From Parapedobacter luteus (GTDB lineage Bacteria; Bacteroidota; Bacteroidia; Sphingobacteriales; Sphingobacteriaceae), in contig NZ_FUYS01000002.1 in assembly GCF_900168055.1 (NCBI RefSeq), forward strand, positions 620,888 to 684,887: a DNA stretch of 64,000 bases, in the 5' to 3' direction. The notes below the pieces were generated by a model. That model did no database searches. It was not told where the DNA came from and saw only the letters and a list, made by a program, of their open reading frames with translations. Within the stretch, counting starts at the first letter, position 1; each line of letters opens with the position of its first letter. Below, piece by piece: positions 1 to 64,000 of the stretch. Position numbers and translations under genes: made by a program.

Positions 1-451
1 CTTCATCGATTTTCATGAAGTCTAATGCCGGCAATAATTTTGACCGTATCCCGAGTTCAGTCAGGTAAAAATGGAAAAGTGTCGTCGAGATCAATTCGCC
101 TTGTGCCAGAATAATTTTCTCCTCAATGGGAGTAAACAGATGGCTGGAAAAAGAATCGATAAGGTTAAAGTGATATTCGATTAGTTCTTTCCCGTTTTGA
201 AGCCCTTCTTCCGTAGTAAAAAGCTCGGAAATCAATGCACTGTATTTATTGCGGAGTTCATGGATAAGCGCTGCGGCCTGACTCTTATCGCCTGCTGTGA
301 AAGCTTGGGCTATTTCGACCAAGGCATTGGTGGTGCCAGCAACAGCCGACAGCACAACGATTTGGCGTTCCCGCGTATCGATGATATCAAGGAGTGCCTT
401 CATGCGCTCGGCGCTCCCTACAGATGTTCCTCCGAATTTTAATACTTTCAT
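1..451 (-). CDS. Aspartate kinase, N-terminal part (runs off the window)
   Basis: Reading leftward from the ATG at 449-451 gives a protein that starts MKVLKFGGTSVGSAERMK, the lysine-containing KFGGTSV nucleotide-binding signature of aspartokinases, and continues in frame to the window edge (about 150 residues seen). Aspartokinase phosphorylates aspartate at the entry to lysine, threonine and methionine synthesis. The C-terminal part lies outside, so it cannot be told whether this is a monofunctional kinase or a kinase-homoserine dehydrogenase fusion. A TATCTTTG -7 element lies about 20 bases before the start. The next gene, serA, is on the same strand but separated by 63 bases that contain this promoter, so the kinase is probably transcribed on its own. 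Confidence 0.9.
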   Translation of the reverse strand, partial: MKVLKFGGTSVGSAERMKALLDIIDTRERQIVVLSAVAGTTNALVEIAQAFTAGDKSQAAALIHELRNKYSALISELFTTEEGLQNGKELIEYHFNLIDSFSSHLFTPIEEKIILAQGELISTTLFHFYLTELGIRSKLLPALDFMKIDE

Positions 452-469
452 TATAAAAAAATAAAGGCA

Positions 470-477
470 CAAAGATA
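470..477 (-). promoter_or_regulatory. -7 element of the aspartate kinase promoter
   Basis: The minus strand reads TATCTTTG, an exact TAnnTTTG match, ending 18 bases before the ATG. No clear TTG -33 element is visible at the usual distance. Confidence 0.6.
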
Positions 478-514
478 GCTAAATGCCCCTTCATGCCACC
501 ATAACGCTTTGAAA

Positions 515-1462
515 TTATTTTTTTAGGGTCTGGATGATTAAGTTGGCCAATTCCTCGCCAATACGCTCCTGCGCCTCATTAGTTGCTGCCCCGATATGGG
601 GGGTCAGCGATACCCGGGGATTTGTCAATAATTCCTTACGGGGTGTGGGCTCGTTTTCGAACACATCCAAGCCTGCAAAGGCTACTTTTCCACTATTGAG
701 CGCATCGATAAGTGCCAACTCGTCGATCACACCGCCGCGTGAAGCATTGACAAGGCCGACCCCGGGCTTCAACAGCTCAAATTCGTCCTTTCCAATAATC
801 GGTTTATCGGTGAAGGGCACATGCAATGAAATGAAATCAGCATTTTGCAATAACTCGGCAAGTGCAACCTGTTTGATAGGCACGTCCACGGTAATGCCTC
901 CAGACAAGGTTAGCGGGAGCGCCGCAGGAACTTCAAACAGGTCACTTACCATCACGTCCATTCCCAATCCCAGTCCGACCTTGGCTGTCTCTTTGCCGAT
1001 TCGTCCGAACCCAACGATACCCAACGTTTTTCCGCGCAGTTCGACACCTTTCGCATACGCCTTTTTAAGCCCACCAAAATTGGTATCTCCCTCAAGAGGC
1101 ATTTTGCGCTGTGCATCATAAAGGAACCGCACACCGCCCAATAAATGCGCAAACACCAATTCGGCCACGGACAATGAGGAGGCCGCTGGCGTATTCACCA
1201 CGGCAATTCCCTTGGCAAGGGCATAATCGACATCGATATTGTCCATCCCTACTCCTCCCCTTCCGATCAATTTCAGGTTTGGACACACATCAATTAGCGC
1301 TTGGCGCACTTTCGTTGCACTGCGTACCGTAATAGCGTCGTATGCAGGTAGTTTTAAAGGGAGCTCCTTTTGTGGTATATGATTCGTATCTACGGTGAAC
1401 CCTGCCTTTTCAAGCAGTAGCTTGCCAAGGGGATCTATTCCGTCGTTTGCTAGTATTTTCAT
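515..1462 (-). CDS. serA: D-3-phosphoglycerate dehydrogenase
   Basis: This 315-residue protein is a D-isomer-specific 2-hydroxyacid dehydrogenase that oxidises 3-phosphoglycerate to 3-phosphohydroxypyruvate, the first step of serine synthesis, in the cytoplasm. The NAD-binding GFGRIG stands near residue 151. The catalytic Arg lies in NASRGG, and the catalytic His lies in TPHIGAA close to the C-terminus. The protein ends soon after the catalytic His and has no C-terminal ACT domain, so it is the short form without the classical serine feedback domain. It lies 76 bases downstream of serC on the same strand, which makes a serC-serA serine operon and strongly supports the specific call over other hydroxyacid dehydrogenases. 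Confidence 0.9.
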   Translation of the reverse strand: MKILANDGIDPLGKLLLEKAGFTVDTNHIPQKELPLKLPAYDAITVRSATKVRQALIDVCPNLKLIGRGGVGMDNIDVDYALAKGIAVVNTPAASSLSVAELVFAHLLGGVRFLYDAQRKMPLEGDTNFGGLKKAYAKGVELRGKTLGIVGFGRIGKETAKVGLGLGMDVMVSDLFEVPAALPLTLSGGITVDVPIKQVALAELLQNADFISLHVPFTDKPIIGKDEFELLKPGVGLVNASRGGVIDELALIDALNSGKVAFAGLDVFENEPTPRKELLTNPRVSLTPHIGAATNEAQERIGEELANLIIQTLKK

Positions 1463-1491
1463 CTATATATTTGCTTTTTTATCCGCGACGA

Positions 1492-1526
1492 AGCTCGCCT
1501 GCCTACGATAAGCGGCGGGCGATAGC
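1492..1526 (-). other. Hairpin between serC and serA
   Basis: TCGCCTGCC (1495-1503) pairs with GGCGGGCGA (1514-1522) with one G-U pair and a 10-base loop. AGC/GCT extends the stem across a small bulge. No run of T follows on the minus strand, so this is more likely an intercistronic or attenuating RNA structure than a full terminator. Confidence 0.4.
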
Positions 1527-1538
1527 TTACAGTTACAA

Positions 1539-2606
1539 CTATTTATTTTTTTCTTCAAATTCCTGCATGGCATCGACCAGTGCATTAACACCAGTGATAC
1601 TCAACGCGTTGTATATGGAAGCCCGGAAACCGCCAACGCTCCGGTGACCTTTAAGCCCTACTAAGCCGCGTTCTTTAGCCAACGCTAAGAATGCGTCTTC
1701 ATGTACCTTGTCCTCCATTACAAACGTGACATTCATCCGTGAGCGATCTTCCGGTACAGCCGTTCCCCTGAACAACGGATTCCGGTCAATTTCGTCATAA
1801 AGCGTACGTGCCTTAATGATGTTCTCCTGTTCGATCACTTCGACCCCTCCCTTGCTTTTCAGCCAACGCAGGTTGAGCATAGATACATAAATCGAGAATA
1901 CGGGGGGCGTATTATACATGGAGCCCGCAGCGATATGAGGTTGGTAATCAAAAATAGTCGGTAAGGTACGCCCTGTTTTACCCAACAAGTCGTCTTTCAC
2001 GATCACTAGGGTCACCCCTGCCGGTCCCATATTTTTCTGGGCACCTGCATAAATGAGGCCATAGTCGGCGACGTTTATTTTCCGGCTAAGGATATCCGAA
2101 GACATATCACATACGAGCGGTGCCGTACTTATTGGTGTTTCGAAAATTTCCGTTCCGAAAATTGTGTTGTTCGACGTATAGTGAAAATAAGCGGCATCGA
2201 CGGGTATCCCGTACGCCTTGGGAATGTAGTTGTAATTAGCATCTGCTGACGAGGCGACAACAGCAACATCACCTACCTTTTTTGCCTCTTTAATAGCCTT
2301 ACTTGCCCAAGTTCCGGTATCCAAATAAGCCGCCTTGCCTCCTTCAGGCAACAGGTTTAGCGGCACCATAGCAAATTGCATGCTCGCTCCTCCCTGCAAA
2401 AAAAGGATGGAGTAGCCTTGCGGTACAGCAAGCAGTTCGCGCACCAACCGTTCGGTTTCGGCTACCACGGCTTCAAATTCCTTGCTGCGATGTGATATTT
2501 CCAAAATGGATAATCCGGTATCGTTGAAGTTCAATATTGCCTGGGAGGCCTCTTGGAAAACCTCCTGCGGCAATATGCATGGTCCCGCTCCAAAATTATG
2601 TTTCAT
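1539..2606 (-). CDS. serC: Phosphoserine aminotransferase
   Basis: This 355-residue PLP enzyme begins MKHNFGAGPCILP, the hallmark start of SerC. It transfers an amino group from glutamate to 3-phosphohydroxypyruvate. The GAQKNMGPAG motif near residue 190 carries the PLP-binding lysine. The C-terminus has the conserved LKGHRSVGGFRASIYNAL phosphate-binding region. The length is that of the bacterial family. It is the first gene of the serC-serA pair. An exact -7 element lies 39 bases upstream, and the start is fixed by the conserved N-terminus. Confidence 0.96.
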   Translation of the reverse strand: MKHNFGAGPCILPQEVFQEASQAILNFNDTGLSILEISHRSKEFEAVVAETERLVRELLAVPQGYSILFLQGGASMQFAMVPLNLLPEGGKAAYLDTGTWASKAIKEAKKVGDVAVVASSADANYNYIPKAYGIPVDAAYFHYTSNNTIFGTEIFETPISTAPLVCDMSSDILSRKINVADYGLIYAGAQKNMGPAGVTLVIVKDDLLGKTGRTLPTIFDYQPHIAAGSMYNTPPVFSIYVSMLNLRWLKSKGGVEVIEQENIIKARTLYDEIDRNPLFRGTAVPEDRSRMNVTFVMEDKVHEDAFLALAKERGLVGLKGHRSVGGFRASIYNALSITGVNALVDAMQEFEEKNK

Positions 2607-2644
2607 TTTTAGCTAAATTGAAAGGTTTCTTATTTAATTGGCCG

Positions 2645-2678
2645 CAAAAATAATAATTATTTATTGAAATTCATTCAA
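2645..2678 (-). promoter_or_regulatory. Promoter of serC-serA
   Basis: The minus strand has TTG (2678-2676), a 23-base spacer and TATTTTTG (2652-2645), matching the Bacteroidota -33/-7 pattern at the long end of allowed spacing. Confidence 0.55.
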
Positions 2679-2751
2679 TATATTCTTGGAATAATTGCGA
2701 ATAATTCAACAAGGCTGAACCGTATGACCGAATCTACACCATCACACGGCA

Positions 2752-4122
2752 TTATTCGATTCCATACTTTTCCATCTTGTTATACAAGGTTTTGCGGTCG
2801 ATATTGAGCATCTGGGCAGCTTTGCTTTTGTTGTATTTCGCTTTCTGCAGTACATCCAAAATTAATTTGCGCTCGTGTGCTTCGCTATGTAAGCGGAGGT
2901 CCGGGGTGTCGGTTGTAGGTATCGTCTCCGTTGATACAGCCGGATTTTTTATGGCGAATACCATTTCTTCGGGCAGTGCAGCTACTTCTGCTTTCGCTCC
3001 TGGCGAAAGCAGCACCATGCGTTTAATCACATTTTTTAATTCCCGGAGGTTTCCGGGCCAATCGTAATTATGAAAAATATCCTTCACTTCTTCAGACAGT
3101 TCCACCACCCCCCTGCCAAGCTCTTCATTTGCTTTTTTGATAAAAAAGTCCACAAATTGCTGAAAATCAGCCCGGCGATCCCGAAGGGCGGGGACAATAA
3201 TTTCAAATTCATTGATCCGGTGGTACAGATCTTCCCGGAATTTGCCTGAACCGAGCAAGTCTTCATTCGTTGCCGCTATAACCCGGACGTCTACATTGAT
3301 TGTTTTATTTGCGCCCACCGGCTGTATAACCTTTTCTTGGAGAGCGCGAAGCAACTTGACCTGTACATCATAGGACAGATTGCCTATTTCGTCTAGAAAC
3401 AGTGTGCCTCCTGACGCCTCCACAAACTGGCCAGTTTTGTCATTCAGCGCACCGGTAAACGATCCCTTAATGTGACCAAAAAGTTCGCTGGAAGCCAGTT
3501 CTTTGGAAAGCGTGCCACAATCAATGGAGATAAACGGCTTGTCGGCCCTCATGCTCCGTTGGTGAATGGACCGTGCTACATATTCTTTCCCAGTACCACT
3601 TTCCCCACGAATCAGTACAGACATATCGGTTGGTGCCACCAGGGCAATGTATTCATGGAGTTTTCGGGCGGCAGCGCTGGTGCCTTCCACGAAATCGGCC
3701 ATCGTATTGCCGGTGATGCCTGCTATCCGGCTTCGCATAACAGCAGGTTCTTTTTCAGTGGATTTGCCTTCCAGCGCCTCATTTACCACCATCAGCAGTT
3801 CGTCAGGGTTGACCGGCTTGGTGATGTAGTCAAAAACCCCCTGGCGAATAGCCTTTACAGCAGTCCGTACATCATTGAAGCTGGTCATGATTATGGAGGG
3901 AATGATCTTTCCTTCTGCGTGGAGTGCCTCCACGACATCTAACCCGATGCCATCACCCAATCGGTAGTCCAATAAGATCAAATGGAACGAATCGTGCTTA
4001 AGTGCCTCGATGCCACTTTTTACGCTATACTTTACCACCACCTCAAATCCTTTTTTCTTCAAGAAATTTTCAAGTATAGCAGCAAATGTGGTATCATCTT
4101 CTACCAACAAAATATTGGCCAT
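2752..4122 (-). CDS. Sigma-54-dependent response regulator (NtrC family)
   Basis: The 456-residue protein has three parts. Residues 1-120 are a receiver domain, with acidic pocket EDD near 8-10 and phospho-acceptor Asp in LLDYRLGDG. Residues about 140-375 are an AAA+ sigma-54 interaction domain, with Walker A GESGTGKE, Walker B FLDEIG and arginine-rich sensor segments. A Fis-type helix-turn-helix ends the protein (NKSKAAQMLNIDRKTLYNKM). It should activate sigma-54 promoters after phosphorylation by a histidine kinase, but no kinase gene is next to it. The sigma-54 contact loop reads GSFTGA instead of the canonical GAFTGA. It follows the isocitrate dehydrogenase gene by 41 bases and probably shares its transcript. 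Confidence 0.93.
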   Translation of the reverse strand: MANILLVEDDTTFAAILENFLKKKGFEVVVKYSVKSGIEALKHDSFHLILLDYRLGDGIGLDVVEALHAEGKIIPSIIMTSFNDVRTAVKAIRQGVFDYITKPVNPDELLMVVNEALEGKSTEKEPAVMRSRIAGITGNTMADFVEGTSAAARKLHEYIALVAPTDMSVLIRGESGTGKEYVARSIHQRSMRADKPFISIDCGTLSKELASSELFGHIKGSFTGALNDKTGQFVEASGGTLFLDEIGNLSYDVQVKLLRALQEKVIQPVGANKTINVDVRVIAATNEDLLGSGKFREDLYHRINEFEIIVPALRDRRADFQQFVDFFIKKANEELGRGVVELSEEVKDIFHNYDWPGNLRELKNVIKRMVLLSPGAKAEVAALPEEMVFAIKNPAVSTETIPTTDTPDLRLHSEAHERKLILDVLQKAKYNKSKAAQMLNIDRKTLYNKMEKYGIE

Positions 4123-4163
4123 GGAGCAAATGATTAAAAAGTTGAATGTCTTGTCTTAGTACC

Positions 4164-5456
4164 TTAGTATATCGAACGGTCAAAGCCCAATTTTATTTTA
4201 TCAATGATTGCTGTCGCAAACTCACTCGTTTTTAGTAGCTTTCCCGCTGTCATATGATCAAAAAAATCTACGGTGACCGTTTGCTGTAATATGGTCATCT
4301 GTAAGGCATCGGTAATCAATGAAGCCACTTCATTCCAGCCGATGTATTCGAATAACATTGCACCGCTGAGTATCACCGAAGAGGGGTTCATGCTATCTGT
4401 GTCCGCAAAGCGGGGGGCGGTGCCATGCGTCGCTTCAAATACCGCATGGCCAGTTTGATAATTAATGTTTGCACCCGGCGCAATGCCAATTCCTCCCACG
4501 ATGGCTGCTAATGCATCCGAAATATAATCACCGTTCAGATTTAAGGTAGCAATTACGGCATAATCTCTTGGATTTAATAAAATTTGCTGTAAAAAATTAT
4601 CGGCGATGATGTCTTTTATGATGACCTTCCCCTTCCTTTCGGCATGCTTCAATTCGTCATTGGCTTCATGCTCGCCGTTGGCCGCCTTCGTTTTTTCCCA
4701 TTGCCTCCACGTGTAAGTCCGGGCTGCAAACTCAGTTTCAGCCACGTCATAACCCCAGCTTTTAAACGTGCCCTCGGTATATTTCATAATATTTCCCTTA
4801 TGAACCAAAGTGACGGATGGGAGGTCGTTGCGGATTGCATGTTCAATTGCTGCCCTGACCAATCGCTTTGAACCGTTTTCAGAAACCGTTTTTATCCCAA
4901 TGGCGGTATCGGGCGTGAGATCATAATCCACAGCCATTTCACGCTGAAGAAACTCTTTTAGGCGCGTTCCTTCTTCCGAGTGCGCCGGAAATTCGATTCC
5001 GGTGTAAATATCTTCGGTATTCTCCCTGAAGATCACCATATTCACATATTCAGGGTATCTTACGGGAGAAGGCACCCCTTCAAACCAGCGGGTCGGCCGT
5101 TGGCATACGTAAAGATCTAGCGCTTTTCGTATTGCCACATTGAGCGAACGTATACCGCCCCCAATTGGCGTGGTTAAAGGGCCTTTTATACCTACCAGGT
5201 ATTCCTGGAGCAAGTTGATAGTTTCCTGCGGCAACCATTCGCCCGTAAGCTGAAAGGCTTTTTCACCTGCCAACACTTCTTTCCAGGTTATGCGGCGTAC
5301 ACCGTGATAAGCTTTTTCCACGGCAGCATCGAATACCCTTACCGCGGCACGCCAGATATCGGGTCCGATGCCATCCCCCACGATAAACGGTATGACGACC
5401 TTGTCTGGCACGCGGAGCGTCCCATCAGCGTTCTGTGTGATTTTGCGTTCCATCAT
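4164..5456 (-). CDS. icd: Isocitrate dehydrogenase, E. coli Icd type
   Basis: This 430-residue enzyme converts isocitrate to 2-oxoglutarate in the TCA cycle. It matches the homodimeric E. coli-type family over its full length. The substrate-binding segment is [17 protein letters not shown], with the regulatory Ser equivalent, followed by RENTEDIY and the coenzyme segment HGTAPRFAD. By alignment in my head to E. coli Icd, the 2-prime-phosphate contacts Lys344 and Tyr345 are kept as Arg and Phe. Tyr391 and Arg395 appear as Val and Asp ([10 protein letters not shown]). Coenzyme preference is therefore uncertain. The start lies 11 bases after the antiporter stop, which implies co-transcription. 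Confidence 0.93.
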
Positions 5457-5467
5457 GGCATCAAATC

Positions 5468-7594
5468 TTAGTCTTTCGTAAACATGTTGCCAATACCCCT
5501 TCCGATTCGCTGTAGTAATGGGGCTGTGGCCACATCTTCATACTCGTCAAGCGAATACCCGGCTCGCCTGCTCGGGAATACTAATATACGGTTATACTGC
5601 GCATATACCTTGCCCAATTTTTTCGGAATTCCGTCAAATGAATGACGATAAGACATCTCTCCCTGTCTTGCCGAAAAAAACACAATGATATCGTTTTCTT
5701 TGACAAACTTCCTCAGCCCGGAGAGATTATCCCATTCATCGTAATCAGAAAACAACACCCGAGTGCTATTTTTGTTTCGTTTTATATACTCAGCAATGGC
5801 ATGCTGCGTACGCTCATCACAGACGTAAAGAATGGGGATCGTAAGCTCTTGCGAAAGGAGGAGTACTTTCTCCATGCAGTAATCAAAGCCAAGCTCCGAT
5901 TCGGAGAGAGGCGGACAAAAAGCCAAGATTCGCTTTTGTGTAACCATTGGTTTGTCCAAATGGCACATAAACAAGTTGGTATCGGTTTGGTTAAGAATGC
6001 TTTCGGTCTTTTCACCAACCATCTTTTCGATAATACCCGGTTTACTGGGCCATCCCAATAAAATCCCGTCGGCCCCTATTTCACGGGCAGCCCTGCTGAT
6101 ACCATTAGCAACGTTGTGGTCGATGGTAGCCATCATGTTTACTTCTGTTTCGCTTCCCGAGGCATATTTTGCAGTCGAATCCAGGTTTTTTCTTGCACGT
6201 TGCAGATTCTGTTCGGCCATATCGTTACTAGGTACAACGGTCAATACCGTGATGGGATGCGGCGAATAGTTGCTCTTAATAAGCGTAGCGAAGTCCAGCA
6301 AGGATTCCATGTTGTTCAGATTTGCGATCGGCAACATCAGCTGTTCTTCTCTTGCGATGTTTTTTTCATTAGTTACCTCATCCTGATCGCCTGCAAGTAC
6401 CACTTTCTTAGACGCAGACTCCGTCGCCAGCGAAGCCACGATGCACGTAATCAAAATGAGCACGATAGTCCCATTGAGTACATTTTCATCAATGATTTCA
6501 TACCGGAAGCCTACCATGATGACTGCCAAAGTAGCCGCAGCATGCGCACTGCTGAGCCCAAAAATAACCTGTCGTTGAGATGGTGTGTAGCCGAAGACAA
6601 GTTGCGTAAACCATGCCGCAATCCATTTGCTGAAAATGGCTACTATGGTCAGCGTCGCGGCAATGAACAATGCCGCTGGCCCATTGAGCAGTACACTTAC
6701 ATCTACGATCATGCCCACACTGATTAAAAAAAAGGGTATGAATATAGCGTTGCCGATAAATTCAATCCTATTCATTAATGCCGACGAATGAGGAATGAGT
6801 TTGTTGAGTGCCAGGCCAGCCACAAACGCCCCGATAATATGTTCCAGCCCCGCGATTTCGGCTAAGAAAGCCGCAAAGAACACCACAGAAAGCACAAAGA
6901 TATAATGAGCTGTCTTTTCACCCTCCACTTTCTGGAAAAACCACTTGGCTACGCGAGGTATGATTCCAAACATAATCAGCAGGAAAATCGCAAACGAGAC
7001 GCCCAACGTCATCCAGAATTGCCTGTCAAGCTGTCCCTGGGATGCGCCAATGATGACTGCAAGGATAATCAACACGGCGGTATCGGTAAGAATCGTGCCT
7101 CCGATAGTGATAGCTACTGCCTCGTTTTTTGATATGCCATAACTATTTACAACCGGATAAGCAACTAATGTATGTGTAGCAAACATGCTGGATATCATGA
7201 TGCTGGCTAGCATATCATATTCAAGGATGTAATAACATACCGGATAACCGATGGCAATGGGGATCGCGAAAGTAAAAAGGCCAAACAAGACACTTTTATG
7301 TCGGGTCTTCCGGAACTCGTTCATGTCCAGCTCAAGACCGGCGATAAACATGATATACAGGAGACCGATGGTTGAAAATAGATCAACCGCAGAGTTTTTT
7401 TCGAGCAAATTTAAGCCATGCGGGCCGATTGCCACGCCCGAAAGAATAAGGCCGATAATACCGGGGACCTTAATCCAGCGCAGCAAAATGGGCGACAACA
7501 GGATAATAAAAAGGATAAGGGCAAAAATAAGCACCGGGTTGCTCAACGGTGTCTCAAATACATGGCTTAAATGATCGAAAAAGTTTTTAGCCAT
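5468..7594 (-). CDS. CPA2-family cation:proton antiporter with universal-stress-like C-terminus
   Basis: The protein has 708 residues. The first about 390 form a dozen hydrophobic segments of the Na+/H+ exchanger family (KefB/NhaS3-like), including [14 protein letters not shown] and the [18 protein letters not shown] region. The last about 300 residues are soluble and resemble two universal-stress-protein folds rather than a RCK/TrkA-N domain. It should exchange Na+ or K+ for protons at the inner membrane, with the cytoplasmic domains sensing a ligand, probably a nucleotide. It heads a three-gene run with icd and the sigma-54 regulator, with an exact -7 element 51 bases upstream. The transported ion is not decided by the sequence. 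Confidence 0.88.
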
Positions 7595-7645
7595 AGATTA
7601 GATTTTAGCACATCATTATGTCTCGTCGTTCTGTTAAATCAGCCT

Positions 7646-7653
7646 CAAAGATA
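7646..7653 (-). promoter_or_regulatory. -7 element upstream of the antiporter-icd-regulator run
   Basis: The minus strand reads TATCTTTG, an exact TAnnTTTG match, with a leader of about 45 bases before the antiporter ATG. No good -33 TTG is seen. Confidence 0.5.
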
Positions 7654-7688
7654 ATAAAATCGGCCATGTTTAACGGGCACACTTTCAT

Positions 7689-8909
7689 TTATTGGAATTG
7701 GATTGCTTTTATCGGACTGATTCTGCTGATAAGATAGGAAGGAATAAGCAAAACAGCCAACGCGATAACGACGATGCCTATATTCAGCACAATGATTTCG
7801 AGCGCATCGATCCTAAGGGGAATGTAGGATACATAATAAGAGGCCTCATCCAACTTAAAATAACGGGTTTGCTGCTGAAAGAAATACAAGCCGCCACCCA
7901 GCGCATTGCCGATAAAAAGCCCCACCCCTATCAAATAGGCAGCTTGGTACAAAAAGACTTTCCGGATGCCACCGTTGGTATATCCCAGCGCCTTTAAAAT
8001 GCCTATCATCGGTGTACGTTCCAAGATGATGATCAACAGCGCCGATACCATATTGACCACGGCCACCACCATCATCAGTATCAAAATAATCACCGTATTG
8101 ACATCCAGTAAATCTAGCCACTGGAAGATTTCCGGCAATTGATCCCTTACATTGATTGCATCTACTTGGATAGGAAGCAGATCCTGTATTTTGTCCGTAA
8201 GCTCATATAAGCTATCAAAGTCGGAAATGGACACCTCATAGCCGCCCACCTCATCGTCACTCCAATTGTTCAGCCTTCTGATTAGCGAAAGGGAGCCAAC
8301 CACGTAAGTCTTGTCCAGCTCCTCCACGCCCGTGTGAAAAATACCTATTATCTGGAATTTCCGCTTCCTGACAGGCTCTTGGATAAAGTACATGATGAAG
8401 TCATCCCCCACGGCCAATTGCAGCCTATCTGCCGTATACTGGGAGATCATGATTTGGCCCACTGCCTTGGTGGTGTCTGCAAAGTCGATGGCGCGCCCTG
8501 CTACCAATACATCCTTTAAAAAGCCTTGGTCATACACGGCATCAATGCCTTTGAACAGCACGCCTTCAACTTCATCGTTGACATTGATGATACCGGCTTT
8601 GGTCGCATAGTACTGAAGCGAAGAGACGCCGGGTATGGCCTTTAATGCCTGAGTTTCGGCATCGCTAAGCCTGAATGGAGCAGGCTCATAAGAGACATTC
8701 AAATCGTATCTGCTCAACGTGACGTCCCCAAAGAAACCACGTTGTTTGGCCGTCACCTCGCCCTTAAATCCCTTCAGCACAGCAATTGCCAGCATCATGG
8801 CCGCTACGCCCAGAGCGATTGCCCCGATGGCCACACGTACAATAAGCTTTGAGAAGGTCTGTTTACCGCTTATCGCAATTCTTCGTGCTAAAAAATATGG
8901 GAAATTCAA
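7689..8909 (-). CDS. LolE/FtsX-family ABC transporter permease
   Basis: The protein has 406 residues when started at the TTG at 8907-8909, giving (M)NFPYFLARRIAISGKQTF, the usual start of this Bacteroidota family. Longer in-frame readings would run through the promoter and into fmt. There is one N-terminal membrane segment (LIVRVAIGAIALGVAAMML). A periplasmic MacB-PCD-like domain follows (about 60-260), then three C-terminal membrane helices with the FtsX motif around GILKALGYTNGGIRKVFL. Relatives extract lipoproteins from the inner membrane (LolC/LolE), but the LolD ATPase partner is not adjacent. It is divergent from fmt and shares a compact face-to-face promoter with it. Confidence 0.85.
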   Translation of the reverse strand: MNFPYFLARRIAISGKQTFSKLIVRVAIGAIALGVAAMMLAIAVLKGFKGEVTAKQRGFFGDVTLSRYDLNVSYEPAPFRLSDAETQALKAIPGVSSLQYYATKAGIINVNDEVEGVLFKGIDAVYDQGFLKDVLVAGRAIDFADTTKAVGQIMISQYTADRLQLAVGDDFIMYFIQEPVRKRKFQIIGIFHTGVEELDKTYVVGSLSLIRRLNNWSDDEVGGYEVSISDFDSLYELTDKIQDLLPIQVDAINVRDQLPEIFQWLDLLDVNTVIILILMMVVAVVNMVSALLIIILERTPMIGILKALGYTNGGIRKVFLYQAAYLIGVGLFIGNALGGGLYFFQQQTRYFKLDEASYYVSYIPLRIDALEIIVLNIGIVVIALAVLLIPSYLISRISPIKAIQFQ

Positions 8910-8929
8910 TCCGCTCTCGATATAATTTG

Positions 8930-8937
8930 TACTTTTG
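8930..8937 (+). promoter_or_regulatory. -7 element of fmt
   Basis: TACTTTTG on the plus strand matches TAnnTTTG exactly and ends 32 bases before the fmt ATG. It directly abuts the opposing -7 element of the permease gene. Confidence 0.55.
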
Positions 8938-8963
8938 CAAAGATAACAAATTACTAAAAACAA
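8938..8963 (-). promoter_or_regulatory. Promoter of the LolE/FtsX permease
   Basis: The minus strand has TTG (8963-8961), a 15-base spacer and TATCTTTG (8945-8938). The TTG start codon at 8909 would have a leader of about 20-25 bases, which supports the chosen start. Confidence 0.55.
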
Positions 8964-8969
8964 AAATTC

Positions 8970-9908
8970 ATGCGCATCATATTTATGGGTACTCCGCAGT
9001 TTGCGGTAGCGTCCCTCGAAGCATTGCTTAATGCCGGAGAAGATGTCGTAGCGGTGGTAACGGCGCCGGATAAACCGGCAGGCCGGGGGCAAAAACTACA
9101 GCAATCTGCTGTGAAGCATTATGCCGAATCCCGCGGAATACCTGTTCTGCAGCCTTTAAAACTCAGGGATTTGAATTTTTTGGCTGCACTGCGCGAATTT
9201 AATGCCGACTTACAGGTTGTGGTGGCCTTCCGTATGTTACCTGAAGTGGTGTGGGCTATGCCCCCCTTAGGCACCATTAACCTGCATGCCTCCCTACTGC
9301 CCCAATACCGCGGGGCGGCGCCTATTAACCATGCGATTATTAACGGTGAGACCGAAAGCGGAGTCAGTACATTCCTTTTGCAACACGAAATTGACACCGG
9401 CCATATCCTGTTTCAAGAGAAAGTACGCATCGCACCGGATGACACCGCAGGAGACCTGCATGACAAATTGATGGTCATTGGTGCTGAATTGTTGACAAAA
9501 ACAGTCAGAGCCATCGCCGGTGGCAAAGCTAACGCCACGCCACAAAATACGCTGATTGCCGATACCGAGCTTAAACATGCCCCCAAGATTTTCAAGGAGG
9601 ATTGCGAAATAGATTGGAGGCGGCCGGTGGATGACGTGTATAACCTAATTAGGGGCCTTAGTCCGTATCCTGCAGCTTATACCTTTTTGGACGGAAAGGC
9701 ATTAAAAGTCTTCAAAGCAACGAAGGAAAAAACCGCAATAGCACATCCGCCTGGAACCTATGTTACCGATGGAACCTCATTCCTGAAATTTGCTTGTAAT
9801 GACGGCTATATCGCCATTCAGGAGCTCCAAATAGAAGGAAAGAAGAGAATGGACGTTGTGGATTTTTTACGGGGATATCGCCCTTCCTCTGTCACAATTA
9901 TCTCATAA
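8970..9908 (+). CDS. fmt: Methionyl-tRNA formyltransferase
   Basis: This 312-residue enzyme formylates initiator Met-tRNA using 10-formyltetrahydrofolate. The start MRIIFMGTPQFA is diagnostic. The folate-binding and catalytic region NLHASLLPQYRGAAPI (about 104-118) holds the conserved Asn and His, and the catalytic Asp follows in HEIDTGHIL near 144. A C-terminal tRNA-binding OB-like domain covers roughly 210-312. Length and order match the family. It is a single-gene unit: a divergent promoter precedes it and a strong hairpin follows the stop by about 70 bases. The def gene, often its neighbour elsewhere, is not here. Confidence 0.97.
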   Translation: MRIIFMGTPQFAVASLEALLNAGEDVVAVVTAPDKPAGRGQKLQQSAVKHYAESRGIPVLQPLKLRDLNFLAALREFNADLQVVVAFRMLPEVVWAMPPLGTINLHASLLPQYRGAAPINHAIINGETESGVSTFLLQHEIDTGHILFQEKVRIAPDDTAGDLHDKLMVIGAELLTKTVRAIAGGKANATPQNTLIADTELKHAPKIFKEDCEIDWRRPVDDVYNLIRGLSPYPAAYTFLDGKALKVFKATKEKTAIAHPPGTYVTDGTSFLKFACNDGYIAIQELQIEGKKRMDVVDFLRGYRPSSVTIIS

Positions 9909-9979
9909 TTGAGGTGTGATCTGTACCCTCAAACACACAATCAAATACTTAAATTTCAGAAAACCAATATTTTATGTGA

Positions 9980-10030
9980 AAACAAATGGATGTCTGCACA
10001 AGCTGACATCCATTTGTTTGGAACACTTTT
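9980..10030 (+). terminator. Hairpin terminator after fmt
   Basis: A perfect 15-base stem (9980-9994 with 10005-10019) encloses a 10-base loop, and a T-rich stretch follows at 10027-10034. It lies 71 bases after the fmt stop. The rest of the 255-base gap before the sigma gene holds no gene I can support. Confidence 0.65.
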
Positions 10031-10163
10031 TGTTACTAAAATTACTGCAAGAAAATCCGATAATTTCCTCTAAATCAGACAACTTTTTCCAAAAAAATCA
10101 GTTTATATGATTAGAAAATCGTATTTTCGCAAACTTTTTAGAAAGGAAGGTACTTAATAGTTA

Positions 10164-11024
10164 ATGAGACAGCTCAAAATTACACAATCCATTACCAACC
10201 GTGAGTCCCAGTCGCTGGACAAGTACTTGCACGAAATTGGTAAAGTAGACTTGATTACAGCCGAGGAGGAGGTTATCCTCGCCCAAAAAATCAGGGAAGG
10301 TGACCAAGCGGCTCTGGAGCGACTGACAAAAACAAACTTGCGTTTTGTGGTCTCTGTGGCCAAGCAATACCAAAATCAGGGACTTACCCTTGGAGACTTA
10401 ATTAACGAGGGCAATCTCGGCCTGATTAAAGCGGCTAAACGCTTTGATGAGACTAAGGGATTCAAATTCATCTCGTATGCTGTATGGTGGATTAGACAAT
10501 CTATTTTACAGGCTATTGCCGAGCAGTCGCGTATTGTGCGTTTGCCTTTGAATCAGGTGGGGTCGCTAAGCAAGATAAGCAAAGCATTCTCCAAATTGGA
10601 GCAGGAATATGAACGCGAACCGTCACCTGAAGAATTGGCAGATATTTTGGAAACTACGGTAGACAAAGTGTCGGATACACTGAGCAATTCCGGACGTCAT
10701 GTATCCATGGATGCTCCGTTTGTTCAGGGCGAGGAAAATACCTTACTCGACGTATTGGAAAACACCGACCCGGATACGGACAGTACGCTGATTGACGAAT
10801 CGCTCTCTGAGGAAATCAAGCGATCGCTGGCCACCCTGACCGAACGGGAACGTGAGATCATTGTCCTGTTTTTTGGCCTCGGTTCCAATCACCAGCTTTC
10901 ATTGGAAGAAATTGGTGAGAAATTTAACCTGACACGCGAACGTGTACGCCAGATCAAAGACAAAGCATTGCAACGGCTCCGCCATACCTCCCGTAGCCGG
11001 ATTCTAAAATCCTACTTAGGTTAA
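10164..11024 (+). CDS. rpoD: Primary RNA polymerase sigma factor (RpoD/SigA type)
   Basis: The 286-residue protein is the short Bacteroidota primary sigma-70, which lacks the long region 1.1 of E. coli RpoD. Region 1.2 is at the start ([16 protein letters not shown]). Region 2 includes [20 protein letters not shown] and the -10-recognition segment [16 protein letters not shown]. Region 3 follows, and region 4.2 ends in the helix-turn-helix [17 protein letters not shown]. Sigma factors of this type recognise the TTTG/TAnnTTTG promoters seen across this window. It is monocistronic, closed by a strong terminator. A same-length paralog is encoded at 36966-37826. Confidence 0.95.
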
Positions 11025-11051
11025 CTTGATTTTTATCAATTGCCGCATAAG

Positions 11052-11087
11052 GAAGCGCGTCTTGAACTCAGGACGCGCTTCTTTTTT
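11052..11087 (+). terminator. Rho-independent terminator of the primary sigma gene
   Basis: A 10-base perfect GC-rich stem, GAAGCGCGTC (11052-11061) with GACGCGCTTC (11072-11081), has a 10-base loop and is followed by six T (11082-11087). Confidence 0.9.
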
Positions 11088-11100
11088 GAAGTATTCCGGG

Positions 11101-13941
11101 TCATTGCGCTTCCGGCATCAGCACAAACTTAAATAAGTGGTCCTCCACGAGATACTTGTTGGCTACGGCCTTCACACTTTCTACCGTCACCTTACGAAGC
11201 TCATCCAGGTACTTCAAAATATACGCCGGATCTTCGCCGTTTTGATACGAACCGGACAAGTGACCTAACCAAAAGCCGTTTTCCCGCAACTGTACCTCCA
11301 GCACACGTCGCTGTTCGCTGACAAATTTATCAATATCCGTCTGTGTTGGACCCGATTGTTTAATAGTGTTAATTTCATTCATGGCAGAAGTCATCAGTGG
11401 TTCTACCATATCCGGATTAGTACCGTAACCTATGCCGAATGAATATCGATAACGGGGGGATTTGGCGTAGGAGGCATTGACAGAAACACCATAAACGCCG
11501 CTTTCGGCTTCCCGGAGTCGCTCGGTCAGCTTGATGTTGAGGATACTTTCCAAAGCGTCCATCTGCAAGTTCTCGTCCTCCGAATAGTCGTAATTCCCGA
11601 AATAATACAACCTTACACTCGACTTCGGCTCTTTACCCCGGTATACGGTACGTTGTAAGCCTTTTTCCGGTGGGTAGATGCCTAAATCAGGAGCTTCCTC
11701 TTTTCTGTTCATGGCCGGCAACCCACCCAGGTATTGTAATACCAAAGGTACGATTTCATCTTCGGTAAAGCTCCCCACAACAGTGACTGTGAAGTCCGAA
11801 GCATCGGCAAAACGCTCTTTATAAATTTCATAGGCCCTTTCGGGATTAATCAGATCGACCTGCTCAACGGTCATGCTGGTCCGTCGGATATTATTATTGT
11901 ATAAAACAGCGTTTATCGTATCGGCAAATACCGCATCCGGATCATCCAGCCGATTGGCCAGCGACGCCTTGATGCGCTGCATATAACCTTGGAATACGTC
12001 GATGTCCAGCCGGGGTACAGTGAAATAGGCATAAATTAGCTCAAAGGCCGTATGCAGGTCCTTTTTTCCACTTGAAGCATTGAACCCTTCATAACGTTCG
12101 GCGATATATGGTCTTACGGACACTTTCTTGCCGCTAAGGAACTTCATTAGCTGGGTGGCATCATACGGTCCGAGACCGCTTCCCCCTACTATGGTAGCGG
12201 CATAGGTCGCCGAGAGGAAGTCCTTTTCATTATACAAGGCCGTCCCGCCGGGACTGAAAGCAGCGAAATGAATTTCGTCATTTTTAAAATCCGTGGGTTT
12301 CAGCACAACGGTTATACCGTTGCTCAACGTAAGCTCAACCATACCCAAGTCAGGCCGGTCCACCCGTTTAATCACCGTTCCGCCCTGTGGTTGCTGTTCC
12401 AGCAAGGGTTCATCCTGCACATTGTCGTCATACGGCGCAATATCCTTAGCTTTTAGCGTATTAAACCAGCTATCTACCGCTTTCTCATCGGGCAGACTGT
12501 CTTTGTCTTTATCCGGCGCCATAATAAGCACGTCGCGGTTGTGGTCTACATAATATTGCCTGCCTATCCGGTTCACCTCATCCAACATGATGGTACCAAT
12601 AAGTTGCTTGCTTAATTGGTAGCGGTATTCATTGCTCAATACGTTCTCGCCTTCAAGGAAATGATTGAGATAGCTGTCTACATAGCTTTCGGATTTACGT
12701 TTATCTCGTTCAGCATAAGCCGATTCAATACTGGCCACGAAATTACTTTTTGCCCGTTCCAATTCAGTAGCGGTGAATCCATGCCGCTTGATACGCTCAA
12801 ACTCGGTGACCACCGCCTCAAAACCCAGTTTAACTTCGCCCGGTTTGGAGGCGACATACATTGTAAAGGCATCCAACCCACGCAGGAACCCACCTATGCT
12901 GCCCCCTCCCTGTATGAATGGCGGGTCGGCCTGTCTGGTGAGCTCTGCAAAACGTGCACTTGTCATCTGATTGAAAAGGGATTTGGTGAGTTGGGTCCGG
13001 TAGTCGTTCACCGTTTTCACTTTGGTTTCGGGGTGCTTGACAATAATTTGCACTACGGTTTGCGTCATTTCAGGGTCCGTCACGGCCATGAATTGGTTTT
13101 CTCCCCGAAGTGGAATACTGTACTCGCTACGCTCAGGGGCATCCGCTGGATTTTTAAGATCGCTAAACAACGTCTTGATTTGAGCTTCGATGACTGCTAC
13201 ATCGATATCACCTACGATGATCAACGCTTGCAGTTCGGGCCGGTACCACTTCCGATGAAAAGCACGCAACGTTTCGTGATCAAACCCCTCGATAATTTCT
13301 TTTGTCCCTATAGGTAGACGTTCGGCATAACGCGAGTGGTTAAGAATCATCGGAAAATACTGGTCGCGCATGCGCTGCTGTGCTCCCCGGTCACCCAGCA
13401 TTTCATTAAGCACCACACCACGTTCCTTGTCTATCTCTTCCCCATCCAGCAGGGCATCCTGTGCCCAGTCGCGCATCACCTGTAATCCGTTTTTAAGTAG
13501 CTCTGGGTCATCCGAAGGAATGGGCAATTGATAAACCGTTTCGTCGAACGAGGTATAGGCATTCAGATCCGACCCGAAGCGCACGCCCGCCCGTTGCAGG
13601 TAATCTATCAATTCATTTTTTGGAAAATGCCTGGTTCCGTTGAATTGCATATGCTCCAGGAAATGCGCTAACCCCCGCTCGTTCTCATTTTCGACTATCG
13701 ATCCGACCCTGGTAGCGAGATACATGACAACGCGATCCTTGGGCTCTTCGTTATGGCGTATATAATATACCAGGCCATTGGGAAGTTCCCCTCGTATGAC
13801 ACCGGTGTCCATAGGAAGCGTATCCGTCAGCCGCAGACTGTCCGATGGCGAAAATTGGCATGTGCCCAATGCGGTAGCCTGTGAAAGCGACAAAAGCAAT
13901 GACACCGTCACAGCACAGGTAAATCGTTGGTAAAAAGACAT
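11101..13941 (-). CDS. M16-family zinc peptidase (two-module insulinase/PqqL type), exported
   Basis: The 946-residue protein starts with a signal peptide (FTCAVTVSLLLSLSQATALG) and should act in the periplasm. The first half is the active M16 module, with the inverted zinc motif HFLEH near residue 91 and the following conserved NGTRHF. The second half repeats the fold without the zinc motif, as is usual for the inactive partner module in full-length M16 proteins such as E. coli PqqL. It probably degrades peptides held in its closed chamber. It converges with the sigma gene and has its own upstream -7 element TACATTTG. The natural substrate is not indicated by the neighbours. Confidence 0.9.
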   Translation of the reverse strand: MSFYQRFTCAVTVSLLLSLSQATALGTCQFSPSDSLRLTDTLPMDTGVIRGELPNGLVYYIRHNEEPKDRVVMYLATRVGSIVENENERGLAHFLEHMQFNGTRHFPKNELIDYLQRAGVRFGSDLNAYTSFDETVYQLPIPSDDPELLKNGLQVMRDWAQDALLDGEEIDKERGVVLNEMLGDRGAQQRMRDQYFPMILNHSRYAERLPIGTKEIIEGFDHETLRAFHRKWYRPELQALIIVGDIDVAVIEAQIKTLFSDLKNPADAPERSEYSIPLRGENQFMAVTDPEMTQTVVQIIVKHPETKVKTVNDYRTQLTKSLFNQMTSARFAELTRQADPPFIQGGGSIGGFLRGLDAFTMYVASKPGEVKLGFEAVVTEFERIKRHGFTATELERAKSNFVASIESAYAERDKRKSESYVDSYLNHFLEGENVLSNEYRYQLSKQLIGTIMLDEVNRIGRQYYVDHNRDVLIMAPDKDKDSLPDEKAVDSWFNTLKAKDIAPYDDNVQDEPLLEQQPQGGTVIKRVDRPDLGMVELTLSNGITVVLKPTDFKNDEIHFAAFSPGGTALYNEKDFLSATYAATIVGGSGLGPYDATQLMKFLSGKKVSVRPYIAERYEGFNASSGKKDLHTAFELIYAYFTVPRLDIDVFQGYMQRIKASLANRLDDPDAVFADTINAVLYNNNIRRTSMTVEQVDLINPERAYEIYKERFADASDFTVTVVGSFTEDEIVPLVLQYLGGLPAMNRKEEAPDLGIYPPEKGLQRTVYRGKEPKSSVRLYYFGNYDYSEDENLQMDALESILNIKLTERLREAESGVYGVSVNASYAKSPRYRYSFGIGYGTNPDMVEPLMTSAMNEINTIKQSGPTQTDIDKFVSEQRRVLEVQLRENGFWLGHLSGSYQNGEDPAYILKYLDELRKVTVESVKAVANKYLVEDHLFKFVLMPEAQ

Positions 13942-13998
13942 ATATAAAAAACTTTAATGTCAATGACGTTAAGCTGTGTTTTGATACAGCATCGATGC

Positions 13999-14006
13999 CA
14001 AATGTA
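13999..14006 (-). promoter_or_regulatory. -7 element upstream of the M16 peptidase
   Basis: The minus strand reads TACATTTG, matching TAnnTTTG, 57 bases before the ATG. No well-placed -33 element is seen. Confidence 0.4.
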
Positions 14007-14149
14007 ACATTAATTCAATTGTTATTTGTTAATTGGTGCTAACATCAAGCCTCTACTGTTCATAAAACCTTAAAGTATAAACTTTTTCCATCATTATGTA
14101 AACCTTATCCTGCTTCGCGTGCCGATATTTGTTTACATCAATAAATAGC

Positions 14150-16573
14150 ATGGAAAACTCAAAAAACACCATATATTTACCACTGGAAGACGTCAGCAGT
14201 GAGCACTGCGCGATGATTGTAGACAATGGTCTGGCCGAATTGCCAAATATCGACCGCCATCACGTGGAGTTGAACAATAAGCGCGCGGTCATCGTTGCCG
14301 ACAACGTCGCGCCCTTGATACCGCAAGCCGTGAAGAAAATCCGGGATCTTGGTTACGGCGTCCCGTCAACGAAAAAGACATTTCCCGTGCTTAATCTATC
14401 CTGTGCTTCTTGTGCCAACAGTACGGAGACCATCCTTGCTGCGCAGCCCGGCGTGATTACCGCTTCGGTAAACTATGCCAACGCCACCGCGCAAGTAGAA
14501 TACATTCCCGGCGTCACAAATGAGCAGCAGTTGAAAGCGGCCGTGCAGTCCGCTGGCTATGATTTGGTGGTGGAAGAAACGGAGGAAGTCGTTGATACGC
14601 TGGAGATGCTGCGGCTGTCCCATTTCAAATCGCTGAAAAAGCGCACAGTCAGTGCTGTCATATTGGCCATTCCCTTGGCTATTATCGGTATGACACCGGT
14701 GCTGATGAATCAAGGATGGGCAACTTATGTAATGTGGCTGCTGGCTACGCCCATCGTTTTTATTTTTGGAAGGCAGTTTTTCGTCGGAGCCTACAGACAG
14801 GCCAAGCACCGATCCGCCAACATGGACACATTGGTGGCACTAAGCACAGGGGTAGCCTACCTATTCAGTGTGTTTAACATGTTGTTTCCCGATTTCTGGC
14901 ACAGCCGCGGGCTGCATGCGCATACGTATTATGAAACAGCGGGAGTGGTCATTACCTTTATCCTGCTTGGCAAACTGTTGGAAGATCGGGCAAAGGGAAA
15001 CACGTCATCAGCTATTAAGAAATTAATGGGGCTGCAGCCCAAAATGGTAACGGTCGTGCACCACAGCGGTCATCAAATGGAAGTCCCCCTCGCTACAGTG
15101 AAGGTCGGCGACATCCTTTTGGTGAAACCCGGCGAAAAAATTGCTGTAGACGGCACCGTGATCTCCGGCTACTCTTATGTGGATGAAAGCATGATTAGTG
15201 GCGAGCCGGTTCCGGTGGCCAAACAAGCCGGATCCATCGTCTTTGCCGGCACCATCAATCAAAAAGGAAGCTTCCAGTTTCAAACCGAAAAGGTAGGTAG
15301 TGAAACACTCCTTGGCCAAATTATTAAGTTGGTACAGGACGCGCAGGGCAGTAAAGCTCCCGTACAAAAGCTGGTCGACCAGATAGCAGGTATATTCGTC
15401 CCTATTGTGATTGGCATCGCTGTCCTGAGCTTTGGCTTATGGATGATACTCGACGGTCAACAGGGTTTCACACATGGTCTTTTGGCATTGGTCACCGTGT
15501 TGGTTATTGCATGTCCATGTGCGCTGGGCTTGGCTACCCCTACTGCCATTATGGTGGGCATGGGTAAGGGAGCGGAACAAGGCATCTTAATCAAGGATGC
15601 CGAAAGCCTTGAGCAGGCCAAAAAGCTTGATGCCATCATACTGGATAAGACCGGTACCATCACCGAGGGCAAACCAGAGGTGATAGCGCAGCAATGGTTT
15701 GTGCAAGAAACAGATGAACTGCGCAATATTCTGTACAGCATCGAGAAGTCATCGGAGCACCCTTTAGCTGATGCTGTGGTTGCCGCTTTTCATGAGCAGG
15801 CGGTATTTCTGAATGGTTTAGGGATAACGAACATGCCAGGGCAAGGGGTATATGGCACTTACGCGGGAAAAACATATTCGATCGGTAATATAGGGCTGCT
15901 GCAACGGAGCGAAATCATCGTCGGCCCGGAGGCCGAGCCGTGGATAAACAAACAGTTGGAACTCGCCCATACCGTCATTTATTTTGCCGATAATACCATG
16001 TTACTCGCGGCGATTGCCATTGCCGACAGCATAAAAACCACCTCCAGCGAAGCTGTCCGCAGCCTGCAAGCGGCAGATATCGACGTTTATATGCTGACTG
16101 GCGACAATGAACGAACCGCACAAGCGGTAGCTCGGCAAATCGGCATCGCCAATTACCGGGCAAACGTATTGCCTGCAGAAAAGGCTGATTTCGTTAAGGA
16201 GCTGCAAAACCAGGGCAAAGTAGTGGGGATGGTAGGCGACGGCATCAACGACAGCAATGCCCTGGCACAAGCCGATGTAAGCATTGCTATGGGTAAAGGA
16301 AGTGATATCGCCATGGATGTAGCCAAGATGACTATCATATCCAACGATCTCACTAAGATATCGCAAGCTATTCAGCTTTCGCGAAAAACGGTACGGACGA
16401 TCAAACAAAACCTCTTTTGGGCGTTTATTTATAATGTCATCGGTATTCCCATTGCTGCAGGGATCCTCTATCCTATCAATGGTTTTTTGCTGGATCCGAT
16501 GATTGCCGGGGCTGCCATGGCACTCAGCAGTGTCAGCGTGGTGAGCAATAGCCTGCGGCTGAAATGGAGTTAA
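14150..16573 (+). CDS. copA: Copper-exporting P1B-type ATPase
   Basis: The 807-residue protein pumps Cu+ out of the cytoplasm. An ATG at 14150 is chosen over a TTG 21 bases upstream. The N-terminus holds two HMA-like segments. The second has the metal motif CASCAN near residue 82, while the first keeps only a single Cys (SSEHC) and looks degenerate. The membrane metal site CPCALGLATPT marks the Cu+ subgroup. Further motifs are TGE (ISGEPVP), the phosphorylated Asp in DKTGTITEG, SSEHPLADA, and MVGDGINDSNAL. A gene for a small CxxC protein follows 18 bases later, so the two are co-transcribed. Confidence 0.95.
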   Translation: MENSKNTIYLPLEDVSSEHCAMIVDNGLAELPNIDRHHVELNNKRAVIVADNVAPLIPQAVKKIRDLGYGVPSTKKTFPVLNLSCASCANSTETILAAQPGVITASVNYANATAQVEYIPGVTNEQQLKAAVQSAGYDLVVEETEEVVDTLEMLRLSHFKSLKKRTVSAVILAIPLAIIGMTPVLMNQGWATYVMWLLATPIVFIFGRQFFVGAYRQAKHRSANMDTLVALSTGVAYLFSVFNMLFPDFWHSRGLHAHTYYETAGVVITFILLGKLLEDRAKGNTSSAIKKLMGLQPKMVTVVHHSGHQMEVPLATVKVGDILLVKPGEKIAVDGTVISGYSYVDESMISGEPVPVAKQAGSIVFAGTINQKGSFQFQTEKVGSETLLGQIIKLVQDAQGSKAPVQKLVDQIAGIFVPIVIGIAVLSFGLWMILDGQQGFTHGLLALVTVLVIACPCALGLATPTAIMVGMGKGAEQGILIKDAESLEQAKKLDAIILDKTGTITEGKPEVIAQQWFVQETDELRNILYSIEKSSEHPLADAVVAAFHEQAVFLNGLGITNMPGQGVYGTYAGKTYSIGNIGLLQRSEIIVGPEAEPWINKQLELAHTVIYFADNTMLLAAIAIADSIKTTSSEAVRSLQAADIDVYMLTGDNERTAQAVARQIGIANYRANVLPAEKADFVKELQNQGKVVGMVGDGINDSNALAQADVSIAMGKGSDIAMDVAKMTIISNDLTKISQAIQLSRKTVRTIKQNLFWAFIYNVIGIPIAAGILYPINGFLLDPMIAGAAMALSSVSVVSNSLRLKWS

Positions 16574-16591
16574 CACAAAAAAACACATATC

Positions 16592-16810
16592 ATGAACGAA
16601 CAACTCAAATTCAAGACAACTATCCACTGCGGAGGCTGCGTGGCGGCCGTGACCCCATCCCTTAATCAAGCTGTTGGTGAAGGAAAATGGCAAGTAGACA
16701 TCAACAATCCTGATAAGGTATTGACTGTAGCTGCGGATACGGCAACGGAAGAAGTGATTATTGCGGCAGTCGGCAAAGCAGGATTCAAGGCGGAGCCACT
16801 GACCGCTTAA
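16592..16810 (+). CDS. Small heavy-metal-associated (HMA) protein, copper-chaperone-like
   Basis: The 72-residue protein is a single ferredoxin-like HMA domain with the metal site HCGGC near residue 12-16, where most chaperones have MxCxxC. It is likely to carry Cu+ to or from the ATPase encoded just upstream. The final segment KAGFKAEPL is typical of the domain end. The start ATG is preceded by an A-rich stretch but no strong ribosome-binding site, as is common in Bacteroidota. Confidence 0.85.
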   Translation: MNEQLKFKTTIHCGGCVAAVTPSLNQAVGEGKWQVDINNPDKVLTVAADTATEEVIIAAVGKAGFKAEPLTA

Positions 16811-16823
16811 TTCATTGACCATC

Positions 16824-16922
16824 ATGAAAACGGGATTATTCCTTGCGTTGCTCTGCTGCTGGGCTTCGCTGTTGCATTATACGGAGAAGCCGGCAGGCGG
16901 TGGATTGACGTTTACATATTAA
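16824..16922 (+). CDS. Possible 32-residue membrane peptide
   Basis: An ATG 13 bases after the HMA gene opens a 32-codon frame starting MKTGLFLALLCCWASLLHY, a basic N-terminus followed by one hydrophobic segment, ending in TAA. Position and composition suit a short membrane peptide of the copper operon. It is too short to be sure and could be chance; the promoter of the next gene overlaps its end. Confidence 0.3.
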   Translation: MKTGLFLALLCCWASLLHYTEKPAGGGLTFTY

Positions 16923-16935
16923 AAACCTACCTTTG
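16905..16935 (+). promoter_or_regulatory. Promoter of the HAD phosphatase gene, probably leaderless
   Basis: TTG (16905-16907), a 20-base spacer and TACCTTTG (16928-16935) match the -33/-7 consensus. Only four bases separate the -7 element from the ATG at 16940, so transcription should begin at or next to the start codon. Confidence 0.65.
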
Positions 16936-16939
16936 CGGC

Positions 16940-17608
16940 ATGGATAATTATGCGGTCATTTTTGACATGGATGGGGTTATTGCCCATACCAATCCTTACC
17001 ACACGGAGGCATTCAAGCAATTTTTTGACAAATATCGTGTTCCTTACACTGAGCAGGAATTTGAAGATCATATGTATGGCAAGCACAACAGCTATATCAT
17101 GAACTACTTCTTCAAGCGTGTCATTGAAGGTGACGAATTTATCCGCTTGGAACAAGAAAAAGAAGGGCTTTTCCGTGAAATTTACAAGACTCAGGTCAAA
17201 CCTATCGATGGATTCCTAACGTTCCTTGCAGCACTTAAGGCCGAAGGCTTCCGTACAGGTGTAGCCACATCGGCTCCTCGGGCCAACCTCGATTTGATTA
17301 TGGACGGATTGGGCTTCGAATCCCAAATGGAATCAATATTAGCGAGTGAGGATGTCACGGCACACAAACCCGATCCTGAGATCTATTTGAAATCTGCCAG
17401 CAACCTTGGCGTATCGCCGGCAAACTGCGTCATTTTCGAGGATTCCTTTTCCGGCGTATCCGCGGCCATCAATGCCGGTGCCAATGTGGTTGGAGTGCTC
17501 ACTTCGCATACGAAGGAACAACTTCCCCCCTGCCGGTATTATATCAGCGATTATCACGATATCAGCATCGATCACATCAAGCAACTGCTGACCCCCCGCC
17601 ATGCCTGA
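16940..17608 (+). CDS. HAD-superfamily phosphatase / beta-phosphoglucomutase-like
   Basis: The 222-residue protein has the four HAD motifs. Motif I is FDMDGV (D9 nucleophile, D11 acid-base), motif II the Ser/Thr in VATSAP, motif III the Lys in HKPDPEIY, and motif IV the acidic pair in VIFEDSFSGV. A helical cap lies between residues 15 and 80. This HAD-IA subgroup includes phosphoglycolate phosphatase and beta-phosphoglucomutase, and the actual substrate cannot be read from the sequence. Its stop overlaps the TauE gene start by 8 bases, so the two are translated together. Confidence 0.85.
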   Translation: MDNYAVIFDMDGVIAHTNPYHTEAFKQFFDKYRVPYTEQEFEDHMYGKHNSYIMNYFFKRVIEGDEFIRLEQEKEGLFREIYKTQVKPIDGFLTFLAALKAEGFRTGVATSAPRANLDLIMDGLGFESQMESILASEDVTAHKPDPEIYLKSASNLGVSPANCVIFEDSFSGVSAAINAGANVVGVLTSHTKEQLPPCRYYISDYHDISIDHIKQLLTPRHA

Positions 17609-18353
17609 TTTTTCCGGCCTGTTGCAAGGACCGGAATGGGTCGTTTTTTTTTGTTGCGCCCTGCTTATCGGCATGTCCAAGACAGGCCTACCTAATATCG
17701 GTACGCTCACAGTGCCGGTTTTCGCATTACTTTTTGGCGCCAAAAACTCGACCGGAGTCGTACTGCCGATGTTGTGCATGGCCGACTTATTGGCCGTCAT
17801 TTACTATCGCAAGAAATTCCATCGAGAATTGGTTTTCGGACCCATGCCCTGGGCACTACTGGGCTTGATGACCGCATTGGTGCTGGGGCATGTTGTCCCC
17901 GAATCGGGATTCCGGGTAATGATGGCTGGATGCATTCTGCTGGGAATCGGCACCATGTTCGCGTCCAGCCGCACGGAAAAGCTCGAACTCCTCACGACTT
18001 CACGGTGGTTCGCTCCTTTTATTGGACTTGCGCTTGGATTTTCCACGATGATTGGCAATGCCGCAGGCCCTATACTTACCGTCTACCTGCTTGCTATGCG
18101 CCTGCCGAAATTCGCCTTTGTCGCTACGGGCGCATGGTTCATCATGATATTGAACTACCTCAAAATCCCATTGCAGCTATTCGTCTGGGACAACATCACC
18201 ACCGCCGGCTTTTTGCTTGATTTGACTGCATTACCCTTCATTGTTTTGGGCGGCTTCATCGGTATCCAAATGGTCAAGGTAATACCTGAACAGCAATTTA
18301 AGCGACTCATGATCTGCTTGACGGTAATAGCTACGCTTATTTTATTGATTTAA
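17601..18353 (+). CDS. TauE/SafE-family membrane transporter
   Basis: The 250-residue protein has about eight hydrophobic segments and the family's repeated glycine-rich motifs (GMSKTGLPNIGTLTVP near 27, MIGNAAGPILTVYLLAMRL near 150). TauE/SafE proteins export sulfite, sulfoacetate or related small anions across the inner membrane. Here the gene is fused by overlap to the HAD phosphatase gene, and no sulfur gene is adjacent, so the substrate is open. A second family member lies in the molybdenum-cofactor run at 42122. Confidence 0.82.
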   Translation: MPDFSGLLQGPEWVVFFCCALLIGMSKTGLPNIGTLTVPVFALLFGAKNSTGVVLPMLCMADLLAVIYYRKKFHRELVFGPMPWALLGLMTALVLGHVVPESGFRVMMAGCILLGIGTMFASSRTEKLELLTTSRWFAPFIGLALGFSTMIGNAAGPILTVYLLAMRLPKFAFVATGAWFIMILNYLKIPLQLFVWDNITTAGFLLDLTALPFIVLGGFIGIQMVKVIPEQQFKRLMICLTVIATLILLI

Positions 18354-18364
18354 GGCGACTGCCC

Positions 18365-18395
18365 TTTGACCGCTTATTAATTTTTCCTATTATTG
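18365..18395 (+). promoter_or_regulatory. Promoter of the 5-oxoprolinase operon
   Basis: TTTG (18365-18368), 19 bases, then TATTATTG (18388-18395), which differs at one base from TAnnTTTG. The ATG follows 20 bases later. Confidence 0.5.
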
Positions 18396-18414
18396 ATTAA
18401 TTTATCAGGAACGG

Positions 18415-19167
18415 ATGGATGCATATCAAAAAAAAACCAGTGCGTTCTTCATCTACGCGTTGAGTGAATATGCGGTTACACTTGATTTCGGTGAAGAATT
18501 GCGGGCCGACCACTTAACGCGCATCACAGCCTTTAACATGCTGTTGCACAGCAATCCATTCGATGGATTCCGTGCCTCGGTGCCTGCTTACACGACATTA
18601 AGCGTTTTTTTTGATCCCATGGTGGTTATTCGGTCACCCAATCTTGCCGGTATTCATTGTTTTGAGCGCGTGTCCGATTACCTGAACAAGCTCACTGATG
18701 AGGTGGATAATTCTGTGCGGGCCAAATCCCAGCCAATCAGCATTCCGGTTTGTTACGGAGGCGTATACGGCCCGGATTTGGAAGCGGTAGCCAATCAGCA
18801 TGGCATGACTTCCGAAGAACTCATCGAGTTGCATTGTACGGCAAGCTATCAAGTACATCTGATAGGATTTACGCCTGGGTTCGCCTATTTGGGAGGAATG
18901 CCCGAGCGTTTGGCAACGCCCCGCAGACCCACTCCCCGCGCTATGGTTCCTGCGGGATCCGTAGGTATCGCCGGAAAACAAACGGGCATATATTCACTGG
19001 ACACACCGGGAGGTTGGCACATCATCGGCCGCACGCCACTTCGCCTTTTTGATGCCAATTGCACGCCGCCCGCTTTGTTGAAAGCAGGCGACACGGTCGC
19101 TTTCCAAGCCATCACGCCCCGCCAGTTTAAACTTTACAACAAACACTATGGGCATCCGTATACTTAA
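18415..19167 (+). CDS. pxpB: 5-oxoprolinase subunit PxpB
   Basis: The 250-residue protein belongs to the KipI/PxpB family. The conserved segments are PVCYGG (PVCYGGVYGPDLE), LHCTASYQVHLIGFTPGFAYLGGMP, and the RPTPRAMVPAGSVGIAGKQTGIYSLDTPGGWHIIGRTPL block. PxpA, PxpB and PxpC together hydrolyse 5-oxoproline (pyroglutamate) to glutamate with ATP, clearing a damage product of glutamine. Its 3-prime end overlaps pxpC by 20 bases, and the order B-C-A matches many bacterial operons, so this is PxpB rather than a stand-alone kinase inhibitor. Confidence 0.93.
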   Translation: MDAYQKKTSAFFIYALSEYAVTLDFGEELRADHLTRITAFNMLLHSNPFDGFRASVPAYTTLSVFFDPMVVIRSPNLAGIHCFERVSDYLNKLTDEVDNSVRAKSQPISIPVCYGGVYGPDLEAVANQHGMTSEELIELHCTASYQVHLIGFTPGFAYLGGMPERLATPRRPTPRAMVPAGSVGIAGKQTGIYSLDTPGGWHIIGRTPLRLFDANCTPPALLKAGDTVAFQAITPRQFKLYNKHYGHPYT

Positions 19168-20152
19168 AGCTGGCATCATGAGTAGCGTACAGGACATGGG
19201 GCGCTGGGAATACCTGTCGCAAGGCGTGCCCATTTCAGGGGCCATGGATCGGTTGGCGGCCCGAATTGCCAACTTAGCGGTTGGCAATCTTGGGAACGAG
19301 GCTGTTATTGAGTTCACCTATGGACATGCGGCATTCCAAACCAACCAACCGGCACTATTAGCCTATTCTGGCGGCGGTGCTATCCTTAAAGTGGGGTCCG
19401 GAATGTTGCCGGCAGATAGGCCCCTGTTTGTTCCATCGGGTACAACCATTCGTCTCATCAATGATGCCCATGGCTGCCGCAGCTATCTTGCCGTAGCGGG
19501 CGGATGGGACGTCCCGGAGGTATTAGGAAGCAGGAGCACCTACATAACAGCGGCCATTGGTGGCTACCAGGGACGATTGCTACGGAATGGTGACGCGTTG
19601 GAAGCACGCCGTGAACTTACTGACATTGCGGTGGAACTGTACCGTAGGCTGGAAGGGCAGATCATCAACTATCCCAAGTGGGCTATCGCCCGCCCGCTGT
19701 TATTACCCAAAGATCGCCATACCGTGCGGGTAGTCCCCGCGCATGAATTTACTTGGTTCGGCGGAAAATCTGTCGTGGATTTCCTATCCGCTCCTTACAC
19801 GGTCAGCACAGCTTGCAATCGGATGGGTTACCAGCTAAACGGGCCGCCAATACAACGGTTTGTCGACCGGGAACTGCTTTCTACAGCTGTGGCCCCCGGT
19901 ACCATCCAAGTAACCGGCGATGGCAACCTGATCGTATTGATGGCAGATTGCCAGACATCTGGCGGATACCCCCGGATTGCGCAGGTGGCGGCGGTGGATA
20001 TGCCGCTGTGTGCCCAGCTGAAGCCCGGCGACACCATCTATTTTCGGGAAATCAGCCGCGCTGAAGCGGAGAAGCTATATATCCGCCAAGCGGATCAATT
20101 AAATAAGTTGGCTGCTGCGCTGGCAGCCGACCTACCTGTTGCATTCAAATGA
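19148..20152 (+). CDS. pxpC: 5-oxoprolinase subunit PxpC (KipA, carboxyltransferase-like)
   Basis: The 334-residue protein is a biotin-dependent-carboxyltransferase-like subunit without biotin. Typical segments are MSSVQDMGRWEYLSQGVP and SGAMDRLAARIANLAVGN at the start, GGGAILKVG, RSYLAVAGGWDVPEVLGS, and DCQTSGGYPRIAQVAAVDMP near the end. It forms the catalytic complex with PxpB. The start overlaps pxpB, and its stop overlaps the pxpA start in an ATGA arrangement, so translation is coupled. Confidence 0.93.
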   Translation: MGIRILKAGIMSSVQDMGRWEYLSQGVPISGAMDRLAARIANLAVGNLGNEAVIEFTYGHAAFQTNQPALLAYSGGGAILKVGSGMLPADRPLFVPSGTTIRLINDAHGCRSYLAVAGGWDVPEVLGSRSTYITAAIGGYQGRLLRNGDALEARRELTDIAVELYRRLEGQIINYPKWAIARPLLLPKDRHTVRVVPAHEFTWFGGKSVVDFLSAPYTVSTACNRMGYQLNGPPIQRFVDRELLSTAVAPGTIQVTGDGNLIVLMADCQTSGGYPRIAQVAAVDMPLCAQLKPGDTIYFREISRAEAEKLYIRQADQLNKLAAALAADLPVAFK

Positions 20153-20871
20153 CTACGATAGACTTAAACTGTGACATAGGCGAAACTCCGGGGAGCCAGT
20201 CCAACGTGATGGACGAATTGTTGCTTGCTTATGCCTCCTCGGCGAATATCGCTTGCGGTTTCCATGCCGGGGATCCATTACGCATGCAGTTGACTGTCCA
20301 ACAAGCGCTTCTGCGAGGCGTGGCCATCGGTGCCCATCCTGGATTGCCGGACGTCGATAACTTTGGCAGGCAAGAAAGGCCTATTTCGCCCGATGAAGTG
20401 TATCAAATCACCCTTTACCAAATCGGCGCGTTATCTGGCTTCACTAAGGCGGCAGGAGCTACCCTTCATCATGTTAAACCACACGGTGCATTGTACAACA
20501 TGGCGGCACGAGACATAAATTTAGCTGAAGCACTGGTATCGGCTATCTATGAATTTGACAGTAATTTAGTGCTTTATGCACTCGCTGGTAGTGCAATGGT
20601 AGACGCAGCACAGACAAAAGGGATACGCGTGGCCACGGAAGGTTTTATGGATAGAACATACGAAGCTGATGGTTCGCTTACACCGCGGTCTCGTCCCGGT
20701 GCGTTAATTACAGATACGCTACAAGCCCTTAAACAAGCCTTCACGCTACTCGAAAAAGTAGACACCCTTTGCATTCATGGCGATACACCACATGCCATCG
20801 CATTGGCCAGAGTCGTATATCACGCGTTCTTACAGGATGGTATTGCCGTTAAAGCACCGTTCGTATCATGA
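20149..20871 (+). CDS. pxpA: 5-oxoprolinase subunit PxpA (LamB/YcsF family)
   Basis: The 240-residue protein opens with IDLNCDIGE, the metal- and substrate-binding hallmark of the LamB/YcsF family. It continues with SSANIACGFHAGDP, GAHPGLPD, VKPHGALYN and the C-terminal CIHGDTPHA. It is the subunit carrying the ring-opening site of the oxoprolinase. ATGA overlaps link it to pxpC before it and to the transporter gene after it. Confidence 0.94.
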   Translation: MTTIDLNCDIGETPGSQSNVMDELLLAYASSANIACGFHAGDPLRMQLTVQQALLRGVAIGAHPGLPDVDNFGRQERPISPDEVYQITLYQIGALSGFTKAAGATLHHVKPHGALYNMAARDINLAEALVSAIYEFDSNLVLYALAGSAMVDAAQTKGIRVATEGFMDRTYEADGSLTPRSRPGALITDTLQALKQAFTLLEKVDTLCIHGDTPHAIALARVVYHAFLQDGIAVKAPFVS

Positions 20872-22043
20872 GCAAATACAATTGGAGTGTTTTATTGGGA
20901 GCCTCCTTCCTAATGGCTACTTCGGCAATTGGCCCCGGATTCCTCACGCAGACCGCAGTGTTTACTGCCCAGCTTGGTGCAAGCTTTGCTTGCATCATCT
21001 TGCTGTCCATCTTGATTGATGCCGCAGCCCAACTGAATATCTGGCGAATCATTACCGTGGCCAACCAACCAGCCCAGCAGGTTGCCAATCAGGTATTGCC
21101 CGGGCTGGGCTACGCGATAGCTATCCTCGTATTTCTCGGCGGAATGGCCTTCAATATCGGTAATGTCGCGGGGGCTGGCCTGGGATTGAATGTGCTCCTC
21201 GGACTGGATGTGGCACATGGCTCCATCATTAGTGCAGGTATTGCGATTGCAATATTCATTTATCGAGAGGCCGGAAAAGCGATGGACTGGCTAGCCAAAC
21301 TACTGGGCATGCTGATGATCGCGCTAACGCTCTATATTGCTTATCGAAGTAGACCGGCCATGCATGAAGTGTTGGTTCAGTCTATTTTTCCGAAGACGTT
21401 CAGTTTTAACGCTCTACTGACCATAGTTGGCGGCACAGTGGGCGGTTATATTACGTTTGCCGGTGCCCATCGGCTTCTGGATGCGGGGATCGGGGGCGAT
21501 CGCCATCTGCGGGCTGTTAACCGCGGAGCCCTCAGTGCCATCGGCATTGCCTCGCTGATGCGTATCTTGTTATTTATCGCTACACTCGGGGTCATTCACG
21601 CTGGTGCAGTTCTGGATCCCACCAACCCGCCGGCTGCCGTGTTTAAGCTCGCGAGCGGCGAAGTCGGCCATAAATTATTCGGCTTGGTTATGTGGTCAGC
21701 CGCGATTACCTCAGTAGTAGGTTCTGCTTATACCTCAGTGTCTTTTATTCGGAGCTTCCATCCGCGCATCACGCAATGGAATAGACTGATTATCATCGCT
21801 TTCATTGTGGTTTGTTGCGCCGTGTACCTCGCCGTTGGCCAGCCGGTCAAGACACTTATTGTGGCGGGCGCTTTCAACGGCTTGATTCTGCCGGTATCAC
21901 TTGCGGTGATGCTCATAGCAGCCTATCGCCCAGCGATTGTGGGCGGGTACAAGCAGCCGCTATGGCTCAGTGTTTTTGGACTAGCCACGGTCGTCCTGAT
22001 GGCTTGGATGGGGTGCCAAACTATCGCGCAACTACTGGCATAA
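20868..22043 (+). CDS. Nramp-family transporter of the oxoprolinase operon (YcsG-like)
   Basis: The 391-residue protein has about eleven hydrophobic segments and resembles the divergent Nramp-related proteins encoded with pxp genes, such as Bacillus YcsG. The first helix reads LMATSAIGPGFLTQTAVF, where true Mn/Fe Nramp proteins have DPGN as the metal motif. Here the segment is GPGF without the aspartate and asparagine metal ligands, so metal transport is doubtful. The ATGA overlap with pxpA argues that it imports an operon substrate such as 5-oxoproline, or a counter-ion. That is inference from position. Confidence 0.8.
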   Translation: MSKYNWSVLLGASFLMATSAIGPGFLTQTAVFTAQLGASFACIILLSILIDAAAQLNIWRIITVANQPAQQVANQVLPGLGYAIAILVFLGGMAFNIGNVAGAGLGLNVLLGLDVAHGSIISAGIAIAIFIYREAGKAMDWLAKLLGMLMIALTLYIAYRSRPAMHEVLVQSIFPKTFSFNALLTIVGGTVGGYITFAGAHRLLDAGIGGDRHLRAVNRGALSAIGIASLMRILLFIATLGVIHAGAVLDPTNPPAAVFKLASGEVGHKLFGLVMWSAAITSVVGSAYTSVSFIRSFHPRITQWNRLIIIAFIVVCCAVYLAVGQPVKTLIVAGAFNGLILPVSLAVMLIAAYRPAIVGGYKQPLWLSVFGLATVVLMAWMGCQTIAQLLA

Positions 22044-22057
22044 TACCAGTTTTTCCG

Positions 22058-22065
22058 TATCTTTG
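22058..22065 (+). promoter_or_regulatory. -7 element upstream of the zinc/cadmium-type ATPase
   Basis: TATCTTTG is an exact TAnnTTTG match, 30 bases before the ATG. The -33 region is weak. Confidence 0.45.
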
Positions 22066-22095
22066 ATGATATGGCGTGTATGAGCAAGTAAGCAA

Positions 22096-24108
22096 ATGAT
22101 TAACACCGATCCAAACCATGTGCACACTTATGATGAGCATGGTCATAAGGCCTGCTGCACGATGGAAGAACAAAGCCAGACTGCGGTCGCCGCTGACCAC
22201 GGTCATACACACGAACTCGCCCGCGATCAGCATGTTGCGATCTCGAACGTAATAATGATGTTCCGTCCGGCCATCGTTAGCTTGGTGTTATTACTCTTAG
22301 GGCTTGCCTTTGATAATAGCTGGATACCGGTACCTCGTTTTTTTGATGGTTGGATACGATTGATTTATTATGCGCTTGCCTACTTCCCTGTTGGCCTCCC
22401 GGTCATTATCGAAATGTTCAAGGCCTTCGTTAAAAAAGAGCTTTTCTCCGAATTCACCTTAATGACCATTGCTACGATTGGCGCTTTCTCTATTGGCGAA
22501 TATCCGGAGGGCGTAGCAGTCATGCTATTTTATACCATTGGCGAAAACTTACAGAGCCTCGCCGTGCGGCGGGCTAAGGGAAACATCAAGGCTTTGCTTG
22601 ACCAGCGCCCGGAACAGGTGACCATTCTTGAAGACGGCCGCCCCCGTACCATCATGGCGCGGCAAACGGCCGTTGGGCAGACGATTCAGCTGAAGCCGGG
22701 CGAAAAGCTCGCGTTGGACGGCCAGTTGCTGTCACAACACGCTTCCTTCAATACCATCGCACTCACCGGCGAAAGCAAACCGGACACCAAGGTTAAAGGT
22801 GATGCTGTATTGGCCGGTATGATCAATCTAAACACCGTGGCACAAGTCCGTGTCACTACTGCGTATGCCGACAGCAAGCTCAGCAAAATTATTGAGCTGG
22901 TACAGCATGCGGCAACTCAGAAGGCTCCTACCGAGTTGTTTATCCGTAAATTTGCAAAAGTATATACGCCCATCGTGGTCGTATTGGCAGCCTCTATTGC
23001 TGTTGCTCCCGCGCTGTTCGTAGCCGATTATGTCTTCAGCGATTGGTTGTACCGCGCACTGGTCTTTCTCGTTATTTCGTGTCCCTGCGCACTCGTTATC
23101 TCCATCCCGCTTGGCTATTTTGGTGGGATTGGGGCAGCAAGCCGACACGGCATCCTGTTTAAAGGAGGCAACGTCCTTGATGCGCTGGCCGGTGTGAAAC
23201 AGGTTGTGCTGGATAAGACGGGTACGCTCACTAAGGGGGTATTCCGCGTCCAAGAAGCAGTCGTCGTTGATGGGTACGATCGCAAGGAAATCCTTGCCTT
23301 GGTCAATGCGTTGGAAAGCCATAGTACCCATCCCGTAGCAACGGCTATCCATGCCTTTGTAGGTGAGGCCGATCACACCATTCCTTTGGAGCAGGTAGTG
23401 GAAATTCCTGGCTATGGGTTGACGGCGATGGTGGCGGGCAAGAAGCTCGTCGTGGGAAATTTAAGACTGCTCGACCGGGCCGGGATCGTACATGAGGTTG
23501 AAACGAGCGGTATTCCCCACACCATCGTGGCAATAGGCTATGATGGCCGTTTCGTTGGTTACCTTATCATCGCAGATGAAATTAAGCCCGATGCGACGGA
23601 AGCGGTCAACCGGCTGAAAGCACTTGGGATTACGCTTACCATGCTCAGTGGAGACCGTTCCAGCGTGGTGCAAGCCGTGGCCGGTACATTGGACATACTT
23701 GCATACGGCGACTTGTTGCCGGAAGATAAAGCCAATAAAATCAATGAAATGCGATCGATCAACTCCCGTATCGCTTTTGTCGGTGATGGAATCAACGATG
23801 CTCCCGCTATCGCACTAAGCGATGTAGGTATAGCTATGGGCGGGCTTGGCAGTGACGCAGCGATCGAAACTGCTGACGTGGTCATTCAAGACGACCGGCC
23901 CGGCAAGATTCCGTTAGCCGTCCACATTAGCAAAGCCACGCGCCGCATTATCTGGCAAAACATTACGATGGCCTTCGCTGTGAAAGCTGCTGTACTTATC
24001 CTCGGTGCCGGTGGCCACGCCAATATGTGGGAAGCCGTCTTTGCAGACGTAGGCGTAGCATTACTGGCTATTGGCAATGCTATGCGTATACAACGAATGC
24101 ATTTTTAG
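22096..24108 (+). CDS. Heavy-metal P1B-ATPase, Zn/Cd/Pb (ZntA/CadA) type
   Basis: This 670-residue pump exports divalent metals. It has no HMA domain. The first about 55 residues are instead rich in His with a Cys pair (HVHTYDEHGHKACC, DHGHTHE), a plausible metal-binding tail. The core motifs are the membrane site CPCALVISIPLGYFGG, typical of the Zn/Cd subgroup, LTGESKPD, DKTGTLTKG, ESHSTHPVA and FVGDGINDAPAI. The last membrane segment ends with ADVGVALLAIGNAMR, with the Asp characteristic of the P1B-2 group. No ZntR/ArsR regulator gene is adjacent. Confidence 0.9.
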   Translation: MINTDPNHVHTYDEHGHKACCTMEEQSQTAVAADHGHTHELARDQHVAISNVIMMFRPAIVSLVLLLLGLAFDNSWIPVPRFFDGWIRLIYYALAYFPVGLPVIIEMFKAFVKKELFSEFTLMTIATIGAFSIGEYPEGVAVMLFYTIGENLQSLAVRRAKGNIKALLDQRPEQVTILEDGRPRTIMARQTAVGQTIQLKPGEKLALDGQLLSQHASFNTIALTGESKPDTKVKGDAVLAGMINLNTVAQVRVTTAYADSKLSKIIELVQHAATQKAPTELFIRKFAKVYTPIVVVLAASIAVAPALFVADYVFSDWLYRALVFLVISCPCALVISIPLGYFGGIGAASRHGILFKGGNVLDALAGVKQVVLDKTGTLTKGVFRVQEAVVVDGYDRKEILALVNALESHSTHPVATAIHAFVGEADHTIPLEQVVEIPGYGLTAMVAGKKLVVGNLRLLDRAGIVHEVETSGIPHTIVAIGYDGRFVGYLIIADEIKPDATEAVNRLKALGITLTMLSGDRSSVVQAVAGTLDILAYGDLLPEDKANKINEMRSINSRIAFVGDGINDAPAIALSDVGIAMGGLGSDAAIETADVVIQDDRPGKIPLAVHISKATRRIIWQNITMAFAVKAAVLILGAGGHANMWEAVFADVGVALLAIGNAMRIQRMHF

Positions 24109-24157
24109 GTGTCTTGACATCTATTGATGTAGCCCCCCTGGTTGCCGCGACCGTCCG

Positions 24158-24973
24158 CTATGGTTTAGGGTTATGGCGATTTTCCAAGTCGACTACTCGT
24201 TTTTCTATCGCCTCCATGATCTCGGTTAAACTTGACACGGCTTCCTTAATCTGGGCGTCCGTTACTTTTTGCTCCAAGTGTTTCATTTCTGTGGTTAACG
24301 CATCCAGCCGCTCGTGTAATGCACGAAAATCAGCGGTCGATTGCTGATCTTTTTTCTTGAATACGGATAAGGCAGCAATGACCAATGCTATGATTCCAAT
24401 AGCGAGGGCGAGGTAGGCTATCATGTTATTGTCTGTTTTAGTGTTGTCGTTACGACTGGCAAATTGCTCAGGATTGGTTTGGAGTAATTCGTCAGTACCG
24501 GGGAGTGATTCCTGATTGGTATCCACGGCGATTTGCTCCATGGGTGTTTCTTCGACGGCGGGATGTATCAACCGCTCGACCCGAGCCACATATGCCTCAT
24601 AGCCTGGTAGCTGCTTCCGATAGCTTTTCCCCGGCCGTTCAAAAATATCCGCAAACACCTGATCCCGCAAGGCTACCAATCCAGCTTCATCAGTGACCCT
24701 CATGGCACGCCAACTCGCATACCATCGTTCAATGCCCGCTATGGGTTTACTGGCCAGCTGGTCCGTGAAGCAGTCGTAATCCAAGGTCTCACAGGATATG
24801 TCGAAGCTGGTATCTTGCGAAACCGCTTTGTCCGTTGCCAAAAAGTTAATCGTTTCCCGGATCAGCTCGTATTTGGCATGGCCTACCTGGTCTTGTGCGA
24901 AGACGGACCAAGCAGATACAACCAGGTATACGATAGTTACCAAACTGCCCCTCACATTCTTAAAATTTGTCAT
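24158..24973 (-). CDS. Hypothetical exported/membrane protein with coiled coil
   Basis: I do not recognise this 271-residue protein. It has an N-terminal signal peptide (LVTIVYLVVSAWSVFAQ), then an about 150-residue domain containing two close Cys (SCETLDYDCF). A linker follows, then one strong membrane segment (IAYLALAIGIIALVIAALSVF) near residue 190, and a basic KKKDQQ stop-transfer. A C-terminal heptad-rich helix (about 210-265, LHERLDALTTEMKHLEQKV) is likely a cytoplasmic coiled coil. That layout suggests a periplasmic sensing domain joined to a cytoplasmic oligomerising stalk. It converges with the zinc ATPase gene and stands alone. Confidence 0.75.
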   Translation of the reverse strand: MTNFKNVRGSLVTIVYLVVSAWSVFAQDQVGHAKYELIRETINFLATDKAVSQDTSFDISCETLDYDCFTDQLASKPIAGIERWYASWRAMRVTDEAGLVALRDQVFADIFERPGKSYRKQLPGYEAYVARVERLIHPAVEETPMEQIAVDTNQESLPGTDELLQTNPEQFASRNDNTKTDNNMIAYLALAIGIIALVIAALSVFKKKDQQSTADFRALHERLDALTTEMKHLEQKVTDAQIKEAVSSLTEIMEAIEKRVVDLENRHNPKP

Positions 24974-25204
24974 AAACGTAGTCGTTGGCTTACTTGACGG
25001 CTAAAATAGAAAGAAAATGAGGAGCAATTACGCTTTTTCTAAAAATTATATTGCCTATCCCGAGGTCAAATTTTGCATCAGTCCAACCGGTTCAACGCAT
25101 TACGCGACAATTCGATCGGAAACCATTGCTGGCTTTTTTTATTTTTATGGCGAGATACATCGATGTGCCGCATGGCGCATGATGGAACATCAAATTCATC
25201 CGTT

Positions 25205-26344
25205 ATGTTTTTTTATCCTTCTTTGCTTGCCGCTTTTAGTGTCTCTTTCTTATTCAACAAAGAACCCCACTTTACCGCTGAAACCATCGACGATCAGATC
25301 AACGCTGGACTTAGCTTAGCGGTTGGCGATGTAGACGGCGACGGCCGACCAGATATCCTACTGGCCGACAAATCGCAGTTGGTCTGGTACCGCAATGGCG
25401 ATTGGAAGCGCTTTGTCATGGCGGACGATATCATCCAATCCGACAACGTCTGTATTGCTGCCCGTGATATAGACGGGGACGGAAAAGTAGACGTGGCTGT
25501 AAGTTCAGGCGCTGTGCATTACCTAATCCGGCCAGGCGATCCGACACGGTTATGGTCTCCGTTAAAGCTTTGCCATAGATCTTCTGCAAACCGGATAAGT
25601 TGGGTTAAGACGGGTGACAGCTCTTATCAGTTGGTCGTGTTGCCCATATACGGCGGGGACGGCACGGACAACCAAGGCCGATCCGCAAATATTGTGGCAT
25701 ACCAAAAGCCAGCGGATCCAACGACGTCATGGGGGCATCGGACCATCTGGCAACCCATGTTAGCGAGTCATTTGGACGTGTACGACTATGGAGACAGGGA
25801 GGTCTTTTATGTCTGTGGCGATAGTGGCATGATGGGATTTTCCTTTAAGGATGGACGCTGGATGCGCAACTCGGCTGATTGGTTAGCGCGCGGACGACAG
25901 ATTAGTGGGGCGCGCATCGGTAGCACGGCTAGCCGGAATACGCATGTCTTTGCCGCTATTGAACCATTTTGTGCAAGTATGGCAACGGTGTATACCCCTA
26001 AGCTTACCGACAGTGTATTGGTATACAATAAAATAGGACGGATAGTAATCGACCGGCAAATCAATGAAGGCCGTGGATTGGGAATGGCAGACTTTTTGGA
26101 TTTAAAAAGAGACCAGGTTGTGGTCGGATGGAGAAAATCAAATGCGAACGGCCATTTTGGGATCAAGTTATACGTGCCATTCAACCACTATTGGGAAGCA
26201 ATGGATGTCTATTGGATAGACCGTGGCGGTATCGCCTGCGAGGGCCTGCAAATTGCCGATATGGACGGCGATGGCAAGCCGGACATCATCGCATTTGGCC
26301 GTTCAACTCACAACCTGAAGATTTATTGGAACCAAAGCAAGTGA
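25205..26344 (+). CDS. Secreted VCBS/FG-GAP repeat protein, function unknown
   Basis: The frame is open from 25073; the ATG at 25205 is preferred because it gives a short hydrophobic leader (MFFYPSLLAAFSVSFLF) before a soluble chain of about 360 residues. At least three calcium-binding-like repeats are visible: VGDVDGDGRPDILLAD, ARDIDGDGKVDVAVSS and IADMDGDGKPDIIAFG. Such repeats build beta-propellers in integrin-like and some lyase proteins, and the sequence between them suggests one seven-bladed propeller. No catalytic domain is attached. The gene stands alone; the 216 bases before the ABC transporter gene hold nothing I can support. Confidence 0.75.
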   Translation: MFFYPSLLAAFSVSFLFNKEPHFTAETIDDQINAGLSLAVGDVDGDGRPDILLADKSQLVWYRNGDWKRFVMADDIIQSDNVCIAARDIDGDGKVDVAVSSGAVHYLIRPGDPTRLWSPLKLCHRSSANRISWVKTGDSSYQLVVLPIYGGDGTDNQGRSANIVAYQKPADPTTSWGHRTIWQPMLASHLDVYDYGDREVFYVCGDSGMMGFSFKDGRWMRNSADWLARGRQISGARIGSTASRNTHVFAAIEPFCASMATVYTPKLTDSVLVYNKIGRIVIDRQINEGRGLGMADFLDLKRDQVVVGWRKSNANGHFGIKLYVPFNHYWEAMDVYWIDRGGIACEGLQIADMDGDGKPDIIAFGRSTHNLKIYWNQSK

Positions 26345-26560
26345 CATCTGAAATTCCCTGAACCAAAAGATGTCGTCGCAACATTGGCCTATATATGTGC
26401 GCACAACGTGACAAAACGGCCGTTGTTTGTCTGACGCCCGTAAAAATGAAGCGGCTTCCACCGCAAGCAGGCCATCTAGACTGCCAAACCGGAAAAATGG
26501 CTACAAAATTGCACGGCATATCAAACGGACGCTGCGTGCTGCGCGCCGGTATGATAAGCA

Positions 26561-28339
26561 ATGAAACTATTACTATCCTATTTAAGCAGGTACAAAGGTT
26601 TAATCTTCTTAGCCTTGTTGTTAGCCGCCATTAACCAAGTCTTTTCCTTACTCAACCCGTATATCCTGGGTAACTTAATCATTGACCCCTATGCCAATAA
26701 GGCGGCCGATTTCCGCGCACAGGGTGCCGATTCGGCGTTTTTTTCCGGTATAACGATTGGGCTGCTCCTGATCATCGGCGTTGCTATGGTTTCGCGCATC
26801 GCCAAGGCTTTTCAGGATTACGTGGTCAATGTCATCATCCAAAAATTCGGCGCGCGCTTATATACCGACGGACTGCGCCATGCGTTGCGGCTGCCTTTCC
26901 AGGATTTCGAAGATCAGCGTAGCGGCGAAACATTATCCGTATTACAAAAAGTAAGAGCAGATTGCGAAAAATTTATTACCAACTTTGTAAATGTACTGTT
27001 TGCTACGCTGGTGGGCATTGTTTTCGTAGTTATTGTCGCTTTTCGCCTGAGCCCTTCACTACCGTTAATTTACCTCATAGGCGCAGTGACCCTGGCTTTC
27101 CTTACCAGCTACCTAAGCAGGAAAATCAAATTTATCCAAAAAAATATCTTAAGTGAGACAAACGCATTGGCTGGCTCGACCACCGAATCGCTGCGCAATA
27201 TCGAGCTGGTAAAAAGCTTAGGACTTACTCAACAGGAAATTCGCCGGCTCAATACCACCACCATGAAAATCCTACAACTGGAGCTACGGAAGGTGAAAAG
27301 CGTACGGGCCGTCAGCTTTGTGCAGGGCACTTTTGTGAATTTCCTACAGCAATGCATCATGTTTGCCTTATTGTTTTTTGTGTTCAGGGACCAAATCACC
27401 GTAGGCCAAATGATGATGATGCAGTTCTATTCCTTCTTCATTTTTGGCCCATTGCAGGAACTTGGCAACATTATCCTGTCATACCGCGAGGCAGAAGCCT
27501 CCCTGCACAACCTTCAAAAACTATTCAGCCGAAAGCCGGAATTTCAGCCCACGAATCCGGAAAAGATCAACGCCATCACCAGTCTGCGGTTTGACAACGT
27601 GCACTTTCAACACCAGTCCGCCAACCGATCGGCATTGGAGGGAATTTCTTTTGAGGTGCAACGGGGAGAAACCATTGCTTTCGTTGGTCCCTCCGGCGCG
27701 GGCAAGACGACGTTGGTCAAATTATTGGTGGGCCTTTATCAGCCCAGCAATGGCCATATTTTCTATAATGATTTTAGGGGCGACCGCATAGACTTTGATG
27801 AGTTTCGTCACCAGATAGGTCTAGTGACGCAGGATACGCAGTTATTTTCAGGCACCATACGGGAAAACCTGCTCTTCGTGAATCCGGCTGCTACGGATGA
27901 GCAGATCATGGATGTAATGCATAAAGCTGCGGGACAAAACATACTCGCTCGGGCAGATAATGGGCTGGATACCGTAATCGGTGAGGGCGGGCTGAAGCTG
28001 TCCGGCGGCGAACGGCAGCGACTCTCCATCGCACGGGCCTTATTGCGGCGGCCTCACCTCATGATTTTTGACGAAGCGACCTCGGCACTTGACTCCATCA
28101 CAGAGGAGGAAATTTCCAATACCATACGCCGTATCACGGCAGAGCGGCAGCACATTACGATTATGATTGCTCACCGCTTATCGACTATCATGCATGCCGA
28201 TCGCATCTTTGTACTGGAAAAAGGGCAAATTATAGAAGCAGGTAACCACGCCAGACTGCTCGATGCAAAAGGATTGTATTACGCAATGTGGCGACAGCAG
28301 ATCGGCGAACGTAAAGACACCATGCCTGCCGCGGTTTAG
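26561..28339 (+). CDS. ABC exporter, fused membrane and ATPase domains
   Basis: The 592-residue half-transporter would work as a homodimer. Residues 1-310 hold six membrane helices of the type I exporter fold. Residues about 340-585 are the ATPase, with Walker A GPSGAGKTTL, Q-loop QDTQLF, signature LSGGERQRL, Walker B LMIFDEATSALD and switch His in AHRLST. Substrates of this broad family include lipids, peptides and drugs, and nothing nearby identifies the cargo. A hairpin right after the stop may end the transcript. Confidence 0.92.
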   Translation: MKLLLSYLSRYKGLIFLALLLAAINQVFSLLNPYILGNLIIDPYANKAADFRAQGADSAFFSGITIGLLLIIGVAMVSRIAKAFQDYVVNVIIQKFGARLYTDGLRHALRLPFQDFEDQRSGETLSVLQKVRADCEKFITNFVNVLFATLVGIVFVVIVAFRLSPSLPLIYLIGAVTLAFLTSYLSRKIKFIQKNILSETNALAGSTTESLRNIELVKSLGLTQQEIRRLNTTTMKILQLELRKVKSVRAVSFVQGTFVNFLQQCIMFALLFFVFRDQITVGQMMMMQFYSFFIFGPLQELGNIILSYREAEASLHNLQKLFSRKPEFQPTNPEKINAITSLRFDNVHFQHQSANRSALEGISFEVQRGETIAFVGPSGAGKTTLVKLLVGLYQPSNGHIFYNDFRGDRIDFDEFRHQIGLVTQDTQLFSGTIRENLLFVNPAATDEQIMDVMHKAAGQNILARADNGLDTVIGEGGLKLSGGERQRLSIARALLRRPHLMIFDEATSALDSITEEEISNTIRRITAERQHITIMIAHRLSTIMHADRIFVLEKGQIIEAGNHARLLDAKGLYYAMWRQQIGERKDTMPAAV

Positions 28340-28369
28340 CCGCTGTATCCTTGATACAGATCGGCTTTA
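28339..28369 (+). terminator. Hairpin after the ABC exporter gene
   Basis: GCCG-CTGTATC (28339-28349) pairs with GATACAG-CGGC (28353-28365) across a three-base loop and a two-base bulge. Only three T follow, so it is a weak terminator at best. Confidence 0.4.
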
Positions 28370-28432
28370 CTCATCTTCAAGTTCGGCTAATTTTATTGAT
28401 ACGCAATTACGAGCATTCTTAAGGAATGGGAA

Positions 28433-29329
28433 TTAAAGGATAAAAAACGTTTTGGGTTTTGCCGGTTCCGGCCATGTATCCTCACCAAGCAACTGCCGGA
28501 TATTGATTTCAATAGTACGTGCAATTGCCGTCATCGGAATATCGCTCGGACGGTTCCTGAACGGATCTTGTAGATTGTATGCAGTCTTTTCCGCCAGGAA
28601 AAACAAGGCAGCAATCAATACCAATAGTGGAATCTCAAATAGTGCGTGGACATCCTGTATCGCAATCGACAAGGTGATGAGGAAAAGATAGATCGCCGCA
28701 TGCAAGAACAACCGGTATGTGACGGGGAATACCGTTGTGTTAATACGTTCTGCTCGTCCCATCGAATCTACCAGGCGAACGAGTGTCTTATCAAGTTGTA
28801 CACGACAAAACACATCCAGTGCACCTCGATTGGCCAGTTCCTTGATAGCGTATGCTTGTTGCTGTGTAAGGGCAAGGGCTTTATTTTGGTGGTTTGATAG
28901 CTTTGCAATATCTTCTTGCCGCAGGCATCCGGTATCGCGTGTCAATGGATTCAGCCCACGTAACGAATCACCCAATGCATAGCACCAAGCGATTTGCCGG
29001 TGTCCGATTTCAGTAATGACAGCCTGATGCTCGGCGGTCAAGTAGCTCTGCAGTTGTATGACCAAGGTCCGCGAATCGTTTACGATGGATCCCCAGATTT
29101 TCCGCGCCTCCCACCACCGTTCATAAGACTGGTTCATCTTGAAGGAAAGTAAAATGGAGATCGCGGTACCCAAAAACGCCGGTACACCTAATGGCATCTC
29201 AGGTAAACGGTCCGACAAGAGGTAGGTAAAGGTGTTGAAGATCAAACCGACAATAAAAACTACCGCTACTTCGAGTTTAACTTTATTAAACATGTAGCGG
29301 AATGGTATACCTTTGGTTTTTATAAGCAT
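28433..29329 (-). CDS. Bestrophin-like (UPF0187) ion channel
   Basis: The protein has 298 residues from the ATG at 29327-29329; a longer in-frame reading would run into the glucokinase gene and adds a non-conserved tail. The start MLIKTKGIPFRYMFNKVKLE, the segment LLSFKMNQSYERWWEARKIWG, and LLVLIAALFFLAEKTAYNLQDPF with FRNRPSDIPM are diagnostic of bacterial bestrophins, for example KpBest. These form pentameric channels for cations or anions. Four hydrophobic segments are visible. It lies downstream of glk on the same strand, 124 bases away. Confidence 0.88.
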   Translation of the reverse strand: MLIKTKGIPFRYMFNKVKLEVAVVFIVGLIFNTFTYLLSDRLPEMPLGVPAFLGTAISILLSFKMNQSYERWWEARKIWGSIVNDSRTLVIQLQSYLTAEHQAVITEIGHRQIAWCYALGDSLRGLNPLTRDTGCLRQEDIAKLSNHQNKALALTQQQAYAIKELANRGALDVFCRVQLDKTLVRLVDSMGRAERINTTVFPVTYRLFLHAAIYLFLITLSIAIQDVHALFEIPLLVLIAALFFLAEKTAYNLQDPFRNRPSDIPMTAIARTIEINIRQLLGEDTWPEPAKPKTFFIL

Positions 29330-29453
29330 AGATAACTTGCGTATGATGAAGCGGGTCCGTGTTTTTCGATAAACAACATTTACCCCCAGATGTTTTGATA
29401 AATTAACGTGTTTTATTACGCGTATTTGATGCGTATACTGTACGTAGAAAGCG

Positions 29454-30485
29454 TTATCCGTACGCACCATAATAGGCTGCCCCGATTAGCGCAGCCTTGC
29501 TATTCAATATCGTTTTTATGGATACGCTTTGTAACAGTTCAGACATGCGCGAATTCTGAATAAATTGTTGCCGGAACAGCTCTCTACGCAGCAATGGGTA
29601 GATCCTGGGTGGTATACCGCCGCCCAGCAGGAGTCCTCCCGTTGCTTTATGCTTCAACACCAGGTTAGCGGCTTCCCGTGCCATATAGCCTACAAATAAC
29701 TCCATTGCCATGATGCAAGTACCATCCAGCTCACGCATAGCCGCATGACTAATTACAGCGGCCGGGTCACGGTTATGCTTAAAATTTTTCGTTAGCCAGG
29801 CAGGTTCTTTACGGCCCTTTATGTCGCGCAGAAAGCGGTAAATCCGGTAAATACCCGGACCCGACACAACGTGCTCCCAACTTACGATATTGAGCTCCGC
29901 TTTCAGGTGAGTCCACAGTTCGATATCGAATTCCGTTCGGGGCGCAAATTCGCAGTGCCCGCCTTCCGTTGCAAATGGTCGGTGGGCCTCGCCATCCCAG
30001 AAAATACCCGCCTCCCCTAATCCGGTGCCGGGAGCCAAAATGGTCATATTGCCCGAATTCGTCGATCCATTGTCATATATCGTAGCGATATCTTCTTGCG
30101 CCAATCCAGCCAACCCATAGGCTGTAGCTTCCAAGTCGTTGATAAGCACAACACGCTCAACGCCGAGATCGCGCTCCAAACGGCTGCCGTCGAGCTCCCA
30201 CTGCAAATTCGTCAGCTTCACCGTGTTGTCTAAAACAGGACCTGCAACACCGATGGATAACATGGACGGTACACGCTGGCTATCGGCCCGGAATGTTTCA
30301 AAAAGCGCTTCAAATGTAAGATGTTCCCCGGATGGGAAAGTGGCCTCACGCAAAAGCGAAAGCTTTTCGCGTTGCACTTCAAACAAACCCAAGCTCGTCT
30401 TGGTGCCACCAATGTCGGCAGCCAAGATCAGCTGTTTTCGCGTATCAGGCTTTCCCTTTTTCGGCAGATACAATAGATATGACAT
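29454..30485 (-). CDS. glk: Glucokinase
   Basis: The 343-residue kinase phosphorylates glucose with ATP for glycolysis. The phosphate-binding motif ILAADIGGTKTSLGLFE lies near residue 22. The catalytic Asp lies in VLINDLEATAYGLA. PGTGLGEAGI binds ATP, and the segment HCEFAPR with a nearby Glu is the sugar-binding region of the bacterial Glk family. A second in-frame ATG at 30509 would add eight residues; the nearer one is chosen without strong grounds. An inverted repeat at 30513-30532 lies just upstream. Confidence 0.9.
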   Translation of the reverse strand: MSYLLYLPKKGKPDTRKQLILAADIGGTKTSLGLFEVQREKLSLLREATFPSGEHLTFEALFETFRADSQRVPSMLSIGVAGPVLDNTVKLTNLQWELDGSRLERDLGVERVVLINDLEATAYGLAGLAQEDIATIYDNGSTNSGNMTILAPGTGLGEAGIFWDGEAHRPFATEGGHCEFAPRTEFDIELWTHLKAELNIVSWEHVVSGPGIYRIYRFLRDIKGRKEPAWLTKNFKHNRDPAAVISHAAMRELDGTCIMAMELFVGYMAREAANLVLKHKATGGLLLGGGIPPRIYPLLRRELFRQQFIQNSRMSELLQSVSIKTILNSKAALIGAAYYGAYG

Positions 30486-30512
30486 TGTTTTTGTATTAAA
30501 ATGCAGCATATC

Positions 30513-30532
30513 CGGTTATAACGGGATAACCG
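30513..30532. promoter_or_regulatory. Inverted repeat upstream of glucokinase
   Basis: CGGTTAT (30513-30519) and ATAACCG (30526-30532) are perfect inverted copies with a six-base spacer. The position just before the glk start suggests an operator or a 5-prime hairpin. Confidence 0.35.
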
Positions 30533-30564
30533 AGAAATGTTGTTAAGATAAGCTATGGGGTTGG

Positions 30565-30600
30565 GATTTGCAAATCGTACTTTTGTATATCAGATTTGCG
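30565..30600 (+). promoter_or_regulatory. Promoter and candidate operator of the AraC-type regulator
   Basis: A perfect 12-base palindrome GATTTGCAAATC (30565-30576) precedes the -7 element TACTTTTG (30578-30585). A further half copy GATTTGCG (30593-30600) sits 28 bases after the first. The ATG follows at 30604. The arrangement suits an autoregulatory site. Confidence 0.45.
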
Positions 30601-30603
30601 ATA

Positions 30604-31449
30604 ATGAGAAATCAAGCTGAACAACGGATTGCGGACACTGAAGCGGCATACTCCAGCGTTAGAATCGCTGTTCCGACAGCCTATGCAGACGTGTTTTCCC
30701 ATTTTTATTTTGCCGAAAATAATACGGATGAAGTCGTCGCCAGAACGTTGCTGCCATCCTATCAAACTATTTTAGTTTTCTGTTTTGGCAAAAATGCATT
30801 GCTGCGAACGCAGCAAAACACTCCGCTCGAAGTGGACAAATGCCTGGTTTTGGGCCCGATAAAAAAGGCATTTGATTACGCGTTATTTCCGCAATCCAGC
30901 ATATTAGTCGCCAATTTTAAACATGACGGTTTTTATCGTTTCTTCGGTACCGCTTCAATCAGCGAAAGACCATTGTTGCATCCCGATGAGCTGTTGGAGG
31001 AAAACTGTTTTACGGCGCTATGGGCCGAACTCAATCAAATACCCGAAGTAATGCGCCGTGTGGATTATATGCTTGACTTTTGTAAACCTTACCTGGGCCG
31101 GCGCAATATTATTGCCGAGCGGTTAGCAAATTTCAACAAACAAAACCTGGACCCGATTAAAGCAGTTGCCAATGAGCAAACCCAGACTGAAAGGAATATT
31201 CAGCTCCACCATAAAAAGCATTTCGGCTATTCAGCTAAAGAACTAAACCGGTATCGGCGATTTTTGAGTGTCATCGAACGGATACAAGTGATTGCAACCA
31301 ACCACTCCAGAATGGATTGGTTTGAAGTCATCGACGAATGTGGTTATTATGATCAAAGTCAACTGATTCACGACTTTAAGTATTACCTCAATATGACCCC
31401 GGTGAAGTACTTGGAATTCCAGCAGGATATTTGCAATCCAATGAGCTGA
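30604..31449 (+). CDS. AraC-family transcriptional regulator
   Basis: The protein has 281 residues from the ATG at 30604; the frame extends 36 bases further through the promoter. The N-terminal 160 residues resemble the cupin-like ligand domain (DUF6597 type) found in many Bacteroidota AraC proteins. The C-terminal about 100 residues carry the two helix-turn-helix motifs, ending with DECGYYDQSQLIHDFKYYLNMTP, the family signature. It probably controls the quinone reductase gene 67 bases downstream and perhaps itself. Confidence 0.88.
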   Translation: MRNQAEQRIADTEAAYSSVRIAVPTAYADVFSHFYFAENNTDEVVARTLLPSYQTILVFCFGKNALLRTQQNTPLEVDKCLVLGPIKKAFDYALFPQSSILVANFKHDGFYRFFGTASISERPLLHPDELLEENCFTALWAELNQIPEVMRRVDYMLDFCKPYLGRRNIIAERLANFNKQNLDPIKAVANEQTQTERNIQLHHKKHFGYSAKELNRYRRFLSVIERIQVIATNHSRMDWFEVIDECGYYDQSQLIHDFKYYLNMTPVKYLEFQQDICNPMS

Positions 31450-31516
31450 TTTCGTTTTCTTACAATTTACGCGGATAATGGCGTACTAACTTTGTCTCAA
31501 ACAAATAAGTAACATT

Positions 31517-32104
31517 ATGAGACATTTAATCATTTACGCCCACCCCCATCCGCAGAGCTTAAACGGGAGGTTAACACAAAAACTCGCTTTGCATCTGTCG
31601 AAAAACGGACACGATATTAAGGTCAGGGACTTGTACAGACTAGATTTCAATCCGGTGCTATCCCTACAGGATATGGAAGGGCAACGCGCAGGAAAGGTGG
31701 CCGATGATGTCAGAAAAGAGCAGGAATTTATTCAATGGGCTGATTGTATCACCATCATTCACCCCATTTGGTGGACGGGCCTGCCGGCCATCATCAAGGG
31801 CTACATCGATCGCGTATTCAGCTATGGTTTCGCTTACCGTTATGACCAGGGCATTCAAAAAGGGTTACTTACTGAAAAAGCTGCGGTGATCATCAACACA
31901 CACGGCAAGTCGCAGGCTGAATATGAAGCCATTGGCATGGATAGAGCACTGTCTCTCACCTCCGATACCGGTATATACGCGTACTGTGGGCTTACAGTTA
32001 AACGGCATTTTTTCCTCGATAAAGCAGACCGTGCTACGGATACCCGGCTTGAACATTGGATAAAGCAAATTAACGAGGTATATGACACCGTTTTTATTGC
32101 ATAA
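31517..32104 (+). CDS. NAD(P)H:quinone oxidoreductase, flavodoxin-like fold
   Basis: The 195-residue flavoprotein is of the KefF/MdaB/NQO family. The FMN/FAD phosphate loop is IIYAHPHPQSLNGRL at the N-terminus. HPIWWTGLPAIIKGYIDRVFSYGFAY (about 83-108) is the flavin and quinone-binding signature. It would reduce quinones by two electrons, limiting oxidative or electrophile stress. It directly follows an AraC-type regulator on the same strand. Confidence 0.88.
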   Translation: MRHLIIYAHPHPQSLNGRLTQKLALHLSKNGHDIKVRDLYRLDFNPVLSLQDMEGQRAGKVADDVRKEQEFIQWADCITIIHPIWWTGLPAIIKGYIDRVFSYGFAYRYDQGIQKGLLTEKAAVIINTHGKSQAEYEAIGMDRALSLTSDTGIYAYCGLTVKRHFFLDKADRATDTRLEHWIKQINEVYDTVFIA

Positions 32105-32120
32105 TTCATTAATCCTTTTT

Positions 32121-32128
32121 TACTTTTG
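32121..32128 (+). promoter_or_regulatory. -7 element upstream of the methyltransferase gene
   Basis: TACTTTTG is an exact match. It overlaps a TTG codon at 32126, which rules that codon out as the translation start and points to the GTG at 32144 or ATG at 32162. Confidence 0.5.
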
Positions 32129-32143
32129 TATAAGGTATCCAAG

Positions 32144-32662
32144 GTGTCCCAAAGCAAACGCATGAAGACAAAATTATCCGGACGGCTCACCAGCATTGTT
32201 GATGCATTGCCCTTGACAGACGACATCAGGATTTTGGAAATCGGTTGCGGCTCAGGTGGAATGGCGAGGGAAATTTCAAGGCGAATCGGCAATGGACATA
32301 TTCTTGCCATTGACCGCTCCGCAAAGGCTATACAACAAGCTATAACAGGCTCTCAAGCTGAAATAGAAACCGGTAAACTTTCCTTTAAGCGAGTTGCCAT
32401 AGAAAGGTTTGAGCTTGAACCCAACGAAGAATTATTTCACATAGCTGTTGCAATACGAGTCGGAGCATTGGATGGGCGACACCCCGAAATTGAAAAGCAA
32501 TCGTTGACAAATATTGCAAAAGCGCTGAAGGAAGACGGAAAACTATTTATTGACCGAGGAACCCCATTAAGGGAGATATCACTCGACTTATACAGAGAAA
32601 ATGCCGGCCGCCAGCATAACGGTCAAACACCTAATAAGAAAGGCAATGAATACAAGCGATAA
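32144..32662 (+). CDS. Class I SAM-dependent methyltransferase
   Basis: The protein has 172 residues if started at the GTG at 32144 (166 from the ATG at 32162). Motif I ILEIGCGSG lies near residue 34 and the acidic residue at the end of strand 2 in ILAIDRSAKAIQQA. The later motif VAIRVGALDGRHPEIEKQSL is typical of an uncharacterised family of small methyltransferases. The GTG start keeps the SQSKRMKTKLSGRL segment that relatives share. The substrate is unknown. Its last 17 bases overlap the DUF2200 gene, so the two are translationally coupled. Confidence 0.8.
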   Translation: MSQSKRMKTKLSGRLTSIVDALPLTDDIRILEIGCGSGGMAREISRRIGNGHILAIDRSAKAIQQAITGSQAEIETGKLSFKRVAIERFELEPNEELFHIAVAIRVGALDGRHPEIEKQSLTNIAKALKEDGKLFIDRGTPLREISLDLYRENAGRQHNGQTPNKKGNEYKR

Positions 32663-33011
32663 ACACAATGAGCGTATAGCTAAAATGACGTTTGCATCCG
32701 TGTATCCGCATTACGTCACAAAGGTAGAAAGTAAGGGCAGAACCAAAGAAGAACTGCATCAGGTCATTGAATGGCTGACAGGTTTTGAAGAAAGAAAACT
32801 ACAAGCGCTTATCGATGAGAACGCAACGTTTGAAACATTCTTTGAGCAAGCAACATTGAATCCCAATGCTCATCTCATTACAGGTGTAATCTGCGGTTAT
32901 CGAATAGAAGAAATCGAAAATCCATTGACAAAAAAAACGAGATATTTGGACAAGCTGGTGGATGAACTGGCAAAAGGGCGGAAAATGGAAAAGATTTTAA
33001 GAACGCCTTGA
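32646..33011 (+). CDS. DUF2200-domain protein
   Basis: The 121-residue protein matches the DUF2200 family by the segments IAKMTFASVYPHYVTKVESK, GRTKEELHQVIEWLTGF and HLITGVICGYRIEEIENPL. The family is small, cytoplasmic and of unknown function. The ATG at 32646 lies inside the methyltransferase gene end. Confidence 0.85.
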   Translation: MNTSDKHNERIAKMTFASVYPHYVTKVESKGRTKEELHQVIEWLTGFEERKLQALIDENATFETFFEQATLNPNAHLITGVICGYRIEEIENPLTKKTRYLDKLVDELAKGRKMEKILRTP

Positions 33012-33021
33012 AGGGATTTGC

Positions 33022-33231
33022 TCAAGCACGCTTGGCCGACCTGTTAAAGCCTTCTTCTAAAAAAATTCGGACATTAAGTACATTACCTTGCTGGTTCTCG
33101 CTGTCAAACGTGAACAGCTTGCGCTTGTCCACGGTGTAATCCGGTCCCTCGTATATAATCGCTTCTTCGCTGATTTTCCCCTCGATTTCCGCCAATCGAC
33201 CGAGGCACATATCCCTCGCGAATGTTGCCAC
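33022..33231 (-). CDS. Unrecognised small protein, possibly a gene remnant
   Basis: A frame starting at GTG (33229-33231) encodes 69 residues with normal-looking composition (GRLAEIEGKISEEAIIYEG, LFTFDSENQQGNVLNVRIF). The same frame stays open for another 40 codons upstream, to a TGA at 33352-33354, without an ATG, and those codons also read like protein. That suggests the 3-prime end of a gene that has lost its start. I do not recognise a family. The bases 33232-33418 hold nothing else I can support. Confidence 0.35.
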   Translation of the reverse strand: MATFARDMCLGRLAEIEGKISEEAIIYEGPDYTVDKRKLFTFDSENQQGNVLNVRIFLEEGFNRSAKRA

Positions 33232-33418
33232 CGCCTGAATGATGACGAGTTTTTGGCGGCAATTGGCTTGAAATTTGCCGGATACCGTGGCTGCTGCCTT
33301 TGCTTTCCTGTTATTTACCGCTTCCTTTGTTGTTGTGGCCTTTAGGTTGAGTCACTCAGTTGCGGTCGCAAGGGAATCCCGTCTTCATTCGAGGACTGGA
33401 TGATGGTACCCTTCTTTA

Positions 33419-34199
33419 TTATTCAACGTGATTTGATGGTTTTTCCTGACGAACTTCGAGGGCCGACATGCTTGCTTTCGGGAAGTTAATAATCCGCAGC
33501 CACTTCAATAACAGGACAATGGGGTATACCGGATCGATTTCGTGCCAGCGCCTGCCGAAGTTAACCGAAGAAGGGTGTTTATGATGGTTGTTGTGATAAG
33601 ACTCGCCGAGCATCAGTACGTCAACCACCAGCAGGTTTCGTGAAGTGTTTTTAAGCCTGAAATTGATGTAACCGTATTTATGCGCAAACCAATTGATCAC
33701 AGCCCCATGAAAGGCACCCATGGTAACGACGATGGGAAGCAGCAGGAACCACCAGAAGCTGCTGGCAAACACCAGAAAAAAGGCTATATAGGCGGCTACC
33801 CACAGCACTCTCGAAAGCGGTGTATTGCCCCACCCGGTCAAGCCGCTCCCAATTGGGCAGTTTTTTTGTAAACCGCTCTTCCACCAGCATACGCCGCCTG
33901 TCAATGTCGAGGTAAGTATTCCGGGTGCGCCACATCATGGCAAAGATATTCGATGAAAAGTTAGGTGAGTGGGGATCGCGCTCGGTATCGGTATACGCGT
34001 GATGCATGCGGTGCATGATGGCGTAGGCCCGAGGGCTCATGTAGGAGGAGCCTTGTGTGATATATGAAAAAAGGAAGAAAAAACGTTCCCAAAACCGGTT
34101 CATCGTAAATGATCCGTGCGCTGCATACCGATGCTGGAAAAAGGTTTGCGAGAATAACGAGAGGTACCATATCCCTACGAAAAAAAATAAAATGACCAT
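33419..34199 (-). pseudogene. Acyl-CoA/fatty-acid desaturase, frameshifted
   Basis: Two overlapping frames together form one membrane desaturase. The first, from the ATG at 34199, carries His boxes HRYAAH and HRMHH. The second carries the third box YHNNHH and the C-terminal membrane segments. The frames join near 33828-33831 (GGGG on the minus strand). Removing one G gives a continuous protein of about 259 residues that reads ERLDRVGNTPLSRVLW across the junction. The total span of 781 bases also exceeds a multiple of three by one. Delta-9 desaturases insert a double bond in fatty acyl chains. This may be a recent pseudogene or a sequencing error in the homopolymer. Confidence 0.85.
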
Positions 34200-34385
34200 G
34201 ATGATGGGCTTTAAAATGTAAACGATGGATGCAGAGATCGAATATTAAAGCCCACTTTGGTTGTGGTAAGAGGAAAGTGGTAACCCGGAGACGTGTATCT
34301 GTATCGCATTAATTACCATAAAGGTAGGTTATTTGTTTGGAAAAAACGCCGCAACACCCGTATTTATTTTTTTCATCCCCCCTAA

Positions 34386-36614
34386 TCACGGTACGATGCT
34401 TTCATAGGGCTTTTCAAAGGTATGTTGCAGCGCCAGGTACGAAATGAGATAGGCTAAGGTGCTTTCCGCTCCCTGGTTGCGGTTTACGCCGTCGTGTTGC
34501 AGCCCATCGCAGCAACCATGGGTATCGAAATCATAAATGCTCACGCGGAGATCGTTCTCGCCCAAGAACCACATGAATGACGTATACAGCCGGCTGAGGT
34601 AACGGGGATCTCCCGCATAGTTGTACGCCTGGAAGTAAAGCAGCACCATGGCCATGGCATCAACGGGCTGTTGGGCAAATGGCGATGGAACACCGGTTTG
34701 CATATACCAATTCTCGTTTCCGATGAGACTCAGGTGCCCCTTGGACAGGGTATGCGATTCCAAGAATGCCAGGCTTTCAAACGCCACATCCCTGAATGAG
34801 GCATTGTTTGTCACCTCGGCCGCACACAGCATGGCCATGGGCAGCAGTCCATTGTCATAGGCCAAAAGCGATTCATACCAATGCCAGGTGTCCGTTCGGT
34901 GCAGTTGATAGGCCTCATAAAGACGTTGGGCGAGCTTCCGAGCCAATTCGACCATCTCTTCGTTTGATGGATTGTCTTTCAAATAGTAATAAAGGCCTAT
35001 AAGTGTATTGGCAATGCTCCGGATAGACTTCAGGCGTTCAAAATGGGGTACCGAATTGGCAAAGAGCCGTTGTACAACCTGATAATAGGCGTCCATCGGC
35101 GAATAGGCCGTAGCATATCCGAGCGCCCAGACAGCCCTTCCAAAGGCATCCTCCGAACTCACTTCATCGAGGAAACTCCGATTGAACCCCATGAAGTTCC
35201 GGAACGTGCCATCCGGGTTCTGCGCGTAATTCAGGTAGCCAAGGTAAACAGCGATTTGTTTGAGCGCCGCCTCACTGTTGGTCCGCCTGTAAGCCATCAG
35301 CATCATGAGCAGCGCGCGTGCATTGTCATCAAGGCAATACCCTTCGTGGTAATTCGGTATCCCGAAGTTGGCATGCTGGAATATGCCCACCCGATCCGTG
35401 AGCCGTTCGATGTGGTCGAAGCGCAATGGAGGCAGTATGCTGCGGTCCAATGCCGGATCCTTTTTGAGGATCGCTTTAGGGACGTTGGCCATGAGATCTC
35501 TGGTAAGTTCATGGTACCTTGCTCCCGTTTTCGGCCAGGTGATGGTTTTCCCATATTCCCCCGCCTTGTCGCGTAAGGATTCCAATTTATCGGGATGTGC
35601 GAGTAAATCCACCAGCAGGTTGGTCAGTTGCCCCTCATCGGCGAAATTGAACAGCTCCCCCCGCCCTTCGGCCAATAGCTCGGCCGCGTGCCAATAGGGA
35701 GTGGATACGACGGCTGAACCAACACCGACTGCATAAGACAGGGTGCCACTGGTAATCTGTGCTTCATTGAGGTAGGGAGTGAGGTAAATGTCGGAGGCCG
35801 CTAGGTATTTGAACAAATCGTCTTCCGATGCGTACTGATTAAGGAATACCACGTGGTCTTCGAGGCCAAGTTTCTTGACCAGCCGGTGCAAAAATAACCG
35901 ATATTCTTCGCCCGCGTGCCGGACCACATTGGGATGCGTTTTACCAAGGACAACGTACACGACGTCGGGGTATCTGGCTACCACCTGCGGCAAAGCGCAT
36001 ATAGCCGTTTCGATCCCCTTGTTTCGGCCAAGGAAGCCAAATGTCAGCAATACCTTTTTTGCCTCCAGCCCCAACTCAAGCCGGGCTGCTGTCCGATCGT
36101 ACCGGATGGCCGGCACACCGTGCGGCACCAGTTCGATTTTTTCGGCCGGTACCCCATACGTTTGCTGCAGTATCTCCGCTGCCTTGTGGGCCATGACGAT
36201 CAATTTGCCGGCAACCCTGGTGATTTCTTTCATCACCGCCAGCTGATTGTAGGATGGCTTATTGAGCACGGTGTGGAATGTAGCCATCACGGGAACGTCC
36301 AGACTATGCAGCAACGTCAGGATGAATATGCCGTTCTGCCCGCCGAAAATACCAAATTCGTGCTGGACAATACATACATCCACCTGGTTTTGGTTAATGA
36401 AATCAGCCGCCTTGAGGTACGTGCCATGGTCGTCCTGGTCGATGATAAATTTCACTTCCGGAGGATACATATAAGTACTGCCGGGATCATTGATGGCGAC
36501 GACAAAATTGCCTGATGTCCCGGAACCGTCGCCGGTAGATTGGAAGAGGTGCTGCGTAAATGACCCGATACCGCATTGGCGGGGGGCGTAAGTGCCGATA
36601 AAAGCTATTTTCAT
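34386..36614 (-). CDS. GT4-type glycosyltransferase with C-terminal helical domain
   Basis: The protein has 742 residues from the ATG at 36612-36614; a longer reading adds a non-conserved tail. Residues 1-390 are a GT-B glycosyltransferase, with MKIAFIGTYAPRQCGIGSF at the start, FGFLGRNKGIETAICALP and the EX7E-type segment in YLNEAQITSGTLSYAVGVG. Residues about 420-735 have the pattern of an (alpha/alpha) barrel (LDDNARALLMMLMAY, GRAVWALGYATAYSP), as in glycoside hydrolase or epimerase folds. It probably transfers sugar from a nucleotide donor, and the helical part may bind or trim the acceptor. It stands alone, behind an intergenic region with repeated elements. Confidence 0.82.
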   Translation of the reverse strand: MKIAFIGTYAPRQCGIGSFTQHLFQSTGDGSGTSGNFVVAINDPGSTYMYPPEVKFIIDQDDHGTYLKAADFINQNQVDVCIVQHEFGIFGGQNGIFILTLLHSLDVPVMATFHTVLNKPSYNQLAVMKEITRVAGKLIVMAHKAAEILQQTYGVPAEKIELVPHGVPAIRYDRTAARLELGLEAKKVLLTFGFLGRNKGIETAICALPQVVARYPDVVYVVLGKTHPNVVRHAGEEYRLFLHRLVKKLGLEDHVVFLNQYASEDDLFKYLAASDIYLTPYLNEAQITSGTLSYAVGVGSAVVSTPYWHAAELLAEGRGELFNFADEGQLTNLLVDLLAHPDKLESLRDKAGEYGKTITWPKTGARYHELTRDLMANVPKAILKKDPALDRSILPPLRFDHIERLTDRVGIFQHANFGIPNYHEGYCLDDNARALLMMLMAYRRTNSEAALKQIAVYLGYLNYAQNPDGTFRNFMGFNRSFLDEVSSEDAFGRAVWALGYATAYSPMDAYYQVVQRLFANSVPHFERLKSIRSIANTLIGLYYYLKDNPSNEEMVELARKLAQRLYEAYQLHRTDTWHWYESLLAYDNGLLPMAMLCAAEVTNNASFRDVAFESLAFLESHTLSKGHLSLIGNENWYMQTGVPSPFAQQPVDAMAMVLLYFQAYNYAGDPRYLSRLYTSFMWFLGENDLRVSIYDFDTHGCCDGLQHDGVNRNQGAESTLAYLISYLALQHTFEKPYESIVP

Positions 36615-36667
36615 TCGAATTATTATTAATTTTTGTCTGCTTTTCGGTATTAATGAATGCTTCGCAG

Positions 36668-36849
36668 TTTGTTTTAATGGCAATGAAGCTTGCATAAATT
36701 AATCATGTCCTTTTGTTTATGGCAATTTATGCAGGTTTCATCTGATTAATTTTAGGAGTGTAGGTTTTTTCACCGTCTGTTTGCTTTCAAACGCGCTCAA
36801 GCGATTGCTACGATTAATTTATTGCCTTTTGTTTATGGCAATTTATGCA
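36668..36849. repeat. Repeated element upstream of the glycosyltransferase gene
   Basis: A 25-base sequence occurs identically at 36709-36733 and 36825-36849 (core TTTGTTTATGGCAATTTATG). A degenerate third copy lies at 36668-36694 (TTTGTTTTAATGGCAAT, then TGCA). ATTAAT lies next to each exact copy on its left. The copies lie in the 351-base gap between the glycosyltransferase and the second sigma gene. I see no gene in this gap. Confidence 0.8.
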
Positions 36850-36965
36850 CGTCTCTTGGGGTGTAATTTTTAACTGTAGAAAAGGCGGCAAAAGACCGTC
36901 GTAAAGAGCTTGAAGGAAAAACGTGCTGACAAGAAGGAGAAACAGGCAGAGAAACGCAGGAAAGA

Positions 36966-37826
36966 TTAATTCCTGAAGTGGATCAGCTTTTTCCCTTCCG
37001 TAGAATGCTGCAACCAAGCCAATGCCTTGGTTTTGATCTGCCTCACACGTTCGGTAGCCAATCCCAACTGCCGACTGATTTCTCCAAGGTTTTTCGGTTC
37101 AGACCCACCGAGTCCGAAAAATAGTTTCAGCACCAGTTGCTCCCGTTGCGGGAGCCTGCGTATCGCATCCCCGACAACGATTTCCAGCGAATCGCTCATC
37201 GCCTGATGGTCCGTCGGCACCCCGCCATCAGGCAATGAATCCAATAAGCTCATATCCGGCGAATGAAGGGAGGGGGCATCTACCGAAACCTGCTTGTTGC
37301 CGTTTAACAATATGCGGCCCAATCGCTCAGACGAAACGCCAAGCACCTCGGCCAGCTCCTCCACGGTAGGTTCACGCTCCAAATGCTGCTCCAGCTCGGA
37401 TTGCGACCGCTTCACTTTGACCAAATCAGCGATTTGGTTTAATGGTAGACGGACCGTGCGCGACTGCACGGAAATGGCCGACATGATGCTCTGCCTGATC
37501 CACCAGACGGCATAGGATATAAATTTAAAGCCGCGTGTCTCGTCAAACCGTTTCGCTGCTGTGACCAGCCCCAGGTTTCCCTCGTTGATCAGATCCTCAA
37601 GCACCACGCCCTGATGCTGGAATTGCTTGGCTACCGAAATCACGAACCGAAGGTTCCCATTGACCAACCGGTTCAACGCCGCGGTGTCCCCTGCTCGTAT
37701 CCGGACGGCCAGCGCAACTTCCTCATCGCCGGTGATCAAGTCATATTTACTTATATCATGCAAATAGCTATTCAGGGATCGATTGGCGCGGTTGGTAATC
37801 GATTCGGATATTTTCAGTTGCCTCAT
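36966..37826 (-). CDS. Second RpoD-like sigma factor (group 2 candidate)
   Basis: The protein has 286 residues, exactly as long as the primary sigma factor encoded at 10164, and begins almost identically (MRQLKISESITNR). Region 2 is well kept ([36 protein letters not shown]). Regions 3 and 4 diverge. In the region 4.2 helix-turn-helix it reads LATERVRQIKTKALAWL where the primary factor reads [17 protein letters not shown], losing the Arg that contacts the upstream element in E. coli sigma-70 (R584). It is probably an alternative sigma factor for stress or stationary phase. Confidence 0.88.
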   Translation of the reverse strand: MRQLKISESITNRANRSLNSYLHDISKYDLITGDEEVALAVRIRAGDTAALNRLVNGNLRFVISVAKQFQHQGVVLEDLINEGNLGLVTAAKRFDETRGFKFISYAVWWIRQSIMSAISVQSRTVRLPLNQIADLVKVKRSQSELEQHLEREPTVEELAEVLGVSSERLGRILLNGNKQVSVDAPSLHSPDMSLLDSLPDGGVPTDHQAMSDSLEIVVGDAIRRLPQREQLVLKLFFGLGGSEPKNLGEISRQLGLATERVRQIKTKALAWLQHSTEGKKLIHFRN

Positions 37827-38080
37827 GTGCTGCTTTCGTGTGAAGGGTATGCCGTAAATGTAGGCAATTAAGTCGGACAGATTGGGGAAAACCCGATAAT
37901 ATCCTGCCGTTGCGCCATCCTTTCTGAATTTCCGTGCTCACCAGGTGTGAGTGCTGTCGTGTGCTAACACTTTTTTAAACAAGTCATTGCAATTTACATC
38001 ATTCAATTTCATCGACTGTAAATAGTCAATAACTAAGATCTCGTACACTTTGCGTCCTGCAAGCGCGGTGTGGAAGGAAT
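37827..38080. other. Non-coding gap upstream of the second sigma gene
   Basis: No gene is supported here. A near-match -7 element, TACATTTA on the minus strand at about 37855-37862, may serve the sigma gene. Together with the cold-shock terminator this makes a gap of 311 bases. Confidence 0.4.
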
Positions 38081-38110
38081 AAAAAACCACCAGGGTTAAT
38101 GCCCGGTGGT
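38081..38110 (-). terminator. Terminator of the cold-shock gene
   Basis: On the minus strand ACCACCGGG pairs with CCCTGGTGGT (one G-U pair) around a short loop and is followed by six T. It lies 28 bases after the cold-shock stop. Confidence 0.8.
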
Positions 38111-38137
38111 CTTCATACAATATCTGAAAAATAGAAA

Positions 38138-38329
38138 TTAAATCAATTTTACGTTTACTGCATTGAGGCCCTTTTGGCCCTGCTCGACTTCAAATGAAAC
38201 ATCATCATTCTCGCGGATCTGGTCTTTCAACCCGGAAGAGTGAACAAATACCTCTCGTCCACCGTCTTTTGGGGTGATGAAACCGAAACCCTTAGTCTCA
38301 TTGAAAAATTTTACTACGCCTTCTTGCAT
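38138..38329 (-). CDS. Cold-shock-domain protein
   Basis: The 63-residue protein is a single cold-shock domain with RNP1 KGFGFIT and RNP2 VFVHSS. The start [16 protein letters not shown] fixes the ATG at 38327-38329; longer readings run into noncoding DNA. It binds single-stranded RNA and DNA as an RNA chaperone. A near-consensus -7 element (TACCTTTA, 38375-38368) precedes a leader of about 35 bases. Confidence 0.95.
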
Positions 38330-38367
38330 GGCTTTTGAATAAAAATGAATTGAATTATTAATTGGCT

Positions 38368-38375
38368 TAAAGGTA
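38368..38375 (-). promoter_or_regulatory. -7-like element of the cold-shock gene
   Basis: The minus strand reads TACCTTTA, one base from TAnnTTTG, 38 bases before the ATG. Confidence 0.35.
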
Positions 38376-38546
38376 AGAATAAAATATTGTAATTCAGCGT
38401 TTTTTATTTCGGTAGAGCGAGATCGTATACTCCTAGGTATACCGCGGAAGTTGGTGATGCTGCAAGACACCATATTGATATAATAAAATATGCAACACCT
38501 TTTGCACAAGCGGAAACCTGCGCGACACTGATAATGGAGCAGGCGG

Positions 38547-39635
38547 TTAAGCGGTAGGTATTTTATACGCCACGGCATTCATATTCACGCCAGCGCCCAT
38601 GGAAGCAAATACAATCACACTTCCTTTCTGCAGGACTTGATCAGTTAATTTCCCTTTATGCATCAAGTCGTATAAAGTGGGTAATGTTGCTACAGAACTG
38701 TTCCCGAGCCATGAAATCGTCATGGGCATCATGTCTTTTGGCGAGCTACTCAGGCCATATAGTTCAAATAGGTTCCTCAGGATCGCCTCGTCCATTTTTT
38801 CATTTGCCTGATGGATCAGCACTTTATCGACTGCCGTGACTGATAGACCCGATCGGTCAAGACACTCCTTCATGGTTTGTGGCACGGCCTTCAACGCATA
38901 CTCGTACAGCTTCCTGCCATTCATTTTGAGGAACAGGTGATCGTGGCTGTATTCAGGATTAGAAGACTTGCCCATGCGTAATACATAAGCCAGTTCGGCG
39001 GCGTAAGACTTAGTGGCATGGCTCAGTACGCCCTCCGGTGTGTCACGCTGCCTGGCTTCCAAGACAACAGCTCCGGCTCCATCGGCGTAGATCATACTAT
39101 CCCGGTCGTGCGGATCGGAGATCCGTGAGAGTGTTTCCGTTCCGATGACCAATACCCGTTTGGCACTGCCGTTGCGGATGTAAGTATCTGCCTGGATCAC
39201 ACCTTGTAACCAGCCGGCACAACCGAAAGGCAAATCATAGGCGATGGTTGACGGGTTTTTGATAGTTAAACGATGCTTGACCCGGGATGCCAACGTCGGC
39301 ACGAATTCACTTCTGCGGTTATCTGCCCTGATGTCGCCAAAGTTATGGGCAACGATGATATAATCCAGTGTTTCCCCGTCTATCCCGCTTGACACCAGCG
39401 CGTCCTGTCCGGCGAATGCGGCAATGTCAGACGCTACCAGGTCATCGGTCACGTACCTTCTTTCCTGGATACCGGTAATCCGGCCAAATTGCCTGATTAT
39501 CTCCGCATTCATTTTTTTCAGCCTGGTACCATCTTGGTCATAAAAGGCATGTTCAAGGAAATCTTCGTTTCGTATTCTTCTGGTCGGAATATAACTGCCG
39601 CTTCCAACAATAACGGCATAACTCGGATGATCCAT
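38547..39635 (-). CDS. 3-oxoacyl-ACP synthase III (FabH-like)
   Basis: The 362-residue thiolase-fold enzyme has the KAS III triad. The catalytic Cys is in [12 protein letters not shown] near residue 133, His in [14 protein letters not shown], and Asn in [13 protein letters not shown]. It would condense an acyl-CoA starter with malonyl-ACP. It stands alone, with no fab genes beside it, and it has an N-terminal extension ([20 protein letters not shown]) like secondary KAS III proteins. It may therefore serve a specialised acyl product rather than bulk fatty-acid initiation. The start at 39635 fits [16 protein letters not shown]. Confidence 0.88.
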
Positions 39636-39855
39636 TGGGTTGTGATGTATGAATTATTCCTTTCCAAGGAGCTTTAGCATTTTTGCAGATCGGATTATTG
39701 CCCATTAAAGAACAAGCTTGCAGAAGTATTGTTTAGCAAAAATTAATCGGACCGGATGTCTATTTTAGTTAGGGCTTGTGCTGCTGAGATACGCGAAAGC
39801 ATGTATGGGTGTAACTCTTGCCGGGGTGATCCGGGCGATACCCGCCTTGGTAATA

Positions 39856-40143
39856 TCACGGTCGAATGGTCCAAGTAACGCTATTTAACCTTGCTGTAAT
39901 CATCTTCAGGGTAGTCAAAATGGCTTCTTCCTCTGGTAATTGTCCGTACACTGGGTCTTTGAAATTGCCAGTATAAGCGGTGCGCAGCCCGCGCCAGCTA
40001 TTTTCCAAATCTTGCTCAAAGATTTTCCGAAACGCGTTATCCGCCTTTTTCAACGCCCAAGACGATATATCCGACTTCAAGTAAAACCCCTTCTTTAATG
40101 CCGGGAGCAGCATCAAAGAAAGACGGATAGTATCGACGATCAT
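39856..40143 (-). CDS. Unrecognised protein, probably 5-prime-truncated remnant
   Basis: The 95-residue reading from the ATG at 40141-40143 looks like real protein (YLKSDISSWALKKADNAFRK, LPEEEAILTTLKMITARLN) but matches no family I know. The frame continues 19 codons upstream with protein-like sequence (KRADYLHHHRDFKDLI) to a TAG inside one arm of the inverted repeat at 40191-40229, with no ATG. The gene therefore seems to have lost its start at that repeat. The 220 bases between its 3-prime end and the KAS III gene are without a supportable gene. Confidence 0.4.
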   Translation of the reverse strand: MIVDTIRLSLMLLPALKKGFYLKSDISSWALKKADNAFRKIFEQDLENSWRGLRTAYTGNFKDPVYGQLPEEEAILTTLKMITARLNSVTWTIRP

Positions 40144-40190
40144 GATCAGGTCTTTGAAATCCCTGTGATGATGAAGATAGTCCGCGCGCT

Positions 40191-40229
40191 TAGCGAGACC
40201 CTAAACCAACCATTTTTAGGGTCTCGCTA
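40191..40229. repeat. Perfect 15-base inverted repeat
   Basis: TAGCGAGACCCTAAA (40191-40205) and its exact complement (40215-40229) flank a nine-base loop. It lies between tRNA-Ser and the truncated frame at 39856-40200. It is not followed by a T run on the minus strand, so it may be a scar of a mobile element or a palindromic repeat rather than a terminator. Confidence 0.75.
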
Positions 40230-40271
40230 GAACAGGGAATTATTGAATGATCAAAAAGGCTTATAAAAGAA

Positions 40272-40304
40272 AAAACCCTATAAACGCGCTGTTTATAGGG
40301 TTTT
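40272..40304 (-). terminator. Terminator of tRNA-Ser
   Basis: A perfect 13-base stem (40272-40284 with 40292-40304) has a seven-base loop. On the minus strand the stem ends in a T-rich run, 22 bases after the tRNA 3-prime end. Confidence 0.85.
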
Positions 40305-40326
40305 GATAGAAAGGATTCCTTTGTTG

Positions 40327-40414
40327 CGGAGAGGGCGGGATTCGAACCCGCGATACGCTCAACACGTATACACACTTTCCAGGCGTGCTCGTTCGACCAC
40401 TCTGACACCTCTCC
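40327..40414 (-). tRNA. tRNA-Ser (GGA anticodon)
   Basis: The 88-base minus-strand sequence folds as a class II tRNA. The acceptor stem is GGAGAGG/CCTCTCC with discriminator G, the anticodon loop contains TGGAAAG (anticodon GGA), there is a long variable arm (GTGTATACGTGTTGAGCGTATC region), and the T loop is GGTTCGAATCC. CCA is not encoded; CAA follows. It reads UCC and UCU serine codons. It has its own promoter and terminator. Confidence 0.95.
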
Positions 40415-40428
40415 GTAATACCGGGATG

Positions 40429-40458
40429 CAAAAGTAAGAGTTTTTCAGCATATCACAA
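40429..40458 (-). promoter_or_regulatory. Promoter of tRNA-Ser
   Basis: The minus strand has TTG (40458-40456), 19 bases, then TACTTTTG (40436-40429), 14 bases before the mature tRNA. Confidence 0.7.
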
Positions 40459-40476
40459 CACGGAATAATGAATATT

Positions 40477-41385
40477 TCAATGTCCTCCGCCCTTACGTAT
40501 CTTGAACACATGCAAGATAGCCGGGAATATTGCGTCCATGGTTTCGCGTACGCCCTTCGGAGAACCGGGTAAGGTGATAATCAACGTGTCTCCCATAAAC
40601 CCAGCTATCCCCCGCGATAACATGGCCAGTGCCGTGCGCTCTTGGCCATAACGCCGGGCAGCTTCCATCACGCCGGGTATTTCTTGATCAAGCAAAGGCT
40701 TAATCGCTTCGGGAGTGACGTCACGGACGGATAATCCTGTCCCCCCACTGAAAAGGACAAGGTCATATCCTTGCGCATGTAGACGCATTGCTGTCTCCTG
40801 GATTTGGCTCACTTCGTCCGGCACAACGGTAAATTCGCTGGGCGCTATCTCCCATTGTTGCAGCATATCGACCAGCACCTTCCCCGACACATCGGTTTCA
40901 AGTCCGGCCGAAATGCGGTCGGAGCAAATCACCACCGCACACTTGAAGCCAGGCAGTACGGCCACCTTATGATCCGACTTGCCCCCGCGTTTACTTTCAA
41001 GCCTTACGGACTTTATTTCCAGTTCTTTATCAATGGGCTTCAGCATATCATACAGCGTAAGCGCTGTTATCATTGCCCCATGCATAGCTTCGACCTCCAC
41101 GCCTGTTTTGTAGATGGTATGCACTTCAACCCGGATTTCTATCAACTGGTCCTCCATGCGGTAGGTGATAGCTGCATATTCAATGGGCAACGGATGGCAA
41201 TCAGGGACCACATCGCTGGTTTTTTTAATAGCCAACAGGCCGGCTGCACGGGAAAATTCAAGTACATCTCCTTTCGGTACGCTTCGCTCCTGTACGGCCC
41301 GGATTGTTTCCGCATTCGAGACTTTCACGGTCGCCAGCGCAATTGCCTGGCGGAGCGTCGTCGTTTTGTGCGTAATGTTTACCAT
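40477..41385 (-). CDS. MoaC-MoaB fusion, molybdenum cofactor synthesis
   Basis: The protein has 302 residues from the ATG at 41383-41385. Residues 1-150 are MoaC (cyclic pyranopterin monophosphate synthase), with PDCHPLPIEYA, VEAMHGAMITALTLYDMLKP and LESKRGGKSDH. Residues about 155-302 are the MoaB/MogA fold (molybdopterin adenylylation), with VICSDRISAG, LFSGGTGLSVRDVTPEAI and ITLPGSPKGVRE. One chain thus covers an early and a late step of cofactor synthesis. It is the last gene of the 12-gene run and starts one base after the moaE stop. Confidence 0.93.
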   Translation of the reverse strand: MVNITHKTTTLRQAIALATVKVSNAETIRAVQERSVPKGDVLEFSRAAGLLAIKKTSDVVPDCHPLPIEYAAITYRMEDQLIEIRVEVHTIYKTGVEVEAMHGAMITALTLYDMLKPIDKELEIKSVRLESKRGGKSDHKVAVLPGFKCAVVICSDRISAGLETDVSGKVLVDMLQQWEIAPSEFTVVPDEVSQIQETAMRLHAQGYDLVLFSGGTGLSVRDVTPEAIKPLLDQEIPGVMEAARRYGQERTALAMLSRGIAGFMGDTLIITLPGSPKGVRETMDAIFPAILHVFKIRKGGGH

Positions 41386-41386
41386 G

Positions 41387-41827
41387 TTATTGATTTGTCT
41401 TCCATTGGTATTCTTCGCCTGCAAAGTGCTCTTTGCCCCAGATAGGCAGTTCACTCTTTATACGCTCCACAAGCTCCCCGCACGCGTCCATGGCCGGACG
41501 GCGATGGCCCGCGGCCGCAAGTACAAAGAGACAAATTTCACCCGCCAAAACGGTGCCCAAGCTATGCTTCACCACGATTCCATTCAGTGCATAGCGCTGG
41601 CAGACGTCAACGGCAATCGCCTCCAGATGCTCGTCAACCATAGCCGTATACGCTGTATATTCAATGGCTGTTACCGACTTCCCTCCAACAACGTCTGCCC
41701 GTACCTGACCGATAAAACAGGAGTACGCCCCCACCGTCGTTTCAGCGGCGTATTGTTGGACGCATTGGGCGACCATCGTAGCCGGAATGGCGCCTTGCAC
41801 AAAAATCGGTTTTGCAGTTACTCCCAT
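41387..41827 (-). CDS. moaE: Molybdopterin synthase catalytic subunit
   Basis: The 146-residue MoaE places two sulfurs on precursor Z to make molybdopterin, working with MoaD. Typical segments are GAYSCFIGQVR near residue 33, AIEYTAYTAMVDEHLEAIA, KHSLGTVLAGEICLFVLAAAGHRRPA and the C-terminal ELPIWGKEHFAGEEYQW with the catalytic Lys. It lies between moaD and the moaC-moaB fusion on the same strand. Confidence 0.95.
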   Translation of the reverse strand: MGVTAKPIFVQGAIPATMVAQCVQQYAAETTVGAYSCFIGQVRADVVGGKSVTAIEYTAYTAMVDEHLEAIAVDVCQRYALNGIVVKHSLGTVLAGEICLFVLAAAGHRRPAMDACGELVERIKSELPIWGKEHFAGEEYQWKTNQ

Positions 41828-41885
41828 GTTGTTATATCATTACTTTGATAAGATGCACGCGCCGTCATGCGCCACTTCTCCTAAC

Positions 41886-42128
41886 CTAACCACCCGAAAA
41901 AGGCGGTAAGAAGGCTATCTCGGCGTGCGTAGCGAGCCGCGTATTTTGGCGAACGATTTTCCGGTCCACGGCGATTACATAGGTAGCCTTTTGGAGCGCC
42001 GGATATCGCGTGTAAAGCCACCGCAAAAGCTCATCTGTATCATCCACCTGTGGTGCGCCCACGTTTGAACAGCCCGTAAGCTCGATCAGCTGCCCGAAAA
42101 ACTGTACTGATAACGTATTACTCACCAT
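41886..42128 (-). CDS. moaD: Molybdopterin synthase sulfur carrier subunit
   Basis: The 80-residue ubiquitin-fold protein ends in the obligatory Gly-Gly (LPPFSGG), which is activated and thiocarboxylated to deliver sulfur to MoaE. The conserved FLPPFSGG tail and length match MoaD. The start overlaps the TauE-like gene end by 7 bases. No moeB-like activating enzyme is seen in the window, so that step must be encoded elsewhere. Confidence 0.93.
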   Translation of the reverse strand: MVSNTLSVQFFGQLIELTGCSNVGAPQVDDTDELLRWLYTRYPALQKATYVIAVDRKIVRQNTRLATHAEIAFLPPFSGG

Positions 42129-42862
42129 ACATTCGGTAAAAATAACTTAAATGAAGCCACAGCCAATACCATGGCCAATAAAAATTTTATCGTTCGCTGC
42201 TGAAAACGCAAGGCTCCGAAATACGATCCCAACAGTCCACCCGAAAAAGCAATCACTACATATGCCGCCATGTCCGAATCGAAGGAAACACCTTGGTTAA
42301 GCTGTCCTGCCAGGCCCGAAAGCGAATTGGCGAAAATAAACAAAGCGCTGATGGCTGCAGCTTGCTTCTGGTCCGCCCAAGCCAGCAATAACAAAACAGG
42401 AGATAGGATGATACCACCGCCGATACCCAGTATTCCTGAAAGCAAACCGATTGTGGCGCCGACGAGCAACAACCATACGGTCTTGGGGTTGGCCGTACCG
42501 TCCACCTTGATGTCGCTAAAAAACAAGAAGCGGACAACAGGTATCAGCAGGAATATACCAAGCATCTTCTTATAAGCATCCGAATGTAGCGCCAGGCTCC
42601 CCCCCACGAATGCCATTGGCACGGAAGCCAGTGCCAGCGGGATGAACAGCTTGCGATTGAAGTAATGCCCCCGGTAATAAAAAATAAACGAAGTCAACGA
42701 AACAAAGAGATTAAGTAATAACGCAGTAGGTTTCATGATTTCCGGCGTCGCACCGAACAACGCCATAAGCGCTAAATAACCGCTGGCACCACCGTGACCG
42801 ACAGACGAATACAAAAAAGCTACACAAAAAAGCAATAGATAAAACCAAAGTATATTATCCAT
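42122..42862 (-). CDS. TauE/SafE-family transporter inside the molybdenum-cofactor run
   Basis: The protein has 246 residues from the ATG at 42860-42862, with about seven membrane segments and family motifs FLYSSVGHGGASGYLALMAL and GILGIGGGIILSPVLLLL. Known members export sulfite or related anions. Its ends overlap moeA by 8 bases and moaD by 7 bases, which binds it tightly to cofactor synthesis. Possible roles are moving molybdate or removing a sulfur by-product; neither is shown by the sequence. Confidence 0.85.
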   Translation of the reverse strand: MDNILWFYLLLFCVAFLYSSVGHGGASGYLALMALFGATPEIMKPTALLLNLFVSLTSFIFYYRGHYFNRKLFIPLALASVPMAFVGGSLALHSDAYKKMLGIFLLIPVVRFLFFSDIKVDGTANPKTVWLLLVGATIGLLSGILGIGGGIILSPVLLLLAWADQKQAAAISALFIFANSLSGLAGQLNQGVSFDSDMAAYVVIAFSGGLLGSYFGALRFQQRTIKFLLAMVLAVASFKLFLPNVW

Positions 42863-44057
42863 AATGGGGCAACAGGTGTATATCGACTTTCTCATTCGCT
42901 TCATAATGCCGTTCCGTTTCGTCGAGTACGACAAAGCAGTTGGCAACGGCAAACGTACGCATCCGATAGGATTCCTGGGCTGGGAGGATGGCCACATATC
43001 CATCTCGGTACAAGCCCTTGAGAAAATGCGTAAGCTGGTTGTTTTTTTTATACGCTGCGGCCAGCGGCACTTGCAAAACCGTCAATAAATCGTTATGCCC
43101 TGTAAGCCTGCGCAGCACCGGCCATACGTATTGATAGAAACAGGTCAATACGGACGATGGGTTCCCCGGCAATCCAAACACCGGTTTGTTGTTTTTCCGA
43201 CCCGCGAAAAGCGGTTTCCCCGGCCGTTGTTTAACGCGATGGAACAATTGTGTTATACCGCAGTGCTTAGCCGCTCTCACCACAAAATCGTATTCACCTA
43301 CACTCACCCCGCCAGTAAGCAAGACCACATCCGATACCTGCAAAGCGATGGCCAGCGCTTCGGCTGTCGCTTCAAAAGTGTCCGCCGTATACTGAACTGA
43401 TACATCCGTGATTCCCATCTGAGCCAGTGCCGCCCGCAGCATCGACGAAGATGCTTCGTATACTTGACCATGTGATAAGGTTTCACCCGGTTGTTTCAGT
43501 TCGTCACCCGTAATAATCAATGCAACAACCGGTGGTTCATAAACAGTTACCCTATCGCACCCCACTCCCGCAAGGAAACCCACAGCTGCAGCGCTAAGCG
43601 GCGTTCCGTGTGCCAATGCAACTTCTCCCGCATTGATTTCGGCACCTCGGATCCGGACATGGTCACCCCGCTTTATATCCGCTTGATTAATATGCAGCTG
43701 ACCACCGATCACTTCGGCACGTTCCTGCATGACCACTGTGTCTGCGCCTTCCGGCAGTGGAGCACCGGTGAAGATGCGTGCGGCCTGGCCCTGCCCTATC
43801 GCTATCCGGTCGGCCATGCCGGCTGGCACTTCACGGATCACAACCAACGGATCGCGGGGCTTCCATTCGTTATAGGCAAACGCGTAGCCGTCCATCGATG
43901 ACTGGTCAAAGGCCGGCACGTCTACTTGTGCACAAACGTTTTCCGCCAGCACGCGCCCAACGGCTTCAGGCAGCGCCTTGCATGCCGTCTTTGCATGGAA
44001 GTTTTGGTGTGCTAAGATGGTCTTAGCCTCAGATACTGAAATAATTTGATCGCTCAT
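42855..44057 (-). CDS. moeA: Molybdopterin molybdotransferase
   Basis: The 400-residue MoeA inserts molybdate into adenylylated molybdopterin. Conserved parts are VDVPAFDQSSMDGYAFA near residue 45, RIFTGAPLPEGADTVVMQE, SSSMLRAALAQMG, LTGGVSVGEYDFV and VFGLPGNPSSVLTCFYQYV. The length matches the family. It follows moaA by 9 bases. Confidence 0.96.
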   Translation of the reverse strand: MSDQIISVSEAKTILAHQNFHAKTACKALPEAVGRVLAENVCAQVDVPAFDQSSMDGYAFAYNEWKPRDPLVVIREVPAGMADRIAIGQGQAARIFTGAPLPEGADTVVMQERAEVIGGQLHINQADIKRGDHVRIRGAEINAGEVALAHGTPLSAAAVGFLAGVGCDRVTVYEPPVVALIITGDELKQPGETLSHGQVYEASSSMLRAALAQMGITDVSVQYTADTFEATAEALAIALQVSDVVLLTGGVSVGEYDFVVRAAKHCGITQLFHRVKQRPGKPLFAGRKNNKPVFGLPGNPSSVLTCFYQYVWPVLRRLTGHNDLLTVLQVPLAAAYKKNNQLTHFLKGLYRDGYVAILPAQESYRMRTFAVANCFVVLDETERHYEANEKVDIHLLPHYG

Positions 44058-44066
44058 CGTCTGTCG

Positions 44067-45050
44067 TTATCCCCCGATACTAATCATACTCCGGTTGACA
44101 AGTTTGTCACCCGGCAAGTCTTTGAAGGGTATATCCCCAAATTGACCGCCAAGTCGCTCGGCTTTCCCTAAGATGTTTTTGCGTATGAATTGCTCCAGCG
44201 GTTTGCCGCTACGTAAGGCCGAAAGTAAATCGCTTTCGGTTTTCGAAAATAAGCAGTTTTTCATTTTGCCGTCTGCAGTGAGCCGCATGCGATTACACCC
44301 CGAGCAGAAAGGTGCACTCATTGTACTGATGATAGCAAACGTGCCCTGGTGACCCGGTACCTGGTAAGGTTGGCTTGTTGCATGGGGGTCGTGGCGAAGA
44401 GGTACGGCATGATACTGCTCGGTGACGAGATTCATGATTTCCTGTTTTGGAAAGACCTGGTCGCCGGTCCATCTGTTGCCTTCAAACGGCATAAATTCAA
44501 TGAACCGTACATCGATCGGATCGTCTTTCGTCCATGCCACAAAACCAAGTACTTCATCGGCATTCACGCCATTCATGACCACGGTATTGATTTTTACATG
44601 GAATCCGCGATCAATAGCCGTCCGGATATTACGCATCGTCTGGCTGAATTTATCCCTACGGGTAAGTTGAAAGAACCGCTCGGCAGATAATGTATCCAGA
44701 CTGATGTTGAGACTACGCACTCCAGCCAATTGCAAGGTATCGAGGTGCCGATGAAGCAGTGTAGCATTTGTTGTCAGTGTCAGTTCAACCGGCAATAACG
44801 AAAGGCGCATCAAAATATCATCAAAATCGCGTCTGGCCAAGGGCTCACCACCGGTGAGTCGAATTTTGGTCACCCCCAGACGGACAAATACGGCAGCAAT
44901 CGCTTCAATCTCCGCCGGTTGCATGAGATGGCGCGTTGGCATGAAATCGTAATTTTCATCGGGCATGCAGTAGAAACAACGTAGATTACACAAATCAGTG
45001 AGTGATATACGCAGGTATGTATGATTTCGATCGTATGTATCCAGTATCAT
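44067..45050 (-). CDS. moaA: GTP 3-prime,8-cyclase
   Basis: This 327-residue radical-SAM enzyme begins cofactor synthesis from GTP. The N-terminal cluster motif CNLRCFYC holds Cys21, Cys25 and Cys28. The second cluster is in FCSGCNRMRLTADGKMKNCLF. The chain ends in the functional Gly-Gly tail (MISIGG). It lies between the XdhC-MocA fusion and moeA. Confidence 0.97.
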   Translation of the reverse strand: MILDTYDRNHTYLRISLTDLCNLRCFYCMPDENYDFMPTRHLMQPAEIEAIAAVFVRLGVTKIRLTGGEPLARRDFDDILMRLSLLPVELTLTTNATLLHRHLDTLQLAGVRSLNISLDTLSAERFFQLTRRDKFSQTMRNIRTAIDRGFHVKINTVVMNGVNADEVLGFVAWTKDDPIDVRFIEFMPFEGNRWTGDQVFPKQEIMNLVTEQYHAVPLRHDPHATSQPYQVPGHQGTFAIISTMSAPFCSGCNRMRLTADGKMKNCLFSKTESDLLSALRSGKPLEQFIRKNILGKAERLGGQFGDIPFKDLPGDKLVNRSMISIGG

Positions 45051-45067
45051 GATTCAGCGTAAGTTAA

Positions 45068-46810
45068 TCATACGTTGGCAAATAGTTTGTTATAGGCGTC
45101 CCGGGTATCTACATCCACCGCCCCCAGCGGGAATGCCACAATGGCCACTTCATCGCCGAAGCTTTCAATCACATGTTTGGCTCCTGTGTCTCCGTTAAGC
45201 GCCAACAATAGCGGAAAGACTGATTGATGAAAGAGCGCGGGAACACCTTTCCTTCCCTCGTAGTAGCTGGCCGTAATCGGCGCCGCGGTCAGTCGCTGCT
45301 GGTTTATCAACGCTCGGAGATGTGCTGCGTCTACATATGGTTGGTCGCACAACATAACGATAAGATGTGCCACGTGTGGATGGTGGGTCATGACGTGTCG
45401 CACACCGCATACCAGCGAGGTAGCCATCCCCTCGGCGTAGTCGTTATTTACCACGGTGTCTACGCTGATATCCGCCAACTGTTTTGCCATTGCTGCCGCT
45501 TCGGATCCTAAAACCACAGTTGTGCTTCCTACTCCGGCCTCCAACGCTGCGCTGACGGCATGTTGCAGCAACGTGCGCTCTTGATAGCGCAATTGCTGTT
45601 TGGGTGTTCCCATCCGTTTAGATTCACCAGCCGCCAGCAGGAGCACACCATAGGTTTGCAAGGACGGATTAATGCGGGATTGCCGTTGGTGTATCCTGCC
45701 TGTCAAATCCCGGAGATGGCTGCCACGCCGGCCGGCGAATACGGCCTTTATTTCCGCTACCACAGCCAGGGCGATTTCCTCGGACGTTTCCGCGCCGATA
45801 TCCAATCCAACCGGGCCGTAGACTTGTGCCCGTCTGTCTTGGGGAATGACAATCCCTTCTTCTTCCAACTCGTCCAGCATCCGTTGCCGTTTTTTTACAG
45901 GGCCTAATATCCCAACGTAGCCTGCAAGGCTGCCAACCACCGCCTTGAATATCGCTTTGTCATAGGCATAATTGTGAGACATTAACACAACAGCAGTCCG
46001 CTCGTCGATGCGTACGTTCTGCAACGCTTGCTCCGGTCCCGACACGATGACTTGGCAGTCCGGAAAACGACCGGTATTTGCATAATTAGGCCGGCCGTCT
46101 ATCAAAGTAAGCTCCCATCCCAAAAGTTCAGCCAACCGGGCCAGCGGCAACACATCGTTGCCCGCCCCGGCTATAACTAAAGCTGGCGGCGGCGCCACAT
46201 ATTCGATACAGGCGAGAATAGCGGTTCCCCCCTCTTGCTCGGACTCATAGGCAATGAAAGCGGTGTGTTGTGCCGCCAGCACGCACTGCATATCCTTACT
46301 TATGCGCTCGCATGGCACGAGCGATGTACTGCCCGCTGTATGGATACCTTCCTCCGTCGCTGCGATGGTAGTGCCTTGTCTGCCATTCCTTTTATCGTCC
46401 GGTGTAAAAAACGTGACCAGGGCCGATGGCTGGCGGCTTGCCGCCACGCGCTTCAATAACGAAATAGGTGTCTCTTCAATGTGGCTGGTTAGCGGCTCAA
46501 TCAGTACCCGGATAATCCCATCGCACCCCAGTCCGACGCCCAACACAGAGCCGCCTTCGTCCGAAGTGTCATAAGTGACCAGCATGGGGTGCTCATCCAT
46601 CATCACAAGCAATGCTTTGCGGAGCGCGTCCCCTTCAAGGCAACCTCCACTAATCGCCCCGGTAAGCCGACCGTCTTCGGTAATCAACATGCGTGCACCT
46701 GCACTGCGGTAGGAAGAACCCTCGATATGCACGACAGTTGCCAATGCTGCTTTTTGTTGCTGTTTACAAGCCGTTTCGTAGGCTGCTATAATCTGCTTGA
46801 TTTCTTTCAT
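45068..46810 (-). CDS. XdhC/CoxI-MocA fusion protein
   Basis: The protein has 580 residues in two parts. Residues 1-370 are an XdhC/CoxI family protein (ATVVHIEGSSYRSAGARMLI, AISGGCLEGDAL, with a Rossmann segment LVIAGAGNDVLPLARLAELLGW), which delivers mature cofactor to Mo-hydroxylases. Residues from about 384 are an NTP-transferase of the MocA type (VLLLAAGESKRMGTPKQQL, VVNNDYAEGMATSLVCGV), which makes molybdopterin cytosine dinucleotide. The fusion joins cofactor maturation and insertion in one chain and lies between the cysteine desulfurase and moaA genes. Confidence 0.9.
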   Translation of the reverse strand: MKEIKQIIAAYETACKQQQKAALATVVHIEGSSYRSAGARMLITEDGRLTGAISGGCLEGDALRKALLVMMDEHPMLVTYDTSDEGGSVLGVGLGCDGIIRVLIEPLTSHIEETPISLLKRVAASRQPSALVTFFTPDDKRNGRQGTTIAATEEGIHTAGSTSLVPCERISKDMQCVLAAQHTAFIAYESEQEGGTAILACIEYVAPPPALVIAGAGNDVLPLARLAELLGWELTLIDGRPNYANTGRFPDCQVIVSGPEQALQNVRIDERTAVVLMSHNYAYDKAIFKAVVGSLAGYVGILGPVKKRQRMLDELEEEGIVIPQDRRAQVYGPVGLDIGAETSEEIALAVVAEIKAVFAGRRGSHLRDLTGRIHQRQSRINPSLQTYGVLLLAAGESKRMGTPKQQLRYQERTLLQHAVSAALEAGVGSTTVVLGSEAAAMAKQLADISVDTVVNNDYAEGMATSLVCGVRHVMTHHPHVAHLIVMLCDQPYVDAAHLRALINQQRLTAAPITASYYEGRKGVPALFHQSVFPLLLALNGDTGAKHVIESFGDEVAIVAFPLGAVDVDTRDAYNKLFANV

Positions 46811-46836
46811 CGCTCTTACTGCCCTTCTCCAAAATT

Positions 46837-47997
46837 TTAATCGGCAACCGTTTCTGCCTCCAGGACAGCGTGGGCAAGCCGATCCGCGGCTTCGTCTACC
46901 TCTTCCGCACCGGTAAACCGACCCAAACTAATGCGGATGGTACGACTTGCCTCACCATCGCTCAGCCCCATCGCTTTCAGCACGTGTGACGGTCGCCGAA
47001 CCAGACCGGAGCAGGCGCTTCCCCTGCTCAAAGCCAGGTATGGAGACAAGGAAAGCAACAGTTGTTCTGCATCACCCCGGGGCAACAACAGGTTGCTTAC
47101 GTGGGGCAATCGATCCGCATGCCCATTGACCATTACGTGCGGGACATTGTTCCGCAACCTGTATTCCAGCCTATCGCGAAGTTGTTGCATTGCCGTAGCA
47201 GCCGCCGCCATTTCATAACGGCATAGCTCAGCGGCCTTGCCAAAGCCAACAATGCCGGGGATATTTAACGTGCCACTGCGGAGTCCCCCTTCATGGTCGC
47301 CTCCATGCTGCTGGGGCAGGACGTGTGCCCGCAGTTCGGCGTTCCGAACGACGAGCGCCCCGATCCCCTTAGGTCCGTACAGCTTGTGGGCCGAACAAAC
47401 CAAGAGATCGATGGCATCCGCTCCGGCGTGCACCGGTATTTTGCCGACGGCTTGCGTGGCATCGCAGAGAAAGGGCACGCCATGTTTCCGGGCAATGGCC
47501 CCGATAAGCTTAACAGGATGAATAACCCCCGTCTCGTTGTTGGCATACATGAGCGCGATACAGATGGTATCGTCGCCGATGGAAGCTTCCAGCGCTTTGA
47601 TATCGATTCTTCCCTGCCTATCCACCTCAAGATAAGTAACCCGGCAGCCTTTTGTCTCCAAGTACGCACACGTATCCAAAACTGCTTTATGCTCCGTCTT
47701 ACAAGTGACAATGTGACTATCTCGCCCGGCATTCGCTTCGGCAATCCCTTTGAGTGCCAAGTTGATGGACTCGGTAGCTCCCGAGGTAAAGACCAGATCT
47801 TGCGGGCGGGCGCTAATCAGCCGGGCAACTTGCTCCCGGGCATCTTCAACGGCCTGCTTAGCCTGCCATCCATAGCGATGATCGGCACTTGCAGCATTGC
47901 CGTATTGCTCGGTAAAGTAGGGCAGCATGGCCTCCACCACTCGTGGGTCGCAAGGAGTCGTTGCGTTGTAATCCAAATATATAGGCCGTCGTCCCAT
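46837..47997 (-). CDS. Cysteine desulfurase of the Mo-hydroxylase run
   Basis: The protein has 386 residues from the ATG at 47995-47997, one base after the Mo-subunit gene stops. The start RRPIYLDYNATTPCDPRVV, the PLP lysine in CSAHKLYGPKGIG and the active-site loop LSRGSACSG are those of NifS/IscS enzymes. In this setting it most likely supplies sulfur for the essential Mo=S ligand of the hydroxylases, and perhaps for MoaD. A separate cysteine desulfurase gene at 61603 probably serves general Fe-S assembly. Confidence 0.93.
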   Translation of the reverse strand: MGRRPIYLDYNATTPCDPRVVEAMLPYFTEQYGNAASADHRYGWQAKQAVEDAREQVARLISARPQDLVFTSGATESINLALKGIAEANAGRDSHIVTCKTEHKAVLDTCAYLETKGCRVTYLEVDRQGRIDIKALEASIGDDTICIALMYANNETGVIHPVKLIGAIARKHGVPFLCDATQAVGKIPVHAGADAIDLLVCSAHKLYGPKGIGALVVRNAELRAHVLPQQHGGDHEGGLRSGTLNIPGIVGFGKAAELCRYEMAAAATAMQQLRDRLEYRLRNNVPHVMVNGHADRLPHVSNLLLPRGDAEQLLLSLSPYLALSRGSACSGLVRRPSHVLKAMGLSDGEASRTIRISLGRFTGAEEVDEAADRLAHAVLEAETVAD

Positions 47998-47998
47998 T

Positions 47999-50128
47999 TC
48001 AGGCAAATAATCCACTCTTGACAAATGGTTGCGTCCGAAGGCGCACGCCAGTAGCGGCATAGGCCGCGTTGGCAACGGCGGGTCCAGCCGGAGGCAATCC
48101 CGGCTCACCCAATCCTGTCGGATCGATGTCACTTTCAATAAACTGGATCTCAATTTCCGGGACCTCCGCCATGCGAATCATCCGATAGGTATTGAAATTC
48201 AGCTGGTCCGGCTTACCCCGTGTCAGCGTCAGTTCGGGATACATCGCATGGCCAATGCCGTCTATGATACCGCCTTCCACCACATTTTCAGCACCGCTTT
48301 TATTGACGACAATGCCACAATCGACCGCACAGTATATTCTCTTGATCTTCAACTTCCCATCGTCACGTTTTTCCACTTCGGCTACCTGTGCCACGTAGGA
48401 GTTGAACGAATATTGCGCTGCAACGCCCTGGAATATGTTCGGTCCTTTAGGTGTACCCCACCCGGCCATCGCTGCTGCCTTTTTGATGACGCCAGCAAAG
48501 CGGTCCGGATCGTACTCCAGCTCACCGGCAGGCTGTTGCTTGGCCTGTTCGAGCACCTCCAGCCGGAAGGTCACCGGATCTTTCCCAATGGCATGGGCGA
48601 CTTCATCAAAAAATGACTGTTCCGAAAAAGCAATAAAGTTATGGATGGGGCCTCGCCAAGGAGCAGTGGTCACCGGTGTTTTATACTCCTGCGCATCCAC
48701 CTGCAGGTTAGGTACAGCGCCGGCGGGGAAGCTACCTGCCCGGGCCGGGTTACCTGTCGTACCGACAGACTGATGTTGCCATGCAATAAGCCGGCCGTCG
48801 GCATCCACGGCGGCCTTATACCGATATGTACACATTGGTCGGTAATAGCCGCCCCCCATATCGTCCTCCCGCGACCAAATGAGGTTTACTGGTACCCCCG
48901 CCGTTTTGGATACCAGGGCAGCCTCTTCTACAAAGTCAGACATGAGCCGCCGGCCGAATCCCCCTCCCATACGGGTCATCATCACCGTGACCTTCTCTTC
49001 CGGTACATCCACAAGCTTGGCCACCGTGGCCCGTGTCCGCTCCGGCGTCTGTATCGGTCCGTAAAGCTCCACGCCATCGGCACGTACGTCAGCATAAAAA
49101 TTCATCGGCTCCATGGTGTTGTGTGCAAGGAACGGCGCTTCATAGACCGCCTCGAAGACCTTAGCCGCATTGTTGTAAGCTTGCTGCACATCACCATCCT
49201 TCCGTTGGGGATCACCGGCCGGGCGCCTTGCCACGATTTCCCGGAACTTGCGCTGGTAGTCTGCCGTGCTTTCCATCTGCTCGCCGTCTTCCCATTCAGC
49301 CTTAATTTTCTTCGCTCCTTGCATCACTTCCCAAGTAGACCGGCCCAATACGGCTATCTTGTTATCGATCCGAAGTACACGCTCTACACCTTGCTGCTGC
49401 AACGTTTCGGTATCATCATAGGCTTTGAGTGTCTGGCCAAAAGCGGGTGGCCGCACCAGTGCGGCGTATCTCATCCCTTCGCGTTTGGTATCGATGCCAT
49501 ATTTGTATTGTCCGGTCACGATGGCGCTATTGTCGACATTCGGAATCCATTGGCCGATGATGGCAAAAGATGCGATAGGTTTGACAGGTACATCCTCCGG
49601 CACTTCCAGCGTCGCGGCCCGCTCCACGAGCTCACCATAGCCAAGTTTCCTTCCCGAATCATGGTGGATGACCTGCCCCTTTTCGGTCGTGCAGTCCCCG
49701 GGTGCAACATCCCACGTGGCCGCTGCCGCGTTGATGAGCATCTGCCGCGCGGTAGCTCCCGCTTTGCGGAAAGACTCCCAGCTATCGCGGACTGAGCCGC
49801 TGCCACCGGCGATTTGCCGGCGATATTTGCCGGTATCCAATCCGGCTTGTTCGACCTTGACATCCTGCCAATCGACATCCAGCTCCTCAGCTACCAGCAT
49901 CGGCAAGGCGGTCTTTACCCCCTGGCCAATTTCCGGATTGGGGTTCATCAGGGTAACCTCACCATTGGTGTCTATTTTCACAAATGCGTTCAGTTCGTAT
50001 ATCACGCCGGCTTCCTGCTGCGGCCCACACGAAGAAAAGAGTTTAAAGCCCAATACCAGCCCTCCCCCGGCAAAAGCACTGATCCGTATAAAATCCCTCC
50101 TACTTACGGTATGTTGTTGCGTATTCAT
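47999..50128 (-). CDS. Mo-hydroxylase molybdopterin subunit, IorB-like, Tat-exported (copy 1)
   Basis: The 709-residue protein belongs to the xanthine dehydrogenase family, nearest to isoquinoline 1-oxidoreductase beta subunits. A Tat signal (SRRDFIRISAFAGGGLVLGF) is followed by a Cys (FSSCG), so it may be a lipid-anchored periplasmic enzyme. Cofactor-binding segments include GGGFGRRLMSDFVEEA and APWRGPIHNF. The catalytic Glu is in GLGEPGLPPAGPAV near the C-terminus. It oxidises aldehydes or N-heterocycles by adding oxygen from water; the substrate is not shown. Its [2Fe-2S] partner is the gene just upstream, and no FAD subunit is encoded. Confidence 0.9.
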   Translation of the reverse strand: MNTQQHTVSRRDFIRISAFAGGGLVLGFKLFSSCGPQQEAGVIYELNAFVKIDTNGEVTLMNPNPEIGQGVKTALPMLVAEELDVDWQDVKVEQAGLDTGKYRRQIAGGSGSVRDSWESFRKAGATARQMLINAAAATWDVAPGDCTTEKGQVIHHDSGRKLGYGELVERAATLEVPEDVPVKPIASFAIIGQWIPNVDNSAIVTGQYKYGIDTKREGMRYAALVRPPAFGQTLKAYDDTETLQQQGVERVLRIDNKIAVLGRSTWEVMQGAKKIKAEWEDGEQMESTADYQRKFREIVARRPAGDPQRKDGDVQQAYNNAAKVFEAVYEAPFLAHNTMEPMNFYADVRADGVELYGPIQTPERTRATVAKLVDVPEEKVTVMMTRMGGGFGRRLMSDFVEEAALVSKTAGVPVNLIWSREDDMGGGYYRPMCTYRYKAAVDADGRLIAWQHQSVGTTGNPARAGSFPAGAVPNLQVDAQEYKTPVTTAPWRGPIHNFIAFSEQSFFDEVAHAIGKDPVTFRLEVLEQAKQQPAGELEYDPDRFAGVIKKAAAMAGWGTPKGPNIFQGVAAQYSFNSYVAQVAEVEKRDDGKLKIKRIYCAVDCGIVVNKSGAENVVEGGIIDGIGHAMYPELTLTRGKPDQLNFNTYRMIRMAEVPEIEIQFIESDIDPTGLGEPGLPPAGPAVANAAYAATGVRLRTQPFVKSGLFA

Positions 50129-50182
50129 TTTATATACTGTTTAGTGATGGTTAATCCATGAATTGCATGAGTCCTTCCGGCA

Positions 50183-50638
50183 TTAAGCCCCTTCGGCAGC
50201 CAATTTAATCGCTTTCTTGATGCGATTGTAGGTGCCGCAACGGCAAATGTTGGTCATGGATTCATTGATCGCCTCATCCGTTGGATTTGGATTTTTTTTC
50301 AAAAGCGCCACCGCGGTCATGATTTGTCCCGCCTGGCAATAACCACATTGAGGGACATCGATCTGTTCCCATGCCCGCTGCACGGGGTGGCTGCCATCCG
50401 CGGAAAGACCTTCGATGGTCGTAATCGACTGGTTAGCGGCACTTTCTACAGGGATAGCACATGAACGCACCGCTGCATCGTCGATATGTACCGTGCAGGC
50501 GCCGCATTGCGCGATACCACATCCGAACTTTGTTCCCGTAAGACCGATGACGTCCCGAAGTACCCACAGTAACGGCATTTGCGGGTCTACATCCACTTCG
50601 TATGCCTTTCTGTTGACGGTTAACTGTATTGTTGCCAT
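50183..50638 (-). CDS. [2Fe-2S] subunit of Mo-hydroxylase (IorA-like, copy 1)
   Basis: The 151-residue electron-transfer subunit has a plant-type ferredoxin cluster ([24 protein letters not shown], about 38-60) and a second, helical cluster ([12 protein letters not shown] and [11 protein letters not shown]). It passes electrons from the Mo site to an external acceptor. It has no signal peptide of its own, so it would be exported folded together with its Tat-bearing partner, encoded 54 bases downstream. Confidence 0.94.
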
Positions 50639-50651
50639 ATGAGTTGTTTAG

Positions 50652-52811
50652 TTAGTTCATTTTTAATCCTTGGGGAATCAAGGGCAGCTGATGCAGCCTG
50701 ACGCCCGTTGCGTCGGCGATGGCGTTACGTATAGCAGGCGCAGTCCCGACGATAGGCGTCTCGCCCGCCCCCGCCGACGGAATGTCTTTTTGATCAATCA
50801 GCACAATATCCAGCGGAGGAATATCAGCAAAGCGCGGCACGCGATAAGTAGACAATGTCGGGTTCAAGATGCGGCCATCCTTAAAATCGATGGCTTCGAA
50901 CAATGCACCGCCAAGTCCCTGCAAAATGGCGCCAAGCACCTGATTTTCGAGGTGTTTGGGATTGACGATGGCTCCGCAGTCATAGGCAGCCACCAACCGT
51001 ACGACCTCCAATTGTCCGTTGGCCTGTCCATAGGCCACTTCCGCACACGTAGCGATATAAGAATTTTTGACGAAGCCGCAAGCTATGCCGAAACCATGTC
51101 CCGGAGCCTTCTTCCCTCCCCAGCCAAATCGATCCGCAGCCGCCGTCAATACGCCGCGCATGCGTACATCGGTCAATTGACTTAACCGGAACTCCAGTGG
51201 ATCGCGCTGCAATAGCCTTGCCAAGTCATCCACCATGCATTCGATGGCAAATACATTGGCCGTAGCGGCCAATGCCCGATATGACCCCTGCCTAAGCGGC
51301 GTCCGCGATGGATGGTACCGGATGTGCTTCACGCCCGCCTCATAAGGGAGATCGATGCCTGCGTTGCCTGAATTATAATTATGGAATTCCCATGAAGCAA
51401 TGGTGCCATCGTCCTTCAATGCGGCAGCCACCTCGATGAGCCCAGCCGGCCGGAAATAGGCCCACTTGAACTCCTCTTCGCGGGTCCAAACGATTTTCAC
51501 CGGTTTGCCTACTACTTTGGCCAGCCGTGCCGCTTCCAGGGCGGCCTCACCACTATGCTTGCCACCATAAGCCGAACCCGTATCAGGCATAATCACCCGC
51601 ACCTGTTCCTTGGCCAGGGAAAACGCCCCTGCAAGCTCTTCCTGTACCCCAAAAGGCCGTTGTGTGCCAGTCCATACCGTCAACTGGCCGTCGTTCCATT
51701 CCGCTATGGCGGCCCGGGGTTCCAAGGGTACATGCGCGATATACTGCACTTCCACCCGATGTTCCAACCGGTGTGTTGAAGCCTCAAATAAACGGCGGGC
51801 CTCCTGTCGATCGTCTTCATCCCCCCCACCGTGCCGTGCATTGTCTTTGAGGTAAGCGAAGAGTTCCGCTTTTGACGGTTGCGGCGTGGTATTCCATTGC
51901 GCTGCTATACGGGCTAATGCATTGGCTGCGGTTTGCGGATCCGGGGCTGTCACGCCAATAAAATCAGCTGTTTGGACAACCGTTACATGGGGCATCGCTT
52001 TTGCCTTTGTTACATCCACGGCAGCCAGCGTCGCCCCATAGGCGGGAGGTCGGAGTATTTTCCCATAGACCATATCGGGCAGTACCATATCCGACGTATA
52101 TTGGTGTTTGCCCGTAACGAAGTCCCGCCCGTTTATTTTAGGGATCGACGTGCCTGCCACTGTCCATTGCTCAGCTGCGGTCAGCGTTACCGCTTCATTT
52201 ATCGGTATCAGCAACTTCTCCCCACGGGTGAGGGTCCCATACGCCAACGTTTTGCCCGATGAGCCATCCACAATTTTTCCGGCTTCCGCCCGCAATGCCG
52301 TGGCGGGCACTTTCAATGCTTTTGCTGCTTTTTCCAGCAGCGCTTCCCGGAGGGACGCGGCGGCTTTGCGCAGTTGCGGGCCCATATAGGGTGTCGTGCG
52401 ACTGCCGAAGGTGCCGGCATCGTAAGGTGTCAGTGATGTATCGCCCATAATGAGCGCTATGTGTTGTATAGGTACAGCGAGTTCTTCGGCCACCACCTGC
52501 GCCAACGACGTCCGGATATTCTGGCCCACCTCTACTTTGCCGGTAAACACGGACACGCTGCCATCTTCATGGATATGTATCCAGGCAGCAATGGTGTTTT
52601 CATCTGCGGCCAACTGCTCGCTCACCGGTGGCGCGTCCGACCAACCGTATACGCATGACTGGGATAGGGCGACCGCGATGCCACCACCAAGCAGACGAAA
52701 AAAATTTCGCCTGGTAACGACCTTACTGGAAGTGGCTATCCTTAACCGGTCCGGCGTTTCTTCCGGATATCGTATGGAGTTTTCCATGGTTGTCATGGTC
52801 AATTTGTCCAT
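50652..52811 (-). CDS. Mo-hydroxylase molybdopterin subunit, IorB-like, Tat-exported (copy 2)
   Basis: The 719-residue paralog of the protein encoded at 47999. The Tat signal (VTRRNFFRLLGGGIAVALS) starts near residue 33 and is followed by a Cys (QSCVYG). Other marks are the cofactor segment GSAYGGKHSGEAALEAARLA, RQGSYRALAATANVFA, and a catalytic Glu in GAGETPIVGTAPAIRN. Sequence similarity between the two copies is clear but moderate, so they probably have different substrates. It lies 13 bases before the copy 1 [2Fe-2S] gene and 14 bases after its own partner. Confidence 0.9.
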   Translation of the reverse strand: MDKLTMTTMENSIRYPEETPDRLRIATSSKVVTRRNFFRLLGGGIAVALSQSCVYGWSDAPPVSEQLAADENTIAAWIHIHEDGSVSVFTGKVEVGQNIRTSLAQVVAEELAVPIQHIALIMGDTSLTPYDAGTFGSRTTPYMGPQLRKAAASLREALLEKAAKALKVPATALRAEAGKIVDGSSGKTLAYGTLTRGEKLLIPINEAVTLTAAEQWTVAGTSIPKINGRDFVTGKHQYTSDMVLPDMVYGKILRPPAYGATLAAVDVTKAKAMPHVTVVQTADFIGVTAPDPQTAANALARIAAQWNTTPQPSKAELFAYLKDNARHGGGDEDDRQEARRLFEASTHRLEHRVEVQYIAHVPLEPRAAIAEWNDGQLTVWTGTQRPFGVQEELAGAFSLAKEQVRVIMPDTGSAYGGKHSGEAALEAARLAKVVGKPVKIVWTREEEFKWAYFRPAGLIEVAAALKDDGTIASWEFHNYNSGNAGIDLPYEAGVKHIRYHPSRTPLRQGSYRALAATANVFAIECMVDDLARLLQRDPLEFRLSQLTDVRMRGVLTAAADRFGWGGKKAPGHGFGIACGFVKNSYIATCAEVAYGQANGQLEVVRLVAAYDCGAIVNPKHLENQVLGAILQGLGGALFEAIDFKDGRILNPTLSTYRVPRFADIPPLDIVLIDQKDIPSAGAGETPIVGTAPAIRNAIADATGVRLHQLPLIPQGLKMN

Positions 52812-52825
52812 GGGATCTTCTTTTG

Positions 52826-53266
52826 CTAAACGTTACTTATGGCCTCGATGATGCGCGGATAAGCGCAGCAACGGCAGATGTTTATTTGCATGGCATCAAT
52901 AATCTCCTGCCGGCTTGGCTTAGGACTTTTATTGGTTAAAGCGACTGCCGAAATAATCATTCCGGACGTACAATAAGCACATTGAAAGGCGTCTTCATCC
53001 AGGAAAGCTTGCTGCACCGGATGGAGCCGGCCGTCTTTCGCCAACCCTTCGATCGTGACCACTTCTTTGTGCTGAACGCTACCGACGGGCGTAATACATG
53101 ACGCCGTAGCATGCCCATCAATGAGCACCCGGCACGCCCCGCATATTCCCTCTCCGCAGCCATATTTACTGCCCGTAAGTTTCAGGTGTATCCGTAAGAC
53201 ATCCAGTAAACTGGTATTCTCCGGCGTATCGATATCATATTCATTGCCATTTATGTGGAGTTTCAT
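52826..53266 (-). CDS. [2Fe-2S] subunit of Mo-hydroxylase (IorA-like, copy 2)
   Basis: The protein has 146 residues from the ATG at 53264-53266; a longer reading passes through the promoter. Cluster motifs are KYGCGEGICGACRVLIDG, FQCAYCTSGM and NICRCCAYPRI. It is the first gene of the 12-gene run and pairs with the Mo subunit encoded next. It carries no export signal. Confidence 0.94.
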   Translation of the reverse strand: MKLHINGNEYDIDTPENTSLLDVLRIHLKLTGSKYGCGEGICGACRVLIDGHATASCITPVGSVQHKEVVTIEGLAKDGRLHPVQQAFLDEDAFQCAYCTSGMIISAVALTNKSPKPSRQEIIDAMQINICRCCAYPRIIEAISNV

Positions 53267-53313
53267 AAGCAGGAAGTTAATGAGTCGGCACCGCTTTATT
53301 TGATACGTGAAAT

Positions 53314-53345
53314 CAAATATAACAGTAACGGCGAACTTATGCAAA
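53314..53345 (-). promoter_or_regulatory. Promoter of the Mo-hydroxylase/cofactor operon
   Basis: The minus strand has TTTG (53345-53342), 20 bases, then TATATTTG (53321-53314): a full match to the Bacteroidota consensus. The leader to the first ATG would be about 43 bases. Confidence 0.75.
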
Positions 53346-53413
53346 CCGTGACCGTATTGTTACGAACGGAGCCTGTCGATGGCCATGTTGGCAGTCACGC
53401 CGGTACTTTGACG

Positions 53414-54583
53414 TCATTGCGTCCTTTTTTGCGCCAGCTCTTCAAGCCTTTTTTGTACATAATCTACATACCGGCTTTCTTCTGGGGGCGGGTTCTGTTT
53501 CAGGTATAGGCGGTAGTACCGCAGCGCATTGCGCGTATCGTTGAGCTTACGATCATAAAGCACCGCAAGGCTGTAATAATGTATAGGAATGACGCTAAAG
53601 TGAAAGCTGCGCAGGTAGCTCGATGCGGATGCAGACGGCTGGTTGGCCAAATCGTGTAGGTCGGCCTTGCGTCCATAATAAAATGCCGTGTTGGGCGAAA
53701 TGGCGAGTTCCAATACGTTATCCATACACGCCAACGCCTCCTTATAGTGTTTCAAGGCCTTATGCGCCATGGCCAGGTAATAGTAATCAATTTCGCCCAT
53801 CCGATCGTGAAGCGCAAGCAACCGGTTATAGGTTTCAATACAGCCATTAAAATCGTCCCGATGGAAATACCCCTTAGCCAGCAGGCCCAGCACTTGCTGG
53901 CTTTCATCACCGAGGGCCACCAGCTGTTTTCCCAGCTCCACCATCTCCCCGTATCGCTTGAGCTTATCAGCCACCAGCAGCTTGCCAAGTAACAGCGTAC
54001 CATGCTGCGGGTCGGCCTTCAGCGCTTCCTGCAAAACCGTATCGGCTTCATGATAACGCTCCAAATCCATACACAATCTGGCGAAATCGTAGGCAATATC
54101 ACTGTTCGCCGGTTGTATCTGATTTGCCCGCTTGAGATTCACATAGGTCAAATCGAAATTTCCTTGCCTCCTCATCAGGCCAGCGAGCGCATGATAAGCC
54201 CCTACATGATTGGTATCTATCGCTACAACACGATCGTAATAGCCAACCGCCGAGGGGTATTGTCCCCGCTGCACATTGATAGCGGCTAAATTCAGCAATA
54301 CCGAAACATCCAGGCTATCCAACATGTGCAACTGCCGATAATACCGTTCCGCATGGATGTAGTCTCCGGCCATAAGGTAGCAATAGCCCAACCGACTTAA
54401 TACAGCAGGTTCAGCGATGCTGTCCGGATAAAAACTTAGCAGGTATTCAGCAGCATCAGCATATCGGCGAGCTTGATAGAACTCAACCAATTTGTTATTA
54501 TCCAACTGCTGGCCAACGGCCGTTTCCAACATTCCCAACAGCCAGATGCCAATTGCCGCAACAACATGGGTGGTACTTCTCAT
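53414..54583 (-). CDS. Exported tetratricopeptide-repeat protein
   Basis: The 389-residue protein has a signal peptide (TTHVVAAIGIWLLGMLETAVGQ) and then about nine TPR-like helical pairs (AGDYIHAERYYRQLHMLD, VGAYHALAGLMRRQGNFD, YHEADTVLQEALKADPQHG). TPR arrays bind other proteins; no catalytic domain is present. It is probably a periplasmic scaffold. It lies 147 bases before the Mo operon start on the same strand, across that operon's promoter, and a functional link is not shown. Confidence 0.85.
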   Translation of the reverse strand: MRSTTHVVAAIGIWLLGMLETAVGQQLDNNKLVEFYQARRYADAAEYLLSFYPDSIAEPAVLSRLGYCYLMAGDYIHAERYYRQLHMLDSLDVSVLLNLAAINVQRGQYPSAVGYYDRVVAIDTNHVGAYHALAGLMRRQGNFDLTYVNLKRANQIQPANSDIAYDFARLCMDLERYHEADTVLQEALKADPQHGTLLLGKLLVADKLKRYGEMVELGKQLVALGDESQQVLGLLAKGYFHRDDFNGCIETYNRLLALHDRMGEIDYYYLAMAHKALKHYKEALACMDNVLELAISPNTAFYYGRKADLHDLANQPSASASSYLRSFHFSVIPIHYYSLAVLYDRKLNDTRNALRYYRLYLKQNPPPEESRYVDYVQKRLEELAQKRTQ

Positions 54584-54657
54584 CGATACATTCGTTAACT
54601 AATAAACCTTCCGACAACTCAATCGCTCGGATTTCTATAACTAAAACCTTTGCAATA

Positions 54658-54671
54658 TAACTAATTAGTTA
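54658..54671. promoter_or_regulatory. 14-base palindrome between divergent genes
   Basis: TAACTAATTAGTTA is a perfect palindrome in the gap between the TPR gene (minus) and the small coiled-coil gene (plus). It could be an operator for either; nothing more supports this. Confidence 0.3.
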
Positions 54672-54722
54672 GTTTAATCAAAACTTTTTTCATTTTCCCC
54701 TGTTTAATATCATAAAAAAGAC

Positions 54723-55025
54723 ATGATGGATAAGTTGAAAAAATTTGAACTGATGGAGAAAATTGTCCGCGAGTTGGAAGATTTAAAACGAAGCCAACAG
54801 GCGGTTTTGGAAAAAATAGGCAAGATAGAGGTTGATAACATCGAATTGGGAGATAGCCGCCTCGAAAGGGTACTACCCGATATTTATCAACGCACGGCCG
54901 AAAATTCGGACGCAATTACCGAATTACTGAACAGCTTTGCAGAAAAAACGGATGACTTTGCGGCAAAAAACAACGTCAACCAATTGAGGCAGCAGCAGGA
55001 GTTAACCGGTAACCGAAATACGTAG
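54723..55025 (+). CDS. Small hydrophilic coiled-coil protein
   Basis: The 100-residue protein has no membrane segment or Cys. Heptad-like spacing of hydrophobic residues runs through MEKIVRELEDLKRSQQAVLEK and continues to the C-terminus, so it is likely to be helical and oligomeric. I do not recognise a family. A second Met follows directly, so either ATG may be used. A strong terminator stands 69 bases after the stop, which supports a real transcription unit. Confidence 0.65.
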   Translation: MMDKLKKFELMEKIVRELEDLKRSQQAVLEKIGKIEVDNIELGDSRLERVLPDIYQRTAENSDAITELLNSFAEKTDDFAAKNNVNQLRQQQELTGNRNT

Positions 55026-55093
55026 GGGTGATATCGGTTCCAGACAAGCAGACCTGGCGCAGCCTGCACGACGGCGACACGATTTATAAACGT

Positions 55094-55129
55094 AAAAGTC
55101 CCGATTGTTGAACAATCAGGACTTTTTTT
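55094..55129 (+). terminator. Terminator after the small coiled-coil gene
   Basis: AAAAGTCC-C-GATTG (55094-55107) pairs with CAATC-A-GGACTTTT with one mismatch and a five-base loop, ending in seven T (55123-55129). Confidence 0.85.
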
Positions 55130-55280
55130 AAGTTTATAACGAGTCAGTTTGCGCCATAAAAATATGGAAAATGGCCTAACTTGCCAATTAATTTATTCGG
55201 AAAAGTCATATTTTTTTAAAAATATATTATAAGAATATCTAAACCAACACATTAGCAAAAACAAGATTCCTGTTTGATTG

Positions 55281-56165
55281 CTATAACCGTTTATAAAAAT
55301 ATAAGATTGCGGCCATGCCCAAAGGTCTTTCGCTCAACGTATAGTAACCGTCTCCTTCGCGGGAAAACGCGATGGCCTCGCCTTGTGGTTCAGGAATATA
55401 CGGCAACGTTACCGCAGGCCTCTTCAACATGTCCGGTATGGTCTCACCGGGTTTTCGTTTCCAATAAAATACCGCCACCAGATTTTTGACCAAAAGTTCC
55501 TGCCCGTCTGCACTGATGGCAGCCGAAGTGGCAAAGGCGAGTGGCAAGTTACCTGCCTTCTTCAGTACCAGTGTGTCTACAGGGCCGGATGGCAGATCCG
55601 TATAATAGACACCTACGGAAAGCTCCCGTTTACTGATAATGTACAGGCGTTCGTCTTGAGGATCAAAAAATAACGATTCGGCGTCTCGTGGACCGTCTTC
55701 GTATTTCAGTATGATGGAGCATATACCTGTTGGCGGTATCGTATCCACCACCGGCGAACGGACCGTCACCTTGGGTTCTTCAAAGATATGTACGGCAACG
55801 TAAGGATATTGCGCTTTATTATCGCCGATATCGCCGACGATGATATAATTCGTTCCATGCCGTCTCATGATGCCGATATCCTCCCAGTCGCGGGCCACAA
55901 CGCCTTTCAGGTAGCATGTCTTCTTAAGCTGTGCCGAATCGTTTATGAGGAATATCCTTGCATGATCGCCGCTGTCATTGTGGGTCCAGAAATTCCCCGG
56001 ATTCCGTACCGAAGCGACGAGCCCGGAAGCCTCCTTGATCTCGTCATAGCTGAGACTACCTTTGGCTTCCCGCTCGCCGAATGCGCCCCTCTCCTGCCCG
56101 TTTGTATGATTCGTCAGCAAGCTGCATACAACCAAGGCATAGCATACATAAATGATCTGCCGCAT
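55281..56165 (-). CDS. Exported beta-propeller-like protein, function unknown
   Basis: The 294-residue protein has a signal peptide (IYVCYALVVCSLLTNHTNGQ). The mature chain holds recurring blade-like strands, with conserved-looking segments EASGLVASVRNPGNFWTHND, VARDWEDIGI, GDIGDNKAQYP, DAESLFFDPQDERLYIISKRE and PQGEAIAFSREGDGYYTLSE. These recall phytase- or esterase-like propellers of Bacteroidota, but no catalytic set can be named. It stands alone and is divergent from the persulfide dioxygenase gene. Confidence 0.75.
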   Translation of the reverse strand: MRQIIYVCYALVVCSLLTNHTNGQERGAFGEREAKGSLSYDEIKEASGLVASVRNPGNFWTHNDSGDHARIFLINDSAQLKKTCYLKGVVARDWEDIGIMRRHGTNYIIVGDIGDNKAQYPYVAVHIFEEPKVTVRSPVVDTIPPTGICSIILKYEDGPRDAESLFFDPQDERLYIISKRELSVGVYYTDLPSGPVDTLVLKKAGNLPLAFATSAAISADGQELLVKNLVAVFYWKRKPGETIPDMLKRPAVTLPYIPEPQGEAIAFSREGDGYYTLSERPLGMAAILYFYKRL

Positions 56166-56207
56166 GATGCCAAGTTACGAATTAATTTTCTGCCAAAACA
56201 TTTTCCC

Positions 56208-56215
56208 TATCTTTG
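56208..56215 (+). promoter_or_regulatory. -7 element of the persulfide dioxygenase-like gene
   Basis: TATCTTTG is an exact match, 18 bases before the ATG. Confidence 0.5.
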
Positions 56216-56233
56216 TAGCCTAATTTATGCCTT

Positions 56234-57574
56234 ATGCATATACATCAATTTTACGACAAAGGGTTGGCACAAGCTTCTTATGCCATCATAAGCGAGGGTC
56301 AGATGGCTTTAATCGACCCGGCACGCAACCCAAAGTCCTATTTGGATTATGCCGCGGAGCATCAAGCAACAATCGTTGCCGTCATTGAAACCCATCCGCA
56401 TGCTGATTTTGTCAGTGGACATCTGGAACTGCGTCAACTCACGGGAGCAACCCTTTATACCAGCAAGCTAGTCGGCGCGGAGTATCCGCACGTTCCTTTT
56501 GACGACGGCGACCAGCTTGCGCTTGGCAAGTTAGTATTACGGGCCATCAATACACCTGGGCATTCGCCCGACAGCATTTGCATTTTGCTCGTTGACGAAA
56601 ATGATAAACCTCACGCAATATTTACGGGCGATACGCTATTTGTCGGCGACGTAGGGCGGCCTGATTTACGAGAAAATGTGGGAAACATCACTGCGAAAGC
56701 GGTGGCATTGGCCAAACAGCTATACCGTTCCACTCGGGAGAAGCTGATGACGCTGCCGGCTGACGTGCTGGTTTACCCAGCGCATGGCCCCGGCTCCCTT
56801 TGCGGCAAAAATATGGGCGACGATCTGACCAGTTCCGTTGGGCGGGAGATCCATCACAACTATGCCCTGCAACCGATGAGTGAAGATGAGTTTGTAGCAT
56901 TAATTATCGAACAGCAGCCGTTCGTTCCGGGCTACTTTGAATACGACGTGATGCTCAACAAGAAAGGTGCTCCTGCATTCGAGGCAAGCATTGAAGCGGC
57001 TCCCTTGCTCAACAGCCCTGCTGAAATTAGCGCGGGTATCCTTATCGTTGACGGCCGGCCGCAGGATCAATACCGTGCCGGGCATTTACCCGGTAGCATC
57101 AACATACCGGACGGACTGCGATTTGAAACATGGCTGGGCACGATTGTCCAACCAAATGAAGTGTTTTACTTATTGGGTGGGGACCGCCAGCAGCTGCGGA
57201 CGCTTCTCGAGAAGGTTGCCAAGATTGGTTACGAGCAGCAGGTGAAGGGACTACTGGCAATTACCGATGGAGCAGCGCAGACCACCCCGTTTAACAAGGA
57301 GCATTTTATAGACCACCAACAGGATTACACCATTGTGGATATCCGCAATCGCCATGAGGTGTCGTCCAATCCGATTTTTAATGAATCCATTAATATACCC
57401 TTGAACGAACTTCGCTCGCAAGCCCATCTTATCCCGGCTACCCGCCCTATTGTCGTGCATTGCGCGGGAGGATATCGATCGGCAATCGGTTCAAGTATCC
57501 TTGCGGCTACGTTGGCCGATACGGTTATACAGGATATGAGTACAGCTATTCTGGATTTTTCTCCTGGAAAATGA
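56234..57574 (+). CDS. CstB-like persulfide dioxygenase with two rhodanese domains
   Basis: The 446-residue protein has three domains. Residues 1-235 form a metallo-beta-lactamase fold with the ETHE1-type iron site (THPHADFVSGH, residues 53-63; GHSPDS; FTGDTLFVGDVGRPDL). Residues about 260-350 are a rhodanese with no active-site Cys (YLLGGDR in place of CxxGxR). Residues about 355-446 are a rhodanese with Cys in VHCAGGYRSA. This MBL-pseudorhodanese-rhodanese order is that of S. aureus CstB, which oxidises persulfides to thiosulfate. An ATGA overlap couples it to the next gene, a further rhodanese. Confidence 0.9.
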   Translation: MHIHQFYDKGLAQASYAIISEGQMALIDPARNPKSYLDYAAEHQATIVAVIETHPHADFVSGHLELRQLTGATLYTSKLVGAEYPHVPFDDGDQLALGKLVLRAINTPGHSPDSICILLVDENDKPHAIFTGDTLFVGDVGRPDLRENVGNITAKAVALAKQLYRSTREKLMTLPADVLVYPAHGPGSLCGKNMGDDLTSSVGREIHHNYALQPMSEDEFVALIIEQQPFVPGYFEYDVMLNKKGAPAFEASIEAAPLLNSPAEISAGILIVDGRPQDQYRAGHLPGSINIPDGLRFETWLGTIVQPNEVFYLLGGDRQQLRTLLEKVAKIGYEQQVKGLLAITDGAAQTTPFNKEHFIDHQQDYTIVDIRNRHEVSSNPIFNESINIPLNELRSQAHLIPATRPIVVHCAGGYRSAIGSSILAATLADTVIQDMSTAILDFSPGK

Positions 57575-58071
57575 TCTGGCAGTTCGTTACCTGGGCGGGG
57601 CTGATCGTCGGAAATGTGCAGCAGGATTCAACAGCTAATCCGGGATTTGCCGATCAGCTGAACCGTGTTTATCGGCATACCGTTCCGACAGTGACGGTAA
57701 GCGAGCTAAAGGCAATGATGAAACAAGGTATCGTTATCCTGGATGCACGGGAGCAGGAAGAGTACGAGGTGAGCCATATGAGGCATGCGCAGCATGTCGG
57801 TTACGTATGGTTCGATATGCGCAAAATATATAATATTCCAAAGACCGACACCATCGTTGTTTATTGCGCAATCGGCAATCGCGGCGAGCGTATCGGCGAA
57901 AAGCTAAGAAAAGCGGGGTACCAGCATGTATATAACCTATTCGGCGGCATATACGAATGGGTAAACCAACGCAATCCGGTGTACAACAGGAATAATGTAC
58001 AAACCACCAAAATTCACATATATGAGCCCAGCTGGTCCAAGTGGCTTGAATATGGAACACGCATACATTAA
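57571..58071 (+). CDS. Single-domain rhodanese, possibly exported
   Basis: The protein has 166 residues from the ATG at 57571, which overlaps the previous stop. The N-terminus (IWQFVTWAGLIVGNVQQ) is hydrophobic and could be a signal peptide or anchor. The rhodanese domain follows, with ILDAREQEEYEVSHMRHAQHV and the active-site loop VVYCAIGNRGERIG. It probably moves sulfane sulfur in the same pathway as the CstB-like enzyme, perhaps on the periplasmic side. Confidence 0.82.
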   Translation: MIWQFVTWAGLIVGNVQQDSTANPGFADQLNRVYRHTVPTVTVSELKAMMKQGIVILDAREQEEYEVSHMRHAQHVGYVWFDMRKIYNIPKTDTIVVYCAIGNRGERIGEKLRKAGYQHVYNLFGGIYEWVNQRNPVYNRNNVQTTKIHIYEPSWSKWLEYGTRIH

Positions 58072-58089
58072 TGCGCGATAGGCTACAGG

Positions 58090-59043
58090 CTATACGATGG
58101 CATGTTCTTTGGCCGCAAGGTAGCGTTCAGCTTCCAGTGCAGCCATACAGCCTGTTCCCGCAGCTGTGACCGCTTGGCGATAGATGTGATCCTGTACATC
58201 ACCGCAAGCGAATACGCCCTCGATATTCGTTCGTGTACTACCCGGGTGGGTGATCAGGTAACCATTGGTATCCATATCCAGGATTCCCTTAAAGAGTTCG
58301 GTATTCGGTTTATGGCCGATGGCTACAAAGAACCCGGTTACCGGAAGCAGCCGCTCTTCCAATGTTTGGTTATGATATACCAGTACACCAGTGACGCTCT
58401 GGCCATCTCCGATGATTTCCTTCGCCTCGGTGTTGTAATGTATTTCGATATTTGGCGTGTTCAAGACGCGATGCTGCATAGCTTTTGAAGCCCGGAATTC
58501 ATCTCTGCGCACGAGCATATGTACCTTATTGGCAAGCTTCGCCAAATAAGTCGCTTCCTCGGCCGCGGTGTCTCCGGCCCCTACAATGGCGACGTCCTGT
58601 CCCCGGAAAAAGAACCCATCACAGACCGCACAGGCCGATACACCAAAGCCGTTGTATTTTTGTTCACTTTCAAGCCCCAACCACTTGGCCGTAGCGCCCG
58701 TAGCGATGATAACGGTTTCCGCCGTTACGGTTTTTTCTCCATCGACCACCACGCGGTGTACATCATTCGAAAACTCCACGGACGTAATGTATCCAAAACG
58801 TATATCGGTACCAAAGCGCTCGGCTTGTTTCCTGAAATCTTCCATCATTTGGGTACCTTGTACGCCATCGGGATAACCGGGGAAGTTTTCCACGTCAGTC
58901 GTTTGCGTAAGCTGGCCGCCCGGCACTATACCCGTATAGAGAACAGGTTTCAGATCAGCTCGGGCAGCATAAATAGCCGCTGTATATCCCGCAGGGCCCG
59001 AACCGATAATTAGGCATTTTATGTGTTCGTTTTCTTGTAACAT
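58090..59043 (-). CDS. trxB: Thioredoxin-disulfide reductase
   Basis: The 317-residue flavoenzyme reduces thioredoxin with NADPH. FAD motif GSGPAGYTAAIYAARA lies near residue 15. The redox centre is CAVCDG (Cys138, Cys141), the NADPH motif is GAGDTAAEEATYLAKL, and the C-terminal FAD segment is VFACGDVQD. The ATG at 59041-59043 is chosen for the family length; a start 21 bases upstream would lie near the -7 element. Confidence 0.96.
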   Translation of the reverse strand: MLQENEHIKCLIIGSGPAGYTAAIYAARADLKPVLYTGIVPGGQLTQTTDVENFPGYPDGVQGTQMMEDFRKQAERFGTDIRFGYITSVEFSNDVHRVVVDGEKTVTAETVIIATGATAKWLGLESEQKYNGFGVSACAVCDGFFFRGQDVAIVGAGDTAAEEATYLAKLANKVHMLVRRDEFRASKAMQHRVLNTPNIEIHYNTEAKEIIGDGQSVTGVLVYHNQTLEERLLPVTGFFVAIGHKPNTELFKGILDMDTNGYLITHPGSTRTNIEGVFACGDVQDHIYRQAVTAAGTGCMAALEAERYLAAKEHAIV

Positions 59044-59061
59044 GGTCGTTTTTTTGACATG

Positions 59062-59092
59062 CAAAAATACAGGTTTATCCCGGCTAATTCAA
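59062..59092 (-). promoter_or_regulatory. Promoter of trxB
   Basis: The minus strand has TTG (59092-59090), 20 bases, then TATTTTTG (59069-59062), 18 bases before the chosen ATG. Confidence 0.65.
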
Positions 59093-59102
59093 CATGCGTT
59101 TG

Positions 59103-60089
59103 TCATTTCCCAAACTTCTCTTGCAGGCTTTTCAACATGTCAGCGGTTATGGGGCCAGGCTTTTGTTTAGGGCGTTGATGATGCTGTTGTGCATGGTCAC
59201 GTTTCTCCTGCTTAGGCTGTGCGGTACCGGGAGCGGGCTTCGGTTGGTTCTCCGATTTATTTGTGACAGCACGTTGTTCCTTTTGCTTTGCCCGAAATCG
59301 CTGCCATATCGCATCCAAACATTTTTTTGTATACAATGGAAAATCGCCCTGCATCATCCATGAATAATAACTGGGTTCAATGGCGAATACCTCTTCGACG
59401 GTGCGCCCTTTGTGTTTACCGAAGTTGAACACTTCTTCACCTTGTTCATTGAAGACCATCCGTCCCGCAAAATCCACTGGTCGGGTTAGGTTCGTAAACC
59501 GGTGCAGCGCTTCGACATCGTTGACCACCGGTACGCATTTATTGCCGAGCTTATCTTCCCATTCCATGCCTTGGTATCGATCCAATTGTGATTTCAACAC
59601 TTCGTAGGTAGCCTTTACATCGTTTTCGGCACTGTGGGCATTATTCAGTTCACAATTGCAATAGAAGCGGTAAGCCGCCTTCAACGTGCGCTGCTCCATT
59701 TGATGGAAGATGTTTTGCACGTCGACGAAGTGCCGTCCCTCCAATGAAAAATCAACGCCCGCGCGGATAAACTCTTCCATGAGCATCGGAATGTCAAACT
59801 TATTGGAGTTGTATCCTGCCAAATCCGAGTCTCCGATAAAGTCGGCTAATTCTTGAGCCACTTCCTTAAAAACCGGGGCGTCCTGAATATCTTTATCATA
59901 AATACCGTGAAACAAAGACGATTCCATCGGTATAGGAATTCCGGGATTAATTTTAAGCGTTTTTACCTCTTCACTGCCATCTGGAAAAACCTTGAGGATG
60001 GAGATTTCCACAATGCGGTCTGCAGACACATTGACGCCCGTTGTCTCCAAGTCAAAAAATGCCAGTGGACGGTTTAATTTGAGATTCAT
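59103..60089 (-). CDS. DnaQ-like 3-5 exonuclease (DEDDh)
   Basis: The protein has 328 residues from the ATG at 60087-60089. The exonuclease fold covers residues 1-175. Motif I is FFDLETTG, motif II has the Asp in GYNSNKFDIPML, and motif III is HSAENDVKAT with the catalytic His. A further domain follows with NFGKHKGRTVEEV, as in Bacteroidota exonuclease-like proteins. The last about 60 residues are a charged, Lys/Gln/Pro-rich tail. It may act in DNA proofreading or repair. It is not a PolC part. Confidence 0.88.
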   Translation of the reverse strand: MNLKLNRPLAFFDLETTGVNVSADRIVEISILKVFPDGSEEVKTLKINPGIPIPMESSLFHGIYDKDIQDAPVFKEVAQELADFIGDSDLAGYNSNKFDIPMLMEEFIRAGVDFSLEGRHFVDVQNIFHQMEQRTLKAAYRFYCNCELNNAHSAENDVKATYEVLKSQLDRYQGMEWEDKLGNKCVPVVNDVEALHRFTNLTRPVDFAGRMVFNEQGEEVFNFGKHKGRTVEEVFAIEPSYYSWMMQGDFPLYTKKCLDAIWQRFRAKQKEQRAVTNKSENQPKPAPGTAQPKQEKRDHAQQHHQRPKQKPGPITADMLKSLQEKFGK

Positions 60090-60142
60090 GATAAAGTTGT
60101 TTTGCGGAGTGCTTTTAGGTATAGACAAGTGATTAATTGAAA

Positions 60143-60274
60143 TCAGTTAAATAGCATAATACCCAACAGAATACCAACCACCATAATTACATATAGCAGA
60201 ATTTCATTTCCGGCAAAACGTTTATACCGTGTCCAAAAACTATAATCTTCTTTCTCCGGTTGTTTGATTTCCAT
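60143..60274 (-). CDS. 43-residue membrane protein
   Basis: A short frame from the ATG at 60272-60274 encodes MEIKQPEKEDYSFWTRYKRF and then one hydrophobic helix (EILLYVIMVVGILLGIMLF). An exact -7 element lies 7 bases upstream, which strongly supports transcription. The charged N-terminus and single helix suggest a small inner-membrane protein with a cytoplasmic N-terminus. The function is unknown. Confidence 0.7.
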   Translation of the reverse strand: MEIKQPEKEDYSFWTRYKRFAGNEILLYVIMVVGILLGIMLFN

Positions 60275-60281
60275 TGCGACG

Positions 60282-60289
60282 CAAAGGTA
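60282..60289 (-). promoter_or_regulatory. -7 element of the 43-residue protein gene
   Basis: The minus strand reads TACCTTTG, seven bases before the ATG, so the leader would be nearly absent. Confidence 0.55.
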
Positions 60290-60336
60290 AACATTATTTC
60301 CGATTCTACCCCCATGCTGCCGCGTTAGTTACTCCG

Positions 60337-60561
60337 TTATAATTCGTATTCCATATGCTCGCAGCTTATGCCTGCGGTCATCAGCAGTTGCACAACCGCC
60401 TCGGGCTCAAAATCTAAGGCCACCACACGAAGAATCCGATCACAGTCTTCCAGGTCAAAACTCCATTGCCTGATGGCATCGATCGACCGGAATAATGACG
60501 CAACTCGCTCCACATGCGCAGGGGTGTCCACACTGGTTTTGAAAATAAATACTTCATTCAT
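60337..60561 (-). CDS. Small HMA-like fold protein, function unknown
   Basis: The 74-residue protein (VFIFKTSVDTPAHVERVASL, WSFDLEDCDRILRVVAL, VVQLLMTAGISCEHMEYEL) has the beta-alpha-beta pattern of the ferredoxin-like HMA fold but no CxxC motif. It resembles small conserved proteins in Sphingobacteriaceae. It lies 23 bases downstream of the membrane protein gene and may belong to the ECF sigma operon. Confidence 0.7.
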   Translation of the reverse strand: MNEVFIFKTSVDTPAHVERVASLFRSIDAIRQWSFDLEDCDRILRVVALDFEPEAVVQLLMTAGISCEHMEYEL

Positions 60562-60584
60562 CGTATTCCTGTTTAGTTATGGCG

Positions 60585-60947
60585 TTACACGTCGCCCTTT
60601 TGTTCCTGCTCATCGGCCTCATGCTTCCAGCCACATGCTTTCCAGCGCATATATGCCCCAAAGCGGCTTTTATCTGCCTCGGTCATCGGACTGAAAGCGC
60701 CGTGATCGTCCTTTTTCTTCCATCGGCCTCTCCCCCCCTTCGCCCCGTCTCCGCCGAAGCCGAATAAAATTTTACAGAGGAAAAACAAGGCCACGGCCTG
60801 CCAAAATGTTATCGTGTTTACCCCCAATAAGGCAGGCAACGTATAGTTCCATAACATCATCACCAAATAACCCACCAATATCACGAACGCAGCAGCCATA
60901 ATCGGGATCAATACAAACCGCATTTTACTTTTAAATAACTTTTCCAT
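60585..60947 (-). CDS. Two-helix membrane protein downstream of the ECF sigma gene
   Basis: The 120-residue protein has two hydrophobic helices (FVLIPIMAAAFVILVGYLVMML and ITFWQAVALFFLCKILFGF), then a glycine- and lysine-rich loop (GDGAKGGRGRWKKKDDHG) and a charged tail with RFGAYMRWKACGWKHE. No known anti-sigma domain is visible, but its start is 9 bases after the ECF sigma stop, so an anti-sigma-like or envelope-stress role is possible. Confidence 0.75.
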   Translation of the reverse strand: MEKLFKSKMRFVLIPIMAAAFVILVGYLVMMLWNYTLPALLGVNTITFWQAVALFFLCKILFGFGGDGAKGGRGRWKKKDDHGAFSPMTEADKSRFGAYMRWKACGWKHEADEQEQKGDV

Positions 60948-60956
60948 GTTTACTTA

Positions 60957-61499
60957 TCAATCAATTAATTCATCATAAAAAATTTTCAGCTGTTTCCTCA
61001 AGTGCAACACCGCGTGGTGCTTCCGCGACACCAGTTTGCCAACGGGTTCGCCGGTGAATTCGGCGATCTCCGCGAAAGGAATACACTCCAGTTCATGCCA
61101 CACGAATACATCCCGTTGTGCCGGAGGCAACTCATCCAAGGCGGCATAAAACCGCTGCCAGATCACACGTTCGCGATAAGCGGTCTCCGGATTGCTATCG
61201 GTAACCATGGAACCCACAGCCTGCACGGCATCCTCTTCCCCATTCGCTTGGTATTTCAGCGGCACTTCCGATTTTTTTCGCCGTTTATCGATAATTTTAT
61301 TTCTTGCTACGCGGTAAAGCCACGCCCCCATTTGTTCAACCGGCCGCGTGTTAATTACCGCACTCAGCTGATACCACACGTCCTGCAAGATGTCCTCTGC
61401 ATCAGCGTCATTATTTACATATTTCCGGATAAAGCCAAGCAACCCGTTTCGATGGGACGTTATGGTCGCTGTGATTTTGCTTTGTTTTTCCTGAGTCAT
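60957..61499 (-). CDS. ECF-type sigma factor
   Basis: The protein has 180 residues from the ATG at 61497-61499 (a GTG lies nine bases upstream). Region 2 reads NGLLGFIRKYVNNDADAEDILQDVWYQL and GAWLYRVARNKIIDKRRKK. Region 4 reads LPPAQRDVFVWHELECIPFAEIAEFTG with a helix-turn-helix. It redirects RNA polymerase in response to a signal, and it is followed by genes for a two-helix membrane protein and two small proteins. It is divergent from the cysteine desulfurase gene. Confidence 0.92.
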   Translation of the reverse strand: MTQEKQSKITATITSHRNGLLGFIRKYVNNDADAEDILQDVWYQLSAVINTRPVEQMGAWLYRVARNKIIDKRRKKSEVPLKYQANGEEDAVQAVGSMVTDSNPETAYRERVIWQRFYAALDELPPAQRDVFVWHELECIPFAEIAEFTGEPVGKLVSRKHHAVLHLRKQLKIFYDELID

Positions 61500-61577
61500 T
61501 TTCGGCACATTACCGTAATAGCATCTCGCTGTCTGTTTATATAGACGAATAGGTCATGAAAACATTTCAAAAAATTT

Positions 61578-61598
61578 TACTTTTGTTGCTTACCTTTG
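61578..61598 (+). promoter_or_regulatory. Tandem -7 elements of the second cysteine desulfurase gene
   Basis: TACTTTTG (61578-61585) and TACCTTTG (61591-61598) both match TAnnTTTG. The second ends four bases before the ATG at 61603, so its transcript would be leaderless. Confidence 0.55.
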
Positions 61599-61602
61599 CA
61601 CC

Positions 61603-62739
61603 ATGCAAGTATATTTAGACAATGCAGCCACCACGGCGCTCGACCCCGAAGTCCTCAGCGCCATGGTGGAAACGATGGAAAAATATTATGGTAATCCTTC
61701 GTCCATCCATGCGCATGGCAGGCAGGTAAAGGCCATCGTCGAACAGGCACGTAAGACGGTAGCAAGATTGCTAAACGTGGCCCCCGCCGAGATTTTTTTC
61801 ACATCAGGAGGCACCGAGGCCGACAATACGGCCATCGTACGCGGCATTATCGATCATGGCATCACCCACGCCATCACCTCCCCGTTGGAGCATCATGCGG
61901 TATTACACACACTGGAAGAATTGCAAAAAAGCGGCGTTATCCGCCTCACCCTGCTTAACGTTGATCAGCAAGGGCGTGTAGACCTCCACCAATTGGAAAA
62001 ATTATTGAGCGAAAGCCCGCGTTCATTTGTATCGTTGATGCATGCCAATAACGAAATTGGCACCTTGACAGACATCGAGTACGTGTCGGCACTCTGTAAA
62101 CAATACAATGCGCTTTTCCATTCGGATACGGTGCAAACCATGGGGCACTATGTGCATGACCTGGCGAAGTTGCAGATCGATTTCGTGACGGGCGCTGCGC
62201 ATAAATTCCATGGCCCGAAAGGCGTCGGATTTCTTTATGTAAATCACAACACGAAAATCAAGCCTTTCATTTATGGCGGGGCACAAGAACGCAATATGCG
62301 TGGAGGCACCGAAAATGTCTATGGCATCGTCGGATTGGCCAAAGCGCTTGAGCTCGCCTATGCACACATCGACGAACACCGCCAATACATTCAAGGATTA
62401 AAGGATTACATGATCGCTCAGCTGAAAGCGTCCATCCCGGACATTCGTTTCAATGGAGACATCAGTCCCCAAAACAGTCTGTATACGGTGCTTAACGTTT
62501 CATTTCCCTGTACCGACATTGCGGATATGATGTTATTCAACCTCGACATTTCGGGTATTTCCGCCTCCGGCGGAAGCGCGTGCAGTTCGGGTTCGGACAT
62601 CGGTTCGCATGTGCTCAACGCTATAGGGTCTGACGCCAAACGGCCCTGCGTCCGGTTCTCGTTCTGCAAAAACAACACCCGTCAGGAAATTGATTTCGTG
62701 GTGGGCAAACTACGCGAACTCTGCCTGGAAAAAGCATAA
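61603..62739 (+). CDS. Cysteine desulfurase, IscS/NifS type
   Basis: The 378-residue PLP enzyme starts MQVYLDNAATTALDPEVL. The PLP lysine is in GAAHKFHGPKGVGF, and the active-site Cys loop SGGSACSSGSDIGSHVL marks the longer, IscS-like loop. It takes sulfur from cysteine for Fe-S clusters and tRNA modification. No iscU or scaffold genes are adjacent. It is distinct from the desulfurase encoded in the Mo-cofactor run. Confidence 0.94.
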   Translation: MQVYLDNAATTALDPEVLSAMVETMEKYYGNPSSIHAHGRQVKAIVEQARKTVARLLNVAPAEIFFTSGGTEADNTAIVRGIIDHGITHAITSPLEHHAVLHTLEELQKSGVIRLTLLNVDQQGRVDLHQLEKLLSESPRSFVSLMHANNEIGTLTDIEYVSALCKQYNALFHSDTVQTMGHYVHDLAKLQIDFVTGAAHKFHGPKGVGFLYVNHNTKIKPFIYGGAQERNMRGGTENVYGIVGLAKALELAYAHIDEHRQYIQGLKDYMIAQLKASIPDIRFNGDISPQNSLYTVLNVSFPCTDIADMMLFNLDISGISASGGSACSSGSDIGSHVLNAIGSDAKRPCVRFSFCKNNTRQEIDFVVGKLRELCLEKA

Positions 62740-62841
62740 CGGCGTCCGGCTTCGTACGTCAGATAATTCCCAATTTCTCCAAACATTGGCAGCTACCGGC
62801 TGTTGTCCTTTTAGTAATAAGACATAGAAAGGAGAGCAATC

Positions 62842-63045
62842 ATGGATAGGAAAAATCAAGTAACGGAGAACATTCCAAGCAACAACAGGAACGACAAGCC
62901 ATCAGCAAAAAAGGCAAAGGATGAAAACGAAGTGGTGGCGGAAGCCGAACAGGTAATCGACATGGACAAAGAAAGCTTTGCCGATCGCAATCACAAAAGA
63001 AAACATGATTCCCCGGCGGACGTTAGCAACCCTGGAACGGTGTAG
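62842..63045 (+). CDS. Small, highly charged protein of unknown function
   Basis: The 67-residue protein is almost entirely hydrophilic and probably disordered (NIPSNNRNDKPSAKKAKDEN, DKESFADRNHKRKHD). A good purine-rich ribosome-binding site (AGAAAGGAGAG) stands a few bases before the ATG, unusual for this genome, and supports that it is real. I know no function. Confidence 0.6.
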   Translation: MDRKNQVTENIPSNNRNDKPSAKKAKDENEVVAEAEQVIDMDKESFADRNHKRKHDSPADVSNPGTV

Positions 63046-63384
63046 TTATTCGTCGTCACCGTCCTCCATACTGGTTGCAGCATGAAAAGCAGCCCGCAAT
63101 TCGGACAGGGCATGCAGGTCGCGCTTACTTTCCGCCGCCTGCATGCCCTTTTCATAGACGGCTATGGCATCTGCTTTTCTTTCCAAGGCCTCATATAATT
63201 TAGCTAAATGGTAGTAGGTTCCCACATAATCGGGATGTTTGTCCAGCAACTCCTCATAATACCGAAGTGCATTATCGACTTGCCCCAATTTTAGATATTC
63301 AGTGGCCAGCGCATATTTAAGGAAAGGATCAGACGGACTCTCCGCGAGGAAACCAATCAACTGCTGTAATCGTTCGCTCATCAA
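63046..63384 (-). CDS. Small TPR protein
   Basis: The 112-residue protein consists of three TPR-like units (PFLKYALATEYLKLGQVDNALRYYEELLDKHPDYVGTYYHL in the middle, then LYEALERKADAIAVYEKGMQ). It is cytoplasmic, without a signal. It is likely to be a protein-binding adaptor. It converges without a gap on the charged-protein gene and is divergent from etfB. Confidence 0.85.
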   Translation of the reverse strand: MMSERLQQLIGFLAESPSDPFLKYALATEYLKLGQVDNALRYYEELLDKHPDYVGTYYHLAKLYEALERKADAIAVYEKGMQAAESKRDLHALSELRAAFHAATSMEDGDDE

Positions 63385-63400
63385 CGTACTATTTAAGCCA

Positions 63401-63408
63401 CAAACTTA
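63401..63408 (-). promoter_or_regulatory. -7 element of the small TPR gene
   Basis: The minus strand reads TAAGTTTG, matching TAnnTTTG, 16 bases before the ATG. Confidence 0.45.
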
Positions 63409-63497
63409 CGACTTTTCACGGTACTTCCCGTGTGGAGCGCCATCCTTCCGCTTGTATAAAAGCAAAAGTTTGTCGATGTTTGTAGAAAACCAGTGTT

Positions 63498-64000
63498 ATG
63501 AACATATTAGTATGCATCAGTAACGTTCCGGATACGACCTCGAAAATTACCTTTTCCGACGGCAATACCTCACTCAACACGAGCGGAATTCAATATATCA
63601 TCAATCCGTATGATGAGATCGCGTTATCGAAAGCGATCGGCCTGGCCGAAGGGGGTAAAAGCACGGTGACCGTTCTCAATGTTGGCGAAGCGGGTACCGA
63701 AGCAACCATCAGAAAAGCGCTGGCCACCGGTGCGGATGAGGCTGTCCGTATCGATGCCGCACCCCGTGACGGGTGGTTTGTAGCTCATCAAATAGCCAGT
63801 TATGCCAAAAGCAGATCGTTCGATCTGATTCTGACCGGCAGCGAATCCATCGACTACAACGGCGCACAGGTAACCGCATTTGTCGGGGAGCTCCTGGGTA
63901 TACCCTCGGTGTCCATAGCGAAGAAAATTGAGATAAACGGCGGTATGGCCACCGTCGAACAGGAAATCGAAGGCGGCAAAGAAGTGCTGTCTATCCCGCT
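63498..64000 (+). CDS. etfB: Electron transfer flavoprotein beta subunit, N-terminal part
   Basis: The frame from the ATG at 63498 runs to the window edge (about 167 residues). It starts MNILVCISNVPDTTSKITF and holds YIINPYDEIALSKAIGLAEG, the family's signature region, and DLILTGSESIDYNGAQVTAFVGELLGIP. With the alpha subunit, presumably encoded just beyond the window, it accepts electrons from acyl-CoA dehydrogenases and passes them to the quinone pool. Confidence 0.93.
   Translation, partial: MNILVCISNVPDTTSKITFSDGNTSLNTSGIQYIINPYDEIALSKAIGLAEGGKSTVTVLNVGEAGTEATIRKALATGADEAVRIDAAPRDGWFVAHQIASYAKSRSFDLILTGSESIDYNGAQVTAFVGELLGIPSVSIAKKIEINGGMATVEQEIEGGKEVLSIP

Follow-up and report, generated by a model that had tools for sequence, protein, structure and literature searches.

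A molybdoenzyme operon of Parapedobacter luteus with a TauE-family permease predicted to import molybdate

We propose that a twelve-gene block of the Parapedobacter luteus genome is a dedicated molybdoenzyme operon and that its TauE/TSUP-family permease, as predicted here, imports molybdate across the inner membrane, one polypeptide taking the place of ModABC; we put the probability of this reading at roughly 0.8. Both the enzymes and the cofactor genes belong to kinds already described, and so does their arrangement; the new part is the function predicted for one clade of a known permease family. Below, the window is the whole 64,000-nucleotide stretch of DNA that was analysed, G000 is the P. 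luteus genome itself and other G labels are the genomes compared with it.

The operon and its molybdenum enzymes

Using profile searches, we located twelve genes on the minus strand of the window (40477-53266), and matches were obtained for every gene family named in a preliminary description of this DNA. The same description had reported a one-direction block with gaps of at most 58 bases and several overlaps, in line with the intergenic gaps of 1 to 58 bases and the overlaps of 8 bases (moeA/tauE) and 7 bases (tauE/moaD) seen here. Because of these two overlaps, tauE looks translationally coupled to moeA, the gene using molybdate. The features are as follows.

53314-53345, minus strand: candidate Bacteroidota-type promoter, TTTG-N20-TATATTTG
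52826-53266, minus strand: iorA1, [2Fe-2S] subunit of Mo-hydroxylase 1 (PF01799, PF00111); start from translation
50652-52811, minus strand: iorB1, Mo-binding subunit 1, twin-arginine motif TRRNFF (PF20256, PF02738)
50183-50638, minus strand: iorA2, [2Fe-2S] subunit of Mo-hydroxylase 2 (PF01799, PF00111)
47999-50128, minus strand: iorB2, Mo-binding subunit 2, twin-arginine motif SRRDFI (PF02738, PF20256)
46837-47997, minus strand: cysteine desulfurase, IscS/NifS type, presumed sulfur donor for XdhC (PF00266, 272.9 bits)
45068-46810, minus strand: XdhC-MocA fusion, insertion/sulfuration chaperone plus MCD synthesis (PF02625, PF13478, PF12804)
44067-45050, minus strand: moaA, the sole copy in the genome (TIGR02666, 331.8 bits)
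42855-44057, minus strand: moeA, molybdate insertion (PF03453, PF00994, PF03454)
42122-42862, minus strand: tauE-like TSUP permease of the SVGHGGAS clade, 246 aa, predicted molybdate importer (PF01925, 118.2 bits; profile A1; anti-correlation with ModB; structural model)
41886-42128, minus strand: moaD, C-terminal GG (PF02597)
41387-41827, minus strand: moaE (PF02391)
40477-41454, minus strand: MoaC-MoaB fusion, likely start near 41385 (NF002947, 381.8 bits, above its cut-off)
40326-40414, minus strand: tRNA-Ser(GGA), just downstream of the operon

Three starts assigned earlier were revised. Translation places the iorA1 start at ATG 53266, not TTG 53344. The cysteine desulfurase starts at ATG 47997, one base past iorB2; the earlier start of MoaC-MoaB was probably also too early. 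The single consensus promoter described upstream does match at 53345-53314, but it is plausible rather than proven, because the window holds three such matches compared to 1.37 expected by chance. Consensus scans revealed no clear excess of internal promoters (19 versus 15.3 ± 4.4) or internal terminators (19 versus 16.0 ± 3.8) that might split the block. A Moco riboswitch was also considered and rejected: Rfam at gathering thresholds matched nothing except a tRNA.

The proposal of a self-contained operon that provides two Tat-type Mo-hydroxylases along with their sulfurated MCD cofactor is well supported. Each enzyme has the features of the IorAB type, namely a separate [2Fe-2S] subunit and a MoCoBD large subunit with a Tat motif, and the operon has no FAD gene; absence of an FAD subunit is normal for IorAB-type enzymes. 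For both large subunits, the closest solved relative is the large subunit of an aldehyde dehydrogenase (8gy3_C). XdhC, MocA and cysteine desulfurase domains occur together, from which formation of the sulfurated MCD cofactor is predicted. Judging by family membership, MoaA, MoaC-MoaB, MoaD/MoaE and MoeA would make Moco, the XdhC-MocA fusion would convert it to the cytosine dinucleotide, which the fusion and the cysteine desulfurase together would sulfurate and insert; the two IorA/IorB pairs would be exported via Tat.

A genome search for further Moco genes, which the preliminary description had suggested as a check, returned one moaA, and ModB was represented by no TIGR02141 match above cut-off, the two weak matches being PstC and PstA. 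Both PF02738 matches in the genome lie inside the operon, and its sole PF00384 hit, at 26.6 bits, falls on a QrcB/QrcC-like protein. Such proteins of quinone reductase complexes are not known to bind Moco. With a single moaA, both PF02738 matches in the operon and a Qrc-like PF00384 match, the operon can be called nearly self-contained as far as tested, and the cofactor serves these two Mo-hydroxylases as far as the PF02738 and PF00384 searches go.

Among named organisms, Parapedobacter koreensis and P. tibetensis are the closest relatives. Among nine genomes of the genus (G000-G008), three encode XdhC-MocA and six have moaA at a score of at least 250 bits; the tauE clade is present in all six of the latter, and ModB lies above cut-off in none of the nine. 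The P. tibetensis operon is split into two pieces, with tauE staying beside moeA and moaD (L043, L079). Farther away, the order xdhC-mocA-moaA-moeA-tauE-moaD-moeB-moaE-moaCB recurs in Terrimonas and Chitinophaga skermanii (L034, L037), as well as in several genomes from that family, fused or split; in the fetched neighborhoods, moeB was absent between moaD and moaE in the window and in both named Parapedobacter relatives. The preliminary description had listed a MoaD-activating enzyme as missing, which holds for the operon, where the moeB slot of many relatives is empty. However, the genome encodes a 452-aa MoeB/ThiF-rhodanese protein in a thiamine cluster, near the genes for ThiC and thiamine phosphate synthase, and this protein probably also charges MoaD.

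Distribution of TauE and other molybdate transporters

Transporter searches covered TauE, ModB and MOT1. The first sample comprised 150 relatives, and MoaA was called at 250 bits or more (60 genomes over the curated cut-off and 16 more at 257-283 bits). Of these 76 Moco-positive genomes, 51 carried TauE only, 22 ModB only (including G112, whose 151-bit match falls short of the curated cut-off), one both and two neither, and the 74 genomes lacking moaA contained no TauE and no ModB. Of the 52 TauE-bearing genomes, 37 had tauE amid Moco genes within the stretch fetched; in G047 it was about 9 kb from xdhC, and in another 14 it fell outside the fetched stretch, four times at most 0.9 kb from a gene of the moeB/thiF family.

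As the idea of complementary transporters arose in this sample, we tested it on a second sample of 396 Bacteroidia genomes at least 90% complete, with 40 Moco-positive genomes shared between the two. MoaA was called at E 1e-45 (191 of 195 genomes over the curated cut-off) and ModB at E 1e-25, which takes in ten genomes under the curated cut-off, nine of them Moco-positive. The 195 Moco-positive genomes divided into 142 with TauE only (three TauE calls in the sample, in G213, G265 and G279, resting on fragments), 42 with ModB only, one with both and ten with neither; under the strict ModB cut-off the figures became 143, 34, 0 and 18. Among genomes lacking moaA, TauE was found in one of 201 (G183) and ModB in six. 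The held-out part, with 155 Moco-positive genomes, gave 115 TauE only, 30 ModB only, one both and nine neither (Fisher p 6e-23), and the union of the samples (n = 231 Moco-positive) gave 166, 52, 2 and 11. Both transporters were present in G043, which has two separate Moco clusters with tauE in one and modB in the other, and in G461, where ModB scored 122 bits. Molybdate import had been named among the functions missing from the operon, and the TauE-like gene had been listed without a role. Given the complementary distribution with ModB, that gene is very likely the importer and the claim is probably wrong.

MOT1 (PF16983) is a known family of molybdate transporters (PMC5840216, PMC6147048). 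We searched for it in 12 genomes, the 11 with neither transporter and G000. Two-repeat MOT1 proteins were identified in five of the 11, within about 5 kb of moaA in three (G257 and G397, adjoining moeB in the Moco cluster, and G147, about 5 kb away) and on a different contig from moaA in G212 and G428. No two-repeat MOT1 was detected in G221, G353, G380, G393 or G442, assemblies with >200 contigs in four cases and about 100 in that of G380. G221 had no PF16983 match at all; in the remaining four, ORFs of at least 520 aa matched through a single repeat at 29-34 bits, three formally over the 30-bit cut-off. The two first-sample genomes with neither TauE nor ModB are G147, named above, and G126, which is 69% complete. 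G000 likewise has no two-repeat MOT1; its one PF16983 match, a 33.2-bit single repeat over the 30-bit cut-off, lies in a 558-aa ORF that is probably a SulP protein and might leak molybdate.

The permease clade and its predicted structure

The operon TauE matched PF01925 at 118.2 bits (gathering cut-off, 32.6) over residues 56-287 of the long ORF and matched no other family. From mapped neighborhoods, we built profile A1 on 38 Moco-linked TauE ORFs, and seven genomes whose proteins were left out as divergent or unlinked (G005, G051, G070, G106, G128, G142 and G047) were then recovered by it. Applied to the 150 genomes, A1 yielded 53 hits of at least 152.9 bits in 52 genomes, the remaining listed hits being at 55.5 bits or less. 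In a tree of these 38 proteins and 18 paralogues, the Moco-linked clade stood apart with support of 98/96. After divergent and plasmid rows were added, the branch holding all of them had support of 92/97, and the Moco rows were not one clade apart from the plasmid rows.

The clade usually has the motif SVGHGGAS; at this position, a variant of GGGGSILTVP occurs in 16 of the 18 paralogues. All 38 clade proteins share His23, Ser27, Asn51 and Lys239, none of which is found at the corresponding position in any of the 18 paralogues. However, four of five extra divergent Moco-linked proteins, which form a sub-clade, have Phe in place of His23, whose conservation in the clade is therefore not strict. 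Gene content, the single moaA, clade membership, complementarity with ModB and the tauE-less slot in ModB-bearing sisters were all computed.

A confident AlphaFold model built from the alignment (pLDDT 87.2, pTM 0.85) is made of two halves, and in both of them a Gly-rich stretch marks where a short helix begins: SVGHGGAS at 20-27 (helix 26-35) and GIGGGIILSP at 146-155 (helix 150-159). Oxyanions are often held at helix N-termini, and these two points are therefore the likely, model-based location of the predicted molybdate site. A sequence search retrieved no solved relative of TauE at E 1 or better, and Foldseek retrieved no match at E 0.001 or better, its top hits being BacA/UppP (6fmt, E 4.8e-03; 5oon, 3.3e-02). 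BacA also topped the VIA-align 2 results (5oon, Z 10.3, with 233 aligned positions at rmsd 4.8), ahead of another family whose first row had Z 5.3. Between helical proteins, Z values below about 13 may reflect no more than a common arrangement; the BacA/UppP-like arrangement of the model is thus within the chance range for such proteins. An internal repeat in TauE was weak by profile (P 0.019, probability 2.5%), and BLASTP of TauE against the paralogue in its own genome gave no significant match. Transport itself, its direction and specificity for oxyanions are predicted properties of this permease.

Three clusters have a TonB-dependent receptor gene 4 bases ahead of tauE, a position that fits import; receptors were sought with one query at E 1e-8, a search in which unlike receptors would be missed. 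Relatives of the clade also occur on plasmids, and the gene is commonly annotated as a sulfite exporter, for example there. A Moraxella osloensis plasmid carries moeA, moaA, moaB, moaC, moaD, moaE and tauE in that order, and on a Pseudosulfitobacter plasmid moeA and tauE follow a two-subunit enzyme with the annotation 'arsenate reductase (azurin)'. Four other plasmid relatives that we examined sit outside Moco clusters. Relatives with the motif SVGQAGGT lie within an arsenic operon on a plasmid, an Emticicia relative on a plasmid adjoins nhaA and a TonB receptor, and two further plasmid relatives lie among unrelated genes. Based on the arsenic operon and the nhaA/TonB neighbors, the wider clade may carry other anions and may comprise anion carriers with several substrates.

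Alternative readings and known systems

Both TauE and ModABC cluster by genus, as would be expected if they merely marked different lineages and TauE had an unrelated role in Moco clusters. This explanation was already disfavored and we regard it as very improbable, since in the second sample both states are found within eight genera and within twelve families, and the two traits change in opposite directions. On a MoaA tree of the first sample's 76 unselected Moco-positive genomes, TauE differs within 14 independent pairs, with ModB changing in the opposite direction in 12.4 of the 14 on average and in the same direction in none (p about 5e-4); another MoaA-tree test used 93 rows, 18 of them chosen as mixed-genus or neither genomes. 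Also against a lineage effect, some sister operons have no tauE in the slot that it otherwise fills. The g36 genomes G101 and G256 have moeA-tauE-moaD, and G179 and G233 of this genus, which have ModB, have moeA joined to moaD. In genus g13, G041 has no tauE in the operon common to its sisters, and modA, modB and modC are divergent from xdhC. In genus g15, G076 lacks tauE unlike its sisters and has modABC on another contig.

Xanthine-oxidase-family enzymes are molybdenum enzymes, and the tie of TauE to Moco genes, together with its alternation with ModB in operons for this enzyme family, argues against import of tungstate, or of sulfate with molybdate as a by-product, in place of molybdate specifically. 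We consider such substrates improbable, even though gene counts cannot separate molybdenum from tungsten and one family member imports sulfate: the Pseudomonas fluorescens TauE homologue TK06_RS10770 restores sulfate-dependent growth of E. coli dcysA, from which that study concludes that it is a sulfate importer (PMC11535334). By this precedent, the family can carry a tetrahedral oxyanion inward. Export of sulfite, or of another sulfur compound made during sulfur transfer for Moco or enzyme sulfuration, would agree with the family annotation and with the presence of a cysteine desulfurase and XdhC in the same operon, but we find it decidedly improbable. In the stretches fetched, TauE also occurs in clusters without those genes (moaA-moeA-tauE-moaD-moaE-moaCB in G101 and G256). 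TauE and ModB are found together in just one of 195 and one of 76 genomes, and TauE is absent from the five MOT1 genomes; an exporter does not predict this complementary distribution of TauE, ModB and MOT1.

Returning to molybdate import, we think it likely that this TSUP clade forms a new class of importers dedicated to molybdate; that it has been swapped with ModABC, either way, many times; that it is the commonest uptake route in Moco-making genomes of this Bacteroidota class (the clade is present in 143 of the 195 in the class sample); and that it occurs on some proteobacterial plasmids and, in some species, works behind a TonB-dependent receptor. In the open-licence literature, as far as its accessible parts extend, we found no paper connecting TauE/TSUP with molybdate in Moco operons (including PMC6147048, PMC5840216, PMC11582611, PMC7266159, PMC11535334, PMC12758843 and PMC10102598), and prior work elsewhere is possible. 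Flavobacterium Moco operons have been described, with no transporter named in them in the available portion of that paper (PMC12758843). A survey of molybdenum use counted 278 of 3683 molybdenum-using bacteria without a known transporter and noted that further uptake systems may exist (PMC6147048). If our reading is true, the TauE clade could explain some of these bacteria, and the consequences would include a large-scale annotation correction and a single-gene importer for molybdoenzyme work.

Compared to known systems, the operon enzymes share domains, the Tat motif and XdhC/MocA-type maturation with periplasmic Mo-hydroxylases of the IorAB and PaoABC types. The PaoABC type has an FAD subunit, whereas the operon enzymes have none, and here two enzyme pairs share one operon with nearly all Moco genes. 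The permease has the family and size of TSUP/TauE-SafE proteins (PF01925), to which sulfite or sulfonate export is ascribed, but it belongs to a separate clade with predicted molybdate import. Its predicted oxyanion import resembles that of TK06_RS10770, which comes from Pseudomonas and was identified through complementation of sulfate assimilation (PMC11535334). MOT1 is likewise a single-polypeptide molybdate transporter and occupies, in five genomes, the niche predicted for TauE, but it belongs to another family, with two PF16983 repeats in 383-429 aa. ModABC, finally, has the niche and role predicted for TauE in a complementary set of genomes, but the proteins are unrelated, and TauE would act without a binding protein or ATPase.

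Neighbours of tauE and modB

A small, probably exported protein resembling a worn-down sulfite-oxidase fold adjoins tauE in some genomes; in other genomes it lies no more than 0.8 kb from modB. PF00174 scored above its cut-off in two of seven such proteins.

Small sulfite-oxidase-like proteins (L-handles denote stretches from other genomes or plasmids, in their own coordinates)
L055:4156-4656
L080:5816-6319
L059:5180-5725
L151:7560-8072
L146:7533-8042
L116:6523-7035
L138:499-1122
L042:10886-11422, weaker case
L084:8024-8524, weaker case
L093:8891-9424, weaker case

In three genomes, a TonB-dependent receptor gene precedes the Moco-linked tauE, 4 bases upstream, and a further receptor lies ~4 kb from tauE in L138. 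These receptors are a possible outer-membrane route for molybdate or a molybdophore.

TonB-dependent receptors upstream of tauE
L055:5395-7392
L094:10615-12612
L080:7058-8902, two ORF pieces

Variant tauE motifs

A second Moco-linked tauE sub-clade carries SVGFGGGS or SAGFGGGS in place of SVGHGGAS, and its substrate preference may differ from that of SVGHGGAS proteins. On an Agrobacterium plasmid, an arsenic-resistance operon is followed on the same strand by a tauE-clade relative with SVGQAGGT, perhaps a carrier for a different oxyanion.

tauE variants
L081:18561-19358, second sub-clade
L096:6672-7487, second sub-clade
L098:7427-8215, second sub-clade
L136:7356-8114, second sub-clade
L212:6986-7729, SVGQAGGT relative, Agrobacterium plasmid

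Other possibly sulfur-related genes in the window

Upstream of the operon, on the opposite strand, lies a metallo-beta-lactamase-rhodanese fusion (56234-57574), perhaps a sulfur-handling enzyme. A second cysteine desulfurase-like gene (61603-62739) scores 195 bits against the operon's cysteine desulfurase.
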